Positions 1 through 64,000 of a stretch of 64,000 nucleotides of DNA are shown piece by piece. The notes under the pieces were generated by a model. That model was not told where the DNA came from. It did no database searches and saw nothing but the letters and a program-made list of their open reading frames with translations. Made by a program: the position numbers and the translations under genes. The DNA is from Janthinobacterium lividum (GTDB lineage Bacteria > Pseudomonadota > Gammaproteobacteria > Burkholderiales > Burkholderiaceae_D). Position 1 is the stretch's first letter; each line of letters starts with the position of its first letter. The stretch is from contig NZ_CP075583.1 in the NCBI RefSeq assembly GCF_023509035.1, forward strand, positions 3,596,001-3,660,000, given 5' to 3'.

Positions 1-10
1 CTTCGAGGAA

Positions 11-946
11 ATGGCCCCGATTACATTGGAACTGACGCCGGACGCCTGCGGCCACCGCCTCGATAAAGTGATCTCCAAGCTGGTGCCGCAATACTCGCGC
101 AGCCGCTTGCAATTGTGGCTGGAAGCCGGTTTCGTGACCGTCGATGGAAAAGTTGCCAAACGCAACATGACCGCCTATGGCGACGAGAAGATCGTCATTC
201 TGCCGCAAAGCGCGCCGGAAGACGAGGCTTTTAAGCCGGAAGCGATGGAATTGAACATCGTGCACGAAGATGAGCATATCATCGTGATCAACAAACCGGC
301 CGGACTGGTCGTGCATCCGGGCCCCGGCAACTGGTCGGGCACCTTGCTCAACGGCCTGCTGCACCACTGCCCGCAACTGGCGGGCGTGCCGCGCGCAGGC
401 ATCGTGCACCGGCTGGACAAGGATACCAGTGGCCTGATGGTGGTTGGCAAGACCCTGGCCTCGCAAACGGACCTGGTGCGCCAGTTGCAGGCGCGCACGG
501 TCAAGCGCGAATATTTCGCGCTCGTGTGGGGCACGCCGAAAATGGCGGGCACCATCGACGCGTCCATCGCGCGCCACCCGCGCGACCGGGTCAAGATGGC
601 CGTCTCGGAGAATTTCACCGCCAAGCCCGCCATCACGCACTATGAATTGATCGGCAGCGGCGAACTTGACCGCCGTCCCGTGAGCCTGATGCAATGCCGT
701 CTGGAAACCGGTCGCACGCACCAGATCCGCGTGCACATGCAGCACCTGGGGTTTGCGCTCGTTGGTGACTCCGTGTATGGCAAGCAGCACCTGGTGTCCG
801 TCTTCTCGCGCCAGGCGCTGCAGGCGCGCCGCCTGGGTCTCGTGCATCCGGGCACCCTGGAAGCATGCGAGTGGATCGTGCCGCTGGCCGACGATTTCGC
901 GCAATTGATCGCCACAGCCGGCATTCCCGAGCCGGAACAGGTCTGA
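11..946 (+). CDS. rluD: 23S rRNA pseudouridine synthase RluD family
   Basis: Converts specific uridines of 23S rRNA (helix 69 in the RluD family) to pseudouridine. The protein has an N-terminal S4 RNA-binding segment (about residues 12-60) and the RsuA/RluA catalytic domain with HRLDKDTSG, whose Asp near residue 136 is the expected nucleophile. The C-terminal RTHQIRVHMQHLG motif is typical of the family. At 311 aa it is close to family length. The frame is open to the window edge, and a GAGGAA lies too close to this ATG to be a normal ribosome site, so the true start could be a few codons upstream, outside the window. Its stop overlaps the start of pgeF (TGATG), so the two are translationally coupled. 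Confidence 0.93.
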   Translation: MAPITLELTPDACGHRLDKVISKLVPQYSRSRLQLWLEAGFVTVDGKVAKRNMTAYGDEKIVILPQSAPEDEAFKPEAMELNIVHEDEHIIVINKPAGLVVHPGPGNWSGTLLNGLLHHCPQLAGVPRAGIVHRLDKDTSGLMVVGKTLASQTDLVRQLQARTVKREYFALVWGTPKMAGTIDASIARHPRDRVKMAVSENFTAKPAITHYELIGSGELDRRPVSLMQCRLETGRTHQIRVHMQHLGFALVGDSVYGKQHLVSVFSRQALQARRLGLVHPGTLEACEWIVPLADDFAQLIATAGIPEPEQV

Positions 947-1731
947 TGACGTCAGCGTTGCCCTGCATTTTTCCCAATTGGCCCGGCTTGCCCGCGAACG
1001 TGGGCGCGCTGGCAACCGTGCGTGCGGGCGGCATCAGCCAGGACCCGTACGGTGACGGACAGGGCGGCGGTGGCTTGAACCTGGGTACGCACGTGGGCGA
1101 CGAGGTCGCGCACGTGGCGGCCAACCGCGCGCGGCTGGCGGGCGTCTTGCCATCCGAGCCTGCCTGGCTGTCGCAGGTGCATGGCGTGACCGTGGCCGAT
1201 GCTGGCAAGCTGGACGGCCACGTGCCGGACGCCGATGCCAGCGTGGCAACGCAGCCTGGCGCCGTGTGCGTAGTGATGACGGCCGATTGCCTGCCGGTAT
1301 TGTTCTGTTCGACCGATGGCTTGGTCGTCGGTGCGGCCCATGCGGGCTGGCGCGGCCTGGCCAACGGCGTCTTGCAGCGTACGGTGGACAGCATGCGCGC
1401 GCAGGGCGCGACGGACATCCTCGCCTGGCTGGGGCCGGCCATAGGTCCGCAGCAATTCGAAGTGGGGCAGGACGTGCTGCAAGCGTTCCGCGACGGCGCA
1501 CGGGACGATGCCGAGCGGCAAGTGTTGAGCTCCGCCTTCGTCGCCATCGATGGCAAGCCAGGCAAGTACCTGGCCGACATCTATGCCTTGGCGCGTACCA
1601 TGCTGCTGCGCGATGGCGTGACGCAAGTGGCGGGTGGAGAATATTGCACCGTCAGCGATGCGGCGCAGTTTTACTCGTACCGGCGCGATGGCGTCACGGG
1701 AAGACAGGCCAGCTTGATCTGGCGCAAATAA
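946..1731 (+). CDS. pgeF: Polyphenol oxidase/laccase-domain family protein (YfiH/PgeF)
   Basis: DUF152 (YfiH/PgeF) family, 261 aa. Family members have purine nucleoside phosphorylase/adenosine deaminase-type activity in vitro, and E. coli YfiH (PgeF) also edits peptidoglycan precursors. Visible motifs are SQVHG, MTADCLPVLF, GAAHAGWRG and GPAIGPQQFEVG, which supply the metal-site His and Cys residues. I place the start at the ATG overlapping the rluD stop codon. A longer frame from 865 would run back inside rluD and adds no recognisable sequence. The rluD-pgeF pair is a common proteobacterial arrangement. A strong intrinsic terminator follows the stop. Confidence 0.9.
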   Translation: MTSALPCIFPNWPGLPANVGALATVRAGGISQDPYGDGQGGGGLNLGTHVGDEVAHVAANRARLAGVLPSEPAWLSQVHGVTVADAGKLDGHVPDADASVATQPGAVCVVMTADCLPVLFCSTDGLVVGAAHAGWRGLANGVLQRTVDSMRAQGATDILAWLGPAIGPQQFEVGQDVLQAFRDGARDDAERQVLSSAFVAIDGKPGKYLADIYALARTMLLRDGVTQVAGGEYCTVSDAAQFYSYRRDGVTGRQASLIWRK

Positions 1732-1736
1732 TCTGC

Positions 1737-1766
1737 ACGGCAGACACTTATGTGTCTGCCGTTTTT
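1737..1766 (+). terminator. Intrinsic terminator after pgeF
   Basis: A perfect 11-bp stem (ACGGCAGACAC with GTGTCTGCCGT), a TTAT loop and a T-run at 1762-1766. It starts six bases after the pgeF stop and overlaps the 3' end of the convergent small membrane gene. Confidence 0.9.
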
Positions 1767-1981
1767 GTTTTATCGTCTGCTGAGGCAAGCGCGCGGGCGT
1801 TCAGTTCAGCGATACGCTCGGCCTTGCGTTTGCGTCGGCGCGAGCCCGTCAGATAGAATAGGATGGACAGCGGGATGACGCAGTACAGGACGAAGGTCAT
1901 CACCCCGGCGACGATGGACGGTTCCGTCAACGCCATGAGGCCGACGACATAGATCCAGGCAACAGCGGTCATGAGCATCAT
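1748..1981 (-). CDS. Small two-helix membrane protein, unknown function
   Basis: 77 aa. Two hydrophobic helices (about residues 3-20 and 24-46) are followed by a very basic stretch (GSRRRKRKAER) and a polar tail, suggesting a small inner-membrane protein with a cytoplasmic C-terminus. No family was recognised. It converges on pgeF, and its stop codon lies in the loop of the pgeF terminator. It diverges from phaC across about 66 bp. Confidence 0.6.
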   Translation of the reverse strand: MMLMTAVAWIYVVGLMALTEPSIVAGVMTFVLYCVIPLSILFYLTGSRRRKRKAERIAELNARALASADDKTKTADT

Positions 1982-2047
1982 GAGTAGTGGCAGTCAGTAA
2001 AAGTTTGCATGCAGTTGGCCCGGAAGTAATTATTTATTAATTCTTGA

Positions 2048-3808
2048 ATGGACTTACATTTTATGAATATGCCCGATCCTCAAATGATGACCAAGGAATG
2101 GATGGCGCAGATCAGCAATCCTGAGCAGTGGAAGACGTGGTTCAACATGGTACCGCAGCCCCAGGGCAATCCGATTGCCGGCATTTTGCAGGATGCGGGC
2201 GCCAGCATCAAGCCGGAAGCGATCGAGCAACTGAAAAATGCCTATGTGGCCAAGCTGACGGGCTTGTGGGCCGACTTTATGGCCGGCAAGGCGCCGCAGC
2301 TGAAAGACCGCCGTTTCGCCGCGCCAGCCTGGCACGCCAGCCCCCTGTCGGCCTTCAATGCGGCAGCCTATTTGCTGAACGCGGAGTTTCTCAGCGCCAT
2401 GGCCGATGCTGTGGAAGCGACGCCGCACCAGAAGCAAAAGATTGCGTTTGCCGTGCAGCAAATCGTCGACGCCATGTCGCCCGCCAATTTTCTTGCCACC
2501 AACCCCGACGCCCAGCAAACCCTGATCGAGACCAAGGGCGAAAGCCTGGCCAAGGGCTTGAGCAACATGCTGGCCGACATGGGCAAGGGCCGTATCTCGC
2601 AGTCCGACGAATCGGCCTTCGAAGTGGGCCGCAACGTGGCCACCACGCCGGGCACGGTGGTGTTTGAAAACGCCTTGTTCCAGCTGATCCAGTACACGCC
2701 GACGACGGCCACGGTACACCAGCGGCCGCTGCTGATGGTGCCGCCGTGTATCAATAAATTCTATATCCTTGACTTGCAGCCGGAAAATTCGCTCGTGCGT
2801 TATGCGGTAGAGCAGGGCAATACCGTGTTCCTCATGTCCTGGCGCAATCCGGACCTGAGCATGCAGCACCTGACGTGGGACGATTACGTGGAGCAAGGCG
2901 TGATCGAAGCCATCCGGGTGACGCAAGACATTTCCGGCCAGGAAAAGCTCAATATGTTCGGCTTTTGCGTGGGCGGCACCATCGTCTCGACGGCGCTGGC
3001 CGTGCTCAAGGCGCGTGGCGAGAATCCGGCCGCCAGCCTGACCCTGTTGACCACCTTCCTTGATTTCTGCGACGCGGGCGCGCTCGACGTCTTTATTGAC
3101 GAGCCGCAAGTGGCTCTGCGCGAGCAGAGCCTGGCCAAGGGCGGCCTGATGTCGGGCCGCGACCTGGGGAGTACGTTTTCGAGCCTGCGGCCGAACGACC
3201 TGGTGTGGAACTACGTGCAGTCGAATTATCTGAAAGGCAAGGAACCACCCGCGTTCGACATGCTGTACTGGAATGGCGACGGCACGGGCTTGCCAGGCCC
3301 CATGTTCTGCTGGTATCTGCGCAACACTTACCTGGAAAACAGCCTGAAAGTGCCGGGCAAGCTGACGGTGGCCGGGGAACAGGTCGACCTGAGCAGCATC
3401 GACGCGCCCGCTTTCATCTACGGTTCGCGCGAAGACCATATCGTGCCCTGGGGCGCGGCTTACGCCAGCACGGCCTTGCTGAACCCGAAAAAGCCGAAAG
3501 CCAACCGTTTTATCCTGGGCGCTTCGGGCCATATCGCCGGCGTGATCAACCCGGCGTCGAAGAATAAGCGCAGTTACTGGAGCAATGACGCAGGCAAAGG
3601 CGCACGCACGGCGAAAGCCAAGCCCTTGAGCGCCGAGCAGTGGATGGAAGGCGCGACCGAGCACCTGGGCAGTTGGTGGCCCGAATGGGCCGCTTTCCTG
3701 GCCGAACACGGCGGCGCGCAGGTCAAGGCGCCAGGCAAGCCGGGCAACAAACGCCACGCGGCAATCGAGCCGGCGCCGGGGCGGTATGTTAAAGTCAGGG
3801 CAGACTAG
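2048..3808 (+). CDS. phaC: Class I poly(R)-hydroxyalkanoate synthase PhaC
   Basis: Polymerises (R)-3-hydroxyacyl-CoA into polyhydroxyalkanoate on storage granules. The 586 aa are the usual size for a class I enzyme. An N-terminal PhaC_N domain is followed by an alpha/beta hydrolase fold. The lipase-box variant GFCVGG (Cys near residue 306), YGSREDHIVPW (Asp) and GASGHIAGVINP (His) supply the catalytic triad. An in-frame ATG five codons downstream (2063) is an alternative start, and neither has a strong ribosome site. phaR follows after about 220 bp with its own promoter. Confidence 0.95.
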   Translation: MDLHFMNMPDPQMMTKEWMAQISNPEQWKTWFNMVPQPQGNPIAGILQDAGASIKPEAIEQLKNAYVAKLTGLWADFMAGKAPQLKDRRFAAPAWHASPLSAFNAAAYLLNAEFLSAMADAVEATPHQKQKIAFAVQQIVDAMSPANFLATNPDAQQTLIETKGESLAKGLSNMLADMGKGRISQSDESAFEVGRNVATTPGTVVFENALFQLIQYTPTTATVHQRPLLMVPPCINKFYILDLQPENSLVRYAVEQGNTVFLMSWRNPDLSMQHLTWDDYVEQGVIEAIRVTQDISGQEKLNMFGFCVGGTIVSTALAVLKARGENPAASLTLLTTFLDFCDAGALDVFIDEPQVALREQSLAKGGLMSGRDLGSTFSSLRPNDLVWNYVQSNYLKGKEPPAFDMLYWNGDGTGLPGPMFCWYLRNTYLENSLKVPGKLTVAGEQVDLSSIDAPAFIYGSREDHIVPWGAAYASTALLNPKKPKANRFILGASGHIAGVINPASKNKRSYWSNDAGKGARTAKAKPLSAEQWMEGATEHLGSWWPEWAAFLAEHGGAQVKAPGKPGNKRHAAIEPAPGRYVKVRAD

Positions 3809-3830
3809 TTTACAAAAGCTTCTTGCCTGG

Positions 3831-3856
3831 CAAGACTGGCGTAATCTCCGGTCTTG
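3831..3856 (+). terminator. Weak stem-loop after phaC
   Basis: CAAGACTGG and CCGGTCTTG pair as a 9-bp RNA stem with one U-G pair and an 8-nt loop. Only a short T-rich stretch follows (ctactttt), so it may be an inefficient terminator or a 3'-end stabiliser. Confidence 0.4.
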
Positions 3857-3912
3857 TCAAGAATCTACTTTTAGTTGCGTTGCAATAAATGCGGGAATCT
3901 ACTACCCTGATG

Positions 3913-3941
3913 TGCAATGGAGCCGTTTTCCACTCTATAAT
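3913..3941 (+). promoter_or_regulatory. Candidate sigma-70 promoter for phaR
   Basis: A perfect TATAAT at 3936-3941 lies about 95 bp before the phaR ATG. The matching -35 region (around 3913-3918, TGCAAT-like) is weak, which could fit an activated or repressible promoter. PhaR proteins are known to repress their own promoters. Confidence 0.5.
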
Positions 3942-3960
3942 GGAAAAAGTAGGCAGGTGC

Positions 3961-3989
3961 GAAAGCGGACCCACGTTCGCTTTTTTTTT
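3961..3989 (+). terminator. Terminator-like hairpin in the phaR leader
   Basis: AAAGCG (3962-3967) pairs with CGCTTT (3978-3983) around a 10-nt loop, followed directly by a run of nine T (3981-3989). It lies between the TATAAT box at 3936 and the phaR start at 4035, so it would act on transcripts entering phaR. It may be a leader attenuator or the true end of phaC transcription. Confidence 0.45.
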
Positions 3990-4034
3990 CGGATTAACTC
4001 TGTACGCGCTGCGGCGCAATAAGTGGAACTTGTG

Positions 4035-4598
4035 ATGAGTAGTGCAAAAAAAAGTATAGACCGCCTGATTAAAAAATATCCCAACCGCCGTCTGTATGAC
4101 ACGCAAACCAGTTCCTACATCACCTTGACGGACGTCAAGCAGCTGGTGTTGGACAATGAAGTGTTTACCGTCGTCGATGCCAAATCCAATGAGGATTTGA
4201 CGCGCAGCATCTTGCTGCAAATCATTTTGGAAGAGGAAGCGAACGGCGCGCCCATGTTCTCGAGCAGCGTGTTGTCGCAGATCATCCGCTACTATGGCCA
4301 CGCCATGCAGGGCATGATGGGATCCTACCTGGAAAAGAACGTGCAAGCGTTCACCGACATCCAGCACAAATTCACGGGCACGTCGGCAGGCAGTTTCGAA
4401 GGCAAGCCCTTCAGCCCGGAAATGTGGACCCAGTTCATGAATGTCCAGGGCCCGATGATGCAAGGCATGATGAACAACTACATCGACCAGAGCAAGAGCC
4501 TGTTCGTGCAGATGCAAGAACAGATGCAGAGCCAGAGCAAGAATCTGTTCGGCACGTTTCCGTTTGTTCCGCCGGTGCCGCCGACGGACAAAAAATAA
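4035..4598 (+). CDS. phaR: Polyhydroxyalkanoate synthesis repressor PhaR
   Basis: DNA-binding and granule-sensing repressor of phasin and PHA genes. An N-terminal PHB_acc_N domain with KYPNRRLYDTQTSSYITL (about residues 14-31) is followed by the PHB accumulation regulatory domain (LTRSILLQIILEEE) and a Met/Gln-rich C-terminus. I chose the ATG at 4035 (MSSAKKS). A GTG four codons earlier (4023) is possible, but an AGTGGA sequence about 10 bases before 4035 fits the ATG better. The 187 aa length is normal. It lies directly downstream of phaC, as in many Burkholderiales. Confidence 0.93.
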   Translation: MSSAKKSIDRLIKKYPNRRLYDTQTSSYITLTDVKQLVLDNEVFTVVDAKSNEDLTRSILLQIILEEEANGAPMFSSSVLSQIIRYYGHAMQGMMGSYLEKNVQAFTDIQHKFTGTSAGSFEGKPFSPEMWTQFMNVQGPMMQGMMNNYIDQSKSLFVQMQEQMQSQSKNLFGTFPFVPPVPPTDKK

Positions 4599-4618
4599 GC
4601 TGATCCGGTTTTTACGTC

Positions 4619-4652
4619 GCACAACGGCACAGGAGTTCCTGTGCCGTTGTGC
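4619..4652 (+). terminator. Long perfect stem-loop after phaR
   Basis: A perfect 16-bp inverted repeat (4619-4634 with 4637-4652) around a 2-nt centre starts 20 bp after the phaR stop. No T-run follows on either strand, so it is not a classical intrinsic terminator. It may protect the phaR mRNA 3' end or terminate with help from protein factors. Confidence 0.55.
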
Positions 4653-4796
4653 ATTCAGGCGCCATATCGCCTCGGTGTGCCGGGTTTTGATCGGAGCATG
4701 GTGCAACCATTTTTCCTTGATGGGCAGACGCTGTCCGGCAAGGATGACATCGCAGCGTTCGTTTGATATGCAACTGCAGGTCCACGAGGAGTATAT

Positions 4797-5333
4797 ATGG
4801 CGCTGCTTGAGCAATTGCAGGCAATGATTGCAGCCGATAATGAGCGTATGCATGTCCTTCGTCTTGTCAGGGAACTTGATCTGCCCGATTGCTGGGTTGC
4901 TGCGGGATTTGTGCGATGCTGTGTCTGGGATCATTTGCACCAACGTTCGCCTTCACCACTGCCTCACGATATCGACGTCATCTGGTACGACCCAAGCAAG
5001 GCGACACAGGCGCATGACGCCATGCTTGAGTCGAGTTTAAGAGCACGGGACGGCACGCTGGGCTGGTCGGTAAAGAATCAGGCGCGTATGCATGAACGCA
5101 ATGCGGACCTGCCTTACCTGACCGCTTCCGATGCCATGAGATACTGGCCGGAAACCGCCACTGCCGTGGGTGTGCGACTCAATGACCTTGCAGACATCGA
5201 TATAGCGGCTCCTTTCGGCCTGCATGATCTTTTCGATCTGGTGGTCCGGCCGACAGAGCGATTTTTGACAGCGAAGCAATCGGTCTACGCAGGCCGCGTG
5301 CGTGGCAAGAATTGGCAAGGTACCTGGCCCTAG
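4797..5333 (+). CDS. Nucleotidyltransferase-like family protein (DUF925/NTP_transf_6)
   Basis: 178 aa, resembling the DUF925 group of the nucleotidyltransferase superfamily. The N-terminal helix is followed by WVAAGFVRCCVWDHLH and the acidic HDIDVIWYDP motif, where the two Asp residues match the expected metal ligands. The C-terminal PFGLHDLFDLVVRPT is also characteristic. No substrate is known for this family. A good ribosome site (GAGGAG) sits 5-10 bases before the ATG. It is monocistronic, with about 200 bp separating it from phaR. Confidence 0.75.
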   Translation: MALLEQLQAMIAADNERMHVLRLVRELDLPDCWVAAGFVRCCVWDHLHQRSPSPLPHDIDVIWYDPSKATQAHDAMLESSLRARDGTLGWSVKNQARMHERNADLPYLTASDAMRYWPETATAVGVRLNDLADIDIAAPFGLHDLFDLVVRPTERFLTAKQSVYAGRVRGKNWQGTWP

Positions 5334-5459
5334 CTACGTATTGAATTCCCAGGTGCTGCTTCCTGCCGTGCATTGGAACCGGACTGAGCAAGCTCATAGC
5401 CTGCATTTGATGATAAGCGATGCAGGAGCCTGAGAATCGCACATGCAATCCATTGCTAC

Positions 5460-5687
5460 CTATGCCCGGTCAACCCGGACAGCGTAGCAACCGTTTCTGG
5501 CGTTGTGGACGTGGATATAGCTGACTTCCTGATCGCCAAAGATCTGCTCAATCAGGGTTTCAATCGACGTGCCTTCCACCACATATTCAGGCGCGTCCGC
5601 CATCCGGCTCTTGCTCTGCAAGTCGATCCAGGCAGACGGCACGGATGCCGCCTGGTAGTCATCGTTCACATCGGGTGGGCATGGCAT
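5460..5687 (-). CDS. Hypothetical small protein
   Basis: 75 aa, no family recognised. It has a polar N-terminus and an alpha/beta-looking C-terminal half (VVEGTSIETLIEQIFGDQEVSYIHVHNARNGCYAVRVDRA region). It lies 22 bp downstream of the Asp-box lipoprotein on the same strand, so co-transcription is likely. No clear ribosome site is visible, and an internal ATG near codon 29 is an alternative start. Confidence 0.45.
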   Translation of the reverse strand: MPCPPDVNDDYQAASVPSAWIDLQSKSRMADAPEYVVEGTSIETLIEQIFGDQEVSYIHVHNARNGCYAVRVDRA

Positions 5688-5709
5688 TGTCGACTGACGG
5701 TCAGAACTT

Positions 5710-7242
5710 TCACTTCATGCTTTCGGCAGTCCAGCTTTTACCGCCGTCGTTCGATATTTCAAATTGCGCCGGCACGCTCCAACGCATTATTTTTCCCAGA
5801 ATCGCACCCGATTTAAGCGGGGTCAACTCGCGTGATTTCGGTTTGGCGTCCACCAGTGTCCACGTTTTGCCCATGTCGCTACTGGCATGTAAGGTCGTAT
5901 CGCTCATCAGACTGCTTTCAAAACGCAGCAGGGTGCCATCGGTACGCTGAACCAGCGGAATGTGGCTAGCGGTGACCTCTTGCCAGGTTTGACCTTGATT
6001 CACTGAAACGAAAGCATCTCTGGAGGTGATCGCAAATGGCCCGTAACCTTGTGTTATGAGGCTCCACATGCCGCTGCCGCTGATGCGCATCGCATCCACA
6101 CGGCGATCGGGCATTGCCCGCTCTGACCACTGGCCACTGGCGTAGTCGTAGAGGTGCAGCGTTCCTTTCGTCGACGTGTAGGCAAAGCCTGTGCCGATAT
6201 CGCGCAGCCAGAACCAGGTGTCCTGGTTCAGGAGCCACTTCCCCAGCTTCTCACTGCGTACCTGATTCCACTCGCCGCGCTCGAGACGGGCGGAATGATA
6301 AATCGTGACTTCATTGTTACGCTGGACGGCGACATACCAGCCAGCGTCCATATTGCCAGCCAGTCCGACCAGATTGCCATAGGGAAGGTTGCCAGTGTCA
6401 ATCGGTTCAAGCTTGTTCTGTCCCGGCGCATGGCGCAGCAGGGTGCCGAACTCGCCGAAGGCCAGCAAGTCTGCATCCGGCATTTGCACCGACTGCACGC
6501 AGTTCAGCGTCTCTATTTTGTCGCTGGCCAGTTGTTTCCATGTTCCCTCAGGGCTGCGCCACAGCACTGTGCCCATGCGGGTTGCGGCCGCCACGCTGCC
6601 GTCTGGTAGCTCCGTCACGCATTCGGCGCCGGTGGGGCGGGCTATGGCGACTTCCTCAGCGCGATCCGTATCACTGCGCGATCCGGACCAGCTGACTGTC
6701 TTTTCGGGTGCAAACAGCTTCAGGTGCTCGGGAGAATAGCGTTCGAGCAGGGTGCGGTTGTCTCGCACCCGCACGCTGCGGCCGACCAGTACACGCTCGC
6801 CATAAAGAGGAGTGACGATCAGGCGGCCCAGATCGACCGGCTTGCCTTCCTCCACAGTAAATAAGCCCAGGCCGCTGCCCATTTTGATGTAGCGGTTTGA
6901 TTTGCCGGCGTCGGCCAGTTGACTGAAGTAGTATTTCCCCGGTGGCAGGGTCCCCATGAAAAGAGTCGTGTCGCGCGCCATATCCTTGGCAACCTGGTTC
7001 AGGATATATTGCTGCAGGACCAGGCTGGACACTGCGTCTCCGCTACTCAGGCGGCCCAAGGTGATCTGGCCCAATCCGTTCACCGCATCAGTGTTGGCAG
7101 TAATGCTGACAGTAACGGCTGTACCTTCGGAGGGCACGCCGACGCTGAGAGGGCGCTGCACATGCGTTGTGACACAGCCACCGAGCATCAGCGCAGAGAC
7201 GGCTCCTGCAAAAACGTTGGCAACGAAATTTTTGATGAACAT
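5710..7242 (-). CDS. Outer-membrane lipoprotein with Asp-box (BNR) repeats
   Basis: 510 aa from the ATG at 7242, which has GGAA upstream. An upstream ATG at 7305 would put 21 polar residues before the signal peptide and is less likely. The N-terminus is a lipoprotein signal with lipobox LGGC (Cys about residue 23). The C-terminal half holds at least three Asp-box-like motifs, SVNQGQTW, SSDMGKTW and SNDGGKSW, typical of sialidase/BNR beta-propeller folds. No sialidase active site is evident, so it is probably a structural or sensing propeller in the envelope. It is followed by a 75-aa gene. Confidence 0.7.
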   Translation of the reverse strand: MFIKNFVANVFAGAVSALMLGGCVTTHVQRPLSVGVPSEGTAVTVSITANTDAVNGLGQITLGRLSSGDAVSSLVLQQYILNQVAKDMARDTTLFMGTLPPGKYYFSQLADAGKSNRYIKMGSGLGLFTVEEGKPVDLGRLIVTPLYGERVLVGRSVRVRDNRTLLERYSPEHLKLFAPEKTVSWSGSRSDTDRAEEVAIARPTGAECVTELPDGSVAAATRMGTVLWRSPEGTWKQLASDKIETLNCVQSVQMPDADLLAFGEFGTLLRHAPGQNKLEPIDTGNLPYGNLVGLAGNMDAGWYVAVQRNNEVTIYHSARLERGEWNQVRSEKLGKWLLNQDTWFWLRDIGTGFAYTSTKGTLHLYDYASGQWSERAMPDRRVDAMRISGSGMWSLITQGYGPFAITSRDAFVSVNQGQTWQEVTASHIPLVQRTDGTLLRFESSLMSDTTLHASSDMGKTWTLVDAKPKSRELTPLKSGAILGKIMRWSVPAQFEISNDGGKSWTAESMK

Positions 7243-7414
7243 TTTATTTCCACAGTGCAATAAAATATTATTATAGCGAGACTGTGTATGAAATAACAAG
7301 TACATTAGTCAAGTATGGGCTGCAGCCAGATATGGAATGCGTGAAAGAATATGCTCAGGGCAGGTCGCCCGCGGCTCCCACCGTTGCATATCCCGCAGCA
7401 AAACCAGACCGCCA

Positions 7415-7444
7415 CTGACAGCTAAGGGCGGCTCGGGGTACAAT
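7415..7444 (+). promoter_or_regulatory. Sigma-70-type promoter for rimO
   Basis: CTGACA (7415-7420) and TACAAT (7439-7444) are separated by 18 bp, 36 bp before the rimO ATG. Both hexamers match the sigma-70 consensus at five of six positions. Confidence 0.6.
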
Positions 7445-7480
7445 AGCCGATTCGCCTCACCATTTTACTAGCTGCCAACT

Positions 7481-8893
7481 ATGTCTGAAATTCACCGTAT
7501 TCCTGTTCCTTCTGCCCAGCCCGAGGCCATGCTGGCCATGCCAGGTGCGGCGCCGAAAGTGGGCTTTGTCTCGCTCGGCTGCCCGAAAGCGCTGGTCGAT
7601 TCCGAACAAATCCTGACCCAACTGCGTGCCGAAGGCTACGAAACGGCGAAATCCTACGCTGGCGCCGATCTGGTGATCGTCAATACCTGCGGCTTTATCG
7701 ATGCTGCCGTACAAGAGTCGCTCGACGCCATCGGCGAAGCGCTGGCTGAAAACGGCAAGGTCATCGTCACCGGTTGCCTGGGCGCCAAGAAAGATGCTGC
7801 CGGCGACGACATCATCATGAAGGTGCACCCGAAAGTACTGTCCGTCACCGGGCCGCACGCGCTCGCCGAAGTGATGGATTCCGTCCACTTGCACCTGCCG
7901 AAACCGCATGCGCCTTTCCTCGACCTGGTACCGCCGCAAGGCGTCAAGCTGACGCCGAAGCACTATGCCTACCTGAAAATTTCCGAAGGCTGCAACCACC
8001 GCTGCAGTTTCTGCATCATCCCGTCCATGCGCGGCGACCTCGTCTCGCGTCCGATCGGCGAACTGATGATCGAAGCGGAAAACCTGTTCAAGGCCGGCGT
8101 CAAGGAATTGCTGGTCATTTCGCAAGACACCTCGGCGTATGGCGTGGACGTGAAATTCCGTTCCGGCTTCTGGAATGGCCGTCCTGTGAAAACCCACATG
8201 ACGCAGCTGACGGAAGCGCTGGGCGAACTGGCCAAGTCCTACGGCGCCTGGGTGCGCTTGCACTATGTGTATCCATATCCGCACGTGGACCAGATCATCC
8301 CGATGATGAGCGGCGGCCACATCCTGCCTTACCTCGATATTCCGATGCAGCATGCGCACCCTGACGTGTTGAAACGCATGAAGCGCCCGGCCAGCGGCGA
8401 GAAAAACCTCGACCGCATCCAGGCCTGGCGCGCCATCAACCCGGACCTGACGATACGCTCGACCTTCATCGCCGGTTTCCCTGGCGAAACGGAAGCGGAA
8501 TTCGAATACTTGCTCGACTTCCTCAAGGAAGCGCAGATCGACCGCCTCGGTTGCTTCGCCTATTCGCCTGTCGAAGGCGCGACGGCCAACGCAATCGCCA
8601 ACCCTGTGCCGGAAGAGCTGCGCGAAGAGCGCCGCGGCCGCGTGATGCTGCTGCAGGAAGAAATTTCCAAGAAACGCCTGCAAGCCAAGGTCGGCAAGAC
8701 CGTGCGCGTGCTCATCGATGAAGTTACCCGCTCCGGCGGTGTGGGCCGCTCGTCCGCCGATGCGCCGGAAATTGATGGCGTCGTGTATGTGAAGCCGCCG
8801 TTTGAGCCGCACCGCAAGCTGGCAGTCGGTCAATTCGTCGACGTGACGATCACCTCAGCCGATGCGCACGACCTGTGGGGCGCGGCAGAATAA
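7481..8893 (+). CDS. rimO: Ribosomal protein S12 methylthiotransferase RimO
   Basis: Radical SAM enzyme that adds a methylthio group to the conserved Asp of ribosomal protein S12. The order is an N-terminal UPF0004 domain ([12 protein letters not shown] and later Cys residues ligating the auxiliary cluster), the radical SAM domain with CNHRCSFC (Cys 171, 175, 178), and a C-terminal TRAM domain (about 400-470). The 470 aa are slightly longer than in E. coli because of an N-terminal extension of about 25 residues. It is monocistronic between its own promoter and terminator. Confidence 0.95.
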
Positions 8894-8960
8894 GTATTTT
8901 GATGCAGGTGTAACACTCTGTCAGACGTACGGCAGGCAAGGGCATAAGCCCTTACAATCA

Positions 8961-8994
8961 AGGCGGACCAGCAATTGCTGGCCCGCCTTTTTTT
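8961..8994 (+). terminator. Intrinsic terminator after rimO
   Basis: AGGCGG-A-CCAGC pairs with GCTGG-C-CCGCCT, one internal mismatch, AATT loop, followed by seven T. It rules out the upstream start (8975) of the next reading frame. Confidence 0.9.
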
Positions 8995-9007
8995 ATTTTC
9001 CGACGCC

Positions 9008-10267
9008 ATGACCACACCAAAATCTCCGCAAACCGCGCTGATCCACAGCGATTACCAGGCGCCGCAAGGTTTTGCCGCCTTTCCCAACGCCATACATCAC
9101 GCATCGACCGTGCTGTTCAAGGACGTGGCGGCCATGCGTTCGGGCGACTGGAAAGAGAAAAACGCCTACACCTACGGCTTGCACGGCACGCCCACCACGT
9201 TCACTCTGGAAGCGCGGCTGGCCGAGATCGAAGGGGGCACACACTGCCTGCTGGCCCCATCGGGCCTGGCGGCCATCGCCATGGCGGACTTTGCCCTGCT
9301 GAAAACGGGCGATGACGTTTTATTGCCGGAAAATATCTACAACCCGAACCGCGAACTGGGACGCTGGCTGGCGCAGGACTTCGGCATCACGGCACGTTAC
9401 TACGACCCGCTGATCGGCGCCGGTATCGGCGCCTTGATCCAGGAGAATACCAAACTCATCTGGACGGAAGCGCCGGGCTCCGTGACGATGGAAGTGCCGG
9501 ACTTGCCCGCCATTTGTGCAGCCGCCCACGCGCGCGGCGTGCTGGTGGCTTTGGATAACACCTGGTCGGCCGGCCTGGCCCTGCGCGGCTTTGACCTGGG
9601 CGTGGACATCATCATGCAGGCGCTGACGAAATACCAGTCGGGCGGCTCCGACGTGCTGATGGGCGCGCTCATTACGCGCGAGCGGGCGCTGCACGACCGC
9701 CTGGCCCAGGCGCACATGCGTCTGGGCATGGGCGTGGGGGCGGACGACGCCTATCTGGTGCTGCGCGGCTTGCCCACCATGAAGCTGCGCTTCGACGCCC
9801 ACGATGCGGGCGCGCGCACGGTGGCCGCCTGGCTCAAGGATAGGGCCGAGATCGCCACGGTGCTGCATCCGGCTTTCGACGAATGTCCCGGTCACGCCAT
9901 CTGGCAGCGCGATTTCACGGGTGCGGGCGGCCTGTTTTCCGTGCTGTTCGATGCCCGCTACACGGAGGCGCAAACGGACCGTTTCGTCGACGCCTTGCAG
10001 TTGTTCAAGATTGGCTACAGCTGGGGCGGCGCGAACAGCCTGGTGATGCCGTACCGCATCGCCGCCATGCGCAAGGGCTGGCAGTTGCCGGGCCAGCTGG
10101 TGCGCCTGAATGTGGGGCTGGAAGATCCGCAGGACTTGATCGCCGATATCGAACGGGCGTTCGCGGCGATTAGGAAGCGGCAAGCCGTTGGCTTGCCGCG
10201 AAGCACCCTTTACATGGGCACGGGGGTATTGTTGTTCAGGTCGAGGAAGCCGCGCAGCAAGCGGTAG
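9008..10267 (+). CDS. metC: Cystathionine beta-lyase (Cys/Met metabolism PLP enzyme)
   Basis: PLP-dependent trans-sulfuration enzyme that cleaves cystathionine to homocysteine, pyruvate and ammonia in methionine synthesis. Substrate assignment is by family resemblance. Motifs are YGLHGTPTTFTLE (cofactor phosphate region), GLAAIAMA, LDNTWSAG and the Schiff-base lysine in LTKYQSGGSDVLMG. The start is the ATG at 9008, because the longer frame begins inside the rimO terminator. The 419 aa exceed the usual 390-395: the last roughly 25 residues (SRKPRSKR end) are not family-like and overlap the convergent gene by 58 bp. Confidence 0.88.
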   Translation: MTTPKSPQTALIHSDYQAPQGFAAFPNAIHHASTVLFKDVAAMRSGDWKEKNAYTYGLHGTPTTFTLEARLAEIEGGTHCLLAPSGLAAIAMADFALLKTGDDVLLPENIYNPNRELGRWLAQDFGITARYYDPLIGAGIGALIQENTKLIWTEAPGSVTMEVPDLPAICAAAHARGVLVALDNTWSAGLALRGFDLGVDIIMQALTKYQSGGSDVLMGALITRERALHDRLAQAHMRLGMGVGADDAYLVLRGLPTMKLRFDAHDAGARTVAAWLKDRAEIATVLHPAFDECPGHAIWQRDFTGAGGLFSVLFDARYTEAQTDRFVDALQLFKIGYSWGGANSLVMPYRIAAMRKGWQLPGQLVRLNVGLEDPQDLIADIERAFAAIRKRQAVGLPRSTLYMGTGVLLFRSRKPRSKR

Positions 10268-10572
10268 GCTTTCCACAGCCAGGCCACGCCCCACACGACG
10301 AGCGCCAGCGGAATGCCGATCAGCGTGATCCACAGGATGGCGCCGACGACGATCCAGGCCACATACCACCAGAAGGAACGGATCATCCAGCTGTGATGGC
10401 TGTACACGAAGGTTCCGGCCGCCTCGTCGCGCTTCACATAATTGATGATGAGTGGAATGAAGGAAAAGGCGCCCAGCGAAAACACAAAGCTGGCGCCATG
10501 TATCAGGTACAACCACCAGGCCAGGTTTTTGGTCTGCTGGAGTTGGGTATCCAAAATAATATCTTGTGACAT
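10210..10572 (-). CDS. DUF4870-type small membrane protein
   Basis: 120 aa with three hydrophobic helices (about residues 18-45, 68-82 and 84-105). The spacing and the NLAWWLYLIHGASF and IPLIINYVKRDEA patterns resemble DUF4870 (Tic20-like) membrane proteins, which have no assigned function. It is convergent with metC, overlapping its 3' end, and divergent from the serine hydrolase. Confidence 0.75.
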   Translation of the reverse strand: MSQDIILDTQLQQTKNLAWWLYLIHGASFVFSLGAFSFIPLIINYVKRDEAAGTFVYSHHSWMIRSFWWYVAWIVVGAILWITLIGIPLALVVWGVAWLWKAYRLLRGFLDLNNNTPVPM

Positions 10573-10655
10573 GAAAGCTCCCGTCGTTGCTCAATTTTTA
10601 ATTGTAACAAGCAAAGCGGCACGGGAGCGCAGTCCATGCAAAAAGGCGAAATACA

Positions 10656-12523
10656 TTGTTGAAACGAGATCGATATCCTGCCTTGGCCGCGCGCGCCAGG
10701 TCGTGGCTGCGGCGCGCGGTGCCAGCCTTGCTGCTGTGCGCCACGGTGGCCCATGCTGCCGGCGCCCCCTGGCGGCGGAGTTTGCCGCCGGCTTGAAGGA
10801 TGAAGGCCTGGCGGGCGCCGTCTGGAGCGAAGTCTTGCCCGATGGCACAGTGCGCACGGGCGCAGCAGGTTTGCGCGACGCCGCCAGGCACATGCCCATG
10901 CAGGCGGACACGCGCGTGCAGGTGGGCTCCGTGGGCAAGGTGGCGCTGGCGCTGGGCGTCCTGCGCCTGATCAGCGAAGACCGGCTCACGCTCGACACGC
11001 CCTTGCAGCAGGTGCTGCCGGAAATGGCGCTGAAAAATCCGTGGCAGGCCAGCGATCCCGTGCGCATCCGCCACCTGCTGGCGCATACGTCCGGCCTCGA
11101 TAATGTGCGCTTCTGGCAGGCGTTCAGCCTGAACCCGGCACCGGATACGCCGCTGGCGGCCGCCTTCGACGGCGGCCGCAATCTGCTGCGCGTGCGGGCG
11201 CGGCCCGGCAGCCGTTACGCGTATTCGAACATGGGCTATGGCTTGCTGGGCATGGTGATCGAGAAGGTCACGGGACAGCCGTACGAGCGCTACCTCGATG
11301 CGCAGCTGCTGCAGCCGCTGGGCATGGCGGACAGCACTTTTACTTTCGTCACGCAGACGGGCGCGCACGCGGACCCGCGCCTGGCCATGGGGCACTTCGA
11401 GCATGGCGTGGCGCAAGCGGCCGTGCCCCAGTATTTGCGTCCTGCCGCGCAATTTACCACCACGGCGGCCGACATGGGCAAGCTGGCGCAATTCCTGATG
11501 GGTGATGGCAAGCTGCAGGGCAAGCGCTTCATCGACCTGGCGCTGATGGGCGCCTTGTCCGAACCGGCCGGTACGGATGCGGCGCAGGCAGGCCTGGCAA
11601 CGGGCCACGGCCTGGCGCTTGCCGTGCGTGACCGCCACAATGTGGTGGGCGCCTGTCACCCTGGCACGGCCGTGGGCTTCCGCGCCATGCTGTGCCTTTA
11701 TCCGGAGCAGGACAGCGCATTTTTCTTGGCCTTCAACACGGATGCCGAGCAGGCCGACTATGAACGCTTCAACCGCCTGCTGCTGCGCGACCTGGAACTG
11801 CCGCTGCGCGCGCCGGCCCCGCACGGCACACCTGCGCCCACGGTGGAAAACTGGCAGGGCGTGTATGTGCCGTCGCCCAGCCCCATGGCCAGCATGGCCT
11901 GGGTCGATGCCGTTTTCGGCTTTACGCGCCTGAAATGGGATGGCGAATCGCTGTTCCTGATCCCGTTCCAGGGCGAGCCGAAGGAACTGGAGCCGGTGGG
12001 CGGCTTGCTGTTCCGTGCCAGCGACCGCAGCACACCGTCGCACGTGCTGATGCAAGAGGATGGCAAGCATGTGCTCAGCGATGGCTTGCGCAGCTATGAA
12101 CGGGCGTCGATGTTGCGCATGCTGGTGTTGTGGGGCAGCCTGGCCCTGGGCATGGCGGGCTTGCTGTACGTGCTGGTGGTGGGTGTGTGGCGTGCCGCGC
12201 TGCGCAGCCTGGGGCGGGGCGATCATCTGTTTGCGCCTCTGCTGTCGATGCTGGCGCTGCTCTTGCCGCTGCCGTTTTTCTATTTCCAGTCTTACCTGCG
12301 CCTGGGCGACGTCACCATCGCCAGCGTGCTGCTGGCACTGGCGACCGGGGCGCTGCCACTGGCGACGGCGTTCGGCCTGGCCCGCTGCTGGCGTAGCCGC
12401 GGCACGGCGGCCGAGGCGGGCTCGTGGGCGAAATGGGATTGGGTCGCCTTGCTGGCGGCGCTGCAACTGCTGCTGGTGCTGGCCTGGTGGGGCTTGCTGC
12501 CGCTGCGCCTGTGGCAGCTGTAG
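10656..12523 (+). pseudogene. Secreted beta-lactamase-family serine hydrolase with C-terminal membrane helices, frameshifted
   Basis: Serine hydrolase of the class C beta-lactamase/penicillin-binding fold. The catalytic SxxK is SVGK, and YSNMGYG supplies the YxN motif. About four membrane helices follow in the last 150 residues. The mature domain is intact in one frame from about 10770. The signal peptide (LRRAVPALLLCATVAHA, starting at TTG 10656 or 10659) is in another frame. One extra C in the C5 run at 10765-10769 would join them into a 622-aa protein with an AHA cleavage site. The ATG at 10442 in the catalytic frame only gives sequence antisense to the neighbouring gene. As read, the enzyme lacks its export signal. 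Confidence 0.75.
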
Positions 12524-12530
12524 CGAGCGC

Positions 12531-12797
12531 TCAGCGCCAGACTTGCAGCAGCCGGCGCCACCAGCGCTGCGCTGGCGTGGCCCGTGCAGCGTGTTCGGCG
12601 CGGCCGGCCCGCTTGGCGCGATAGCTGGCCGCCGCCATTTGCAGGCCGATGCGGTCCATCGCCGCCATCGCCTCGGCTTCCTGCGGCGACAAGCCATGCA
12701 GCAAGGCTTGAGTACGGGGATCGAGCAGGAAGGCTGCACGCAGGGCGTCGTCCGTGTACAGCCTTGCCAAATAGGTTTCCAGTGCGGGGGAACTCAT
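12531..12797 (-). CDS. Small helical protein, likely partner of the DUF692 enzyme
   Basis: 88 aa, predicted all-helical: an N-terminal stretch (ALETYLARLYTDDALRAAFL) resembling the short recognition modules that accompany DUF692/MNIO genes, then an Arg-rich tail ending in WWRRLLQVWR. Its ATG overlaps the stop of the DUF692 gene (ATGA), so the two are translationally coupled. By analogy with MNIO partner proteins, which bind the substrate peptide for the oxidase, a substrate-recognition role is plausible. This is inference, as no family could be assigned with certainty. Confidence 0.6.
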   Translation of the reverse strand: MSSPALETYLARLYTDDALRAAFLLDPRTQALLHGLSPQEAEAMAAMDRIGLQMAAASYRAKRAGRAEHAARATPAQRWWRRLLQVWR

Positions 12798-13648
12798 GCG
12801 CTCCGCCCTGCGCGCAAGGCCGCGCGCGCCAATTCCAGTTGGCCCAGCACATGCTCGAACGACGGGTAATTGCCGTCGCGTTCGACGATCACCGTCAAGG
12901 GCTGGGGCGCATGGCGCGCCAGCACGGTCAATAAAGCGAAGACTGCGGGCGGCACGTCGTGCAGATGGTCGTCCAGCAGGCGCTGGCCGCCGCCAGGCGC
13001 AGCTATCCAGTGGCCGCCGCTCAGGTGCACGGCGCCGACCCGGTCCAGGGGAAAGCGCAGCAGCAGTTGTTCCGGATCGTGGCTAAAATTGACGGCATTC
13101 GCATACAGGTTGTGCAGGTCGAGCAGCAGTGGTACTTGCGCGCCGTCGACGATTTGCGTCAGCCATGCGGCTTCGTCCATCGTGCTGGCGGGCGGCTGGA
13201 CCAGGGTGGCGATGTTTTCCATCAGCGGCGCGCTGCCGACGATGCGCGTGGCCAGCGCGATATTGGCCACTGCGCCGCCGGCGCTCTGGGGCGTGCGCGG
13301 CGGCGCCGCCAGGTGGCCGATTTCGACGCAGCCGGCGCGCACGAAACTCAGGTGCTCTGACCACGATTCGGCTTGCACCTGCCGCATCAGGCGCGCCATC
13401 GCATGCAGCCGGTGCGGGTCGGCGGGAATCGTCGACGCCAGCCCCATGCCGACGCCGTGCAGGCTGACAGGCACCTGGCGCGCCAGCCTGCTCAAGGCCG
13501 CGATGCCGGCGCCCGAGGCGCGGTAGTAATCGTCGGCGATCACTTCCAGCACGTCGATGTGGGTCAGGTTGGACAGGATGCCGGCAGCCAGTTCGCCGCG
13601 CCAGCCCAGGCCGACCCGGTCGCGTGTGGCCCCCAGGCTAACTGCCAC
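12794..13648 (-). CDS. DUF692/MNIO-family multinuclear iron oxidase
   Basis: TIM-barrel enzyme of the DUF692 (MNIO) family. Characterised relatives (MbnB, TglH, ChrH) use two or three non-haem irons to modify Cys residues in peptides. Expected metal-ligand motifs are present: SLHGVGM, SEHLSF, LMENIA, LLLDLHN, AVHLSGGH and VERDGN. The usual AEN near the first ligand reads ADD here. I place the start at GTG 13648 (VAVSLGATRDRVGLGWR), giving 284 aa, the usual size. The frame upstream of that only repeats the neighbour's Gly/Cys tail in another frame. It overlaps the upstream gene by 11 nt and the downstream gene by 4 nt. Confidence 0.85.
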   Translation of the reverse strand: MAVSLGATRDRVGLGWRGELAAGILSNLTHIDVLEVIADDYYRASGAGIAALSRLARQVPVSLHGVGMGLASTIPADPHRLHAMARLMRQVQAESWSEHLSFVRAGCVEIGHLAAPPRTPQSAGGAVANIALATRIVGSAPLMENIATLVQPPASTMDEAAWLTQIVDGAQVPLLLDLHNLYANAVNFSHDPEQLLLRFPLDRVGAVHLSGGHWIAAPGGGQRLLDDHLHDVPPAVFALLTVLARHAPQPLTVIVERDGNYPSFEHVLGQLELARAALRAGRSA

Positions 13649-14555
13649 AGCCGCCGCCACCGCCGCAACCGCCGCAGCCGCTGCCGCACGAAGAGCCGCC
13701 GCCGTCGCCGCCCGAGGAAGAACCGCCCGAGTCGCCGGACGACGAGTCGCTGCCCGTGTTTTGCCGGGGTACCGGGTACAGCTCGGCGACATACGCGTAC
13801 ACCGACGGTGGCAGGGCGCCGATGCCGAAGATGGCGGCCAGCAGTGCCATGTCGGCGCTGCTGTTGCCCGCCTGCAGGCGCGTCGCGCGCATGTTCAGGC
13901 GGCCAAACAGCATGCGCAAGTCGGTCAGCAGGCGCTGCGCGCTCCAGCTGGTCGACTGGGTGCGCAAGCCGCGCAGCATGAGCAGGAATATCGCCAGCAG
14001 CAGCGCCAGGAACAGCAGGTTGTAGTGCTGGCGGCTGATGGCGATGACGGCCTTGACGGCGGCCACCGTCAGCAGCAGGTAGTGCGCGGCCCATGTGATG
14101 CGTTCGCGCCGGCGCAGCAGCGGCGGGCCGACCAGCAATTCCTGCTGCGTCAAGGTGTCCAGGTAGGCGCGGCACGATGGCAGCATCTCGGCCTGCACGG
14201 CCAGCTCCTTGCTGTGGCCCTGGCGGCCCAGGTACAGGCGCAGCACGTCGCGTTCGATGTCATGGCTGGCGAAGCGCAGGCTGTCGGCGCTGGCCGTTTC
14301 CAGCAGCGGGCCATCGGCGCGCAGCAAGCCGCGGTCGACCAGCACGATGGCGGCGATTTTCACGGCTTCGAGCGCGCCGCCGCGCAAGAAGGCGATGCGG
14401 TAGGGATCATCGGCCAGCGACAGCTGGGCGTGCGGATTGCGCAATTCCTGACGGATCAGCAGCTCGCGCACGCTGTAATACACAAGCACGCCGAAGAGCA
14501 GGTAGGCCAGCAGGAACCAGGGCCCGCTCCAGTCAAACGGATTGTAGCCGTTCAC
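13638..14555 (-). CDS. TIGR04222-like membrane protein with Gly/Ser/Cys-rich tail
   Basis: 305 aa from a GTG start with GGAG nine bases upstream. The order is a membrane helix (about 12-30), a soluble region with DDPYRIAFLRGG, resembling the TIGR04222 domain, two adjacent membrane helices (about 155-195), a further helix (about 238-255), then a roughly 35-residue tail of Ser, Gly and Asp ending in SCGSGCGGCGGGGGCGS. The four Cys are evenly spaced among Gly, and no other part of the protein is Cys-rich. The tail is the obvious candidate substrate for the overlapping DUF692 enzyme (inference). The start overlaps the stop of the nucleotidyltransferase gene (GTGA). Confidence 0.8.
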   Translation of the reverse strand: MNGYNPFDWSGPWFLLAYLLFGVLVYYSVRELLIRQELRNPHAQLSLADDPYRIAFLRGGALEAVKIAAIVLVDRGLLRADGPLLETASADSLRFASHDIERDVLRLYLGRQGHSKELAVQAEMLPSCRAYLDTLTQQELLVGPPLLRRRERITWAAHYLLLTVAAVKAVIAISRQHYNLLFLALLLAIFLLMLRGLRTQSTSWSAQRLLTDLRMLFGRLNMRATRLQAGNSSADMALLAAIFGIGALPPSVYAYVAELYPVPRQNTGSDSSSGDSGGSSSGGDGGGSSCGSGCGGCGGGGGCGS

Positions 14556-15280
14556 CGCATCGACTCCGCGTGTTCGCGCAAGCGCTCTGTAATCGTCATC
14601 AGACCCGTAAAGGCGGGCAGGGCCCGCCCCGGCGCCAGGCGCGCCGTTTCGCGCGCCGCCGACATGGCTTGCAGGGCCGCGTGCAGGGCTGGCTCGCCCA
14701 GCTGGTCGACAAACGCTTCGAGCGCCTGCTTGCCGGATAGCGCAGACTTGCCCTCCAGCTGCGCCAGCGACGCTGCGGCCGAGCGCAGCGGACCGGCTGC
14801 GTCGGCAATGGCGCCGGCCAGCTGTTCTTCATTCAGGCTCACTAGCATATACCGTTCGCGCATGCGCACCTGCTGGTTCAGCAGCACTTGCCGCAGCCGG
14901 CGCAGCACGGCGTCGCGGCTGGTGTGCAGGCTGGCGAAAGGGTCAAAGCCGTGCAGCACCTTGTGGCGCGCGATGATGTCGGCGAACTTGACGGCGAAGG
15001 CGTCGGCGGCCTGCGTCAATTCGCTCTCGAGCAGGAACATCACCTGTAAATCGATGGCGGCGTGCGCCAGGCGCAAGGGCCCGCGCAGCGCATCGGCCGC
15101 TGGCGGCGTAAAGCGCTTGAGCAGCAACAGCAGGTTGACGTCGGAGGTGGCGCGCACCTGGCCGTCTGCGGCCGAACCAAACAGCACGGCGGCGGCAAGG
15201 TCGGCGCCGAAGGTACTTTGCGCGGCGGCGACAAACACATCCAGGTGGCGTTGTATCTCTTCTGGCAGCGGTGGCGGCAT
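14552..15280 (-). CDS. Nucleotidyltransferase-domain protein with altered active site
   Basis: About 242 aa. The N-terminus has a nucleotidyltransferase fold motif, LFGSAADGQVRATSDVNLLLLL. The canonical pattern is GSx10DxD, but the second Asp is Asn here (SDVN), so catalysis may be lost or altered. The rest is helical and unassigned. The ATG at 15280 follows AAAGA. A GTG at 15295 adds five residues and is the alternative. It is the first gene of the four-gene overlapping operon, and a 30-bp palindrome lies 19-34 bp upstream. Confidence 0.7.
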   Translation of the reverse strand: MPPPLPEEIQRHLDVFVAAAQSTFGADLAAAVLFGSAADGQVRATSDVNLLLLLKRFTPPAADALRGPLRLAHAAIDLQVMFLLESELTQAADAFAVKFADIIARHKVLHGFDPFASLHTSRDAVLRRLRQVLLNQQVRMRERYMLVSLNEEQLAGAIADAAGPLRSAAASLAQLEGKSALSGKQALEAFVDQLGEPALHAALQAMSAARETARLAPGRALPAFTGLMTITERLREHAESMR

Positions 15281-15313
15281 GCGGTGTTCTTTCACGATGG
15301 GTTGGCGGGATGC

Positions 15314-15343
15314 GCATAAGTTTGCAATATAGCAAACTTATGC
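15314..15343 (-). promoter_or_regulatory. 30-bp perfect palindrome before the MNIO operon
   Basis: Arms GCATAAGTTTGC (15314-15325) and GCAAACTTATGC (15332-15343) are perfect inverse complements around the 6-nt AT-only centre AATATA. The repeat occupies most of the gap between serB and the nucleotidyltransferase gene. Its size and AT-rich core fit an operator for a dimeric repressor, perhaps overlapping a -10 element on the minus strand. Without a T-run it does not look like a terminator for serB. Confidence 0.65.
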
Positions 15344-15378
15344 CATCGTGCGCGCACCGTCCGCCAGATGGCGCCGAC

Positions 15379-16245
15379 TCAGGTCAATACGTTGAGCAAG
15401 CCGTCGAGTCCCACAAAGTTCAGCGCCACGTCGGCTTGCGAGCGCACCACGGGCTTGGCGCGGAAGGCCACGGACAGGCCGGCGATGCCCATCATTTTCA
15501 AGTCGTTGGCGCCGTCGCCCATGACGATAGCTTGCGAGGGCGCAATGCCCAGCTCCGCGCACACGCGCTCCACGGTGCGCTGCTTTTCCTCGGCGTCGAC
15601 GATGCCGCCAATGACTTTGCCCGTCAGCTTGCCGTCGACGATTTCCAGTTCGTTCGCATGCGTGTAGTCGAGGCCCAGGCGCTCTTTCAGACGCTCGGTG
15701 AAGAAGGTAAAGCCACCCGAGACCAGCAGGGTTTTCAGCCCGGCCTTCTGCACGGCCGCCAGCATGGTTTCCGCGCCCGGCGACAGTTTCAGACGCTCGT
15801 CGTAGACGCGCTGCAGGGCCGATGCATCGAGGCCTTCGAGCAGGGCTACGCGCTGCTTCAGGCTGGCTGCAAAATCGAGTTCGCCGCGCATGGCCGCTTC
15901 CGTGATGGACGCCACTTGCGGTTTCAAGCCCTGCATGTCGGCGATTTCATCGATGCACTCGATGGTGATCAGGGTCGAATCCATGTCCATCGCCACCAGC
16001 TTGAATTCACTCAATTCGCGCTGTCCCATCATGTAGGTAGTGTCCAGCTGGGCCGCCTGGGCCGCCACTTCGATGGTGGGGCGCAGCGCGGGCGAATAGG
16101 CGATCTGCTCGCAGCGCACGGCGTTCGGTCCCAGGCGCGTGATGGCCGCGGGCGCGGCCAGCGCGGCGATGCGCTCGAGGCGGGCGCTATCGCCGTCCAG
16201 GCCCTGCAGGATCAGATTCATGGTGATGGTCTTGGTATTGGTCAT
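15379..16245 (-). CDS. serB: Phosphoserine phosphatase SerB
   Basis: Final step of serine synthesis: dephosphorylation of O-phosphoserine. HAD-superfamily motif I is AMDMDSTLI, motif II is LLVSGGFTFF, and motif IV is VMGDGANDLKMM. An N-terminal ACT-like regulatory region spans about residues 1-75. The ATG at 16245 has AGGA at good spacing. An ATG at 16260 is weaker. The gene follows mfd on the same strand after 31 bp, so the two are probably one transcript. Confidence 0.93.
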   Translation of the reverse strand: MTNTKTITMNLILQGLDGDSARLERIAALAAPAAITRLGPNAVRCEQIAYSPALRPTIEVAAQAAQLDTTYMMGQRELSEFKLVAMDMDSTLITIECIDEIADMQGLKPQVASITEAAMRGELDFAASLKQRVALLEGLDASALQRVYDERLKLSPGAETMLAAVQKAGLKTLLVSGGFTFFTERLKERLGLDYTHANELEIVDGKLTGKVIGGIVDAEEKQRTVERVCAELGIAPSQAIVMGDGANDLKMMGIAGLSVAFRAKPVVRSQADVALNFVGLDGLLNVLT

Positions 16246-16276
16246 GGGGCAGTCCTGCATAGAGTATCGAAATGGT

Positions 16277-19200
16277 CTACACCGTCAATTGCTTGATGGT
16301 GGTCTTGATCTGCGTCACGCGCGCGGCCAGGTCCGGCATGGCGGCCGTGATTTTCAGCTTGTCCTGGCCATGCAGCTTGATATGGCGGTTCTTCTGGATC
16401 AAGTCGATGATGCGCATCGGGTCGATGGGCGGCTTGGCCATGAATTGCAGGGTGGCCGCCTCGCCATGCACGTCGATCTTGACGATGCCCACGGTTTTCG
16501 CCGCGATGCGCAAGCGGTGCGTCTCGACCAGCGCCTTGACGGCGTCGGGCAGCTTGCCGAAGCGGTCGATCAGCTCTTCCTGGATATCGTCGATCTTGTC
16601 CTGCGTGGCGCAGTTGGCCAGGCGCTTGTAGATCGACAGGCGTTCGTGCACGTCGCCGCAAAAATCCGCCGGCAGCAGGGCAGGCACGTGCAGGTTGATC
16701 TCCGTCGTCGACGCCAGCGGCGCTGCCAGGTCCGGCTCCTTGCCGGCTTTCAGCGAGCGCACGGCTTCGTTGAGCATGTCCGAATACAGCTGGAAGCCGA
16801 TTTCCGTCATCTCGCCCGACTGGCTCTCGCCCAGCACCTCGCCGGCGCCGCGGATTTCCAGGTCGTGCATGGCCAGGTAAAAGCCGCTGCCCAGTTCTTC
16901 CATCTGCTGGATGGCGTCCAGGCGGCGCTGCGCCAGTTTCGTGAGGCCCTGCACGTCGTGCACCAGCAGGTAGGCGTAGGCCTGGTGATGCGAGCGTCCG
17001 ACCCGGCCGCGCAGCTGGTGCAGCTGCGCCAGGCCGAACTTGTCGGCGCGGTGCATGATGATGGTGTTCGCCGTCGGCACGTCGATGCCGGTTTCAATGA
17101 TCGTCGTGCACAGCAGGATATTGAAACGCTGGGCGACGAAGTCGCGCATGACTTTTTCCAGGTCGCGCTCGTGCATCTGGCCGTGCGCCACGGCGATGCG
17201 CGCCTCGGGCAGCAATTCCGTCAGCATGGCCAGGCGGTTCTGGATGGTTTCCACCTCATTGTGCAGGAAGTAGATCTGGCCGCCGCGTTTCAGTTCGCGC
17301 AAGCATGCCTCGCGGATGATGGCTTCACCCTCGCTGCGCACGAACGTCTTGATGGCCAGGCGCTTTTGCGGCGCCGTGGCGATGATGGAAAAGTCGCGCA
17401 AGCCTTCCAGCGCCATGCCCAGGGTGCGCGGGATCGGCGTGGCCGTCAGGGTCAGCACGTCCACTTCCGCGCGCAGGGCCTTCAACGCTTCCTTCTGGCG
17501 CACGCCGAACCTGTGTTCCTCGTCGATGATGACCAGGCCCAGGCGGGTAAATTTGACGTCGTCCGACAGCAGTTTATGCGTGCCGATGACGATGTCGATG
17601 GTGCCGTCGGCCATGCCCTTGAACGCTTGCGTGATCTCCTTGCCGCTGCGGAAACGGGACAATTCCGCGATGCGCACGGGCCAGTCGGCGAAGCGGTCGG
17701 CGAAGGTTTGCGCATGCTGTTCCGCCAGCAGGGTGGTAGGCGCCAGGATGGCTACCTGCTTGCCGCCCATCACGGCGATAAACGCCGCGCGCAGCGCCAC
17801 TTCCGTCTTGCCGAAGCCGACGTCGCCGCAGACGAGGCGGTCCATCGGTTTGCCTGAGGTCATGTCCTTGATGACGTTGTGGATGGCCTCGGCCTGGTCC
17901 GGCGTCTCGTCGAAGCCGAAGCTGTCGGCGAAGCGCTGGTAGTCGTGCGCAGAGAATTCGAAGGAGTGGCCCTGGCGTAACGCGCGGCGCGCGTACAGGT
18001 TGAGCAGCTCGGCAGCCGTGTCGCGCACCTGTTCGGCAGCGCGCTTTTTCGCTTTTTCCCACTGGCCCGAACCGAGCGAATGCAGCGGCGCGTCTTCCGG
18101 CGAGGCGCCCGAATAGCGGGAAATGACGTGCAGCTGCGACACGGGCACGTACAGCTTGGTGTCCTTGGCATACTCGAGGTGCAAAAACTCCGTTTCGCCT
18201 TCGCCCAGGTCCATGCTGGTCAGGCCCATGTAGCGCCCGATGCCGTGGTTGATGTGCACCACGGGATCGCCGATTTTCAGCTCCGACAGGTCGCGCACCA
18301 TCGACTCGACCTGCGTCACGCCTTCCTGTTTTTTTGTGCCGACCCGGCGGCCGGAACCGGCATACAGCTCGGTTTCCGTGATGAAGGCCAGATTGCCATC
18401 CGGCGTAAACAGCTCGAAGCCCGCGTGCAGCGGCGCGACGCCCAGCATCAGCTTGGCGTCGGACTGCAGGAAGCCGTCGCTGCCTTCCACCGGCGTCAGG
18501 TGCAGATCGTATTCGGTGAAGTACTGCTGCAAGGTTTCGCGGCGGCCGTTCGATTCGGCGCAGATCATCACGCGGCGGCCAGATTGCAGCAGGTAGCTGC
18601 GCAGGTTGGCCAGAGGATCGTCGGCGCGGCGGTTGACGGCGATGTTCGGTACGGGCGCCGACAGTTCGGACGCCAGCGCATCGTTCGATTTGGCTATCGC
18701 CAGGCGCGGATACGGCTTGGCCAGGCCGAAAAACTGCTCGTCGGTCAGGAACAGCGACTCGGGCGGCAGGATCGGCCGCTCGCGGTCCGCCTTCAAAAAG
18801 CGGTAGCGCGACTGGGTGTCGGTCCAGAAGCGCCCGATGGCCGCGTCGATCTCGCCCACCAGGGCCAGCGAGGCGTCTTCCGGCAGGTAGTCGAACAGGG
18901 TGGCCGTCTGCTCGAAGAACAGGGGCAGATAGTATTCGATGCCGGCCGAGGCGATGCCGCTGCTGATGTCCTTGTAGACGACCGAGCGCGAGGGATCGCC
19001 CTCGAACTGTTCGCGCCAGCGGTTGCGGAAGGTGGTGCGCGCCGCTTCGTCCATGGGAAATTCGCGGCCCGGCAGCAAGCGCACCTCGTGCACCGGATAC
19101 AGCGAGCGCTGGGTGTCGGCGTCGAAGGTGCGGATGGTTTCGATGGTGTCGCCGAACAGGTCGAGCCGGTAAGGCAGGGCGGAGCCCATGGGGAATAGGT

Positions 19201-19720
19201 CGAGCAGGCCGCCGCGCACCGAGTATTCGCCGGGCGACATCACTTGCGAGACATGGCTGTAGCCGGCCAGGGTCAGTTGCGACTTCAATCGCGCTTCGTC
19301 GAGCTTTTCGCCCTTCTTGAAGAAGAAGGTGTAAGCGGCCAAAAAGGACGGTGGCGCCAGGCGCACGAGCGCCGTGGTGGCCGGCACGATCAGGACGTCG
19401 CACTGGCGCGTCTGGATTTCGTGCAGGGTGGCCAGGCGCTCGGAGACCAGGTCCTGGTGCGGCGAAAAGGCGTCGTAGGGCAGGGTTTCCCAATCCGGCA
19501 GCAGATGGCAGCGCAGTTCCTTGCCGCCAAACCAGGGGATTTCATCGAGCAGGCGCTGGCCGTCGCTGGCCTGCGCCACTACCACGGCCAGCATCTGGCC
19601 CCGCGCTTTCAATTCCAGCGCGGCCAGCGCCAGGGCATAGGCGTCGGATGAACCATACAGGGCGGGCAGCGCATAGCGGTTGCCGGGCTTGGGGAGGGCT
19701 TTTTTTAAGTCTAAGGACAT
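16277..19720 (-). CDS. mfd: Transcription-repair coupling factor Mfd
   Basis: 1147 aa, the normal family length. This ATP-dependent translocase removes stalled RNA polymerase at lesions and recruits UvrA. The order is UvrB-homology N-terminal domains (1-350), the RNA polymerase-interacting domain (about 470-545), RecG-like helicase motifs with Walker A GDVGFGKTE, the DEEH box in VIIDEEHRFG, and the C-terminal TRCF domain. It lies 87 bp downstream of the 5'-nucleotidase gene on the same strand and upstream of serB. Confidence 0.96.
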   Translation of the reverse strand: MSLDLKKALPKPGNRYALPALYGSSDAYALALAALELKARGQMLAVVVAQASDGQRLLDEIPWFGGKELRCHLLPDWETLPYDAFSPHQDLVSERLATLHEIQTRQCDVLIVPATTALVRLAPPSFLAAYTFFFKKGEKLDEARLKSQLTLAGYSHVSQVMSPGEYSVRGGLLDLFPMGSALPYRLDLFGDTIETIRTFDADTQRSLYPVHEVRLLPGREFPMDEAARTTFRNRWREQFEGDPSRSVVYKDISSGIASAGIEYYLPLFFEQTATLFDYLPEDASLALVGEIDAAIGRFWTDTQSRYRFLKADRERPILPPESLFLTDEQFFGLAKPYPRLAIAKSNDALASELSAPVPNIAVNRRADDPLANLRSYLLQSGRRVMICAESNGRRETLQQYFTEYDLHLTPVEGSDGFLQSDAKLMLGVAPLHAGFELFTPDGNLAFITETELYAGSGRRVGTKKQEGVTQVESMVRDLSELKIGDPVVHINHGIGRYMGLTSMDLGEGETEFLHLEYAKDTKLYVPVSQLHVISRYSGASPEDAPLHSLGSGQWEKAKKRAAEQVRDTAAELLNLYARRALRQGHSFEFSAHDYQRFADSFGFDETPDQAEAIHNVIKDMTSGKPMDRLVCGDVGFGKTEVALRAAFIAVMGGKQVAILAPTTLLAEQHAQTFADRFADWPVRIAELSRFRSGKEITQAFKGMADGTIDIVIGTHKLLSDDVKFTRLGLVIIDEEHRFGVRQKEALKALRAEVDVLTLTATPIPRTLGMALEGLRDFSIIATAPQKRLAIKTFVRSEGEAIIREACLRELKRGGQIYFLHNEVETIQNRLAMLTELLPEARIAVAHGQMHERDLEKVMRDFVAQRFNILLCTTIIETGIDVPTANTIIMHRADKFGLAQLHQLRGRVGRSHHQAYAYLLVHDVQGLTKLAQRRLDAIQQMEELGSGFYLAMHDLEIRGAGEVLGESQSGEMTEIGFQLYSDMLNEAVRSLKAGKEPDLAAPLASTTEINLHVPALLPADFCGDVHERLSIYKRLANCATQDKIDDIQEELIDRFGKLPDAVKALVETHRLRIAAKTVGIVKIDVHGEAATLQFMAKPPIDPMRIIDLIQKNRHIKLHGQDKLKITAAMPDLAARVTQIKTTIKQLTV

Positions 19721-19807
19721 GCAGGCGATGACACTAGTGGCAGAGGCAGTTGAGTGGGACAGCTGTGGTGCGCGCAGCGCCGCCAGTGACGGCGCTGACA
19801 GGCGAGA

Positions 19808-20752
19808 TTATAGACCATCGCCCGCACGCACATTCGCGATACCGAAGGGGACATGCACCATGGGGATGGTGCCGCCCGCCGATTTCAGGTGGCTCAGCTG
19901 GTCGTCGAAGAAGATATGTGGCTTGAACACGGCCAGCACGCGCGACTTGTCCATGCCACCGAGGAAAAACGTCTCGTCGGCCGCCACGCCCCAGCTTTTC
20001 AGGGTCGTCACGACTCTTTCGTGCGAAGGCGCGTTGCGCGCCGTGATGATGGCGATGCGCAGGATCTTCTTGTAGCCGGGATCGCGCCGCTGCGCTTTTT
20101 CTTCCAGGCGCTGCATGGTGGCCAGCTTCTGGAACAGGTCGGCCAGCGGCCCGGGGCGGTGCGGCGTGCCCACGTTCAGGGTTTCATGGGCGTGGAATTC
20201 ATCGACGTCATTGTTGCGCTTGAACACGGTTTCCGCTTCGTCGTCGGCGATCACGCCGTCGAAATCGAAGGCCACGCGCAGTTCTTCGTCGTTCTCGTCG
20301 TCTTCCGTGCGCGACGGCAGCACCAGGCCGGCCGGATAGTTGCAGGCCAGGGCGCTGCGCACATCGTCTTCATTCGCGCTGAGGAAGAGCGAGGCGTTGA
20401 AGGCGGGCAGGTAGGGGTAGGGCGACTTGCCCGTCATGAAGGCGGCGCGCGAGATATCCAGGCCGTAGTGGGCGATGCTGTGCATTACGCGCAAGCCCGT
20501 TTCCGGCGAATTGCGCGAAAACAGCACCACTTCCACGGGCGACTGGCGCGGATAGTGCTTGTTGATGTTCAGGAAGCGGCGGATGAAGGGAAAGGCCACG
20601 CCGCGCGGCAAGACCGTGTCGATATGCGTTTCCTGGTACTTGCGGTATTCCTCGGGGCCGTTGTCGAGGTAGATCTGGTGCGATTCGGCCAGGTCGAACA
20701 GGGCGCTGGAAGCGACCCCGATCACCAGTTTGTGTTCGATTGGATAAGCCAT
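19808..20752 (-). CDS. Cytosolic 5'-nucleotidase (PF06189 family)
   Basis: 314 aa, resembling the 5'-nucleotidase family PF06189 related to animal NT5C1. HAD-like motifs are FDFDGVIADD (nucleophile region, mid-protein) and a late FFDDQLSHL acidic motif. The N-terminal half carries LVIGVASSALFDL and VVLFSRNSPETG. The expected reaction is dephosphorylation of nucleoside monophosphates in the cytoplasm, but exact specificity cannot be read from sequence. It is upstream of mfd on the same strand. Confidence 0.85.
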   Translation of the reverse strand: MAYPIEHKLVIGVASSALFDLAESHQIYLDNGPEEYRKYQETHIDTVLPRGVAFPFIRRFLNINKHYPRQSPVEVVLFSRNSPETGLRVMHSIAHYGLDISRAAFMTGKSPYPYLPAFNASLFLSANEDDVRSALACNYPAGLVLPSRTEDDENDEELRVAFDFDGVIADDEAETVFKRNNDVDEFHAHETLNVGTPHRPGPLADLFQKLATMQRLEEKAQRRDPGYKKILRIAIITARNAPSHERVVTTLKSWGVAADETFFLGGMDKSRVLAVFKPHIFFDDQLSHLKSAGGTIPMVHVPFGIANVRAGDGL

Positions 20753-21091
20753 GCTGTGCCTGTGGTGTGCGTGTTGCTCATCTTATACGACTATTAAGTG
20801 CGCAGCCAATAGTGGCGCAGGGGGATTTTTCGCACCAAAGCAGGGCGCCAGGCCAATTTTTCTGACCGCTGTGCAATATGCGCCACAGTAAAGAAATAAA
20901 TCTTGTTTTGTATCAAGTATGTATCAGTCAGAAACATATTTTTCCTCTATGCTTCCACTTATAAAATCTCGCCAATTGTAACGAAGCGTACGCCCCATCC
21001 CCGCCACCTTTATACAAGTGTCAGCTGTTTTACTCGAACATGCCAGCCCCAACCTCGCCAGCAGCCGTCGTGACTTATAAAGGATCTAGCC
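20753..21091. other. Intergenic region between 5'-nucleotidase and chemoreceptor genes
   Basis: 339 bp without a credible gene. A relatively AT-rich stretch (about 20875-20970) probably holds the divergent promoters. I could not place a convincing sigma-70 or flagellar sigma-28 element. An AAAGGATC ribosome site precedes the chemoreceptor ATG. Confidence 0.6.
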
Positions 21092-22843
21092 ATGTTTAAG
21101 AATTTACTGATCAAATGGAAGTTGGCGACGCTCGTCGCCGTGATGATGGCAGCCTTGCTGGTGGTGGGCATCTGCGGTTACACGGGCATTGCCACCGTGG
21201 GCCGCGCCGTCAATGAAATCGGCGTGGTGCGCCTGCCGTCGATCCAGGGCTTGATGATGATCAGCGAAGGCCAGACGGCTGTCGCCGCGGCCACCCTGAC
21301 GGCCGCCATCTATGAAAACAATTACCAGGCACAGGACAAGTTTGCGGAAGCGCTGCAGCTGCGCACCAAGGCCTGGAACAATATCGAGGCGGGCCGCAAG
21401 CTGTACGAGCCGCTGCCGCAAACCCCCGAGGAAGCCGTGCTGTGGCAGCGCTTCCAGGGCGAGTGGACGGCCTGGAAGGCGGACGACGACAAGGTGCGCG
21501 CCATCTTGCGCCAGCTGGCCGACAACCGTGACGAGCAACAGCAAAAGACCCTGTTCGTGACGTTCTATCAGCAGTACCTGGATTCGCGCGCACTGTTCGG
21601 CAAGGCCGAAGGCACGCTCAACGAGATCATCAAGCTCAATAACGGCGTGGCCGACGCCAGCGTCAAGGACGGCAGCGCGGCCGTGATCCGCTCGGAAAGC
21701 CTGATGGTCATCCTCGGCCTGCTGGCCTCCGCGCTGGGCATCGGCTGCGCCGCCTACATCACGCGCGCCATCACGCAGCCGATCAATTTGGCCGTGAAAG
21801 TGGCGCAAACGGTGGCCTCGGGCGACCTGACGAGCCATATCGAGGTGCACACGACGGAAGAAACGGGCCAGCTGCTGCAGGCGCTCAAAGACATGAATTC
21901 CAGCCTGGTCAACATCGTCGGCCAGGTGCGCAGCGGCACGGAGACCATCGCCACGGCCTCGTCGGAAATTGCCAGCGGCAATCTGGACCTGTCCTCGCGC
22001 ACGGAAGAGCAGGCCAGTTCGCTGGAAGAGACGGCATCGTCGATGGAAGAGCTGACGTCGACCGTGCGGCAGAACGCCGACAATGCCCAGCAGGCCAACC
22101 AGCTGGCGCTGAGCGCCTCGGGCGTGGCGGTGAAGGGCGGCGCCGTCGTGGGCAAGGTGGTCGAGACCATGGACGCCATCAACGATTCGTCGCGCAAGAT
22201 CGTCGACATCATTTCCGTCATCGACGGCATCGCCTTCCAGACGAATATCCTGGCCCTGAATGCCGCCGTGGAAGCGGCGCGCGCGGGCGAGCAGGGGCGC
22301 GGCTTCGCCGTGGTGGCGACGGAAGTGCGTAATCTGGCGCAAAGATCCGCTGGCGCAGCGAAAGAAATCAAGACCCTGATCGGCGACTCCGTGGTGGCGG
22401 TCGACGCGGGCAGCAAGCTGGTCGCCGAGGCGGGCAGCACGATGGCTGAAATCGTCTCCAGCGTGCAGCGCGTGACGGACATCATGGCGGAAATCAGCCT
22501 GGCCACGCAGGAGCAAAGCTCGGGCATCGACCAGATCAACCAGGCCATCGGCCAGATGGACCAGGTGACGCAGCAAAACGCGGCCCTGGTGGAGGAGGCG
22601 GCCGCCGCAGCCGAATCCTTGCAGGAGCAATCGGGCCAGCTGGCCGAGGTGGTCAGCGTCTTCAAGCTCGATGGCGTACAGGCGCCTGCCACGCGCTCGA
22701 AGCCTGTGGCCCGGCGTGCCGTAGCGGCCAGCGCGGCGCCGAAGCGTCCGGCACCGCGTCCCACCGCAGGCCGCCCGGCCCTGCACGCCGTGCCGTCTCC
22801 GCAGCGCAGTGCGCCGCGCGACGACGAGTGGGAAGTGTTCTGA
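21092..22843 (+). CDS. Methyl-accepting chemotaxis protein with CheR-binding tail
   Basis: 583 aa. Membrane helix 1 (about 10-30), a periplasmic four-helix-bundle ligand domain (about 35-190), helix 2 (about 190-212), HAMP (ITQPINLAVKVAQTVASGDL), then the cytoplasmic signalling domain with the hairpin tip [33 protein letters not shown]. The C-terminus ends EWEVF, matching the xWxxF pentapeptide that tethers CheR/CheB. A terminator follows. Its ligand is unknown. Confidence 0.93.
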   Translation: MFKNLLIKWKLATLVAVMMAALLVVGICGYTGIATVGRAVNEIGVVRLPSIQGLMMISEGQTAVAAATLTAAIYENNYQAQDKFAEALQLRTKAWNNIEAGRKLYEPLPQTPEEAVLWQRFQGEWTAWKADDDKVRAILRQLADNRDEQQQKTLFVTFYQQYLDSRALFGKAEGTLNEIIKLNNGVADASVKDGSAAVIRSESLMVILGLLASALGIGCAAYITRAITQPINLAVKVAQTVASGDLTSHIEVHTTEETGQLLQALKDMNSSLVNIVGQVRSGTETIATASSEIASGNLDLSSRTEEQASSLEETASSMEELTSTVRQNADNAQQANQLALSASGVAVKGGAVVGKVVETMDAINDSSRKIVDIISVIDGIAFQTNILALNAAVEAARAGEQGRGFAVVATEVRNLAQRSAGAAKEIKTLIGDSVVAVDAGSKLVAEAGSTMAEIVSSVQRVTDIMAEISLATQEQSSGIDQINQAIGQMDQVTQQNAALVEEAAAAAESLQEQSGQLAEVVSVFKLDGVQAPATRSKPVARRAVAASAAPKRPAPRPTAGRPALHAVPSPQRSAPRDDEWEVF

Positions 22844-23175
22844 CGGATTGACGGCGCCAGCATGCGCTACCGGACGGCCGCCTTGCGCGGCCGTTTTTAC
22901 ATGCGTGCACTGCGGTTACTACTTACTAAAAAAACAGCGTTATAAAAATAGCTGTTTTGCCATCTAAGCAAATCTTTTCAAAACTTAACGCGACATTGCT
23001 TGTGAGATAACTCACACTGCCTGCAGTACCACCCTTGTTCCCGCCTCGGCCACATCCCGGCTGACCCTTCCGCCTGCTGCGTCCAGCCATTCGTGGCAGG
23101 CGGCAGCCATTGCCGTCAGCCTTGCATGCGAGCCCGGCGCGATGACCGATGCACCACACTGAAGGATGCGAATAG
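22844..23175. other. Intergenic region between two chemoreceptor genes
   Basis: 332 bp without a gene. It holds the terminator of the first receptor (22874-22898), an AT-rich patch (22918-22990) suitable for a promoter, and the AAGGA ribosome site of the second receptor. Confidence 0.6.
22874..22898 (+). terminator. Intrinsic terminator after first chemoreceptor
   Basis: ACGGCCG and CGGCCGT form a perfect 7-bp GC-rich stem around a 7-nt loop, followed by TTTTT. Confidence 0.85.
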
Positions 23176-24774
23176 ATGGCAAATATGAAAATCGGCACGC
23201 GCCTGCGCTGCGCCTTTGCATTGTTGACCTTGCTGCTGCTGGCGAGCGCCGCGCTGGGCATGCTGCGCCTGTCCAGCCTGGAACTGCGTATGCGCGACGT
23301 GATCGATGACAAATATCCGAAAACCGTGCTGGCCAACGACATCATCAAGAATGTCAACATCATCGCGCGCTCCTCGCGCAACCTGCTCCTGATGAGTGAG
23401 CCGCAGCAGCTGGAGCAGGAACGCGCCACCATCGCCAGGGCGGGCGGCGAAACGGAAAAGGGATTGGCGCAGCTGGAAAAGGTGGTGCTGTCGCCGCAGG
23501 GCCGCCAGTTGATGGCGGCCGTGACGCAGGCGCGCACCGCCTTCAACGGCGGGCGCGACAAGGTACTGGCCTTGCTGGAAGAGGGGGCGCGCGACGAAGC
23601 GACCAGCTTGCTGCTCGGCACGGTGCGCGGCGAGCAGCTGCGCTACATGGCGGCGCTGGAAAGCCTCATCACGCATCAGCATGAGCTGATGGAGGAGGCG
23701 GGCGCCCAGGTGCACCACGAATATGTCACGGCGCGCAACATGATGCTGGCGCTGAGCGCGCTGGCCGTGCTCTTTTCGCTCGTCACCGCCTGGCTGGTCA
23801 CGCGCAGCATCGTCAATCCGCTGCGCCATGCCCTGACCGTGGCGCAGACCGTGGCTGCCGGCGACCTGACATCGACCTTCGGCCGCCACGGCGGCGATGA
23901 AACGGGCAAGCTGCTCGACGCGCTGTGCATCATGAACGGCAACCTGCTCGAGATCGTGCAGCGGGTACGCGGCGGCACCGACACCATCGCCACGGCCTCG
24001 TCGCAGATCGCGGCCGGCAATATCGACCTGTCCTCGCGCACCGAGGAGCAGGCCAGCTCGCTCGAACAGACCGCGTCGGCCATGGAGGAGCTCAGTTCGA
24101 CGGTGCAGCAGAACGCGGACAATGCCCGCCATGCCAGCGTCCTGGCCGTCGAGGCGGCGAACATCGCCGGCGCTGGCGGCCAAGCCGTGGGACAGGTGAT
24201 CCACACGATGGACGCCATCAGCGCGTTGTCGGCGCAGATTGCCGACATCATCGGCGTGATCGACATGCTGGCTTTCCAGACGAATATCCTGGCCCTGAAT
24301 GCGGCCGTGGAAGCGGCGCGCGCCGGTGAACAGGGGCGTGGCTTTGCCGTCGTCGCGACGGAAGTGCGCAACCTGGCGCAGCGCAGCGCGGCGGCGGCGC
24401 GCGATATCCGCGCCCTGATCGCCTCCTCCACGCAGCAGGTCGATGCGGGCGCGGCGCTGGTGGCGCAGGCTGGCGCCACGATGCAGGAAGTGGTGGCGGC
24501 CGTGGGCCGGGTCAGCCAGATGGTGGCCGACATCACGGCTGCCAGCGCCGAGCAAAGCACGGGTATCGGCCAGGTCAGCCAGGCGGTGCTGCAGATGGAC
24601 GAAGTGACGCAGCAGAACGCCGCGCTGGTGGAAGAGGCGGCGGCCGCTTCGCAATCGCTGGAGAGCGAGGCGGCGAACCTGCTGCAGGTGGTCAGCGTGT
24701 TTCGCCTGCAGCAGGGGCCTGCGCACAGCTTGCCGCGCCGAAGTGCGCCGGCCGTGCCGCGCCTGCTGGCCTAG
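23176..24774 (+). CDS. Methyl-accepting chemotaxis protein
   Basis: 532 aa. Membrane helix (about 12-32), a periplasmic helical domain (about 35-185), a second helix, HAMP ([20 protein letters not shown]), and a signalling domain with [33 protein letters not shown]. Unlike its neighbour it lacks the C-terminal xWxxF peptide and ends VPRLLA before TAG. The frame stays open past that TAG into the EAL protein, described separately. AAGGA precedes the ATG. Confidence 0.92.
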
Positions 24775-24882
24775 TGGCGCGCCTGGCAAGGTTCGGGCAC
24801 GGGCGCGCGCGCGCTGCTGTGTGGTGCGCTGGCCGCCTGCCTGCCGCTGGGCATCTGGCTGGACGGCGCGCGGCTGCGACAT

Positions 24883-25827
24883 GTGGTGCTGGCGGCACTG
24901 ATGTCGCTGGCGCTGGGCTGCGCCATGCTGTGGCGGAGGCGGCGCCAGGTGCGCGATGGGCGCGGCGGCAAGCCCAGGGCGTCGGCGCGCAGCCAGCAGT
25001 TGCGGGCGTGCCTGGACAGCGCCATCGGTGACGGCGAATTCTGCTTTCACTACCAGGGCAAGTTCGATACGGCGCAGCTGCGCCTGGTCGGCCTGGAAGC
25101 GCTGCTGCGCTGGGACCATCCGCGCCATGGCCTGGTCTACCCGAACGAATTCATCGGCCTGGCCGAGCAGACCGACGCCATCGTCGCGCTGGGCAACTGG
25201 GGCATCGATGCGGCCTGCCGCCAGCTGGCGCAGTGGCGCGCGGCGGGATTGCCTTTGGTGCCGGTCGCGGTGAATGTCTCGGCGCGCCAGCTGTGCCAGC
25301 CGCACTTGCCCGACTTCGTGCAGCACTGCCTGCAGCGCCACGCCATCGCGCCTGGCCTGCTGGAGCTGGAAGTGACGGAAAGCTGCTGTATCGACGACAT
25401 GGCGCAGGCGACGCAGGGATTGCGCCGGCTGCGCGCGCTGGGGCTGGCCATTTCGCTCGACGACTACGGCACGGGCCATGCGGGGCTCAGCCATGTCAGG
25501 ATGCTGCCGATTCACACCATCAAGATCGACCGCTCCTTCATCCGCGACGTGGGCAACGGCGGCAGCGCAAGCAGTGATACGGTGATCGTCGCCTCGACCA
25601 TCGCGCTGGCGCGGGGCCTGGGCTTGCAGGCGTTGGCCGAGGGCGTGGAAAACGGTGAACAACTGGCGCAGCTGCGGCGGCTGGGCTGCCCGCAGGTACA
25701 GGGCTTCTATCTGCACCGTCCGGCGCCCGCGGCCGAGGTTGCCGCGCTGCTGTCCGCTGGTGCGCCGGCCGGCCTTGTCACAGTGCCGCAACATGGTGCC
25801 ATGCGGCCTGGCGCGGATGCTCAGTAG
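24883..25827 (+). CDS. EAL-domain cyclic-di-GMP phosphodiesterase, in frame behind the chemoreceptor
   Basis: EAL domain hydrolysing c-di-GMP to pGpG, with key motifs intact: LEALLRW, VNVSARQL, ELEVTES, DDYGTG, IKIDRSFI, AEGVE and QGFYLHRP. The first in-frame start is GTG 24883, then ATG 24901, neither with a clear ribosome site. The frame is open all the way back to the chemoreceptor TAG (24772-24774). The untranslated-looking 108 nt encode a further hydrophobic helix (ALLCGALAACLPLGIWL). So the real product may start at a non-canonical codon near 24775, giving two membrane helices before EAL, or be made by readthrough. Confidence 0.75.
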   Translation: MVLAALMSLALGCAMLWRRRRQVRDGRGGKPRASARSQQLRACLDSAIGDGEFCFHYQGKFDTAQLRLVGLEALLRWDHPRHGLVYPNEFIGLAEQTDAIVALGNWGIDAACRQLAQWRAAGLPLVPVAVNVSARQLCQPHLPDFVQHCLQRHAIAPGLLELEVTESCCIDDMAQATQGLRRLRALGLAISLDDYGTGHAGLSHVRMLPIHTIKIDRSFIRDVGNGGSASSDTVIVASTIALARGLGLQALAEGVENGEQLAQLRRLGCPQVQGFYLHRPAPAAEVAALLSAGAPAGLVTVPQHGAMRPGADAQ

Positions 25828-25878
25828 AATATGAGCACTGCAAGCCGCGTGCTTTAACACCTTCTCCCCCACGCAAGA

Positions 25879-28656
25879 ATGATAAACAGTCCCGTCCCGG
25901 CCTATGTCTTCGGCCCGTTTCGCCTTTTGCCGCTAGAACGCCTGCTGTTCGAGGGCGACCGCGCGCTGCGCCTGGGCAGCAGGGCCATGGACTTGCTGCT
26001 GGCGCTGCTGGAGCGCGCCGGCGACATCGTCGACAAGCATGAACTGGTGGCCATCGTCTGGCCCAATGCCGTGGTCGATGACGCGACCTTGCGCGTGCAC
26101 CTGGCGGCGCTGCGCAAGGCGCTCGGCGATGGCCGCGATGGCCAGCGCTACATCACCACCATCCCCGGGCGCGGTTACGGCTTCCTGGCGCCGCCGGCGC
26201 ACACGGGCCGGCTGGCGTCCGGTGCGGCGGGCGCCGAGCCGCGGCATAACCTGCCCGTCATGCTGACGCGCATGCTGGGCCGCGCGGAGGTGCTGCAAAC
26301 GATGGCCAATCAGCTGCTGCAATTGCGCTTGCTGTGCATTGCCGGTCCGGGGGGCATCGGCAAGACCACGCTGGCCGTCGTCCTGGCCACGCGCGTGCTG
26401 CGCCGCTATGCCGACGGCGTGTGTTTCGTCGACCTGTCGCCGCTGGAAGAGGGGCGCCTGGTGCCGCTGGCGCTGGCCATGGCGCTGGGGGTGGCGGTGC
26501 CGGCTGGCGACGCCATGCCGATCCTGCTGGCCTACCTGCGCCCGCGCCATATGCTGATCGTGCTCGATAACTGCGAGCACGTGATCGGCGCGGCGGCCAC
26601 GCTGGCCGACGCCTTGCTCAAGGGCGCGCCGTTGCTGCACGTGCTGGCCACCAGCCGCGAGCCGCTGCGCATCACCAGCGAGCAGTTGCAGCGCCTGCCC
26701 GCGCTGGAATTGCCGCCGGCCGACGCCGTGCCCGATGCGGCGGCGGTCCGGCATTTCGCCGCGGTGCAGCTGTTTTGCGAGCGCTGCGCGGCCGTCGATG
26801 ACGCTTTCGTGCTGGCCGATGCCGACGTGCCCGTGGTGGTGGACATCTGCAGGCGGCTCGACGGCATTCCGCTGGCGCTGGAGCTGGCGGCCGGGCGCAT
26901 CGGCCATTTCGGCTTGCACGAATTGCAACGCCAGCTCGACGACCGCTTTCGCCTGCTCACGCGCGGCGCGCGCAACATGCCCTTGCGCCACCAGACCCTG
27001 CGCGCCACGCTGGACTGGAGCTACGGCCTGCTCGACGCGCAAGAGCGCCAGGTGCTGCAGGCGCTGAGCGTGTTCAAGAGCCGTTTTCGCCTGGAGTCGG
27101 CCAGCGTCGTGGCGGGATGCGACGTGTTCGACACGCTGGCCGACCTGGCCGCGAAGTCCCTCGTCAGCATCGAGTTTTGCTGCCAGTACGTGTATTACCG
27201 GCTGCTCGACACCACGCGCGCCTATGCTAGCGCGCAGCTGTCGGCGGGTGGGGACGCGGGCGCCGTGCTGCTGCGCCATGCGCACCATTGCCTGGGCCTG
27301 GCCGCACGCATCGCCGCTGACTGGGAGAGCATGCCGCCGGCCCACTGGAGCGCGCGCTACTGCCGCCATGTCGACGACCTGCGGGCCGCCATCGACTGGG
27401 CCTTCGGCGAGGAGGGCGACGTGGCGCTGGGCGTGGCCCTGACCCTGGCCGCGCAAACCCTGTTTTATCAGCTGTCGCTGATGGATGAATACCGCGTGCG
27501 CGTCGAGCGGGCGCTCGAGCGCATGGCCACGCATGCGCTGGACGACGCCGACAGCGAGATGCAGCTGCATGCCTCGCAGGCGCATCTGCTGCTGCATACG
27601 CAGGGCATCACCGGCACCATGCTGCGTTCGTTCCAGTGCGGCTATGCGCTGGCCATGCGCACGGACGATGGCCGCCGCCGCTTTGAGGCGATTTGCGGCA
27701 TGTGGATCTGCAGCCTGAAGCTGGCCGATTTCCAGGGCGCCGACAGTTACGTAACCCAGCTTGCCATCCTGTGCGACACGCGCGATGACACGGCGATGCG
27801 GCTGGTGCTGGCGCGCATGCGCTCCGTGGGCGAGTATTTGCAGGGACGCTACGCGCAGTCGGCGGCGCTGGCGCGCATGGTGCTCGCGCATCCCGAGGGC
27901 GCGGGGCGGCTCGGCTTCAACAATGCCTTGCTGGCCGACCACCAGGTTTGCCTGCGCGGCACGCTGGCGCGCTGCCTGTGGATGCAGGGCCGTCCCGACG
28001 ACGCCCTGGCTCTGGCGCGCGAGGCGGTGGCGGTGGGCTTCGAGCACAATGGCGTCACGCTGTGCGTGGCGCTGGCCATCAATGCCATTCCCGTCGCCCT
28101 GTGGTGCGGGCAGCGGGGACTGGCGCATGCGTGGACTTGCCTGCTGTGCGAGCACGCCGCCCGCTATGGTTTGCTGTACTGGAGCGCCTGGGGCGCCGCC
28201 TATCAGCGCCTGCTCGATGGGGGCGAGGCGATGACGGAGTTCCCCTGGCCTTCGGTGCGCAGCTGGCCGATACAGGTCGATTTGATGGCCACCCTGCACG
28301 ACGCGGCCGCCGATAGCCAGGCGCTGCGCCGTGCGCGCATGGGCCTGGCGCCGTGGAGCGCGCCGGAGGTGCTGCGGCGCGACGCACACCACCGCTGGCG
28401 GGCGCTGGCGCAAGACGATGCGGCCGGCCTGGAAGCGGTGCGGGTGCAACTGGAGGAAGCGCTGCTGCTGGCCAGGGGGCAGCAAGCGCCGGGCTGGGAA
28501 CTGCGCTGCGCCACCAGCCTGGCGGTCGTGCTGCAGGCGCAAGGCCGCGGCGCTGCCGCGCATGCCGTGCTGGCCCCTGTTCATGCCGGCTACCGGCAGG
28601 GGCGTGAGACCGCGGACGTGATGGCGGCAGCGGCTTTGCTGGCGCAGCTGGCCTGA
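25879..28656 (+). CDS. Winged-helix regulator with NB-ARC/AAA-type ATPase and TPR-like region
   Basis: 925 aa. The N-terminal OmpR/PhoB-type winged helix (about 10-105) has VVDDATLRVHLAALRKAL and the ITTIPGRGYGF wing. A STAND-like ATPase follows with Walker A GPGGIGKTT (about 155-163) and Walker B MLIVLDNCEH. The long C-terminal helical region looks TPR-like. There is no receiver domain or membrane helix, so it is a cytoplasmic ATP-dependent transcription factor whose ligand is unknown. It sits 51 bp after the EAL gene on the same strand and ends 3 bp from the convergent lipase chaperone gene. Confidence 0.82.
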   Translation: MINSPVPAYVFGPFRLLPLERLLFEGDRALRLGSRAMDLLLALLERAGDIVDKHELVAIVWPNAVVDDATLRVHLAALRKALGDGRDGQRYITTIPGRGYGFLAPPAHTGRLASGAAGAEPRHNLPVMLTRMLGRAEVLQTMANQLLQLRLLCIAGPGGIGKTTLAVVLATRVLRRYADGVCFVDLSPLEEGRLVPLALAMALGVAVPAGDAMPILLAYLRPRHMLIVLDNCEHVIGAAATLADALLKGAPLLHVLATSREPLRITSEQLQRLPALELPPADAVPDAAAVRHFAAVQLFCERCAAVDDAFVLADADVPVVVDICRRLDGIPLALELAAGRIGHFGLHELQRQLDDRFRLLTRGARNMPLRHQTLRATLDWSYGLLDAQERQVLQALSVFKSRFRLESASVVAGCDVFDTLADLAAKSLVSIEFCCQYVYYRLLDTTRAYASAQLSAGGDAGAVLLRHAHHCLGLAARIAADWESMPPAHWSARYCRHVDDLRAAIDWAFGEEGDVALGVALTLAAQTLFYQLSLMDEYRVRVERALERMATHALDDADSEMQLHASQAHLLLHTQGITGTMLRSFQCGYALAMRTDDGRRRFEAICGMWICSLKLADFQGADSYVTQLAILCDTRDDTAMRLVLARMRSVGEYLQGRYAQSAALARMVLAHPEGAGRLGFNNALLADHQVCLRGTLARCLWMQGRPDDALALAREAVAVGFEHNGVTLCVALAINAIPVALWCGQRGLAHAWTCLLCEHAARYGLLYWSAWGAAYQRLLDGGEAMTEFPWPSVRSWPIQVDLMATLHDAAADSQALRRARMGLAPWSAPEVLRRDAHHRWRALAQDDAAGLEAVRVQLEEALLLARGQQAPGWELRCATSLAVVLQAQGRGAAAHAVLAPVHAGYRQGRETADVMAAAALLAQLA

Positions 28657-28659
28657 TGG

Positions 28660-29580
28660 CTATTCGTATGCACCCAGCCGGCGCTGTTCCTCCGGCGTGA
28701 AACTGGCGTCGCGCAGCTGCTGCAGGGCTGCCGCATCCTGCGCGCCGCCGGCCAGGCCGGCCTGCTGCGCCTTGAGCGCCTGATAGGCGATGATGCGCTG
28801 CTGCCACTGCGATTCCTCGCGGTCCAGTTCCGCCAGGCGCGCCGCCGCCGCCGGCGTGAACGTGCTGGCGCGCAGGCGGTAGACTTCATTCTCGCCGCCG
28901 CCCTGGGCCCGCAGCGACTTGACGGAGGCGTCCAGCTGCGCCACCTGCAGCGGCGCGTCGCGTGCGGCGCGCTGGGCCGGCGACATTTTCTGGTCCAGCG
29001 CGGCCAGTTGTGCCTGGCGCTGGGCTTCATCGAGCGTCGTGTCGCCGAGTATCGCCATGCGCGCCACGGCATCGTCGTCATACGCGTCGCTGGCGCCGAA
29101 CAGGCCCGCGCTTTCCTCGGGCGTAAAGTAATTGCCGCGCAAGGTGCGCATGGCTTGCAGGCGCGCGCGCGCCGCCAGGGCCGCATCGGCTTGCGCCGGC
29201 AAGGCTTGTCCCGCGCCGGCCAGTGCCTGCTTGTAGGCCAGCCAGGCCCCCAGCAGGCGCTTGGCTTCGCGGGCGGGGACGGGCGCCAGGCGCCGGTCCA
29301 GTTCCGCCTCGATCTGGCTGCGGATGGCGGCCAGCGGCTTTTCACCGAGGCCTGCCAGGTAGTAGTCGAACAGGTGGCCCAGTTCCGCGTCGACCACCAG
29401 TTTGTCGCCGGCGGCCACCGTCACGTTGCCGTCGGGCCGCGTGCCTTCCATCGAGCGCACGAACGCGAACAGGTCCGGTTCCGCCTTTTTCGGCGGCGGA
29501 GCGGGCGGCTCGCCCGGGCGCAGCACCAGGTACAGGGCCAGGGCTGCCAAGCTGGCGCAGATGATCCATTTCGCGTGCAT
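28660..29580 (-). CDS. lifO: Lipase secretion chaperone (foldase, Lif/LipB type)
   Basis: Membrane-anchored periplasmic steric chaperone that folds the co-encoded lipase before type II secretion. 306 aa from the ATG at 29580, which has AAGGAG upstream. The longer frame to 29691 lies within the lipase gene. A single N-terminal anchor (IICASLAALALYLVL) is followed by a Pro-rich linker, then helical repeats with LFDYYLAGLGE, matching the conserved RxxFDY-type foldase motif. It follows the lipase gene after 10 bp. Confidence 0.92.
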   Translation of the reverse strand: MHAKWIICASLAALALYLVLRPGEPPAPPPKKAEPDLFAFVRSMEGTRPDGNVTVAAGDKLVVDAELGHLFDYYLAGLGEKPLAAIRSQIEAELDRRLAPVPAREAKRLLGAWLAYKQALAGAGQALPAQADAALAARARLQAMRTLRGNYFTPEESAGLFGASDAYDDDAVARMAILGDTTLDEAQRQAQLAALDQKMSPAQRAARDAPLQVAQLDASVKSLRAQGGGENEVYRLRASTFTPAAAARLAELDREESQWQQRIIAYQALKAQQAGLAGGAQDAAALQQLRDASFTPEEQRRLGAYE

Positions 29581-29590
29581 GCGCTTCTCC

Positions 29591-30838
<1,248 letters not shown>

Positions 30839-31537
30839 ATGCACTTGTCGACCCATTTTAATTTTGAACAGTTTCAGCAGATGACGCCTTTGAATGGCGA
30901 AAACATCTGGGAATATATTCTTGACCGCCATGCGGAGCGCATCGGCGTCAAACGCCGCAAGCCGGCGCTGGAAAATCTTGAACGCATCTTCGTCGCCACT
31001 TTCCGCCTGGCCAATGACGTGGGCTTCCGCGCCATGAGCTTGCGCGACCTGTGCCGCGAGACCGGGCTGTCGATGGGCGGCCTGTATGGCTACATCACCA
31101 GCAAGGACCAACTGGCCGAAATGATCGAGGACGTGGTGCGCCACGCGACGCAAGCCTTGCCGCTGCTGTTTGCCGACGTGAAGTCGCCGCTGGACCGCCT
31201 GGAAGCGATGATACGCTCGTCGATCTACCTGTCCGAAGTGCTGCAGCCGTGGTTTTATTTTGTCTTCATGGATTCGCGCGTGCTGCAGGTGGAGCAGCGC
31301 AGCATGGCGAAAAATTCCGAACTGTATGTGCAGACCTTGATCGCCGCCACCATCGGCGAAATCGAACCGAAGCCGCAGGGCGATCCCACCTTGCTGGCCG
31401 CGCACTGCCTGGCCCTGTTCCAGGACTGGTACGTGAAACGCTGGAAGTACCGCGCCGCGAAGGTCAATGTCGACGATTTCGCCGATAGCGTAGTCAGCAC
31501 GGTGCGCGGATACCTGAGCATGGTCAAGGCGCCGTAA
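30839..31537 (+). CDS. TetR-family transcriptional regulator
   Basis: 232 aa from ATG 30839; a further in-frame ATG at 30788 would add 17 residues. The helix-turn-helix is seen in FRAMSLRDLCRETGLSMGGLYGYI (about residues 53-76, longer N-terminus than usual), followed by a helical ligand-binding domain with WFYFVFMDSR. It diverges from the lipase operon, which it may control. The ligand could be a fatty acid or acyl compound (inference from context only). Confidence 0.8.
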   Translation: MHLSTHFNFEQFQQMTPLNGENIWEYILDRHAERIGVKRRKPALENLERIFVATFRLANDVGFRAMSLRDLCRETGLSMGGLYGYITSKDQLAEMIEDVVRHATQALPLLFADVKSPLDRLEAMIRSSIYLSEVLQPWFYFVFMDSRVLQVEQRSMAKNSELYVQTLIAATIGEIEPKPQGDPTLLAAHCLALFQDWYVKRWKYRAAKVNVDDFADSVVSTVRGYLSMVKAP

Positions 31538-31552
31538 AAACGTAGCCGAAAA

Positions 31553-31580
31553 AAAAAGCCAAGATCGCTCCTGGCTTTTT
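31553..31580. terminator. Bidirectional terminator between TetR and PBP1A genes
   Basis: AAAAAGCCA and TGGCTTTTT pair around a 10-nt loop with A- and T-runs on both sides, serving the two convergent genes. Confidence 0.85.
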
Positions 31581-31582
31581 CA

Positions 31583-33908
31583 CTAGTTCGTTTCTACCGG
31601 TACTGTCTCCGGCACGGCCGCCGGATCCGTTGGCGTCTCCACGTCCATATCCAGGGTCTTGATCCCGTTCATGTCGATGAATTCGTCATACAACCACTCG
31701 CCATCGACCTGGCTCAGCCCCGCCGGCACGGCGCGCGTGATTTGCGGGCGCGTCGACAAGGCCGTGCGCATGTAGTCGATCCAGATCGGCATGGCCAGGG
31801 TCGAACCGAATTCGCGTCCGCCCAAGGACTTGGGCTCGTCATAGCCCATCCACGCCACGGCCACGATGCCGCCGCCGTAGCCGGCGAACCAGCCGTCGAC
31901 GGCATCGCTGGTGGTACCCGTCTTGCCGGCGATGTCGCTGCGTCCCAGTTTTTTTCGTCGCCGCCGCGCCCGTGCCCGTGCGGGCTACTTCGCGCAGCAT
32001 GCTGTCCATCACGAAGGCGTTGCGCGGGTCCAGCGCCAGGGTCTTGTCGTCGTTTGGCGCGGGCGGCTTGGTCTGCATCAGCACCGCGCCCTTGGCGTCG
32101 ACGATGCGGTCGATCAGATACGGTTCCACCTGGTGGCCGCCATTGGCGAACAGGGCGTAGGCGCCCGCCATCTGCACGGGCGTGACGGAACCCGTGCCCA
32201 GCGCCATGGTGAGGTTGCTGGGCTGGCGGGCCGGGTCAAAACCGAATTTTTCCATGAAGTCGTGCGTATATGACACACCCAGCGCGCGCAAGATGCGCAC
32301 CGAGGCCACGTTCTTCGATTGCGCCAGCGCGTAGCGCATGGTGATGGGGCCGTCGAACTTGAAGTCGTCATTCTGCGGCGCCCACACCTTGCCGCCCGCC
32401 TGCATTTCCAGTGGCACGTCGTTGATCAGGGTGGCCGGCGAAAAGCCTTTTTCCAGCGCCGCCGAATACACGAATGGCTTCATGGCCGAACCGGGCTGGC
32501 GCCAGGCCTGCGTGACGTGGTTGAACTTTTGCAGGTTGTAGTCGAAGCCGCCCACCATGGCGTGGTAGGCGCCCGTTTCCGCGTCCAGCGAGACGAAGGC
32601 GGCGGCCACCAGCGGCACTTGCGTGATGGCCCAGTTGCCCTTGGCATCCTTGCTGATACGGATCACGGCGCCCGGGCGCAGCTTGATGCCGGCGCTCGCC
32701 TTGGCGGAAAGGGCCGGGGCGGCAAAGCGCAAGCCGTCGCCCGTGATGGCCTTGGCGTCGCCGTCGCCCGTGTCGGCCACCACCTTGCCGCTGGCGACTT
32801 CCGTGACGACGGCGGCGATCAGGCCATCGCTGTCCGGGCGTTTTTGCAGCGCCGCGTCGATGGCGTCGTCGCGCTGCTCGGGGTCGATCGGCATGTCGAT
32901 GAAGGTCTCCGGGCCGCGGTAGCCGTGGCGCTGGTCGTAGGCGATGACGTTGCGGCGCGTCGAGGCGTAGGCCGCATCCTGGTCCGCTTTCAGTATCGTC
33001 GTATAGACGCTGATACCCTTGGTGTAGCTGTCTTCCTTGAACTGCGCAAACACGGCCTGGCGCGCCAGTTCGGCCACGTATTCGGCGTGCGTATCGAAAC
33101 CCTGCTTGCCGCGGGTATTGATATGCAGCGGCTGGGCCAGCGCCTGCTGGTACTGGCCTTCGCTGATGTAATCGAGTTCGCGCATGCGTTTCAATACCAG
33201 CTGCTGGCGCGCATGGGCCTTTTTTGGATTGCTGATCGGGTTGTGGCGCGAGGGGTTTTGCGGCAGGCCCGCCAGCATCGCCATTTCCGCGATCGACAGT
33301 TCCGACAAGGGCTTGCCGAAGTAGGTCTGCGCCGCGCTGCCGAAGCCGAACGAGCGCTGGCCCAGGTACATCTGGTTCATGTACAGCTCGAGGATCTGGT
33401 CTTTCGACAGGGCCGACTCGATTTTGAGGGCCAGCATGATTTCATTGAGCTTGCGCGAGGCGACTTTTTCGCGCGTCAGGAAGAAATTGCGCGCCACCTG
33501 CATGGTGATGGTGGAGCCGCCGCCGTGGCCGAAGCCGTGGCGCAGGTTCGACAGCACGGCGCCGCCGGCGCGCACGAAGTCGATGCCGTGGTGTTCGTAG
33601 AAGCGGCCATCCTCGATGGCCAGCAGGGCCTTTTTCATCATTTCCGGCACTTGCGCAATCGGCACGAAGTCGCGGTGCTCTTCGCCGAATTCGCCGATCA
33701 GCACATTATCGGCCGTGTACACGCGCAGCGGTATCTTCGGCTGGTAGTCCGTGATGACGTCCAGCTCGGGCAGGCGCGGGCGCACGTACAGGAACAGGTA
33801 GGCGGCCAGCAGCACGGCTGCGGCCAGCGCGGCGCCGCCGGCGAGGATGAAGCCGCGCACGGTGGCGCGGCGGGAAGGCCAGGGGAATCCGGATCGTTTG
33901 GCAGTCAA
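31583..33908 (-). pseudogene. mrcA: Penicillin-binding protein 1A, frameshifted before the KTG motif
   Basis: Bifunctional peptidoglycan glycosyltransferase/transpeptidase. Membrane anchor (about 18-42), glycosyltransferase motifs EDGRFYEHHGID and GGGSTITMQ, then the transpeptidase SxxK (SAMK) and SxN (SKN). The T7 run at 31949-31955 (A7 in the gene) shifts the frame just before the KTG box, so GKTGTTSDAVDGWF and the end of the protein lie in another frame. Removing one base gives an uninterrupted 774-aa protein ending at 31583. The enzyme is important for the cell wall, which argues for a sequence error. Confidence 0.85.
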
Positions 33909-34069
33909 GGCAGTCTCACATGAGCGTGCAAGGCACGGTGGCAGCGATTATAGACCAATGCGCCAGCGCTTCCTGTGCGGGCGGGGCGGCGGGGCAGGTC
34001 TCCGGGACCGGGTGCAAAAAACCTTTTCATCGAAACGCGGCTGTGCGATAGTCTCGGCTTCAAGAAAAT

Positions 34070-34098
34070 AGCCCGGGCGTCGATCCGGGCTGTTTATT
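34070..34098 (+). terminator. Hairpin in the OPT leader
   Basis: AGCCCGG and CCGGGCT form a perfect 7-bp stem around an 8-nt loop, followed by a T-rich stretch (gtttatttta), ending about 25 bp before the OPT start. It could be an attenuator. No upstream gene on this strand needs a terminator here. Confidence 0.4.
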
Positions 34099-34120
34099 TT
34101 ATACAATTAAGGATTTATTT

Positions 34121-36389
34121 ATGGCAAAAGATGCAATGCCGAGCGCCGTGAAGCCGTATATTCCGGCCGATGCGAAGCTGCCCGAGATGACCTTCCGCGC
34201 CCTGTTCATGGGCGTCATCCTGGGGATGGTCTTTGGCGCCTCCTCGCTGTACCTGGTGCTGAAAGTGGGCCTGACCGTCAGTGCCTCGATTCCCGTCGCC
34301 GTGATCGCTATCACCCTGTTCGGCCTGGCCAAGAAGGTGGGTGGCAAGGATTCGTCGATCCTGGAAAACAGCATCACGCAAACGGCCGGCTCGGCCGGCG
34401 AATCGCTGGCCTTCGGCCTGGGGGTGACCATGCCCGCCATCCTGATCCTGGGCTTCGACCTGGAAATCTCGCGCGTCATGCTGGTCGGTATCCTCGGTGG
34501 CTTGCTGGGCATCCTGATGATGATCCCCATGCGCCGCACCATGATCGTCGACCAGCACAAGGAACTCAAATTCCCCGAAGGCACGGCTTGTGCCGAAGTG
34601 CTGAAGGCGGCCGCCACGGAAGAATCGCGCATCGCCGCCGGCGAAAGCATCGAGAAGGATTCGGCTGCCGCGCTGGACGCCAAGCGCCGCGCCAAGATCA
34701 TCTTCGGCGGTTTCGCCGTCGGCTTGCTGTATAAAGTCTTCAATATCTCGTTCAAGGGCTGGAAGGATACGCCGGGCGTGGAATTTGCCGCACCGCTGAA
34801 GGGCGGCTCCATCGGCGCCGAGATTTCCCCTGAATTGCTGGGCGTAGGCTACATCATCGGCCCGCGCATCGCCGCCACCATGGCGGCCGGCGGCGTGCTG
34901 TCCTACCTGCTCTTGATCCCGATGATCAAGTTCTTCGGCGACAGCCTGACCACCGTGCTCTCGCCGGGCACCAAGTTGATCAGCGAAATGGGCGCCGACG
35001 ACGTGCGCAGCGCCTACGTGCTGTACATCGGCGCGGGGCGCTGTGGCCGCGGGCGGCCTGATTTCGCTGGTGCGCGCCATGCCCATGATCTGGCGCAGCC
35101 TGTCGGCTGGCCTGAAGGGTATCGGCAAGGGCGTCACGAGCAATTCCACCTTGCGCACCGACCAGGATATCCCCCTGAAATGGGTCGTCATCGGCTGCCT
35201 CTCCATCATCGCCGTGATCACCTTCGCCACGCCGCTGCACATGAATTTCCTCGGTGCGCTGCTGATCCTCGTCTTCGGCTTCCTGTTCGCCACCGTGTCG
35301 TCGCGCCTGACGGGCGAAATTGGCTCCTCGTCGAACCCGATCTCCGGCATGGCCGTGGCCACCTTGCTGTTTACTTGTTTGATCTTCCTGATCATGGGCT
35401 GGACGGGCGGGCGTTACTATGTGACGGCCCTGTCGGTGGGCGCCATCGTGTGCATCGCCGCCAGCAATGCGGGCACCACGTCGCAGGATTTGAAAACCGG
35501 TTACCTGGTGGGCGCCACGCCGCGCCTGCAGCAATATGCGATTCTGGCGGGCGCGCTGTCGTCGGCGCTGATTCTTGGTCCGATTTTGTTGAAACTGAAC
35601 GAAGCGAGCACCGTCTACGTGCCGGCTGCACAAGTGGCGCCTGGCCTGACGGTCGATGCGTCGAAACTGACGGTGACGGGCGAGCTGCATGGCCCGCAAG
35701 CCGATACGGACCACAACACGTATAAAGTCTGGCAAAAGACGGATACCGTGGGCGGCCCGGCCGGCAAGTATTTTGTGAAGGAAGATGGCCAACTGGCTTA
35801 CCTGGTCGATCCGGGCATCAATGGCCATTACAGCAAGCGTCCGGACGGCTCGGAAGTGAAGAAGTACGACGCGCCGAAGGCCGTGCTGATGTCCTACATC
35901 ATCAAGGGCATCCTTGACCAGCAATTGCCGTGGACCCTGGTGCTGTTCGGCGTGATGATCGCTGTGGTGCTGGAAATGGCCGGCATCCCGTCGCTGGCGT
36001 TTTCGGTGGGCGTGTATCTGCCGTTGTCGTCCACCTTGCCGATCTTCGTCGGCGGCCTGGTGCGCTGGCTGGCGGACCGCCGCAACAACAAGCTGGAACA
36101 CAACGCCAAACTCAATGAAGAAGAGCGCCAGCTGGCGGGCGACCGCAGTTCGGGCGTGCTGCTCGCTTCCGGCTACATCGCCGGCGGCGCGCTGGCCGGC
36201 ATCATCATTGCGATCACGGCCGGCGTGCTGACGCATTTTGACCAGATGATGGCCGACTGGGCCGAGCACGGCAACCCGTTCTACGCGGGCCTGCATTCGG
36301 ATGCGCTGTCCCTGCTGCCGTATGCGCTCATCATCGTGCTGCTGTATATCGTCGCAAGAGAGAAAAAGGCGGGCAGTCCGCAGGCTTGA
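34121..36389 (+). pseudogene. OPT-family oligopeptide transporter, frameshifted
   Basis: Oligopeptide transporter superfamily integral membrane protein. The first part (34121-35035) has ILGMVFGASSLYLVLKVGLTVSASIPVAVIAI and NSITQTAGSAGES, both typical of the family. A G4 run at 35035-35038 shifts the frame. Removing one G joins AYVLYIGAG to AVAAGGLISLVRAMP and gives a 755-aa protein with about 14 membrane helices ending at 36389. AAGGATT precedes the ATG. Substrate (peptides or metal chelates) cannot be determined. Confidence 0.85.
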
Positions 36390-36408
36390 TGTTGTAGCCA
36401 ACTCAAGG

Positions 36409-36444
36409 AAAACCGCCCGGTGTCATGACGATCCGGGCGGTTTT
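36409..36444. terminator. Bidirectional terminator between OPT and AAC(3)-like genes
   Basis: AAAACCGCCCGG pairs perfectly with CCGGGCGGTTTT around a 12-nt loop, with T-runs on both strands. Confidence 0.9.
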
Positions 36445-36445
36445 T

Positions 36446-37375
36446 TTATGCGCGCCCGATGGGCCGCGCCGCCAGCTGCGCCGCGCTGGCGTAGATCGTC
36501 ACGTTGTCGGACGCCAGCTGGCGCAGGTGCTCGAAAAACGCCTGCGCCGGAATGCACCACGACGCCGCATCGCCCACCTGGCCGTTGGCGCGCAGCCCAG
36601 CGGCGTCAAATTCCCGGTGAAAGTACGCGCGCAGGTCGCCGCGACCGGGATGGTCGATGCGGCGCTGTGCGACGGCGGGATCGAAAGGGCGCACGGGCAC
36701 GACCCAGCGCCGGCCGGCGTGGTCCAGGCAGGCCAGCAGCGCCGGCTTGTCTTCCCACACAGGCACGGGAAAGGCGTCGCCCATGGCGTCTTCGAGCGCA
36801 TGATAGAACGTCACCGGCCCCATGGAAATGCCGAGGCCCAGCACCTTTGCGTGATCGCAGCCGATGAAACGCTGCCAGGGTGAGCCCATGCCGAAGATCG
36901 AGGGCGCACGGTGATGCGCCTCGGTGAGGTCGGCGGCATGGCGGCCCCACGCGGAGACGGAATGGGTGGGGTGGATGCTGCGCCGGACACCGGCGCTGGC
37001 GAGGAAGGCTTCGGGCAGGCGGCCCATGTGCGTGCCATGGCGGCGCGGGTCGAACACATAGTCCGGCATGGTGCAGGTGGCGCGCAGCGTGCCGCCGGGC
37101 AGATAGTAGGTGGGCAGCAGCAGGGTGCCTTGCGGGCCGACGGCGTCCTGCAGGGCGCCTATCACGGCCAGCGCGCCGCCTTCCACGTAGCCCAGGCTTT
37201 TCAGCGATGAATGCACGAACAGCGTATCTCCCTGCGCGATGCCCAGCCGCGCAAGATCGGCCGCCAGGGCGGCGCGCGTCACGTGGGGCGCGTTGTGGCG
37301 CACGTGCCGGGTGCTGGCGGCGCGGCGCCACGTTTCCAGCACGGCCCTGGCGGCCAGCCTGGCCTGTTCAAGCAT
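36446..37375 (-). CDS. AAC(3)-family N-acetyltransferase
   Basis: 309 aa from ATG 37375. Resembles the aminoglycoside 3-N-acetyltransferase fold (acetyl-CoA-dependent). Motifs are LFVHSSLKSLG, GPQGTLLLPTY, PTHSVSAWGRHA and the late GPVTFYHALED. The context, a toroid protein rather than resistance genes, suggests an amino-sugar or other small-molecule substrate rather than antibiotic resistance, as for many chromosomal members. The start overlaps the upstream gene's stop by 8 nt, so the pair is coupled. Confidence 0.82.
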   Translation of the reverse strand: MLEQARLAARAVLETWRRAASTRHVRHNAPHVTRAALAADLARLGIAQGDTLFVHSSLKSLGYVEGGALAVIGALQDAVGPQGTLLLPTYYLPGGTLRATCTMPDYVFDPRRHGTHMGRLPEAFLASAGVRRSIHPTHSVSAWGRHAADLTEAHHRAPSIFGMGSPWQRFIGCDHAKVLGLGISMGPVTFYHALEDAMGDAFPVPVWEDKPALLACLDHAGRRWVVPVRPFDPAVAQRRIDHPGRGDLRAYFHREFDAAGLRANGQVGDAASWCIPAQAFFEHLRQLASDNVTIYASAAQLAARPIGRA

Positions 37376-38573
37376 CGTTTGCTTTCCCATCCAAATCCGC
37401 TTCCAGGTCCAGTTCCTGCAGGTTTGCATCGATGCAGAACTTGACGGCCCAGTTCAGGTAAGCCCAGGTGCCGTAGTCGCCATCGACGGGAAACGAGCCC
37501 TTGACGCCGCCGCGCGCGTGCGCGGGACCGTCGATGCTGACCGAGCGCCGCACAAAACGGTTCAGCCGGCGCCCCGCGTCGAGGTAGTGCCGCTCGCCCG
37601 TGAGCTGGTACAGCAGGAACAGGCAATGCGCGTTTTGCGCGGAACCCGTGAGGCAGGCGTAGCCGGCCCCCGGCTGGAAGTCCGGACCGAGGCGGCCGGC
37701 CAGATAGCCGTTGGCCGCCACGGCCCTGGCGACGCTCGTTCCGGTGCGCGCGGCGGCGTCCAGCAAGTCGGCGCGCGCCGAAAAGCGGTGCGCTTCGAGC
37801 AGGCCGCGCAAGGCGTAGCCGATGGTATGGGTCAGGGGCAGGAGCGGGTTGTCGAGGCAGTTCGAGGCGAACCAGCCGTTGGGACGCTGTTTGGTCAGCG
37901 CCCAATCGACCTGGCGCAGGCCGGCCGCGCCATAGCCGTGGCCCGGCGCGGCGCGGTCCGCTTCGAACAGGCCCCACGCCACATGCGTTTCGTAGGCCTT
38001 GTCGCCCGCGCTGGCGAACGGCGTCGGATGCCGGCGCCAGCAGCCGTCGTCATCCTGGCTGTCGTGCAGCCACCTTGCCGCGCGATGCATGGCGTCCTGG
38101 TATTGCGCGCCGTACGCTTGCACGCCGGCGGCCAGGCCAAGCAGGATTTGCCCCGTGTTGAAGGTGACGGGCATGCGCGGCGTCGAATCGATCTTCCCGC
38201 CCTGAAAACCGCCTTCCGGGAACTGGATGGCCACGCACCAATCGAGCATGCGGCGCGCGCGCCCGTGCAACCTATCGTCGCCCGTGCGCTGCGCCAGGGC
38301 GATGACGGTGGGGATGATGTAGCCGGTGGTCTCCGGGTAGGAACTCGACCACCCTGTCAGCAGGCTGTAGTCGCGCGCGACGCCGCCGTCGTTTGAGCTG
38401 GAATGGTCCTGCGCCGTGCAAAGCCAGGCCGTGCAGGCCTTGACGACGGCTTGTGGGCCGGGATCAACGGCGGGCAGGCCGCGCCGGTCCGACAGCCGCT
38501 CCATGCGCGCCGCCGCCGGCAGCCCCGCCTGCGGCGCCAGTGTGTTTCTGATTTTCGTGAGCAAGGTGCGCAT
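37368..38573 (-). CDS. Alpha/alpha-toroid (prenyltransferase/squalene-cyclase-like repeat) protein
   Basis: 401 aa with repeated helical units marked by ARRMLDWCVAIQFPEGGFQGG, AARWLHDSQDDDGCW and VDWALTKQRPNGWF, typical of a six-hairpin toroid. No signal peptide. Such folds occur in terpene cyclases, prenyltransferases and glycan-processing enzymes. No DxDD cyclase motif was found, so the function is open. It is coupled to the AAC(3)-like gene, which suggests action on the same compound. Confidence 0.65.
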   Translation of the reverse strand: MRTLLTKIRNTLAPQAGLPAAARMERLSDRRGLPAVDPGPQAVVKACTAWLCTAQDHSSSNDGGVARDYSLLTGWSSSYPETTGYIIPTVIALAQRTGDDRLHGRARRMLDWCVAIQFPEGGFQGGKIDSTPRMPVTFNTGQILLGLAAGVQAYGAQYQDAMHRAARWLHDSQDDDGCWRRHPTPFASAGDKAYETHVAWGLFEADRAAPGHGYGAAGLRQVDWALTKQRPNGWFASNCLDNPLLPLTHTIGYALRGLLEAHRFSARADLLDAAARTGTSVARAVAANGYLAGRLGPDFQPGAGYACLTGSAQNAHCLFLLYQLTGERHYLDAGRRLNRFVRRSVSIDGPAHARGGVKGSFPVDGDYGTWAYLNWAVKFCIDANLQELDLEADLDGKANDA

Positions 38574-38719
38574 GGCAGCGATGGCGTAGTGGTTGGCTTT
38601 GGCTACTGTAGCGCTGGCTGCCGGCAGGGCTATTGACTTGCCGCAAGGATCAGCCGCCGCATCGCTGCCGCCGGAATTGACGCATAATGGCTACTTCACC
38701 GTCGTCGACGAGGCCCGCC

Positions 38720-38947
38720 ATGAACAGCGTCACGCTTGAATACACAGTCGTCACCAATCCCGACTCCTTTGTTGGCTTTAAGTATTACGTCAAGGCGGGG
38801 CAGGCATTCGATGCCGACGATTTCGCCTATTCCTACAAGCTGAACCGGTCCGACCTGGACCCGGACAGCGTGCTGGCCACCCGCGAGGCGGCGGCGAACC
38901 TGCAGCCGGGCGAGTGGCTGACGGTGTCGCATTCGATTGCGGCGTAG
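38720..38947 (+). CDS. Hypothetical small protein
   Basis: 75 aa from the ATG at 38720, with GAGG about ten bases upstream (ATG 38687 would add eleven low-complexity residues). Mixed beta-type sequence with FVGFKYYVKAGQAFD and AANLQPGEWLTV. No family recognised. It is a lone gene between two minus-strand operons. Confidence 0.5.
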   Translation: MNSVTLEYTVVTNPDSFVGFKYYVKAGQAFDADDFAYSYKLNRSDLDPDSVLATREAAANLQPGEWLTVSHSIAA

Positions 38948-38956
38948 CCGGCAGCC

Positions 38957-39337
38957 TTACGCTGACGCAAACCAGGCGCGTAGCTCGTCCTCGGCCCTCT
39001 GCGCCGTTGCCTGCGTCAAGGTCAGCACGATGATTTTTTCCCGCGCCGGGCGGTGTCCATCGCCGTCGGCCAGCTCGATGGCTTGCTCGAAGCTCGTGTA
39101 GTCGTGGCCGAATTCACGCGGGCATTGCTGCACGATGCGCGCCGCCTTGCCAGCGTTCCGGTCCGCCAGGTTGATGATGGGATTGCCGTCATGAAACGGC
39201 TGGCCGTTGGCAAACGCGGTGCGCAGATACGGCGCGCATAGACCGTCGAGGAAGGCCAGGCGTGCCTGCCAGTAGGCTTCTACCGCCGCATATACGGCCT
39301 GGTCCTCGAGAAAATCGGCAAACAGGAAATCGTTCAT
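38957..39337 (-). CDS. Hypothetical protein
   Basis: 126 aa, acidic, predicted mainly helical (LEDQAVYAAVEAYWQARLAFLDGL at the start). No family recognised and no signal peptide. It is the last gene of a three-gene run behind the UPF0149 gene and the coiled-coil membrane protein, with a 13-bp gap to the latter. Confidence 0.6.
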   Translation of the reverse strand: MNDFLFADFLEDQAVYAAVEAYWQARLAFLDGLCAPYLRTAFANGQPFHDGNPIINLADRNAGKAARIVQQCPREFGHDYTSFEQAIELADGDGHRPAREKIIVLTLTQATAQRAEDELRAWFASA

Positions 39338-39350
39338 AGGGTCTCTCCGG

Positions 39351-41054
39351 CTAGATGCCGAACACTTTCAACAGGGCGTCCGTCAATCCCTCGAACCAGC
39401 TTCCCACCTTGCCCGGCTGCTTGCCGTGGCGCGGAGTTTCCTCGTACAGGTAGACGCCGTTGGCGCCGTCGAAGCGGTCGTTGAGCAGCGCCTGCTGGCC
39501 GCGCAGGTAGGGGATGAAGGTTTCGCTGCGCAGGGTCGAGTACAGCACGTCGGTAGTAAAACCCAGGGTGGCGGACTGGCTGATGGAACGGCCCTGGCCG
39601 GCCCGCTCCAGGCGCACGCCGCGGCAGCCGCGCACGATCAGGGTGACGGGGCCGCGAAAGACGATGAAGCGCAGCTGCAAGGTAAGCCAGGCGTGCAGGC
39701 TGCCCAGGCGCCAGTGGCTCGATATCGCCAGTGGCTGGCCAGAGTCGCAGATCAATCCCACCAGCCCCCGTGGCTGGAATACCAATGCGCTGCCGGCTGG
39801 CAGGTGAACGATGGCCACTTCCAGCAGCGGATCATCGCTGGCGGAAATCGTCACGGATGCCGTCGCGTCGCTGTGCAGGCGGGTCAACGCCACCATGCCG
39901 GCGGCCAGGCTGGTGAACGGGAAGCGCCAGTCCAGCAGCCATTGTGTGCGCTTGCGCGTGCTGACGGGCGACGATTGCAGGTATTCGGGATGGATCAGCA
40001 TCTGCTGCCCAGGGTTTAGCTGTAATGCCTGCGACACGGCGGAGATGCGCGATTCGCCATGTGGCGGAAGGGGAAGGGAGCTGCCCGCCATCTGCAACTC
40101 GCGCGCAATCGACAGCGGCGGCAAACGGGAAGCGATGGGCGCCAGCACGAAGTAAAAGAAGGCCTTGATGGCGACGGGGAGCAAGATGGCCGACAGTACC
40201 AGCAGGGCGGCCGTGGGCGCCACGTCCAGCACGGGCGCGCGCCAGCGGGCGATCCAGTTGCGCGCCAGCTGCGTTTCGCCGGCCGCGATGGCTGCCTGCA
40301 CGGGCGCCAGTGCGCCGGTCAAGGCTTGCTCGTCGATGGCGAATGGCGCGGGGCGGGCGGCGCTCGTGGCGTTGCCGGTGCGCGCGCGCTGTGCTGCCCA
40401 GGCCTTGTAGGCTTGCAGATTGATGTCGCGCAGGCGCTGGCCTTGCGCTTCGAGCTGCGACAGCTGCGCGTAAGCGTCGCTGCCGGGCAGGCGGGCCGCC
40501 AGCGGGTGCTGCGCTTCCAGTTCCCGGCGCTGGCGCAGGTTCTGCTGCAGCATCGCATACGCGCTGACGTGTTCCGCGTGCAAGCGCGCCAGCGTGTGCC
40601 GCGCATCTTCGCCGCTGAGCGCCGCCTGCAGGGAGGTCAGATAACGGGCTTCCTGCACCAGCACCTCGATTTCCACGCGGCGCGCCGCTTCGTCCTGCGC
40701 GTGCAGGGCCAGGGTGTTCGTGTCGGGCAGGGGGAGAGTAAACAGCGACGGTTGCTGCTGCGCGCGCAAGGCGGTCAATTGCGCCTGCACTTGCGCCAGG
40801 CGCGCGGCGATGGCCGTTTGCGAGGTTTTTTGCAGGGCGTGGACTCTCGCCGTGGCGGCCGCCGCCAGGCCGGCGCCGTGGCTATCGGCGCCATCGGCGG
40901 CCAGCCTGAGCGCGGCCACGGCCTCGCTGCCGGCGCTGTAGGCGCGCCATTCGGCCAGCAGCAGGCGGCCGGCCAGCAGGATGACGATGAACAGCGCGAA
41001 CTGCAGCGCATGGCGCAGCAGGAAGCGCAGGATGGCCGTCAGCAACTGGCGCAA
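39351..41054 (-). CDS. Membrane protein with coiled coil and beta-rich C-terminus
   Basis: 567 aa. Membrane helix (about 12-32), long Ala/Gln/Leu-rich coiled coil (about 45-235), second hydrophobic segment (about 278-310), then a beta-rich domain (about 340-540) with LHSDATASVTISA and ALVFQPRGLVGLI. The last domain loosely recalls the AIM24 family, but I would not assign it. It is 12 bp downstream of the UPF0149 gene. Confidence 0.6.
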   Translation of the reverse strand: MRQLLTAILRFLLRHALQFALFIVILLAGRLLLAEWRAYSAGSEAVAALRLAADGADSHGAGLAAAATARVHALQKTSQTAIAARLAQVQAQLTALRAQQQPSLFTLPLPDTNTLALHAQDEAARRVEIEVLVQEARYLTSLQAALSGEDARHTLARLHAEHVSAYAMLQQNLRQRRELEAQHPLAARLPGSDAYAQLSQLEAQGQRLRDINLQAYKAWAAQRARTGNATSAARPAPFAIDEQALTGALAPVQAAIAAGETQLARNWIARWRAPVLDVAPTAALLVLSAILLPVAIKAFFYFVLAPIASRLPPLSIARELQMAGSSLPLPPHGESRISAVSQALQLNPGQQMLIHPEYLQSSPVSTRKRTQWLLDWRFPFTSLAAGMVALTRLHSDATASVTISASDDPLLEVAIVHLPAGSALVFQPRGLVGLICDSGQPLAISSHWRLGSLHAWLTLQLRFIVFRGPVTLIVRGCRGVRLERAGQGRSISQSATLGFTTDVLYSTLRSETFIPYLRGQQALLNDRFDGANGVYLYEETPRHGKQPGKVGSWFEGLTDALLKVFGI

Positions 41055-41066
41055 GGACGGAACGCC

Positions 41067-41753
41067 TTAGGTGGCCGCGCTATCGGCATCAAAGCAGCAT
41101 TTCTTGTACTTCTTGCCACTGCCGCAGTGGCACGGGTCGTTGCGGCCCGTCTTCGGCACTTCGCGCAGCACGGTGGCGCCGGACTGGCTGTGTGCCTGGC
41201 TTTTCAGGTGGCGCTGGCGCGCCCAGGCCGCATTGATGGCGATGACAGCGGGAATCACGCCATCCATGGCCGTTTCGGCCGCATCGTCATCGAGCTCGCT
41301 GGCCGTGGCCAGGTGCTGGAACGGTGCCAGGTACTGCGGGTGGCTGACGACCAGGGCCGCCCACTGGGGCTTGTCCAGGCTGGTGCCAAGCAGGAAGCCG
41401 GCACACCAGGCAGGCACGCTCCATTCCGGGCCGCAGACGTAGATGGGCTCGAAGCTGTCCGGATCTTTCGCCAACCATTCGACCATGTAGGCGTGGTGGC
41501 GCCGGGCCAGGCTGGCCGCCCGTTCGCTGGCCGCGTCGGGTGCTGGCAAGACGCTGCCGGTCGCCTTGTCCCAGACCCAGGGCAGCCATTGTTCCGGCGC
41601 GATCTGTTTCGGGCTCAGGGCGACGGCCGTGAGGAAACCTTCCAGCATGGACACGTCCATGGCCGCTCCGGCCAGGGCAGGGGCGGCCAGCAGGGTGTCG
41701 AGTTCGGCGTATTCGTCGTCGGAGAGGGGCGTGGTGGTGGAGATGCTGGACAT
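41067..41753 (-). CDS. UPF0149 family protein with C-terminal SEC-C zinc motif
   Basis: 228 aa. The N-terminal region ([25 protein letters not shown]) matches the UPF0149/YecA helical domain, and the C-terminus ([18 protein letters not shown]) is a SEC-C zinc-binding motif like that at the end of SecA. The zinc tail suggests a role at the ribosome or SecA/SecB interface. Function is unknown. It heads a run of three minus-strand genes. Confidence 0.85.
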
Positions 41754-41837
41754 GGGATTTTTCAGTAATGTGGGTGGATGGCCGGTGGCCCTGGCCGTAT
41801 TGTACCGCCCGGCAAGGGGGAAACTGCTGCCGGAATG

Positions 41838-41866
41838 AAAAACGGCGGCCCGCAGGCCGCCGTTTT
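41838..41866 (-). terminator. Intrinsic terminator after the POT transporter gene
   Basis: CGGCGGCC and GGCCGCCG pair around a 4-nt loop, flanked by A5 and T4, so a U-run follows in the minus-strand transcript. Confidence 0.85.
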
Positions 41867-41883
41867 CAGCTAAGGCAAAACGC

Positions 41884-43389
41884 TTACTTCACGCCGTGCA
41901 TCAGTTTGTTGATCAGCGGTGCGATCAGGAACAGCACGACGCCGGCGCCCAGCAGGGACCAGAAGCCGAAGGTGTAGCCGGACAGGGCCGATTGCACCGA
42001 CATGCCGCTCGTGCCGCTGACGTGGCTGGCGAAGATGCCCGACAGGTTGTTGCCGATACCGGTCGACAGGAACCAGCCGCCCATGCCCAGGCCGACCAGG
42101 CGCACTGGCGCCAGCTTGGTGACCATCGACAGGCCGATAGGCGACAGGCACAGCTCGCCGATCGATTGCAGCACGTACACGGTTGCCAGGGTCCAGAACG
42201 GGATCTTGTTATCGGCGCCAACCAGGCTCGACAGTGCAAAGATCAGCAGGCCGAAGGCCAAGGCATTCCCCAGCAAGCCCAGGCCGAATTTGCGCGGGAT
42301 CGATGGATTGACGTTGTGGCGCGCCAGGAAGACCCAGATGGCGGCGATGATAGGCGCAAAGATGATGATGGCGACCGAATTGACGGTCTGGAAGTAGGCG
42401 GTCGGGAAGATCCAGAAGCCCAGGTCGCGGTTGACGATCTTGTCAGCCAGGAAGGTAAACGAGCTGCCTGCCTGTTCGAAGAACATCCAGAACAGGATGT
42501 TGAAGACAAAGATCAGCAGCATGGCGATGACACGGTCACGCGCAACTTTACCGTTGCGTATGCCTTCGATCATCAGCATCACGGCCAGGCCGATGAACAG
42601 CGCGGTCAGGACGATTTGCAGCTTTTCAGCGCCGACGGTCAGCAGGAAGTACACGAGCGGGATCACGCACAGGGAGCCGACGGCTACCCAGACGACGCGC
42701 ATCGGGTTGCCGGAGCCGGCTTCCGGAGCGCCGATGCCTTTCAGGGCGCGGCGGCCGATGGCGAACCAAACCAGGCTGATCAGCATGCCGAAACCGGAGG
42801 CCATGAAGACCATCTTGTACGAAGGCATGGCGCTGGTGCCGAAGATCGACTCGGCCAGCCACTGGGTGAAGACAGGCGCAACCATGGCGCCCATGTTGAT
42901 ACCCATGTAGAAGATCGTGAAGCCACTGTCGCGGCGCGGATCGGCTGTCGTGTACAGCTTGCCGACCATGGTCGAGATGTTCGGCTTGAACATGCCGTTA
43001 CCGACGATCATGGTGGCCAGGCCCAGGTTGAAGATGTCCTGGTTCGGTACCGAGATGCAGAACAGGCCGGCAGCCATGAAGACGGCGCCCAGCAGGATGG
43101 AGCGCTGGTAACCGATGACCCGGTCGGCGATGTAGCCGCCGAACAGGGCGCCGGCGTACACCAGCGCGAGGAAGGAACCGTAGGTAAGGTTGGCAGCTGC
43201 CTGTCCCGAACCGTCGCCGCCGTGGAACTGGGCAACGATGTACAGTACCAGCGCCCAGCGAACTCCGTAGAACGCGAAGCGTTCCCAGAATTCAGTCATG
43301 AACAACATCCACAATGGGCTTGGATGGCCCATAATCTGCTTGAACTCGGGAATAACGGCTTCCTTGTTGGGCGTAGTCGCACCGCTCAT
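41884..43389 (-). CDS. POT-family proton-coupled di/tripeptide transporter
   Basis: 501 aa, about 14 membrane helices. The N-terminal ExxERF motif is EFWERF, followed by [10 protein letters not shown] and [16 protein letters not shown], signatures of the PTR2/POT family (DtpA-like). Imports di- and tripeptides with protons. GGAGGA precedes the ATG. It is monocistronic and divergent from ppnN. Confidence 0.92.
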
Positions 43390-43700
43390 GCGGTTCCTCC
43401 TGAAAAATTATTATAGTCAATCGATACAACGAACTTATGGAAGCCTGCGGGCGGCGGGGACTCTCATGAAGAACCTCACGCACGGGAATTCCAATAGGCT
43501 GGCATTCTAATCTACAAATTGCGCTGAGCGAAGATTTCGATTCGCATTAGCAAGAATGACTGTTTCATATTAGTCAAACCGGTTTGCAGGCAAGGGCGGC
43601 CCCGGCGATTTTGCGGCGGCACAGCACAACTTGCCTGACTTGTCGTATATTGAGGCTGCAAGACCTTCGAGCATCGATTTTTAAAGGGATTTTTCGCATT
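43390..43700. other. Divergent intergenic region between POT and ppnN
   Basis: 311 bp without a gene. It should hold both promoters. Short AT-rich elements occur (for example TATATT near 43646), but no well-spaced -35/-10 pair was found. Confidence 0.55.
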
Positions 43701-45072
43701 ATGGAACACGACGTTATCGATACTCTGGTTTCACCGGAAGGCCGCCTGGACGTGCTCTCCAAGACTGAAGTCAACAAACTGCTCGACACCAGCCAGGGCG
43801 GCCTGTACAACACTTTCCGCCGCTGCGCGCTGGCGGTCTTGAATTGCGGCAGCACCATCGACGATGGCCGCGCCCTGCTGGAGCGCTACCAATCGTTTGA
43901 AATCTCCATCATCCAGCGCGAGCGCGGCATCAAGCTCGACATCAAGGGCGCGCCAGCCATCGCCTTTGTCGACGGCAAGATGATCAAGGGCATCCACGAG
44001 CACCTGTTTGCCGTGTTGCGCGATATCATTTTCGTCAGCGATGAAGTCACGGGCAACCCGAAATTCGATTTGCAGAGCACGGAAGGCGTGACGGACGCCG
44101 TCTTCCACATCCTGCGCAACGCGAACGTGCTGCAAACCCAGCTCAACCCGGAACCTGGTCGTATGCTGGGGCGGTCACTCGATCAACCGCGCCGAATACA
44201 ATTATTCGAAGGAAGTGGGCTACCAGCTGGGCTTGCGCGGCCTCGATATCTGCACCGGTTGCGGCCCCGGCGCCATGAAGGGCCCCATGAAGGGCGCCAC
44301 CATCGGCCACGCCAAGCAGCGCCTGCACAATGGCCGCTACCTGGGCATCACGGAGCCGGGCATCATCGCGGCCGAGTCGCCTAACCCCATCGTCAATGAC
44401 CTGGTCATCATGCCGGATATCGAAAAACGCCTGGAAGCGTTCGTGCGCGCGGGCCACGGCATCGTCGTGTTTCCGGGCGGCGCGGGCACGGCCGAAGAGA
44501 TTTTGTATATCCTCGGCATCCTGCTGCATCCGGACAATGCCGAAATTCCGTTCCCGTTGATCTTCACGGGCCCGGAAACCTCGCGCGAGTACTTCGTGCA
44601 GATCAACCAGTTCATCAGCGACACGCTGGGCCCGGAAGCGCAGCAGCGCTATAAAATCATCATCGACGACCCGGAACTGGTGGCGCGCGAAATGCTCGAA
44701 GGCATCCGCCAGGTACGCGAATTCCGCAAGGCGCACAGCGACGCCTATTATTTCAATTGGCTGCTGAAGATCGACCACGAATTCCAGAAGCCGTTCCAGC
44801 CCACGCATGAAAACATGCGCAACCTGAGCCTGCATAAGAACCAGCCTACGCACTTGCTGGCGGCCCAGCTGCGCCGCGCGTTCTCGGGCGTGGTGGCGGG
44901 CAACGTCAAGGATGACGGCATCCGCTCGATCGAAAAGCACGGCAATTTCGAGATCCACGGCGACAAGTCCATCGCCGGCCCGATGGATGCGCTGCTCGCT
45001 TCCTTCGTGGCGCAGCACCGCATGAAGCTGGCGGGCACGGCATACGTGCCTTGCTATACCGTGGTCCAGTAA
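43701..45072 (+). pseudogene. ppnN: Pyrimidine/purine nucleotide 5'-monophosphate nucleosidase PpnN, frameshifted
   Basis: Cleaves nucleoside 5'-monophosphates to base and ribose 5-phosphate; the E. coli enzyme responds to ppGpp. The N-terminal half (MEHDVIDTLVSPEGRLDVLS) and C-terminal half, with [18 protein letters not shown] and the LOG-type [12 protein letters not shown] motif, lie in two frames. An extra G in GG 44150-44151 breaks the sequence just before [20 protein letters not shown]. Removing it gives 456 aa, essentially the length of E. coli PpnN (454). Confidence 0.85.
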
Positions 45073-45087
45073 TACGTTTTTCAAGCA

Positions 45088-45132
45088 GCGCCGCCCGCTC
45101 CCTGCGTTTGCCGGGGGAGGGCGGCGCCTTTT
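45088..45132 (+). terminator. Intrinsic terminator after ppnN
   Basis: A GC-rich imperfect hairpin (GCGCCGCCC-g-CTCCC with GGGAG-GGCGGCGC) followed by CTTTTC. Confidence 0.75.
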
Positions 45133-45220
45133 CATCTGCGTTCCCAGCCATGCCCCCATCGTGTTCCTTCGCCGCCACAGGCAATCAAATCGCTTGCGTC
45201 ATCGATTCGTGGGTGCTATC

Positions 45221-45238
45221 TTTGGAACCGGTTCCAAA
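45221..45238. promoter_or_regulatory. LacI/PtxS-type operator before the regulator gene
   Basis: TTTGGAACCGGTTCCAAA is a perfect 18-bp palindrome with the CG centre usual for LacI-family sites, 39 bp before the regulator's TTG start. It closely matches the reported Pseudomonas PtxS box TGAAACCGGTTTCA. It implies autoregulation. Confidence 0.75.
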
Positions 45239-45276
45239 ATAAAAATATGCATATCAACAGGTAGTGGAGATCAACC

Positions 45277-46344
45277 TTGGATTCAGTACGCGGCAGCAAA
45301 AAAACAGTCTCCGGCGAGCCGGCACGACCCGTGACCATCGCCCAGGTGGCGCGCGAGGCTGGCGTGTCGAAGACGAGCGTGTCGCGTTTTCTCGGCGGCG
45401 AACTCGATGCCCTGTCCGAGAACATCCGCCAGCAGATCACCAGCACCATCGCGCGCCTCGGCTACCAGCCGAACCAGATGGCGCGCGGCCTCAAGCGCGG
45501 ACGCACGCGCCTGATCGGCATGGTCGTGGCGGACATGCTCAATCCCTACACGGTGGCCGTGTTGCAAGGCGTGGAAGCGGCTTGCCAGCAACATGGCTAT
45601 ACCTTGATTCTGTGTAATACCGGCAATGACGAACAGCGCGAACGCCAGTCGCTTGCCGCGCTGCGCTCGTACAGCGTGGAAGGGCTGATCGTCAATACGC
45701 AGGGGCGCAATATCGAGTCGTCCGACTTGCAGCAGGCGGGCATGCCCATCGTGCTGGTCGACCGCCGCATCGAAGGCGTCGACTTCGACCTGGTGGGCCT
45801 GGACAATGTGCAGGCTGGCCGGCTGGCCACGGCGCATCTGATCGAGCAGGGTTTCGACGCCATCGTCTTTGTCGCGCCGCCTTTGACGGGCGTCAGTTCG
45901 CGCCTGATGCGCGCCGACGGTTTCCAGTCCGTGATGGCCGAGCATCCCGGCTGCGTGGGCGAAGTGCTGGCGGTGGACCTGGACGACCGGCCCTCCATCG
46001 ACGCACAGGTGCGGCAACGCCTGGCGCAATGGCGCGGCCGTCGCGTGGCGCTACTGGCCTCGAACGGCATGGTCGCGCTGGAACTGGCGCTGATGCTGCA
46101 GCGCCTTGCCTTGCGCATGCCGCAAGACGTGGGCCTGCTGGGCTTTGACGAATTGCCGTGGTCGCCGCTGGCGGGCCTGAGCACGATCGAGCAACAGACT
46201 TACGAGATCGGCTTTTCGGCGATGACGTGCATGCTGTCTCGCCTGCAGGGCGATCAGTGCCCGCCGCGCGAGGTGCTGTTGCCAGGTAAGTTGATTGTGC
46301 GCAATTCCACCCAGCGAGGAATTGCGGGCAAGGACGGAGCTTGA
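45277..46344 (+). CDS. ptxS: LacI-family regulator, PtxS-like
   Basis: 355 aa from a TTG start with GGAG eight bases upstream. The N-terminal LacI helix-turn-helix and hinge (VTIAQVAREAGVSKTSVSRFL) is followed by a periplasmic-binding-protein-like effector domain (LIGMVVADMLNPYTVAVLQG and LLGFDELPW). The PtxS assignment rests on the downstream kgu-like genes and on two operators of PtxS type flanking the gene. In Pseudomonas PtxS is released by 2-ketogluconate. The symbol is by analogy. Confidence 0.8.
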   Translation: MDSVRGSKKTVSGEPARPVTIAQVAREAGVSKTSVSRFLGGELDALSENIRQQITSTIARLGYQPNQMARGLKRGRTRLIGMVVADMLNPYTVAVLQGVEAACQQHGYTLILCNTGNDEQRERQSLAALRSYSVEGLIVNTQGRNIESSDLQQAGMPIVLVDRRIEGVDFDLVGLDNVQAGRLATAHLIEQGFDAIVFVAPPLTGVSSRLMRADGFQSVMAEHPGCVGEVLAVDLDDRPSIDAQVRQRLAQWRGRRVALLASNGMVALELALMLQRLALRMPQDVGLLGFDELPWSPLAGLSTIEQQTYEIGFSAMTCMLSRLQGDQCPPREVLLPGKLIVRNSTQRGIAGKDGA

Positions 46345-46351
46345 CGGAAAG

Positions 46352-46370
46352 AGGGCGTTGCCCTTTTTTT
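46352..46370 (+). terminator. Intrinsic terminator after the LacI gene
   Basis: AGGGC-GTT-GCCCT hairpin followed by T-run. Confidence 0.8.
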
Positions 46371-46377
46371 GGGGAAG

Positions 46378-46397
46378 TTATGGAACCGGTTTCATAA
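46378..46397. promoter_or_regulatory. Second PtxS-type operator before the catabolic operon
   Basis: TTATGGAACCGGTTTCATAA, a near-perfect palindrome (one asymmetric pair) sharing the GGAACCGGTT core with the site at 45221. A further inverted repeat (GACGAT-N4-ATCGTC, 46494-46509) lies between it and the first gene of the operon at 46574. Confidence 0.75.
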
Positions 46398-46573
46398 ACG
46401 GTATTTTCACTGGAAAGGGGCATGGATAGGCAGGCAGGGCAATGGCAGGAGGTTGGCATGAGGTTGAAAATAAGTTGAAACGACACGGCAAGAGACGATC
46501 TGAATCGTCCATTTGACAATATTCCCGGAAGCGCCTCGATGAGGCCGGTACCGGGATCACAGGAGACTGAAGC

Positions 46574-47380
46574 ATGAAGATGACGACACTGTTTTACGCG
46601 AAGTTCGTGGCCTGCGCGCTCGTAGCAACGTGCGCCCTGGGCGCGGCCGCCGACGCCGGCGCCCAGACGCTTGGCGACCTGATCAAGAAGGGCAAGCTGA
46701 CCATCGGCGTGGTCAGCGGCACGCCGCCGTTTGGCAGCATCGACGCCAAGGGCGCGCCCGTCGGCTATGACGTCGACGTCGCCAACCTGATCGGCAAATA
46801 CCTGAACCTGCCCGTGGAAGTGGTGCCCCTGACGGCGCCGTCGCGCGTGCCATCGTTGGAATCGGGCAAGGTCGACTTCCTCGTGGCGACCCTGGCGCCC
46901 ACGCCGGAACGGGCCAAGACCTTGATGTTCACCATGCCCTACAGCGCGTTTGAGCTGGCCATCGTCGCACCGGTCGGCGGCAAATTCAAGGCCCTGGCCG
47001 ACCTGAAGGGCAAGAAAGTGGGCGTGACGCGCGGCACCACGAATGACACGGCGCTGAGCCGCATGGCGCCGGCCGGCACCAGCATCGTGCGTTTCGAGGA
47101 TGACGCCACCGTCACCCAGGCCTTGCTCAGCAAGCAGGTCGACGCCGTGTCGATCCCCAGCACGATGGCGCTCGACATCATCAAGACGCGGGGCGCGGGC
47201 AAGATCGAGGTCCGCTTCGCCTACTCGCTGCAGCCCAACTCGATGGCCGTACGCCGCGGCGACTTCGAGCTGCACCAGTGGCTCAACAACTTCATCTACT
47301 ACGTCAAGCTGAACGGCGAACTCGACGCCATCGCGCGCAAGTGGAGCGGCGCGCCGCTGCCGGCGCTGCCGACCTTCTGA
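46574..47380 (+). CDS. ABC transporter substrate-binding protein, polar-amino-acid-type fold
   Basis: 268 aa, with signal peptide (about 1-30) and SBP_bac_3 domain (IGVVSGTPPFGSIDAKGAPVGYDVDV). The Arg that grips the ligand carboxylate is present (SRVPSLESGKVDF). The region where amino-acid binders have the Asp for the alpha-amino group reads VDAVSIPSTMALD, with Pro where Asp is expected. That fits a carboxylate ligand lacking an amino group, such as 2-ketogluconate (inference). It is the first gene of the operon behind the second operator, with AGGAG upstream. Confidence 0.85.
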   Translation: MKMTTLFYAKFVACALVATCALGAAADAGAQTLGDLIKKGKLTIGVVSGTPPFGSIDAKGAPVGYDVDVANLIGKYLNLPVEVVPLTAPSRVPSLESGKVDFLVATLAPTPERAKTLMFTMPYSAFELAIVAPVGGKFKALADLKGKKVGVTRGTTNDTALSRMAPAGTSIVRFEDDATVTQALLSKQVDAVSIPSTMALDIIKTRGAGKIEVRFAYSLQPNSMAVRRGDFELHQWLNNFIYYVKLNGELDAIARKWSGAPLPALPTF

Positions 47381-47471
47381 TACCGCAACCCGCACAGGGA
47401 TAGTGCCTGTCCGCACGGCGCGTCGCCATGGTGGCGCGGCCGGGGATGTGCACGTAGAAAAGGAGTTGAGT

Positions 47472-48164
47472 ATGCCGTATGAATTTCATTTTGAACTCGT
47501 CATGCAATCGCTGGACCGCCTGTTGTGGGGCGCGGCGCTGACGATACGCCTGAGCGCCATGTCGATGGTGCTGGGCCTGGCGGTGGGCGTGTGCGCGGCC
47601 GTCATCCTGAAGAACGGTCCCGCCTATGCCCGCGCGGCGGTGCGCGCCTATGTCGAGGTGATTCGCAGCACGCCGTTCCTGGTGCAGCTGTTCATCATTT
47701 ACTTTGGCTTGCCGTCGCTGGGCCTGCAGCTCGACGCGAACGGCGCCGCGCTCGTCGCCATGACGGTCAACCTGGGCGCCTATGCGGCGGAAATCGTGCG
47801 CGCCGGCATAGTCGCCGTGCATCCGTCGCAGCTGGAGGCGGCCCAGGCGCTGGGCATGACGCGCTGGCAGGTGATGCGCCACGTGGTGTTGCTGCCGGCG
47901 CTGGAAAAAGTCTATCCGGCGCTGGCCAGCCAGTTCACGCTGATGATGCTCGCCTCCAGCGTCGTATCGGCCATTTCCGCCGAAGAGCTGACCGCCGCTG
48001 CCCACCTGCTCGACGCGGAAACCTTCCGCAGCTTCGAGATCTACATCGTCGTGATGGTGCTGTACATCCTGCTGGCCCTGCTGTTCCGCTTCAGCTTCTG
48101 GGTGCTGGGCCAGATCGTCTTCAAACGCCGCCGCCGTCTGGGCGCGGTGCGCATGGGAGCATGA
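47472..48164 (+). CDS. ABC transporter permease (PAAT type)
   Basis: 230 aa from ATG 47472 with AGGAG nine bases upstream (the frame extends to 47403 without family sequence). About five helices. The cytoplasmic EAA loop is seen in QLEAAQALGMTRWQVMRHVVLLPAL, and the N-terminal segment is RLLWGAALTIRLSAMSM. Pairs with the next permease, overlapping context by 1 bp. Confidence 0.88.
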   Translation: MPYEFHFELVMQSLDRLLWGAALTIRLSAMSMVLGLAVGVCAAVILKNGPAYARAAVRAYVEVIRSTPFLVQLFIIYFGLPSLGLQLDANGAALVAMTVNLGAYAAEIVRAGIVAVHPSQLEAAQALGMTRWQVMRHVVLLPALEKVYPALASQFTLMMLASSVVSAISAEELTAAAHLLDAETFRSFEIYIVVMVLYILLALLFRFSFWVLGQIVFKRRRRLGAVRMGA

Positions 48165-48165
48165 C

Positions 48166-48816
48166 ATGATCAGTGACTTTTCCTGGGATAACCTGCAATT
48201 TCTGCTCGAGGCCACGCGCTGGACCATCGGCCTGTCGCTGATCGTCTTTCTCACGGGCGGCATCGCCGGCTTCGCGGTGGCGCTGCTGCGCACGGCGCGC
48301 AGCCCGTTCCTGCGATTCGCCAGCGCCCTGTACATCCAGCTGATCCAGGGCACGCCCGTGCTGATCGTGCTGTTCCTTACCTATTACGGCCTGGCCCTGT
48401 TCGGCTACAAGCTGTCGCCGATTGTCGCGGCCGGCGCGGCGATGACGATCTTTTCCAGCGCTTACCTGGGCGAGATCTGGCGCGGCTGCATCGAAGGCGT
48501 GCAGCGGCAGCAGTGGGAAGCGTCCGCCGCGCTGGCGCTGAACCGCCACCAGCAGCTGCGCTACGTGATCCTGCCGCAGGCGCTGCGCCATTCGCTGCCG
48601 TCGACGGTGGGCTTCATGGTGCAGATCATCAAGAACACCTCGATCACCTCGATCATCGGCGTGGTGGAACTGACGCGGGCAGGGCAACTGGTCAGCAACG
48701 CGACCTTCCTGCCTTTCATCGTCTTCCCCGTCGTCGCCTTGATCTACTTCGCGATGTGCTATCCGCTGTCGCGCTACAGCCATTCACTGGAAAGGAAATT
48801 CCATGCCCATCGTTGA
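48166..48816 (+). CDS. ABC transporter permease (PAAT type)
   Basis: 216 aa, about five helices, with the EAA loop QQWEASAALALNRHQQLRYVILPQAL and IQLIQGTPVLIVLFLTYYGLAL, typical of polar amino acid permeases. Overlaps the start of the ATPase gene by 14 nt. Confidence 0.88.
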   Translation: MISDFSWDNLQFLLEATRWTIGLSLIVFLTGGIAGFAVALLRTARSPFLRFASALYIQLIQGTPVLIVLFLTYYGLALFGYKLSPIVAAGAAMTIFSSAYLGEIWRGCIEGVQRQQWEASAALALNRHQQLRYVILPQALRHSLPSTVGFMVQIIKNTSITSIIGVVELTRAGQLVSNATFLPFIVFPVVALIYFAMCYPLSRYSHSLERKFHAHR

Positions 48817-49538
48817 AATTGACAATATCAGCAAGAGCTTCGGCGCCAACCACGTGCTCAAGGGCGTTTCCTTCGCCGTCGAGCGGGGCCAGGTGATCGC
48901 CGTGATCGGCCGCAGCGGCTCCGGCAAGAGCACCATGCTGCGCTGTATCAACGGCCTGGAAACCATCGACAGCGGCAGCATCGTCGTGGCCGGCCATACG
49001 CTGACGGCGCGCCAGGAGCATCTGCTCGACTTGCGCAAGGATGTCGGCATGGTCTTCCAGAGCTACAACCTGTTCCCCCACCTGACGGTGGAAGAAAACG
49101 TCATGCTGGCGCCGCGCATCGTCAAGAAAGTACCCGACGCCCAGGGCCGCGCCACAGGCGCTGCGCGTGCTCAAGCAGGTGGGCCTGGACCACAAGCGCG
49201 AGGCCTATCCCGAGCAGCTGTCGGGCGGCCAGCAGCAGCGCGTGGCGATCGCCCGTTCGCTGGCGATGGAACCGCAGGTGATGTTGTTCGACGAAGTGAC
49301 GTCGGCGCTCGACCCGGAACTGACGCAGGAAGTGCTGAAGGTGATGGAAGAACTGGCGCAGGCGGGCATGACGATGCTGTTGGTGACGCACGAGATGGAG
49401 TTCGCGCGGCGCATGGCCGATGTCACCGTCTTCATGCACCAGGGAACGGTGTGGGAGAGCGGACCGTCCGAAGCCTTCTTCAGCAACCCGAAAACGCCCG
49501 AAGCGCGCCAGTTTGTCGGCGCGGGAGCGATCAAATGA
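48803..49538 (+). pseudogene. ABC transporter ATPase, frameshifted in the helical domain
   Basis: Walker A GRSGSGKST and Q-loop VFQSYNLFPHL are in the first frame. Signature LSGGQQQRVAIARSLA, Walker B VMLFDEVTSALDPEL and the H-loop THEMEF are in the second. One extra G in GGG 49144-49146 causes the shift. Removing it reads VPDAQAAPQALRVLKQVG and gives a normal 244-aa PAAT-type ATPase ending at 49538. The stop overlaps the next start (ATGA). Confidence 0.85.
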
Positions 49539-50281
49539 GCCCCGTCCTGGTGGCGGCGTCGGCCTACGGCGCAAGCAGGGTAAGGCAGCTGGGCCAAAGC
49601 CATTTCATCGACGTGGTGGCCGACGCGGGCGGCGCCGGCATCGAGATCCGCCGCGAGCTGTTCACCTCCGACCTGCCGGACCTGGCGCGCATGGGCGCGG
49701 CGGTGGTCGCGCGCGGCCTGTACTGCGTGTATTCCACGCCCATCGAATTGTGGGGCGCGGACGGTTTGCTGCAGCAGGAGCTGCTGCTGCAGATGCTGGA
49801 CGAGGCGGCGCGCCTGGGGGCGCGTTACCTGAAGGTGTCGCTGGGCCACTACCCGGCCGCGCCGGATTTGCCGGCCTTGAATGCTCTGCTGGCGGTCGCG
49901 CCCGTGGCGTTGCTGGTGGAAAACGACCAGACGGCACATGGCGGCGCGCTGGCGACTATGGCGCGCTTCCTGGCGGCGGCGCGCGAAGGCGGGCTGCCGG
50001 TGGGGCTGACCTTCGACATCGGCAACTGGCGCTGGGTGGGCGAGGACGCGCAGCAGGCGGCGTGCCTGCTGGCGCCGTACGTGCGCTATGTGCATTGCAA
50101 GGCCGTCCTCGATGACGGGGGGCGGCTGTCCGCCTGCGCCGTCTCTGAGGCCGATCCGGCCTGGCGCGCCGTCTTCGCCCACTTTGCGCCGGGCGTGCAG
50201 CGGGCCATCGAATTCCCGTTGGAGGGGGCCGACCTGGTGGCCGAAACGGGCCGCTACATTCAGATGCTGGAGACCGCATGA
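49535..50281 (+). CDS. kguE: KguE-like sugar isomerase/epimerase (TIM barrel)
   Basis: 248 aa of the xylose-isomerase-like TIM-barrel group. Motifs include VAASAYGASRVRQLGQSHFI, GIEIRRELF, LLVENDQT (Glu metal ligand), FDIGNWRW and YVHCKA. In Pseudomonas kgu operons an epimerase-like KguE of unproven role precedes the kinase and reductase, the same order as here. Overlaps its neighbours on both sides by 4 nt. Confidence 0.78.
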   Translation: MSPVLVAASAYGASRVRQLGQSHFIDVVADAGGAGIEIRRELFTSDLPDLARMGAAVVARGLYCVYSTPIELWGADGLLQQELLLQMLDEAARLGARYLKVSLGHYPAAPDLPALNALLAVAPVALLVENDQTAHGGALATMARFLAAAREGGLPVGLTFDIGNWRWVGEDAQQAACLLAPYVRYVHCKAVLDDGGRLSACAVSEADPAWRAVFAHFAPGVQRAIEFPLEGADLVAETGRYIQMLETA

Positions 50282-51264
50282 TGAAACATGAAACGAGTCA
50301 AAAAGCGATGCAAGGGGCGCACGCGCTCGACGTCGTCACCTATGGCGAGGCGATGGCGATGTTCGTAGCCGAGGAAACGGGAGACCTGGCGGCCGTGGCG
50401 CACTTCACGCGCCGCCTGGCCGGCGCCGAGACGAATGTCGCCATCGGCCTGGCGCGCCTGGGCTTGCGGGTCGGCTGGCTGAGCCGCGTGGGCGACGATT
50501 CCTTCGGTCGCTTTATCCGCGCCAGCGTGCAGGCCGAGGGCGTCGATTGCAGCCGGGTCGTCACCGTCGCCGGCCAGTCCAGCGCCTTCCTGCTCAAGGA
50601 GAAGGCCGAGAACGGCGCCGATCCGCTGGTCGAATACTTCCGCAAGGGTTCCGCCGCCAGCCGGCTGGCGCCGGAACATTTCGACCCCGCCTATTTCCTG
50701 TCCGCGCGCCATTTGCACGCCACCGGCGTGGCCGCGGCGCTGTCCGAGACGAGCCTGGCGTTCGCCGGCCAGGCGCTCGACTTCATGCGCGAGCATGGCC
50801 GGACCGTGTCGTTCGATCCGAACCTGCGGCCCTCGCTGTGGCCCTCGCAAGCTGTCATGGTCGAACAGATCAACCGCCTCGCTGCCAAGGCGGACTGGGT
50901 GCTGCCCGGCCTGGGGGAGGGGAAAATTCTCACCGGTCACGACTTGCCGCACGACGTCGCCGGCTTTTATCTGCAGCGGGGCGCGCGGCTGGTGGTCATC
51001 AAGCTGGGCGCCGAGGGCGCCTATTACCGCACGGCCGATGGCGACAGCGGCATGGTGCCGGGCGAGCGCGTGGCCAACGTGGTCGACACGGTGGGCGCCG
51101 GCGACGGCTTCGCGGCCGGCCTGGTCAGCGCCTTGCTGGAAGGCTTGCCGCTGGCGCAGGCGGTAAGGCGCGGCAACAGAGTCGGCGCCTTCGCCATCCA
51201 GGTGGCCGGCGACATGGAAGGCTTGCCGACCCGCGCCCAACTCGACGCGCTGGCCCAATCTTGA
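50278..51264 (+). CDS. kguK: PfkB-family sugar-acid kinase (2-ketogluconate kinase, KguK-like)
   Basis: 328 aa. PfkB fold with YGEAMAMF, NVAIGLARLG and the C-terminal signature DTVGAGDGFAAG, containing the catalytic Asp. Expected to phosphorylate 2-ketogluconate to 2-keto-6-phosphogluconate. 2-keto-3-deoxygluconate kinase (KdgK) is the main alternative, and gene order favours KguK. The start is ATG 50278 or the adjacent ATG 50281. Confidence 0.78.
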   Translation: MMKHETSQKAMQGAHALDVVTYGEAMAMFVAEETGDLAAVAHFTRRLAGAETNVAIGLARLGLRVGWLSRVGDDSFGRFIRASVQAEGVDCSRVVTVAGQSSAFLLKEKAENGADPLVEYFRKGSAASRLAPEHFDPAYFLSARHLHATGVAAALSETSLAFAGQALDFMREHGRTVSFDPNLRPSLWPSQAVMVEQINRLAAKADWVLPGLGEGKILTGHDLPHDVAGFYLQRGARLVVIKLGAEGAYYRTADGDSGMVPGERVANVVDTVGAGDGFAAGLVSALLEGLPLAQAVRRGNRVGAFAIQVAGDMEGLPTRAQLDALAQS

Positions 51265-51284
51265 ACCGAACAGGGGAAACACTC

Positions 51285-52244
51285 GTGAAAAAACATGTGG
51301 TTGTGTATAAAAAGCTGGCCGAGCCGCTGCTGGCGCGCCTGCGCGCCGAATGCGAGGTGACGTACTTCGAGGCGATCGATGCGGGCAACCGCGCCGCGTT
51401 CGCCGCCGCCATCCGCGGCGCGCACGGCTTGCTGGGCGCCAGCGTGCGCCTGGACCGCGAACTGCTGGACCCGGCCTTTGACCTGCGCATCATTTCCACC
51501 ATTTCGGTGGGCGTCGACCAGTTCGACGTCGATTATTTGCGCGAACGGGGCATCTTGCTGGCCAATACGCCGGACGTGCTGACGGAAACGACGGCCGATA
51601 CGATCTTCGCGCTGATCCTGGCCAGCGCGCGGCGCGTTGTCGAACTGGCCGAATTCGTCAAGGCCGGACGCTGGACGCGCAGCGTGGGGGAAAGCCAGTA
51701 TGGCGTCAACGTGCATGGCAAGACCATCGGCATGCTGGGCATGGGCCGCATCGGCCGCGCCGTCGCCCGCCGCGCTGCGCTGGGTTTCGGCATGCAGGTG
51801 CTGTACGTGAATGGCGAGGCGGTGCCCGAGGTGGAGGTGGCGCTGGGCGCGCGCCAGGTGGCGCTCGACGACTTGCTGGCCGGCTCCGATTTCGTCTGCG
51901 TGGTGCTGCCGCTGACGGCGCAGACGGAACGCATGATGGGTCGGCGCGAGTTCGCGCTGATGCGCCCCGGCGCCATCTTCATCAACGGTTCGCGCGGGCG
52001 CATCGTCGACGAGGCGGCGCTGATCGAGGCGCTGCAACAGGGCACCATCCACGGCGCCGGTCTCGACGTGTTCGAGCGCGAACCGCTGGCGCCGGACAAT
52101 CCGCTGCCGGGCATGGCCAATGTGGTGGCGCTGCCGCACATCGGCTCGGCCACGCATGAAACGCGCTACGCCATGGCGCAGCAGGCCGTGGACAACCTGC
52201 TGGCCGGCTTGCGGGGCGAGCGTCCGCGCCACCTGGTGAGCTAA
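51285..52244 (+). CDS. kguD: D-2-hydroxyacid dehydrogenase (2-keto-6-phosphogluconate reductase, KguD-like)
   Basis: 319 aa from GTG 51285 with AGGGGA upstream; a much longer frame extends back into the kinase gene without meaning. Rossmann motif GMLGMGRIGRAVARR, catalytic Arg in NGSRGRIVDE, Glu, and His in LPHIGSATHET. Expected to reduce 2-keto-6-phosphogluconate to 6-phosphogluconate, feeding the Entner-Doudoroff pathway. A glyoxylate/2-ketogluconate reductase (GhrB-like) role is the alternative. Confidence 0.8.
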   Translation: MKKHVVVYKKLAEPLLARLRAECEVTYFEAIDAGNRAAFAAAIRGAHGLLGASVRLDRELLDPAFDLRIISTISVGVDQFDVDYLRERGILLANTPDVLTETTADTIFALILASARRVVELAEFVKAGRWTRSVGESQYGVNVHGKTIGMLGMGRIGRAVARRAALGFGMQVLYVNGEAVPEVEVALGARQVALDDLLAGSDFVCVVLPLTAQTERMMGRREFALMRPGAIFINGSRGRIVDEAALIEALQQGTIHGAGLDVFEREPLAPDNPLPGMANVVALPHIGSATHETRYAMAQQAVDNLLAGLRGERPRHLVS

Positions 52245-52271
52245 GCGCAGTATCCACAGACAGGGAAAGAG

Positions 52272-53288
52272 ATGAAGAAGAAGGTAGTAGGGGCAATGAT
52301 CATTGGCGCCAGCAGTGGCCTGTGTAATGCGCAGTCGAACGTGGCCATGTACGGCATCGCGGACCTGGGCGTGGTGTCCGAGAACGGCGGCGCTGGCGGC
52401 AGGGTGCTCAAGGTGACCAGCGGCATCGCCAACGGCTCGCGGCTGGGTTTCAAGGGCAGCGAAGACCTGGGTGGCGGCATGACGGCGCTGTTTGCGATGG
52501 ATGCGGGCATCCTGGCCGACACGGGCGGCTCAGCGCAGGGCGGCCTGCTGTTCGGACGCCAGGCCTTCGTCGGCCTGAGCGGCGCGGCGGGCACGCTGCG
52601 GCTGGGCCGCCAGTACACGTTCATCGATAGCAGCCTGGGCGCGCTGGATCCGTTTTACCTGGGATTTGCGGGCAGGATGAGCAATGTCTTCACGGCTGGC
52701 TACATCAGCCGCGTCGATAACAGCATCACCTACAGCTCGCCCGTGCGCGGCGGACTGTCCGGCGAACTGGCGTACGGCTTCGGCGAAGTGCCCGGCGACG
52801 CGGCGGCCAGGCGCTACACGGGCGCGGCGGCCACCTATGCCAGCGGGCCGCTGTATGTGCGCATGGCGCACCAGGATGCCAACACCATATCAAACGCGCA
52901 GCTGGCGGGCAGGGCGCGCAACACGGTGCTTGGCGCCACCTGGGACTTCGGCGTGGTCAAGGCGCATGGCGCCGTCGCCGTCAGCAAGAGCACTGCGGGC
53001 GCCGCCACCACGGTCGACAGCGCGGACCTGATGCTGGGCGCCACCTTGCCGGTGGGCCCGCACCGCGTCCTGTTCTCGTACGTGCGGCGTGACGACCGGC
53101 GCGCCGCCAACGGTGACGCTTCCCAGATCGGCATCGGCTACACCTACGCGCTGTCGAAGCGCAGCACCTTGTACGCGGCCTATGCGCATATCGACAACCG
53201 CAACGGCGCCGCCTATGTGGTGGGCAATGCCACCGACAACGGCACCGGCAACCAGGCCTGGAACCTCGGCCTGCGCCACACTTTTTAA
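52272..53288 (+). CDS. Gram-negative porin (Burkholderia type)
   Basis: 338 aa. Signal peptide ending GLCNA, then QSNVAMYGIADLGV, SRLGFKGSEDLGGGM, RQAFVGLSG and a C-terminal LGLRHTF ending in Phe, all typical of the 16-strand trimeric porins of Burkholderiales. Co-located with the kgu-like genes, it probably supplies outer-membrane passage of the sugar acid. Confidence 0.9.
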   Translation: MKKKVVGAMIIGASSGLCNAQSNVAMYGIADLGVVSENGGAGGRVLKVTSGIANGSRLGFKGSEDLGGGMTALFAMDAGILADTGGSAQGGLLFGRQAFVGLSGAAGTLRLGRQYTFIDSSLGALDPFYLGFAGRMSNVFTAGYISRVDNSITYSSPVRGGLSGELAYGFGEVPGDAAARRYTGAAATYASGPLYVRMAHQDANTISNAQLAGRARNTVLGATWDFGVVKAHGAVAVSKSTAGAATTVDSADLMLGATLPVGPHRVLFSYVRRDDRRAANGDASQIGIGYTYALSKRSTLYAAYAHIDNRNGAAYVVGNATDNGTGNQAWNLGLRHTF

Positions 53289-53300
53289 CTGGAGAATGGA

Positions 53301-54303
53301 ATGAAGAAGATCGGATGGATTTTGGTCGGCGCCAGCACCGTGGCGCGCGAATGGATGGTCGACGCGATCCGCCAGCAGGGTGACGCGGAAGTGCTGGCCG
53401 TGGTCAGCACGGACGCCGCGCGCGGCGCCGCCTTCGCCGAGCAGTTCGGCATAGCCGCCAGCTACACGGACTTGAATGCGGCGCTGGCCCATCCGGGCGC
53501 GGACGCCGTGTACATCAGCACCACCAATGAGTGGCATATGGCGCAGACGCTGCAGGCGGCGCGCGCCGGCAAGCACGTGCTGTGCGAGAAGCCGCTGGCG
53601 CTGAACCTGGAGGATGCCCGCCGCATGCTGGACGGCTGCGCCGAAGCGGGCGTGGTGCTGGGAATTAACCACCACTTGCGCAACGCCGCCAGCCACGGCA
53701 AGGTGCGCGAGCTGATACGCGCCGGCGAGATCGGCCAGCCCTTGTATTGCCGCGTGCTGCACGCGAACAACCTGCCGCAGCACCTGCGCGGCTGGCGCCT
53801 GCACGCGCCGGAATCGGGCGGCGTCACGCTCGACATGTTCGTGCACGATGTCGACACCTTGCGCTTCCTGCTCGATGCAGAACCGCGCCACGTGACAGCC
53901 TGCGCCACCAGCGGCGGCATGACGGTGGCCGGGCTGGAAGAGGGCCTGATGGCCGTCATCGAGTTCGACAATGGCACCCTGGTACAGGTGCACGACGCGT
54001 TCAACGCGCCGCATTCGCTGTCCGGCGTGGAAATCATCGGCACCAAGGGCACGATCTTCGCCATCGGCGTCATGACGCAGCGCCCCGTCGGCACCATCTG
54101 CCTGACCCGCGACGATGGCAGCGTCGACATCCCCGTCGAGCATGAAAAACCTGTACGTGCGCTCGGTGCGCGCCTTCCAGCGCGCCATGCGCGGCGAAGG
54201 GCAGCCGGCCGCCACTGGCGACGACGGCATGCGCGCGCTGGCCACGGCGCTGGCGGCGCAGCAGGCCTGCCGCAGCCACCAGCGAGTGACCCTGGCCGGC
54301 TGA
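53301..54303 (+). pseudogene. Gfo/Idh/MocA-family oxidoreductase, frameshifted near the C-terminus
   Basis: NAD(P)-dependent sugar dehydrogenase family. Rossmann start GWILVGASTVAREWM, catalytic EKPLAL, then the substrate domain. The A5 run 54145-54149 shifts the frame at VEHE. Removing one A gives NLYVRSVRAFQRAMRGEGQPA and a 333-aa protein ending at 54303, before the terminator. As read, translation would run on to 54335 through the terminator stem. The substrate is unknown, likely a sugar acid or derivative given the cluster. Confidence 0.85.
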
Positions 54304-54320
54304 CGTCCTGCGGCAGACGT

Positions 54321-54360
54321 AAAAAAGCCGCCTGATCGCAAAAATCAGGCGGCTTTTTTT
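54321..54360 (+). terminator. Strong intrinsic terminator ending the sugar-acid operon
   Basis: AAAAAAGCCGCCTGAT pairs with ATCAGGCGGCTTTTTT around a 7-nt loop, with a T-run. It works for both strands by symmetry. Confidence 0.92.
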
Positions 54361-54373
54361 GCCTTGAAGCATC

Positions 54374-54493
54374 GAACGCCTGAAAAATCGTAGCGAGCGG
54401 ATGGGAGTTGCGGCTAAGAAGCGCAACTGTGCTATGGCACAGTGAGCATCGCAGGCCGCAAATCGCGACGCGCAGTAGATTTTTCAGGTGTTC
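54374..54493. repeat. 120-nt nested inverted-repeat element abutting lysS
   Basis: Outer arms GAACgCCTGAAAAATC (54374-54389) and GATTTTTCAGGtGTTC (54478-54493) match at 15 of 16. Inside are TTGCGGC (54408-54414) with GCCGCAA (54455-54461), then ACTGTGC-TATG-GCACAGT (54426-54443). The whole folds as one long multi-stem hairpin, ending one base from the lysS stop. It could be a dispersed repeat (REP/MITE-like) or a structured 3' UTR. Confidence 0.6.
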
Positions 54494-54494
54494 A

Positions 54495-56024
54495 TCACTC
54501 TTCGCGGCGCAGATGAGGGAACAGCAGCACGTCGCGGATGTTTGGCGAATCCGTGATGATCATCATCAGGCGGTCGATGCCGATGCCGCAGCCGCCGGCT
54601 GGCGGCATGCCGTATTCCAGCGCGCGGATGTAGTCGGCGTCGTAGAACATTGCCTCTTCATCGCCGGCATCCTTGGCGGCCACTTGCGCCAGGAAGCGGG
54701 CCGACTGGTCTTCCGCGTCGTTCAACTCGGAGAAGCCGTTGGCGATTTCGCGGCCCACCATGAACAGTTCAAAACGTTCGGTGATGCCGGCCACCGTGTC
54801 GGAAGCGCGCGCCAGTGGCGACACTTCGACCGGGTAGTCGATGATGTAGGTCGGTTCCCACAGCTGCGCTTCAGCCGTCTCTTCGAACAGCGCCAGTTGC
54901 AGCGCGCCCAGGCCGGCCGTGGCGAACGGCTTGACGCCGAATTTCTTCAGCTCTTCCTTGATGAATTCCGCATCGTTCAACTGTTCCGGCGTGTAGCCCG
55001 GCGCGTACTTGTTGATCGCTTCGACGATGGTCAGGCGGTGGAACGGCTTGGCCAGGTCCAGCTCGCGGCCGCCGTAGGTCAGGGTAGCGGTGCCGTGCGC
55101 GTCGATGGCGGCCTGGCGGATGACGGCTTCCGTGAAGTCCATCAGCCATTTGTAGTCGGTGTAGGCCGCGTAGAATTCCATCATCGTGAATTCAGGATTG
55201 TGACGGATCGACACGCCTTCGTTGCGGAAGTTGCGGTTGATTTCGAACACGCGGTCGAAGCCGCCCACGACCAGGCGCTTCAGGTACAGCTCGGGCGCGA
55301 TGCGCAGGAACATTTGCATGTCCAGCGCATTGTGGTGCGTGATGAACGGTTTTGCCGCCGCGCCGCCCGGGATCGTGTGCAGCATCGGCGTTTCCACTTC
55401 CATGAACTCGTTCTTTTCCATGAAGCGGCGGATCGACGAGATGGCGGCGGTACGCGCCTTGAAGGTGCGGCGCGTCTCTTCGTTCATGATCAGGTCGACG
55501 TAGCGCTGGCGGTACTTCGTTTCCTGGTCGGCCAGGCCGTGGAATTTGTCCGGCAGTGGGCGCAGCGACTTGGTGATCAGGCGCAGTTCCGTGACCTTGA
55601 TGGTCAGTTCGTCCGTCTTGGTCTTGAACAGGGTGCCCGTCACGCCCAGGATATCGCCCAGGTCATAGTGGTGCAGGGCGGCCATGGCCGCTTCGCCGGT
55701 CAGGTCAAGCGTGGCGTAGATCTGGATGCGGCCGTCGGCTTTCGGGCCGGAAGCATCCTGCAGGGTGGCGAAAGCGGCTTTCTTGCCCGCTTCGCGCTTG
55801 AGCATCATGCGGCCGGCCAGCACCACGGTGACAGGTTCGGCTTCCAGCTCTTCGCGCGTCTTGGCGCCGTATTGCGTGTGCAGATCGGCCGCCTTGTGCT
55901 CTGGGCGGAAATCGTTCGGGAAGGCGATGCCTTGTTCGCGCAGTGCGGCCAGCTTGACGCGGCGCTCCGCGATGATCTTGTTTTCATCGGGGGCGGCGGC
56001 TTGTTCTTGGATATCCGTAGTCAT
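54495..56024 (-). CDS. lysS: Lysyl-tRNA synthetase, class II
   Basis: 509 aa, normal length. N-terminal OB-fold anticodon domain ([23 protein letters not shown]), then class II motifs: motif 1 with [15 protein letters not shown], motif 2 [20 protein letters not shown], motif 3 [11 protein letters not shown]. It is the last gene of prfB-HAD-lysS, 18 bp after the HAD gene. Confidence 0.97.
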
Positions 56025-56042
56025 GGTGTTCTTCGTTGGTGA

Positions 56043-56738
56043 TTATTGATGATGTGGTGCCAGCGCTGGCGCCACGCTGGCAAACAGTGCGTCGACGTCG
56101 AGGGCGGAGAAATCCGGCACGATGGCAATGACGTTGTCGAAGGTGGCAAACGCCTCGGCCGGCAGGGTGGTGGTGAGTACCACGACGCGCATGCCGGCAC
56201 GGCGCGCCGCTTCCACGCCCAGGGGCGCGTCTTCAAAGACGATGCAGTCTTGTGGCAGCGCGCCGGCCAGCAGCGCGCCTTTCAGGAAAACGTCGGGGTG
56301 CGGCTTGCCCCGCTCCACGTCGGCTGCGCCGACGATGGCGTCGAAGCGGTGGCGCAGGTCCAGGCCGTCGAGCGTGAACGCGATGTTCTCGTCCGGCGCG
56401 GCCGTGCCCACCACCAGCCCGACGCCGGCCTGGCGCGCGCTGGCGATCAGCCGGTCGAAGCCGGCCACCGTGGCCAGGTGCGGGCCGTACAGTTCGCGGT
56501 AGACAACTTCCTTTTCAGCCAGCAGGGTCACGTGGTCGGCATCCTCGCCCAGGTATTTGGCGATGATTTCGTGTCCCTGCCGTCCTGCCGTGTCGCGGAA
56601 AAAGGCGTCCGCATCCAGCGCATGGCCGTGGCGTTCAAAGAACGCCAGCCACGATGTCGTGTGGAAGGCCATGTTGTCGACGATTGTGCCATCCATGTCG
56701 AACAGGAAGGCGCGCTGCGCTGGAACGGATGCGTTCAT
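56043..56738 (-). CDS. HAD-superfamily phosphatase (beta-phosphoglucomutase-like)
   Basis: 231 aa. Nucleophile motif LFDMDGTIVDNM, motif II VVGTAAP, Lys in ERGKPHPDVFLK, acidic motif IVFEDAPLGVEAA. The cap-domain type matches beta-phosphoglucomutase-like HADs, so the substrate is a small sugar phosphate or related metabolite. It lies 2 bp after prfB. Confidence 0.85.
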   Translation of the reverse strand: MNASVPAQRAFLFDMDGTIVDNMAFHTTSWLAFFERHGHALDADAFFRDTAGRQGHEIIAKYLGEDADHVTLLAEKEVVYRELYGPHLATVAGFDRLIASARQAGVGLVVGTAAPDENIAFTLDGLDLRHRFDAIVGAADVERGKPHPDVFLKGALLAGALPQDCIVFEDAPLGVEAARRAGMRVVVLTTTLPAEAFATFDNVIAIVPDFSALDVDALFASVAPALAPHHQ

Positions 56739-56740
56739 CC

Positions 56741-57845
56741 TTATACGCCTTGCTTGAGCGAGGCGGAAATGAACTCGTCGATGTCGCCATCGAGCACGCC
56801 CTTGGTATTGCCCGTCTCGAAACCGGTGCGCAAATCCTTGATGCGGGACTGGTCCAGCACGTAGGAGCGGATCTGGTGACCCCAGCCCACGTCCGTCTTC
56901 GAGTCTTCCAGCTTTTGCTGTTCGCTCATGCGCTTGCGCAGTTCATGCTCGTACAGCTTCGCTTTCAGCATTTCCATCGCTTCGGCGCGGTTGCGGTGCT
57001 GCGAACGGTCGTTCTGGCACTGCACCACGATGCCGGTCGGCGCATGGGTCATGCGGACGGCGGAGTCGGTCTTGTTGATGTGCTGACCACCGGCACCCGA
57101 CGCGCGGTAGGTATCGACGCGGATATCGGCCGGGTTGACGTCGATCTCGATCGAATCATCGACTTCCGGATACACGAACAGCGACGTAAACGAGGTGTGG
57201 CGGCCGTTGGCCGAATCGAATGGCGACTTGCGTACCAGACGGTGCACGCCCGTTTCCGTGCGCAGGAAGCCGTAGGCGTGATCGCCCTCGACCTTCAGGG
57301 TTGCCGTCTTGATGCCGGCAACCTCGCCGTCGGATTGTTCCAGGATCTCGACCTTGAAGCCCTTGCGTTCGCAATAGCGCAGGTACTGGCGCAGCAGCAT
57401 CGAAGCCCAGTCCTGGGCTTCCGTACCGCCGGCGCCGGCCTGGATATCGATAAAGCAGTTGTTCGGGTCCATCGGATTGTTGAACATCCGGCGGAACTCC
57501 ATGCTTTCGATGACCTTGCGGATTTCCTGCACGTCCTGCTCGATCGCTTCCAGGGTCTCGTCGTCGCCCTCTTCGCGGGCCATGTCGAACAGGTCGCGGG
57601 TGTCGCGCAGGTCGGCATCGGCCTTGGCCAGCGTGAAGACGATGGCTTCCAGCGCCTTCTTCTCTTTACCGAGGTCCTGGGCGCGCTTGGGATCGTTCCA
57701 GACGGTCGGATCTTCCAGCTCTTCGTTGACTTGCTCTAGTTTCTCCGACTTGACAGTGAAGTCAAAGATACCTCCGAAGTTCGGCTTCGCGGACCGTCAG
57801 GTCGTTGAGCAGGGCGGAGATGATATTGATGCGTTCGGCTTCCAT
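56741..57845 (-). CDS. prfB: Peptide chain release factor 2, programmed +1 frameshift
   Basis: Recognises UGA and UAA stops. Translation starts at ATG 57845 ([15 protein letters not shown]) and reaches an in-frame TGA at 57764-57762 in the context CTT-TGA-C, preceded by GGAGG. Slipping +1 on CTTTGAC joins it to [17 protein letters not shown], giving about 367 aa. The anticodon-mimic SPF (KSPFDSA) and peptide-release GGQ (GAGGQHINK) motifs are intact. The autoregulatory frameshift is established for bacterial prfB. Confidence 0.95.
57761..57776 (-). promoter_or_regulatory. prfB programmed-frameshift signal
   Basis: On the minus strand CGGAGG-TAT-CTT-TGA-C: a Shine-Dalgarno-like GGAGG three bases before the CTTTGAC slippery site. 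Low RF2 levels favour the shift, so RF2 controls its own synthesis. Confidence 0.92.
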
Positions 57846-58047
57846 AATGTTCTGGTCTTCTATGGTGAAATCAAACCCTGAATTATACGCGAGCGCGGCG
57901 CGTTTCCGCTGCCGCCGCGGCGCAATTGCTGGCGCACGGGGCAATAAAATGACGATTTTGCTATATTTACGACAATATTTTTGCCTTGATGATGGCTACC
58001 GTGCTGCGTATGATGCTGGCGATATTGTCTTTCCACAGGAATACATC

Positions 58048-60081
58048 ATGCTTCAACTTCCCCGTCTTGCCCTGTTACCGCTGCTGCTGGCCGGCTGCGG
58101 CGCCTTGCCGCCCGCCGCCACGGGACCTGCCCGCGCGCCATCGGCCGCGCCGGCCGGCAGCAGCGCCATCCTGGCCCTGCTGGAGACGACGGACTTGCAC
58201 GCGAATGTGCTTAGTTATGATTACTACAAGCTGCAGGCCGAACCCTCGATCGGCCTGGAACGCACGGCGGCCCTGATTGCGCAGGCGCGCGCGCAGTACC
58301 CGAACAATCTTCTGCTCGACAACGGCGACACCATCCAGGGCACGGCGCTTGCCGACTACCAGGCCCTTGTGAAACCGCTGGCCTGCGACCAGACGCTGGC
58401 CATCTACAAGGCCATGAATCTGTTGAAAGTGGACGGCGGCGGCATCGGCAACCACGAATTCAACTACGGCCTGGCGTTCTTGAGCCAGGTGACGGGCAAC
58501 CGTTTTGACGTCGACAGCGTGGACGCGGCCAAACCGCGCTGCGCCGGCCCCGCGTTCCCGCAAGTGCTGGCCAACGTCTACAGCGTCAAGACGGGCAAGC
58601 CCCTGTTTGCGCCATACCACATCATCGACAAGCAGATCACGGCGACCGGCCCCGATGGCCGGACCGTGACGAGCACCGTGAAAGTGGGCATCATCAGTTT
58701 TGCGCCGCCCACCATCATGGCCTGGGACAAGCGCTGGCTCGAAGGCCGCGTCTACACGCAGGGCGTGCGCGAGACGGCGGAAAAATTCATTCCCGAGATG
58801 CGCGCCAAGGGCGCCGAGCTGGTGGTGGCGATCTCGCACGGTGGCCTCGATAACAGCCCGTATTCGCCGACCATGGAAAACGGCAATTACTACCTGTCGC
58901 AAGTGCCGGGCGTGGACGCCATGCTGATCGGCCACTCGCACCAGCTGTTCCCGAACGCCGCCAGCACGGTGCCGCAATTTAATTTGCCCGGCGTCGACAA
59001 GGTCAAGGGACTGGTCAACGGCGTGCCCACCGTGATGGCCAATTTGTGGGGCAAGCACCTGGGCGTGATCGGTTTGCGCCTGCGCCATGACGGCAAGCAG
59101 TGGGTGGTCGACAAGAGCGCCACCACGGTGGAAGCGCGCGGCATCCAGAACGCGGACAAGAGTTATGTCCAGCCTGACCCGGCCATCGCCAAGCTGGTGG
59201 CGGAAGAACACGCGGCCACCATCTCCTATGTGCAGACGCCCGTTGGCGCCACGGACTTCCGCATGTCGACGTATTTTGCCGACGTGGGCGACGTCAGCGC
59301 CATCGAAGTGGTGAACCAGGCGCAATCGGGCTATCTGGCCGCATATGTGAAGGCGAACCTGCCGCAGTATGCGCACTTGCCCGTGCTGTCGATGTCGTCG
59401 CCGTTCAAGAGCGGCTCGGCCGGCGTGTCCGACTACACGGACGTCAAGGCAGGCAATGTGGCGCTGAATAACGCGGCCGATTTGTATTTGTATCCGAACG
59501 CGCTGTACGGCGTGAAGATGAATGGCGCGGAGCTGAAAGCCTGGCTGGAACAGTCGGCGCAGCGTTTCAACACCATCGATCCGCACAAGGCGGCGCCGCA
59601 GGAACTGGTCAACACGGCGCATCCGAGCTACAACTTCGATACGCTCACCAGCGCCGACGTGCGCTACCAGATCGACGTTACGCAGCCGCCGGGGCAGCGC
59701 ATCAAGGCGCTCACCTACCAGGGCAAGCCGATGGACGCGGGCCAGGAATTTCTCATCGCGACAAATAACTACCGCGCCAGCGGCGGTGGCAATTTCCCTG
59801 GCCTCGACGGCAGCAAGACGGTGGTGGCCTCGCCCGACAACAACCGCGAACTGCTGATCGCTTACGTCACGCAGCAGAAAAACCTGACGCGCGCGAAAAA
59901 CGGCTCGGCGCGCAGCTGGCGCTTTGCCAAGGTCGCCACGCAAGGCCCGGTAGTCTTCCATTCCGCGCCGAACGTGATCGACCTGGCGAAAGCGGCCGGC
60001 ATCGATAACGTCACGCAGCTGAAGCTTGATGATGGCGCAGGCAAGGGCTTTGCACTGTACCAGCTCGACCTGTCCAAATGA
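58048..60081 (+). CDS. cpdB: 2',3'-cyclic-nucleotide 2'-phosphodiesterase/3'-nucleotidase, lipoprotein
   Basis: 677 aa from ATG 58048 with AGGA upstream. The lipobox LLAGC (Cys about 17) indicates a lipoprotein rather than the soluble E. coli form. The calcineurin-like phosphoesterase domain has TTDLHANV, DNGDTIQG, GNHEFNYG, AISHGG and GHSHQLF, and the C-terminal 5'-nucleotidase domain has SPFKSG and NNYRASGGGNFPG. It salvages nucleotides in the periplasm. Confidence 0.92.
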   Translation: MLQLPRLALLPLLLAGCGALPPAATGPARAPSAAPAGSSAILALLETTDLHANVLSYDYYKLQAEPSIGLERTAALIAQARAQYPNNLLLDNGDTIQGTALADYQALVKPLACDQTLAIYKAMNLLKVDGGGIGNHEFNYGLAFLSQVTGNRFDVDSVDAAKPRCAGPAFPQVLANVYSVKTGKPLFAPYHIIDKQITATGPDGRTVTSTVKVGIISFAPPTIMAWDKRWLEGRVYTQGVRETAEKFIPEMRAKGAELVVAISHGGLDNSPYSPTMENGNYYLSQVPGVDAMLIGHSHQLFPNAASTVPQFNLPGVDKVKGLVNGVPTVMANLWGKHLGVIGLRLRHDGKQWVVDKSATTVEARGIQNADKSYVQPDPAIAKLVAEEHAATISYVQTPVGATDFRMSTYFADVGDVSAIEVVNQAQSGYLAAYVKANLPQYAHLPVLSMSSPFKSGSAGVSDYTDVKAGNVALNNAADLYLYPNALYGVKMNGAELKAWLEQSAQRFNTIDPHKAAPQELVNTAHPSYNFDTLTSADVRYQIDVTQPPGQRIKALTYQGKPMDAGQEFLIATNNYRASGGGNFPGLDGSKTVVASPDNNRELLIAYVTQQKNLTRAKNGSARSWRFAKVATQGPVVFHSAPNVIDLAKAAGIDNVTQLKLDDGAGKGFALYQLDLSK

Positions 60082-60569
60082 AGCGGGCGGCATGGTTGCT
60101 GGCAGCCGCTTTTGCGTCGCCCCTGGCGTTGGCGGCACCTGATGTCACGGCCCGGGCCAAGGCGCTGATGCGCGCAGGAGAAGCGTCCCAGCCGCAGGCG
60201 CGCGCCCTGTTCGAACAGGTGGCGGCGCAGGGCAGCGGTCCCGCCGCGTATTACCTGGGCTTGATGGTCAAGAACGGCATGGGCGGGCCGCAGGACGGCG
60301 CCGCCGCGCTGCGCTGGCTGGAACTGGCCGCGCAACGCCAGGTGGCGCCGGCCATGTTCATCGTGGCGAACCTGCTGCAGGACAGTGACGAAGCCAGGGC
60401 GCGTTACTGGCTTGACGCGGCCTGCGACCTGAACTACCCGGAAGCGCTGCAGCAGAAATCCGTCGCCCTGGCGGAGGGACGCATGGGCTATGCGCACAAC
60501 GAGGAGCAGTCGTTTCTGTACCTGAAAATGGCTACGCACGCGATGGGACACCGCCCGCCCGAGCCCTGA
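60078..60569 (+). CDS. Sel1-repeat periplasmic protein
   Basis: 163 aa, signal peptide (about 1-20, ending ALA), then Sel1/TPR-like helical repeats (ALFEQVAAQGSGPAAYYLGLMVKNG, ALRWLELAAQRQVAPAMF, ARYWLDAACDLNYPEAL). Sel1 repeats mediate protein-protein contacts. It overlaps the CpdB stop by 4 nt and so is coupled to it. Confidence 0.8.
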   Translation: MKRAAWLLAAAFASPLALAAPDVTARAKALMRAGEASQPQARALFEQVAAQGSGPAAYYLGLMVKNGMGGPQDGAAALRWLELAAQRQVAPAMFIVANLLQDSDEARARYWLDAACDLNYPEALQQKSVALAEGRMGYAHNEEQSFLYLKMATHAMGHRPPEP

Positions 60570-60570
60570 G

Positions 60571-60984
60571 CTACGCTTGCGCGTCTTTCTTCAGCCTGGC
60601 CCGCAAGCTGGCCGCCGCCTCGCCGATGGCGATCGGGTCGCGCGACAGGATGGCTGCGCCCAGGTCGACCAACTTGGCAGCCGCGGCTATGGCGCCCTTC
60701 ACGTCGGCGATGCGCTTGAGCTGCAGCTTGCCCTTGGCGATGGCCCCCTCGATATCGCCGCGCGCCTGCTCGGCGCCTGCGGCGGTCAGGTAAATGCCAT
60801 ACGCGCGAAACAGGGTCACCATCTGGTCCAGGTGGTCTTCATATTGCTCCAGCAGCGCGCGCTCGTCCGGCGCCAGCGCTTCCCGTTCGCGGATGCGCAA
60901 TTCCAGCACCAGGTTTGACGCTTGCGCCAGGCTGTCGGCGATGGCGTAGCTTTGGTCTTTCATCAGTTCGGTCAGTGGGGCCAT
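60571..60984 (-). CDS. Hypothetical helical protein
   Basis: 137 aa from ATG 60984 with GGAG seven bases upstream. Entirely helical with Glu/Arg-rich segments (LELRIREREALAPDERALLEQYEDHL), no signal peptide. No family recognised. It lies 24 bp behind the lipoprotein gene, with which it likely works. Confidence 0.6.
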   Translation of the reverse strand: MAPLTELMKDQSYAIADSLAQASNLVLELRIREREALAPDERALLEQYEDHLDQMVTLFRAYGIYLTAAGAEQARGDIEGAIAKGKLQLKRIADVKGAIAAAAKLVDLGAAILSRDPIAIGEAAASLRARLKKDAQA

Positions 60985-61008
60985 GGGATTCTCCGGTGGG
61001 CCTGTCAT

Positions 61009-61917
61009 TTACCAGCTGGCCGGGGCATAGAACGCCGCTTGCCGCTGCAGCGTCGCGACGTCGCGTGAAAACTGCGCCAGTTGCCGTTCCAGTTCGGGCG
61101 CCTGCAGGCGGTCGAGATTGCTCCGCAGCGCGGCCACGCTGGCTTGCAGCGCGTCGACGGCGGCGACATACGCGGCAACGATCTTTTGCCTTTCCTGCAA
61201 TTGCCGGCCTTCCAGGTGCAGACGTGTGCGGATGTAGTTGGCGGCCAGCGGTTCGCGCGGCGCGGACTTGTCGACGGCGCCGCGCAGCAGCTCCAGGTCG
61301 CGCAATTCATCCTGCAAGCCGGCACGGTAGCTGCGCTGGGCATACTCCTTGAGCGCATTGCTGACGATATCGACGGCCTCCTGCTCGTCGAGCAATTCGC
61401 GCAAGGCCGATTTCTGCAGGCGCTGCGTGGCCAGGCGACTCAGGTGTTCGCTCAGTTTCATAACCTTGTCCAGCTTGCCCGCATCGAGCAGGGGCGCGCC
61501 GCCATCCGGCTGCGCCAGGCCGCCCAGCGCATCGCCGAGTCCGCCAAGTTCTTCCTTATAGACAGGCAGCTTGTCATCGGCCAGCGCCGCCAGGGTGTGG
61601 GCATAGCGCAGCAGGACGTCGTTCAGGCTGGCGACCGACGCGCTGGCCTGCGCGATGGCAGCGCAATCGGCGCGCGCCGCTTGCTCGCTGGCTTGCGCAT
61701 CGAAACGCTCTGCCAGGATCAAACGCTTGCGCATGGCCTTGTCCATGCAGCTGTGGACGCCGCCCGCCAGCATGGGTTCGAAGTGGACCGACATTTTCTG
61801 CGTCTGTTCGGCAAAGGTGCGCACGGGCGCCAGGTCGGTGGCGCAGCCGCCCAGCAGCAGGCTGGTGACGGCGCCAAGTAGTGGGGGAAAAAGGGACGAG
61901 TTCGACGGGCGCTGCAT
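61009..61917 (-). CDS. Helical lipoprotein of unknown function
   Basis: 302 aa from ATG 61917 with GGAGG at good spacing; a longer frame to 61986 has no ribosome site. Lipobox LLGGC (Cys about 25). The rest is helical and coiled-coil-like (DLELLRGAVDKSAPREPLAANYIRTRLHLEG). No family recognised. Co-transcribed with the 137-aa gene downstream. Confidence 0.65.
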   Translation of the reverse strand: MQRPSNSSLFPPLLGAVTSLLLGGCATDLAPVRTFAEQTQKMSVHFEPMLAGGVHSCMDKAMRKRLILAERFDAQASEQAARADCAAIAQASASVASLNDVLLRYAHTLAALADDKLPVYKEELGGLGDALGGLAQPDGGAPLLDAGKLDKVMKLSEHLSRLATQRLQKSALRELLDEQEAVDIVSNALKEYAQRSYRAGLQDELRDLELLRGAVDKSAPREPLAANYIRTRLHLEGRQLQERQKIVAAYVAAVDALQASVAALRSNLDRLQAPELERQLAQFSRDVATLQRQAAFYAPASW

Positions 61918-62294
61918 ATGGCCTCCATGCGGTAGGAGCGGCTGATTGGACCGGCGCGCACGCGCTGGCATGGCCGACGTTAGCATGCTGGACAGTGCCA
62001 GTATTGCGCCAGATCAGCGGCCAGGCGAATAGCCGAGCTCGCCTGCTTGCCTGTCGCGTTTTGCCACAGTCATGTTGCCGAATGGCGCAGCTGCGCCAAT
62101 TTGCGTCATATTTTCCTTACAAAAGACTGACATCAGGCCAGCAATTGCGTCTTTTCCGCATGTTGCGACGCGTCATATGTAGTTGTTGCTGGTGCATGTT
62201 TACTCACCTACAATGATTTATCGATGGGGCGGTTATCCAGCGTACGACTATAAAAATAAGTGGCATTAAAAACGTTGTATCAGAGGAGATGACA
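61918..62294. promoter_or_regulatory. Intergenic region with livK promoter
   Basis: 377 bp without a gene. TTGCTG (62186-62191) and TACAAT (62209-62214) with a 17-bp spacer make a good sigma-70 promoter 80 bp before livK. The far end should hold the divergent lipoprotein promoter. Confidence 0.6.
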
Positions 62295-63452
62295 ATGAAT
62301 TTGAAACAGAAATTGCTCGTGGCAAGTTTGGTTTTGGGTTTCTCGCAGGCGGCAGTCGCAGCCGACCCCATCAAGATTGGCGTGTCCGGTCCGTTCACGG
62401 GCGGTTCCGCGCCGATGGGCGTGTCGATGCGCGACGGCGTCAAGCTGGCCGTCGCCGAAATCAATGCCAAGGGTGGCGTACTGGGCCGTTCCCTGCTGCT
62501 GATCGAGCGCGATGACGAAGCGAAGAACGAACGCGGCGTGCAGATCGCCCAGGAGCTGATCAACAAGGAAAAGGTCGCCGCCACCGTCGGCTACATCAAT
62601 ACGGGCGTGGCCCTGGCGTCGCAGCGCTTCTACCAGGAAGCGAAAATTCCCGTCATGAACAATGTGGCGACGGGTTCCATTGTCACCAAGCAATTCGCCG
62701 ACCAGCCGGAGAATTACATTTTCCGCAATGCGGCCAATGACACCATCCAGTCCGGCATGATCGTGCATGAGGCCATCGAGAGCCGCAAGTTCAAGAAAGT
62801 GGCGATCCTGGCCGACTCCACCAACTATGGCCAGCTGGGCCGCGAAGACCTGGAAAAGGCGCTGGACAAGAAGGGCATCAAGCCCGTTGTCGTTGAAAAA
62901 TACAACATCAAGGACGTCGACATGACGGCCCAGCTGCTGAAAGCCAAGCAGGCGGGGGCGGAAGTCGTGCTGACTTACGGCATCGGCCCGGAACTGGCGC
63001 AGATCGCCAACGGCATGGAAAAACTGGGCTGGAAAGTGCCGCTGATCGGCAGCTGGACCCTGGCCATGGGTAACTTCATCGACAACGCAGGCAAGAACGG
63101 CAATGGCACGCGCATGCCGCAAACCTTCATCCAGGATGCCAGCACGCCGAAGCGCAAAGCCTTCATCGACGCCTATGTGGCAGCCTACAAGCCATCGGGC
63201 GGGCGCATGCCATCGGCCGTCTCGGCCGCGCAAGGCTACGATTCCATCTACCTGCTGGCAGCCGCCTTCACGCAGGCAGGCGGCACGGACGGCCCGAAAG
63301 TGCGCGCCGCGCTGGAAAACCTGAATGAAAAAGTGGAGGGCGCCGTCACCACCTATAACAAGCCGTTCAGCAAAACCAACCATGAAGCGATCACGGCCGA
63401 ACTGACCGTGTTTGGCGAAGTCAAGGACGGCAAGGTCGTCCTTGCCAAATAA
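62295..63452 (+). CDS. livK: Branched-chain amino acid ABC transporter substrate-binding protein LivK-like
   Basis: 385 aa from ATG 62295, with GAGGAG seven bases upstream (an ATG two codons earlier overlaps that site). Signal peptide ending AVA. Type I periplasmic-binding fold with KIGVSGPFTGGSAPMGVSMRDG, INAKGGVLG and ANDTIQSGMIVHEA. Binds leucine-type amino acids or related ligands. livH follows. Confidence 0.9.
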   Translation: MNLKQKLLVASLVLGFSQAAVAADPIKIGVSGPFTGGSAPMGVSMRDGVKLAVAEINAKGGVLGRSLLLIERDDEAKNERGVQIAQELINKEKVAATVGYINTGVALASQRFYQEAKIPVMNNVATGSIVTKQFADQPENYIFRNAANDTIQSGMIVHEAIESRKFKKVAILADSTNYGQLGREDLEKALDKKGIKPVVVEKYNIKDVDMTAQLLKAKQAGAEVVLTYGIGPELAQIANGMEKLGWKVPLIGSWTLAMGNFIDNAGKNGNGTRMPQTFIQDASTPKRKAFIDAYVAAYKPSGGRMPSAVSAAQGYDSIYLLAAAFTQAGGTDGPKVRAALENLNEKVEGAVTTYNKPFSKTNHEAITAELTVFGEVKDGKVVLAK

Positions 63453-63481
63453 GTCCGGCTAATTCCAACTATCTAGCCGCG

Positions 63482-63520
63482 AAATGGCCAGCCTTGAGGA
63501 ATCAGGACTGGCCATTTTTT
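63482..63520 (+). terminator. Terminator between livK and livH
   Basis: AAATGGCCAG pairs perfectly with CTGGCCATTT around a 16-nt loop, followed by T6. Partial termination here would make more binding protein than permease. Confidence 0.85.
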
Positions 63521-63545
63521 CATCTTTCGTCTTCCGGGGAACACC

Positions 63546-64000
63546 ATGGAAATCTTCCTGCAGCTCGTCTTCAGCGGCATCGCGCTGGGTATGATCTATG
63601 CCGTCATCGCCTTCGGCTATCAGCTGACCTTTGCCACTTCCGGCACCCTCAATTTTGGCCAGGGCGAATCCCTGATGCTGGGCGCGCTCGTGGGCCTTTC
63701 CGTGGTGGGTACCATCCACGGCGGCCCGTACATGAGCTATCTCTTGATGATCCCCATCGTCATCGTCTTCGGCGCCTTGCAGGGCGTGTTCGTCGAATGG
63801 ATAGGCGTGCGGCCCGCCATCAAGATCAAGTCCGAATTCGGCTGGATCATGTCGACCATCGCGCTGGCCATCATTTTCAAGAACGTGGCGGAAAATATCT
63901 GGGGCAAGGATGACCTGATGTTCCCGTCGCCGCTGTCGGCCGCGCCGTTCCAGGTGTTTGGCGCCAATGTGCAGCAGATGCAGGTGGCCGTTATCGTCGG
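63546..64000 (+). CDS. livH: Branched-chain amino acid ABC permease LivH (5' part)
   Basis: Runs off the window end after 151 codons. MEIFLQLVFSGIALGMIYAV, FGYQLTFATSGTLNFGQGES and GVFVEWIGVRPAIKIKSEFG match the LivH permease family. About four helices are visible. ATG 63546 follows GGGG. Together with livK and presumably livM, livG and livF downstream it forms the importer. Confidence 0.88.
   Translation, partial: MEIFLQLVFSGIALGMIYAVIAFGYQLTFATSGTLNFGQGESLMLGALVGLSVVGTIHGGPYMSYLLMIPIVIVFGALQGVFVEWIGVRPAIKIKSEFGWIMSTIALAIIFKNVAENIWGKDDLMFPSPLSAAPFQVFGANVQQMQVAVIV

Follow-up and report, generated by a model that had tools for sequence, protein, structure and literature searches.

The locus described here raises the question of what an oxidase of the MNIO family, whose members are known from peptide natural products, does when its gene is set between those of an integral membrane protein and a small helical protein. 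In the window, meaning the whole 64,000-nucleotide stretch of Janthinobacterium lividum DNA that was analysed, four genes run on the minus strand in the order nucleotidyltransferase-like (NTase-like), TIGR04222 membrane protein, MNIO and small protein:

15295-14552, minus strand: NTase-like gene, gene 1 of the cassette; 247 aa, AadA-type fold by profile.
14555-13638, minus strand: TIGR04222 membrane protein, the likely substrate; 305 aa, GTG start.
13641..13769, minus strand: disordered Ser/Gly/Cys tail of that protein (residues 263-305), the predicted modification site, from sequence and pLDDT.
13648-12794, minus strand: MNIO (PF05114), with a GTG start inside the tail codons.
12797-12531, minus strand: small helical protein, predicted MNIO partner; 88 aa, resembling an NHLP/Os1348/LigA-type leader domain, no core.
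15314..15343, strand not given: perfect inverted repeat around TTTGCTATATTGCAAA, promoter-like with an extended -10, lying between serB and the NTase-like gene.

Coordinates and overlaps taken from the sequence confirm the four overlapping genes of the first-pass annotation. The NTase-like and TIGR04222 genes share 4 nt, TIGR04222 and MNIO 11 nt, and MNIO and the small-protein gene 4 nt, with the MNIO start lying within the codons of the last TIGR04222 tail residues. The fixed stoichiometry that had been read from these overlaps is unsupported; they suggest translational coupling instead. The cassette is flanked by serB (16260-15379) on one side and by a convergent gene of the beta-lactamase family (PF00144) on the other. 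Of 14 other Janthinobacterium loci, 12 contain the TTTGCTATATTGCAAA core and few the complete inverted repeat. Because this promoter-like core lies just 5' of the NTase-like gene and is kept within the genus, transcription of the cassette may start from a promoter of its own. The operon is a real observation, and since its gene order recurs across phyla, the cassette is more than a chance arrangement.

We read the locus as a protein-maturation cassette and assign this reading a probability of roughly 0.6. It builds on the observed anatomy, the conservation of the set, the leader-type fold, the MNIO fusions, the iron ligands and the conserved Cys. The small leader-like protein would act in trans, activating and steering the MNIO, which would oxidise Cys of the flexible C-terminal TIGR04222 tail in the cytoplasm. 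The product would most likely be 5-thiooxazole, by analogy with the nearest characterised relatives (the bufferin and oxazolin maturases), and the modified, membrane-anchored tail would bind a soft metal such as copper. Often, though not in every cassette, an NTase-like protein is also present; it would be an accessory and is probably non-catalytic. Substrate and partner roles, cellular location, chemistry and metal function are what we infer.

The central idea, modification of the TIGR04222 tail by an MNIO, is already known. TIGR04222 proteins were proposed as MNIO substrates in 2025 (Antoine et al., PMC12452194), a pairing of which the first-pass annotation was unaware. In the clusters of that study, as here, a membrane protein with a Cys/Ser/Gly tail adjoins the MNIO and is the proposed substrate. 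The same source describes the Ser/Gly/Cys tails, places the family mostly in Actinomycetota, notes that many members lack MNIOs and reports PME-type 2 partners in at least 10% of TIGR04222-MNIO clusters. Its adjamnio-V category, very small proteins after MNIO genes with no recognised homology, may include the small protein of the cassette. Unlike the present account, the main text of PMC12452194 contains no mention of nucleotidyltransferase, NHLP, LigA, Nif11 or Os1348. A literature search that lay mostly outside subscription journals returned no description of the four-gene set or of a leader-type partner. As far as that search goes, what is new is the recurrence of the four genes as a set, a partner of leader type, the pseudo-NTase, a tail predicted to be cytoplasmic, and an exchange of maturases, described below.

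The identity of the enzyme as a DUF692/MNIO oxidase, as first proposed, is borne out by a profile search, in which PF05114 (MbnB_TglH_ChrH) matches at 204 bits against a cut-off of 25. In TglH, the iron ligands are His71, His107, Glu151, Asp184, His216 and Glu258, with Asn187, Asp229 and His231 serving the third iron (PMC10880893). Direct alignment pairs seven of these nine, from Glu151 onward, with an identical residue of the window MNIO. His71 and His107 fall outside the direct alignment, and their putative counterparts, SLHG and SEHL, were assigned by motif through 3bww. The earlier statement that most expected ligands are present was therefore an understatement, and an alignment of five cassette MNIOs (A1) shows no variation at any of the nine positions. 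The ADD remarked on in place of AEN does occur, the window MNIO reading IADDYYRA where 3bww reads IAPENWIK. An altered active site at this point is rejected, since the position is no ligand and varies among cassette MNIOs. The best NCBIfam model is BufB for all six MNIOs scanned, every score being under cut-off; the BufB equivalog cut-off (NF050167) is missed at 174.1 bits against 310.

Two sets of loci bear on the conservation of the cassette. Set 1 came from a scan of a genome collection with an MNIO alignment of five sequences. The best 80 of 97 loci were used, and in these the other three genes were sought by local iterative profiles. The search profile itself drew on five genomes, four of which are represented among the 80 loci (L075, L085, L086, L090). 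Mapping co-occurrence had been suggested in the first-pass annotation, and the genes do stay together: all four are present at 56 of 70 loci with enough flank among the best 80 of 97. Within the same best 80 of 97, TIGR04222 lies upstream of the MNIO at 68 of 75 loci (67 within 135 nt, L130 at 3.3 kb), and, where flank suffices, the NTase is present at 58 of 71 and the small protein at 72 of 79. Outside Janthinobacterium, the corresponding counts in these best 80 of 97 are 54/61 for TIGR04222, 44/57 for the NTase, 58/65 for the small protein and 42/56 for all four. Complete sets occur in Alpha-, Beta- and Gammaproteobacteria, Acidobacteria, Chloroflexi, Planctomycetes and Verrucomicrobia, as well as in Myxococcales, Bdellovibrionales, Leptospirales and FCPU426. 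Given at least 2 kb upstream, the NTase accompanies TIGR04222 at 58 of 64 loci and is found at none of the seven without it (best 80 of 97), which rules out a chance neighbour for set 1. In the sample of the window's own family, TIGR04222 relatives of the cassette kind occur in 17 of 195 genomes and 4 of 44 genera (G176 by its tail only), and NTase relatives in 16 of 195 genomes.

Set 2 was chosen by TIGR04222 rather than by MNIO, in the phylum of G589. This phylum also holds G594, a member of Blastocatellia, and from that it is probably Acidobacteriota. TIGR04222 exceeded its cut-off in 11 of 199 genomes, and the local profile found the protein in ten of the eleven stretches, with no local match in L200; L191 and L199 duplicate set-1 loci. 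Co-occurrence held here for two partners, the MNIO adjoining TIGR04222 at 8 of 10 loci and the small domain being present at all eight, but not for the NTase, found at only two of the eight (L191, L193) with at least 1.5 kb upstream available. Because it is absent from the other six, the NTase is not essential. The firm core is MNIO, TIGR04222 and small domain, with the NTase as a frequent addition. Clustering of neighbours, which left out 13 of 14 Janthinobacterium loci and seven outgroup loci, revealed no fifth conserved gene in more than four of the loci compared, and PHROGs gave no match with E below 0.05. TrkA/ion-channel genes lie upstream in L102, L093 and L097 (the last by similarity only) and downstream in L190.

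The membrane protein matches TIGR04222 at 67.5 bits (cut-off 43) and ends in SSCGSGCGGCGGGGGCGS, in agreement with the Ser/Gly-rich tail and four Cys (290, 294, 297 and 303) noted at first. In its AlphaFold2 model (pLDDT 88), a compact domain separates the first of three long hydrophobic helices from the second, and the tail is disordered, with pLDDT below 50 at 276-293 and 295-305. Transmembrane (TM) helices are predicted at about 12-38, 152-174 and 181-198; by model and hydropathy, a hydrophobic stretch near 245 is a short helix only. Foldseek with this model returned no usable known fold, all E values exceeding 1. In MNIO-linked proteins the last 60 residues contain 3 to 8 Cys, with a median of 6 (57 rows from 55 loci). 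This count contains three search-profile genomes (L075, L085, L086) and one Janthinobacterium (L087), and leaves out 13 of 14 Janthinobacterium loci, L134 (split frame), L094 (a fragment with two Cys) and a weak frame at L148. C294 is invariant in 57 rows, and the first tail Cys (290) is absent at 7 of 14 Janthinobacterium species loci. Tail Cys are hence conserved, as the initial proposal anticipated, and together with the co-occurrence they support the tail as the best candidate substrate.

One locus lacking an MNIO speaks to the same point. At L190, in genome G675, the genes for an NTase and a seven-Cys TIGR04222 protein precede one for a TrkA/ion-channel protein and one for a radical SAM/SPASM protein, and a PF05114 search of that genome found none. 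Against a cut-off of 350, the radical SAM protein scores 496.7 bits with the SbtM model (TIGR04082), in an alignment that covers the model's final 322 of 516 positions and leaves those ahead of position 195 unmatched. SbtM belongs to an enzyme class unrelated to MNIOs, although it stands, like the MNIO in the cassette, beside an NTase and a Cys-tailed TIGR04222 protein. Because an SbtM-type maturase replaces the MNIO here, the exchange favours the tail as a common substrate of different maturases, with one clear locus behind it. L066 and L067, TIGR04222 loci from the window's phylum, are also followed by radical SAM genes, for which SbtM is the nearest model at 114 and 142 bits, well under cut-off. 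SbtM exceeds its cut-off in 2 of 297 genomes of G675's phylum, one being G675. No NTase, TIGR04222 or small protein was found beside SbtM loci, a result of little weight because the 1.5 kb flanks miss even the TIGR04222 gene of G675.

Conversely, the tail might work unmodified, through metal, redox or membrane contact, while the target of the MNIO is a different site or protein. TIGR04222 proteins without a linked MNIO carry 0 to 7 Cys in the last 60 residues (n=12, L190 being the high one; L068, L070 and L072, at contig ends, and L059, matched by its tail only, were left out). Cys tails, shorter ones, are thus often kept in such proteins, which counts against the tail as substrate. Of 14 tested genomes holding MNIO-unlinked TIGR04222 proteins, 7 have a PF05114 gene elsewhere, so such tails persist even in some genomes with no PF05114 match. 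A similar tail also occurs on the G176 protein, which matches by tail only and has no cassette adjoining. Even so, function without modification is unlikely in view of the strong linkage to an enzyme family with Cys-oxidising members, the higher Cys numbers in MNIO-linked proteins and the maturase of another class at the one cassette-type locus without an MNIO.

For maturation of the tail, the small protein would supply the partner function, and its gene occupies the position where MNIO partner proteins sit. By profile and fold matches, it looks like an NHLP/Os1348/LigA-type RiPP leader domain without a conserved core, a character that the first-pass annotation had missed. The window protein scores 23.6 bits on NF038399 (Os1348/NHLP clan), under the cut-off of 40, and the model matches 52 of 58 rows at E up to 0.01 (best 3.7e-14). 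Os1348 and borosin domains are the top fold matches; the absence of NGO1945/TglI, whose DUF2063-like fold marks PME-type 2 partners, from that list is uninformative. A degenerate DUF2063, the domain of PME-type 1 partners, has no support: Pfam gave no DUF2063 match in the small protein, and hhalign against a 15-row DUF2063 alignment returned a probability of 0.2, compared with 100 for a self-half control. The protein could instead be a RiPP precursor modified by the MNIO, with TIGR04222 as exporter or anchor and its tail no substrate. It does belong to a family of presumed precursors, Os1348-type proteins being thought precursors in Pseudomonas, and an NHLP-type precursor is known in a pathway with an MNIO-nitroreductase fusion. 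However, the most conserved columns across the 58 rows all fall in residues 7-62, none past residue 62 and none Cys. Several copies stop a few residues after the domain, nine of 79 are fused to the MNIO (set 1, best 80 of 97), and the conserved Cys are found in the TIGR04222 tails instead. A precursor role is accordingly a distinctly improbable reading.

The NTase-like protein matches Pfam Polbeta weakly (21.5 bits against a cut-off of 26.9), and its nearest solved relatives by profile are AadA-type adenylyltransferases. The original nucleotidyltransferase-like label therefore stands for the fold but not for an ordinary nucleotidyltransferase. All 48 rows have DxN in place of the catalytic DxD, the first Asp being kept and the second replaced by Asn. 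In the same rows the presumed third carboxylate (position 82, our own assignment) is variable, and Glu92 and Asp106 are invariant. Because of the DxN motif, the protein is probably inactive, as judged from sequence. The maturation reading is independent of it.

Location of the tail matters for where the chemistry would occur. Arg and Lys per ten residues number 0.39 before TM1, 1.87 after TM1, 1.94 before TM2, 1.95 in the short TM2-TM3 loop and 2.41 after TM3, and an N-out, C-in arrangement fits the charge density in 49 of 57 rows. Because of this charge pattern and the three TM helices, the tail is predicted to be cytoplasmic, contrary to the topology in PMC12452194, where the tail of TIGR04222 proteins is predicted to be periplasmic. 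A modified but exported tail, acting as a periplasmic, membrane-tethered, bufferin-like chelator as in Antoine et al., would agree with that published prediction and with the Sec signal peptides on bufferin precursors (PMC12452194). Against it stand the three helices and the Arg/Lys-poor N-terminus followed by basic residues, and we regard export as rather unlikely.

Maturation of a cytoplasmic tail, our preferred reading, shares elements with several known systems. Bufferin and oxazolin systems (BufA/B/C, HvfA/B/C) have the same MNIO ligands, the nearest NCBIfam models and Cys substrates, but they combine a signal-peptide precursor with a DUF2063-RRE partner, whereas the cassette combines a membrane protein with a leader-type domain. 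A bufferin operon is also present in the window's genome. The Pseudomonas NHLP-type precursors PosA/PflA and Os1348 carry a leader domain of this type and belong to a pathway that contains an MNIO domain; there, leader and core are joined in a single polypeptide and a nitroreductase is fused to the MNIO, whereas the cassette domain lacks a core. Borosins (SonA/SonM, OphMA) contain a similar small helical domain, which has a recognition role in OphMA, where enzyme and domain share one chain. The borosin enzyme is a methyltransferase, not an iron oxidase, and the core stays attached.

A broader proposal, which we advance tentatively and hold to be possible rather than probable, is that a RiPP leader has become detached from the substrate and now serves as a permanent subunit of the enzyme, either in trans or as one chain with the MNIO, so that a resident integral membrane protein can be modified on its cytoplasmic tail. 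Cellular protein maturation would then derive from the chemistry of natural products; the oxidase could be either an MNIO or an SbtM-type radical SAM enzyme, one exchangeable for the other, and a pseudo-nucleotidyltransferase would be an optional helper. Chemists build leader-enzyme fusions, and a leader domain working without a core would be their natural counterpart. It would also provide a simple enzyme of two components with which a Gly/Cys tag could be oxidised on a protein of choice. If the reading is true, MNIO chemistry on a resident membrane protein in many phyla would belong to ordinary cell physiology, perhaps metal handling.

A perfect inverted repeat lies upstream of the nucleotidyltransferase-like (NTase) gene of the cassette; among 14 further loci from Janthinobacterium, 12 carry the core of this repeat. 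The same genome also encodes a bufferin operon outside the window, in which the MNIO is naturally fused to DUF2063.

Upstream element and bufferin operon in the genome of the window
window 15314-15343: TTTGCTATATTGCAAA core within a perfect inverted repeat, ahead of the NTase gene
L001, G000:C1:5946032-5949814: bufferin operon, DUF2282 precursor and MNIO

TrkA-type genes occur upstream of the cassette at L093 and L102, and also, by similarity, at L097. At L190:1007-3849 (G675), the NTase and TIGR04222 genes are followed by a TrkA/ion-channel gene and an SbtM-type radical SAM gene. An MNIO-like frame near a radical SAM gene was observed at L214:2355-3350, a locus retrieved through the SbtM search; no cassette partners were seen within its short flank.

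At three loci with an MNIO-unlinked TIGR04222 frame (L060, L061, and L065), the start of that frame is overlapped by a protein of 183-185 aa. These proteins resemble one another, and a Pfam scan of two of the three (L060 and L065) returned zero matches.

Tandem TIGR04222 genes are present at L111:4076-5988 and L121:1384-3318, where each copy carries a separate Cys tail and a single MNIO lies downstream. Additionally, a protein encoded at L059:5537-6538 (G176, from the same family as the window's host) bears SSCGSSCGGGCGGGCGS, matches chiefly through this tail, and occurs where the cassette is absent. Such tails may also exist beyond TIGR04222.
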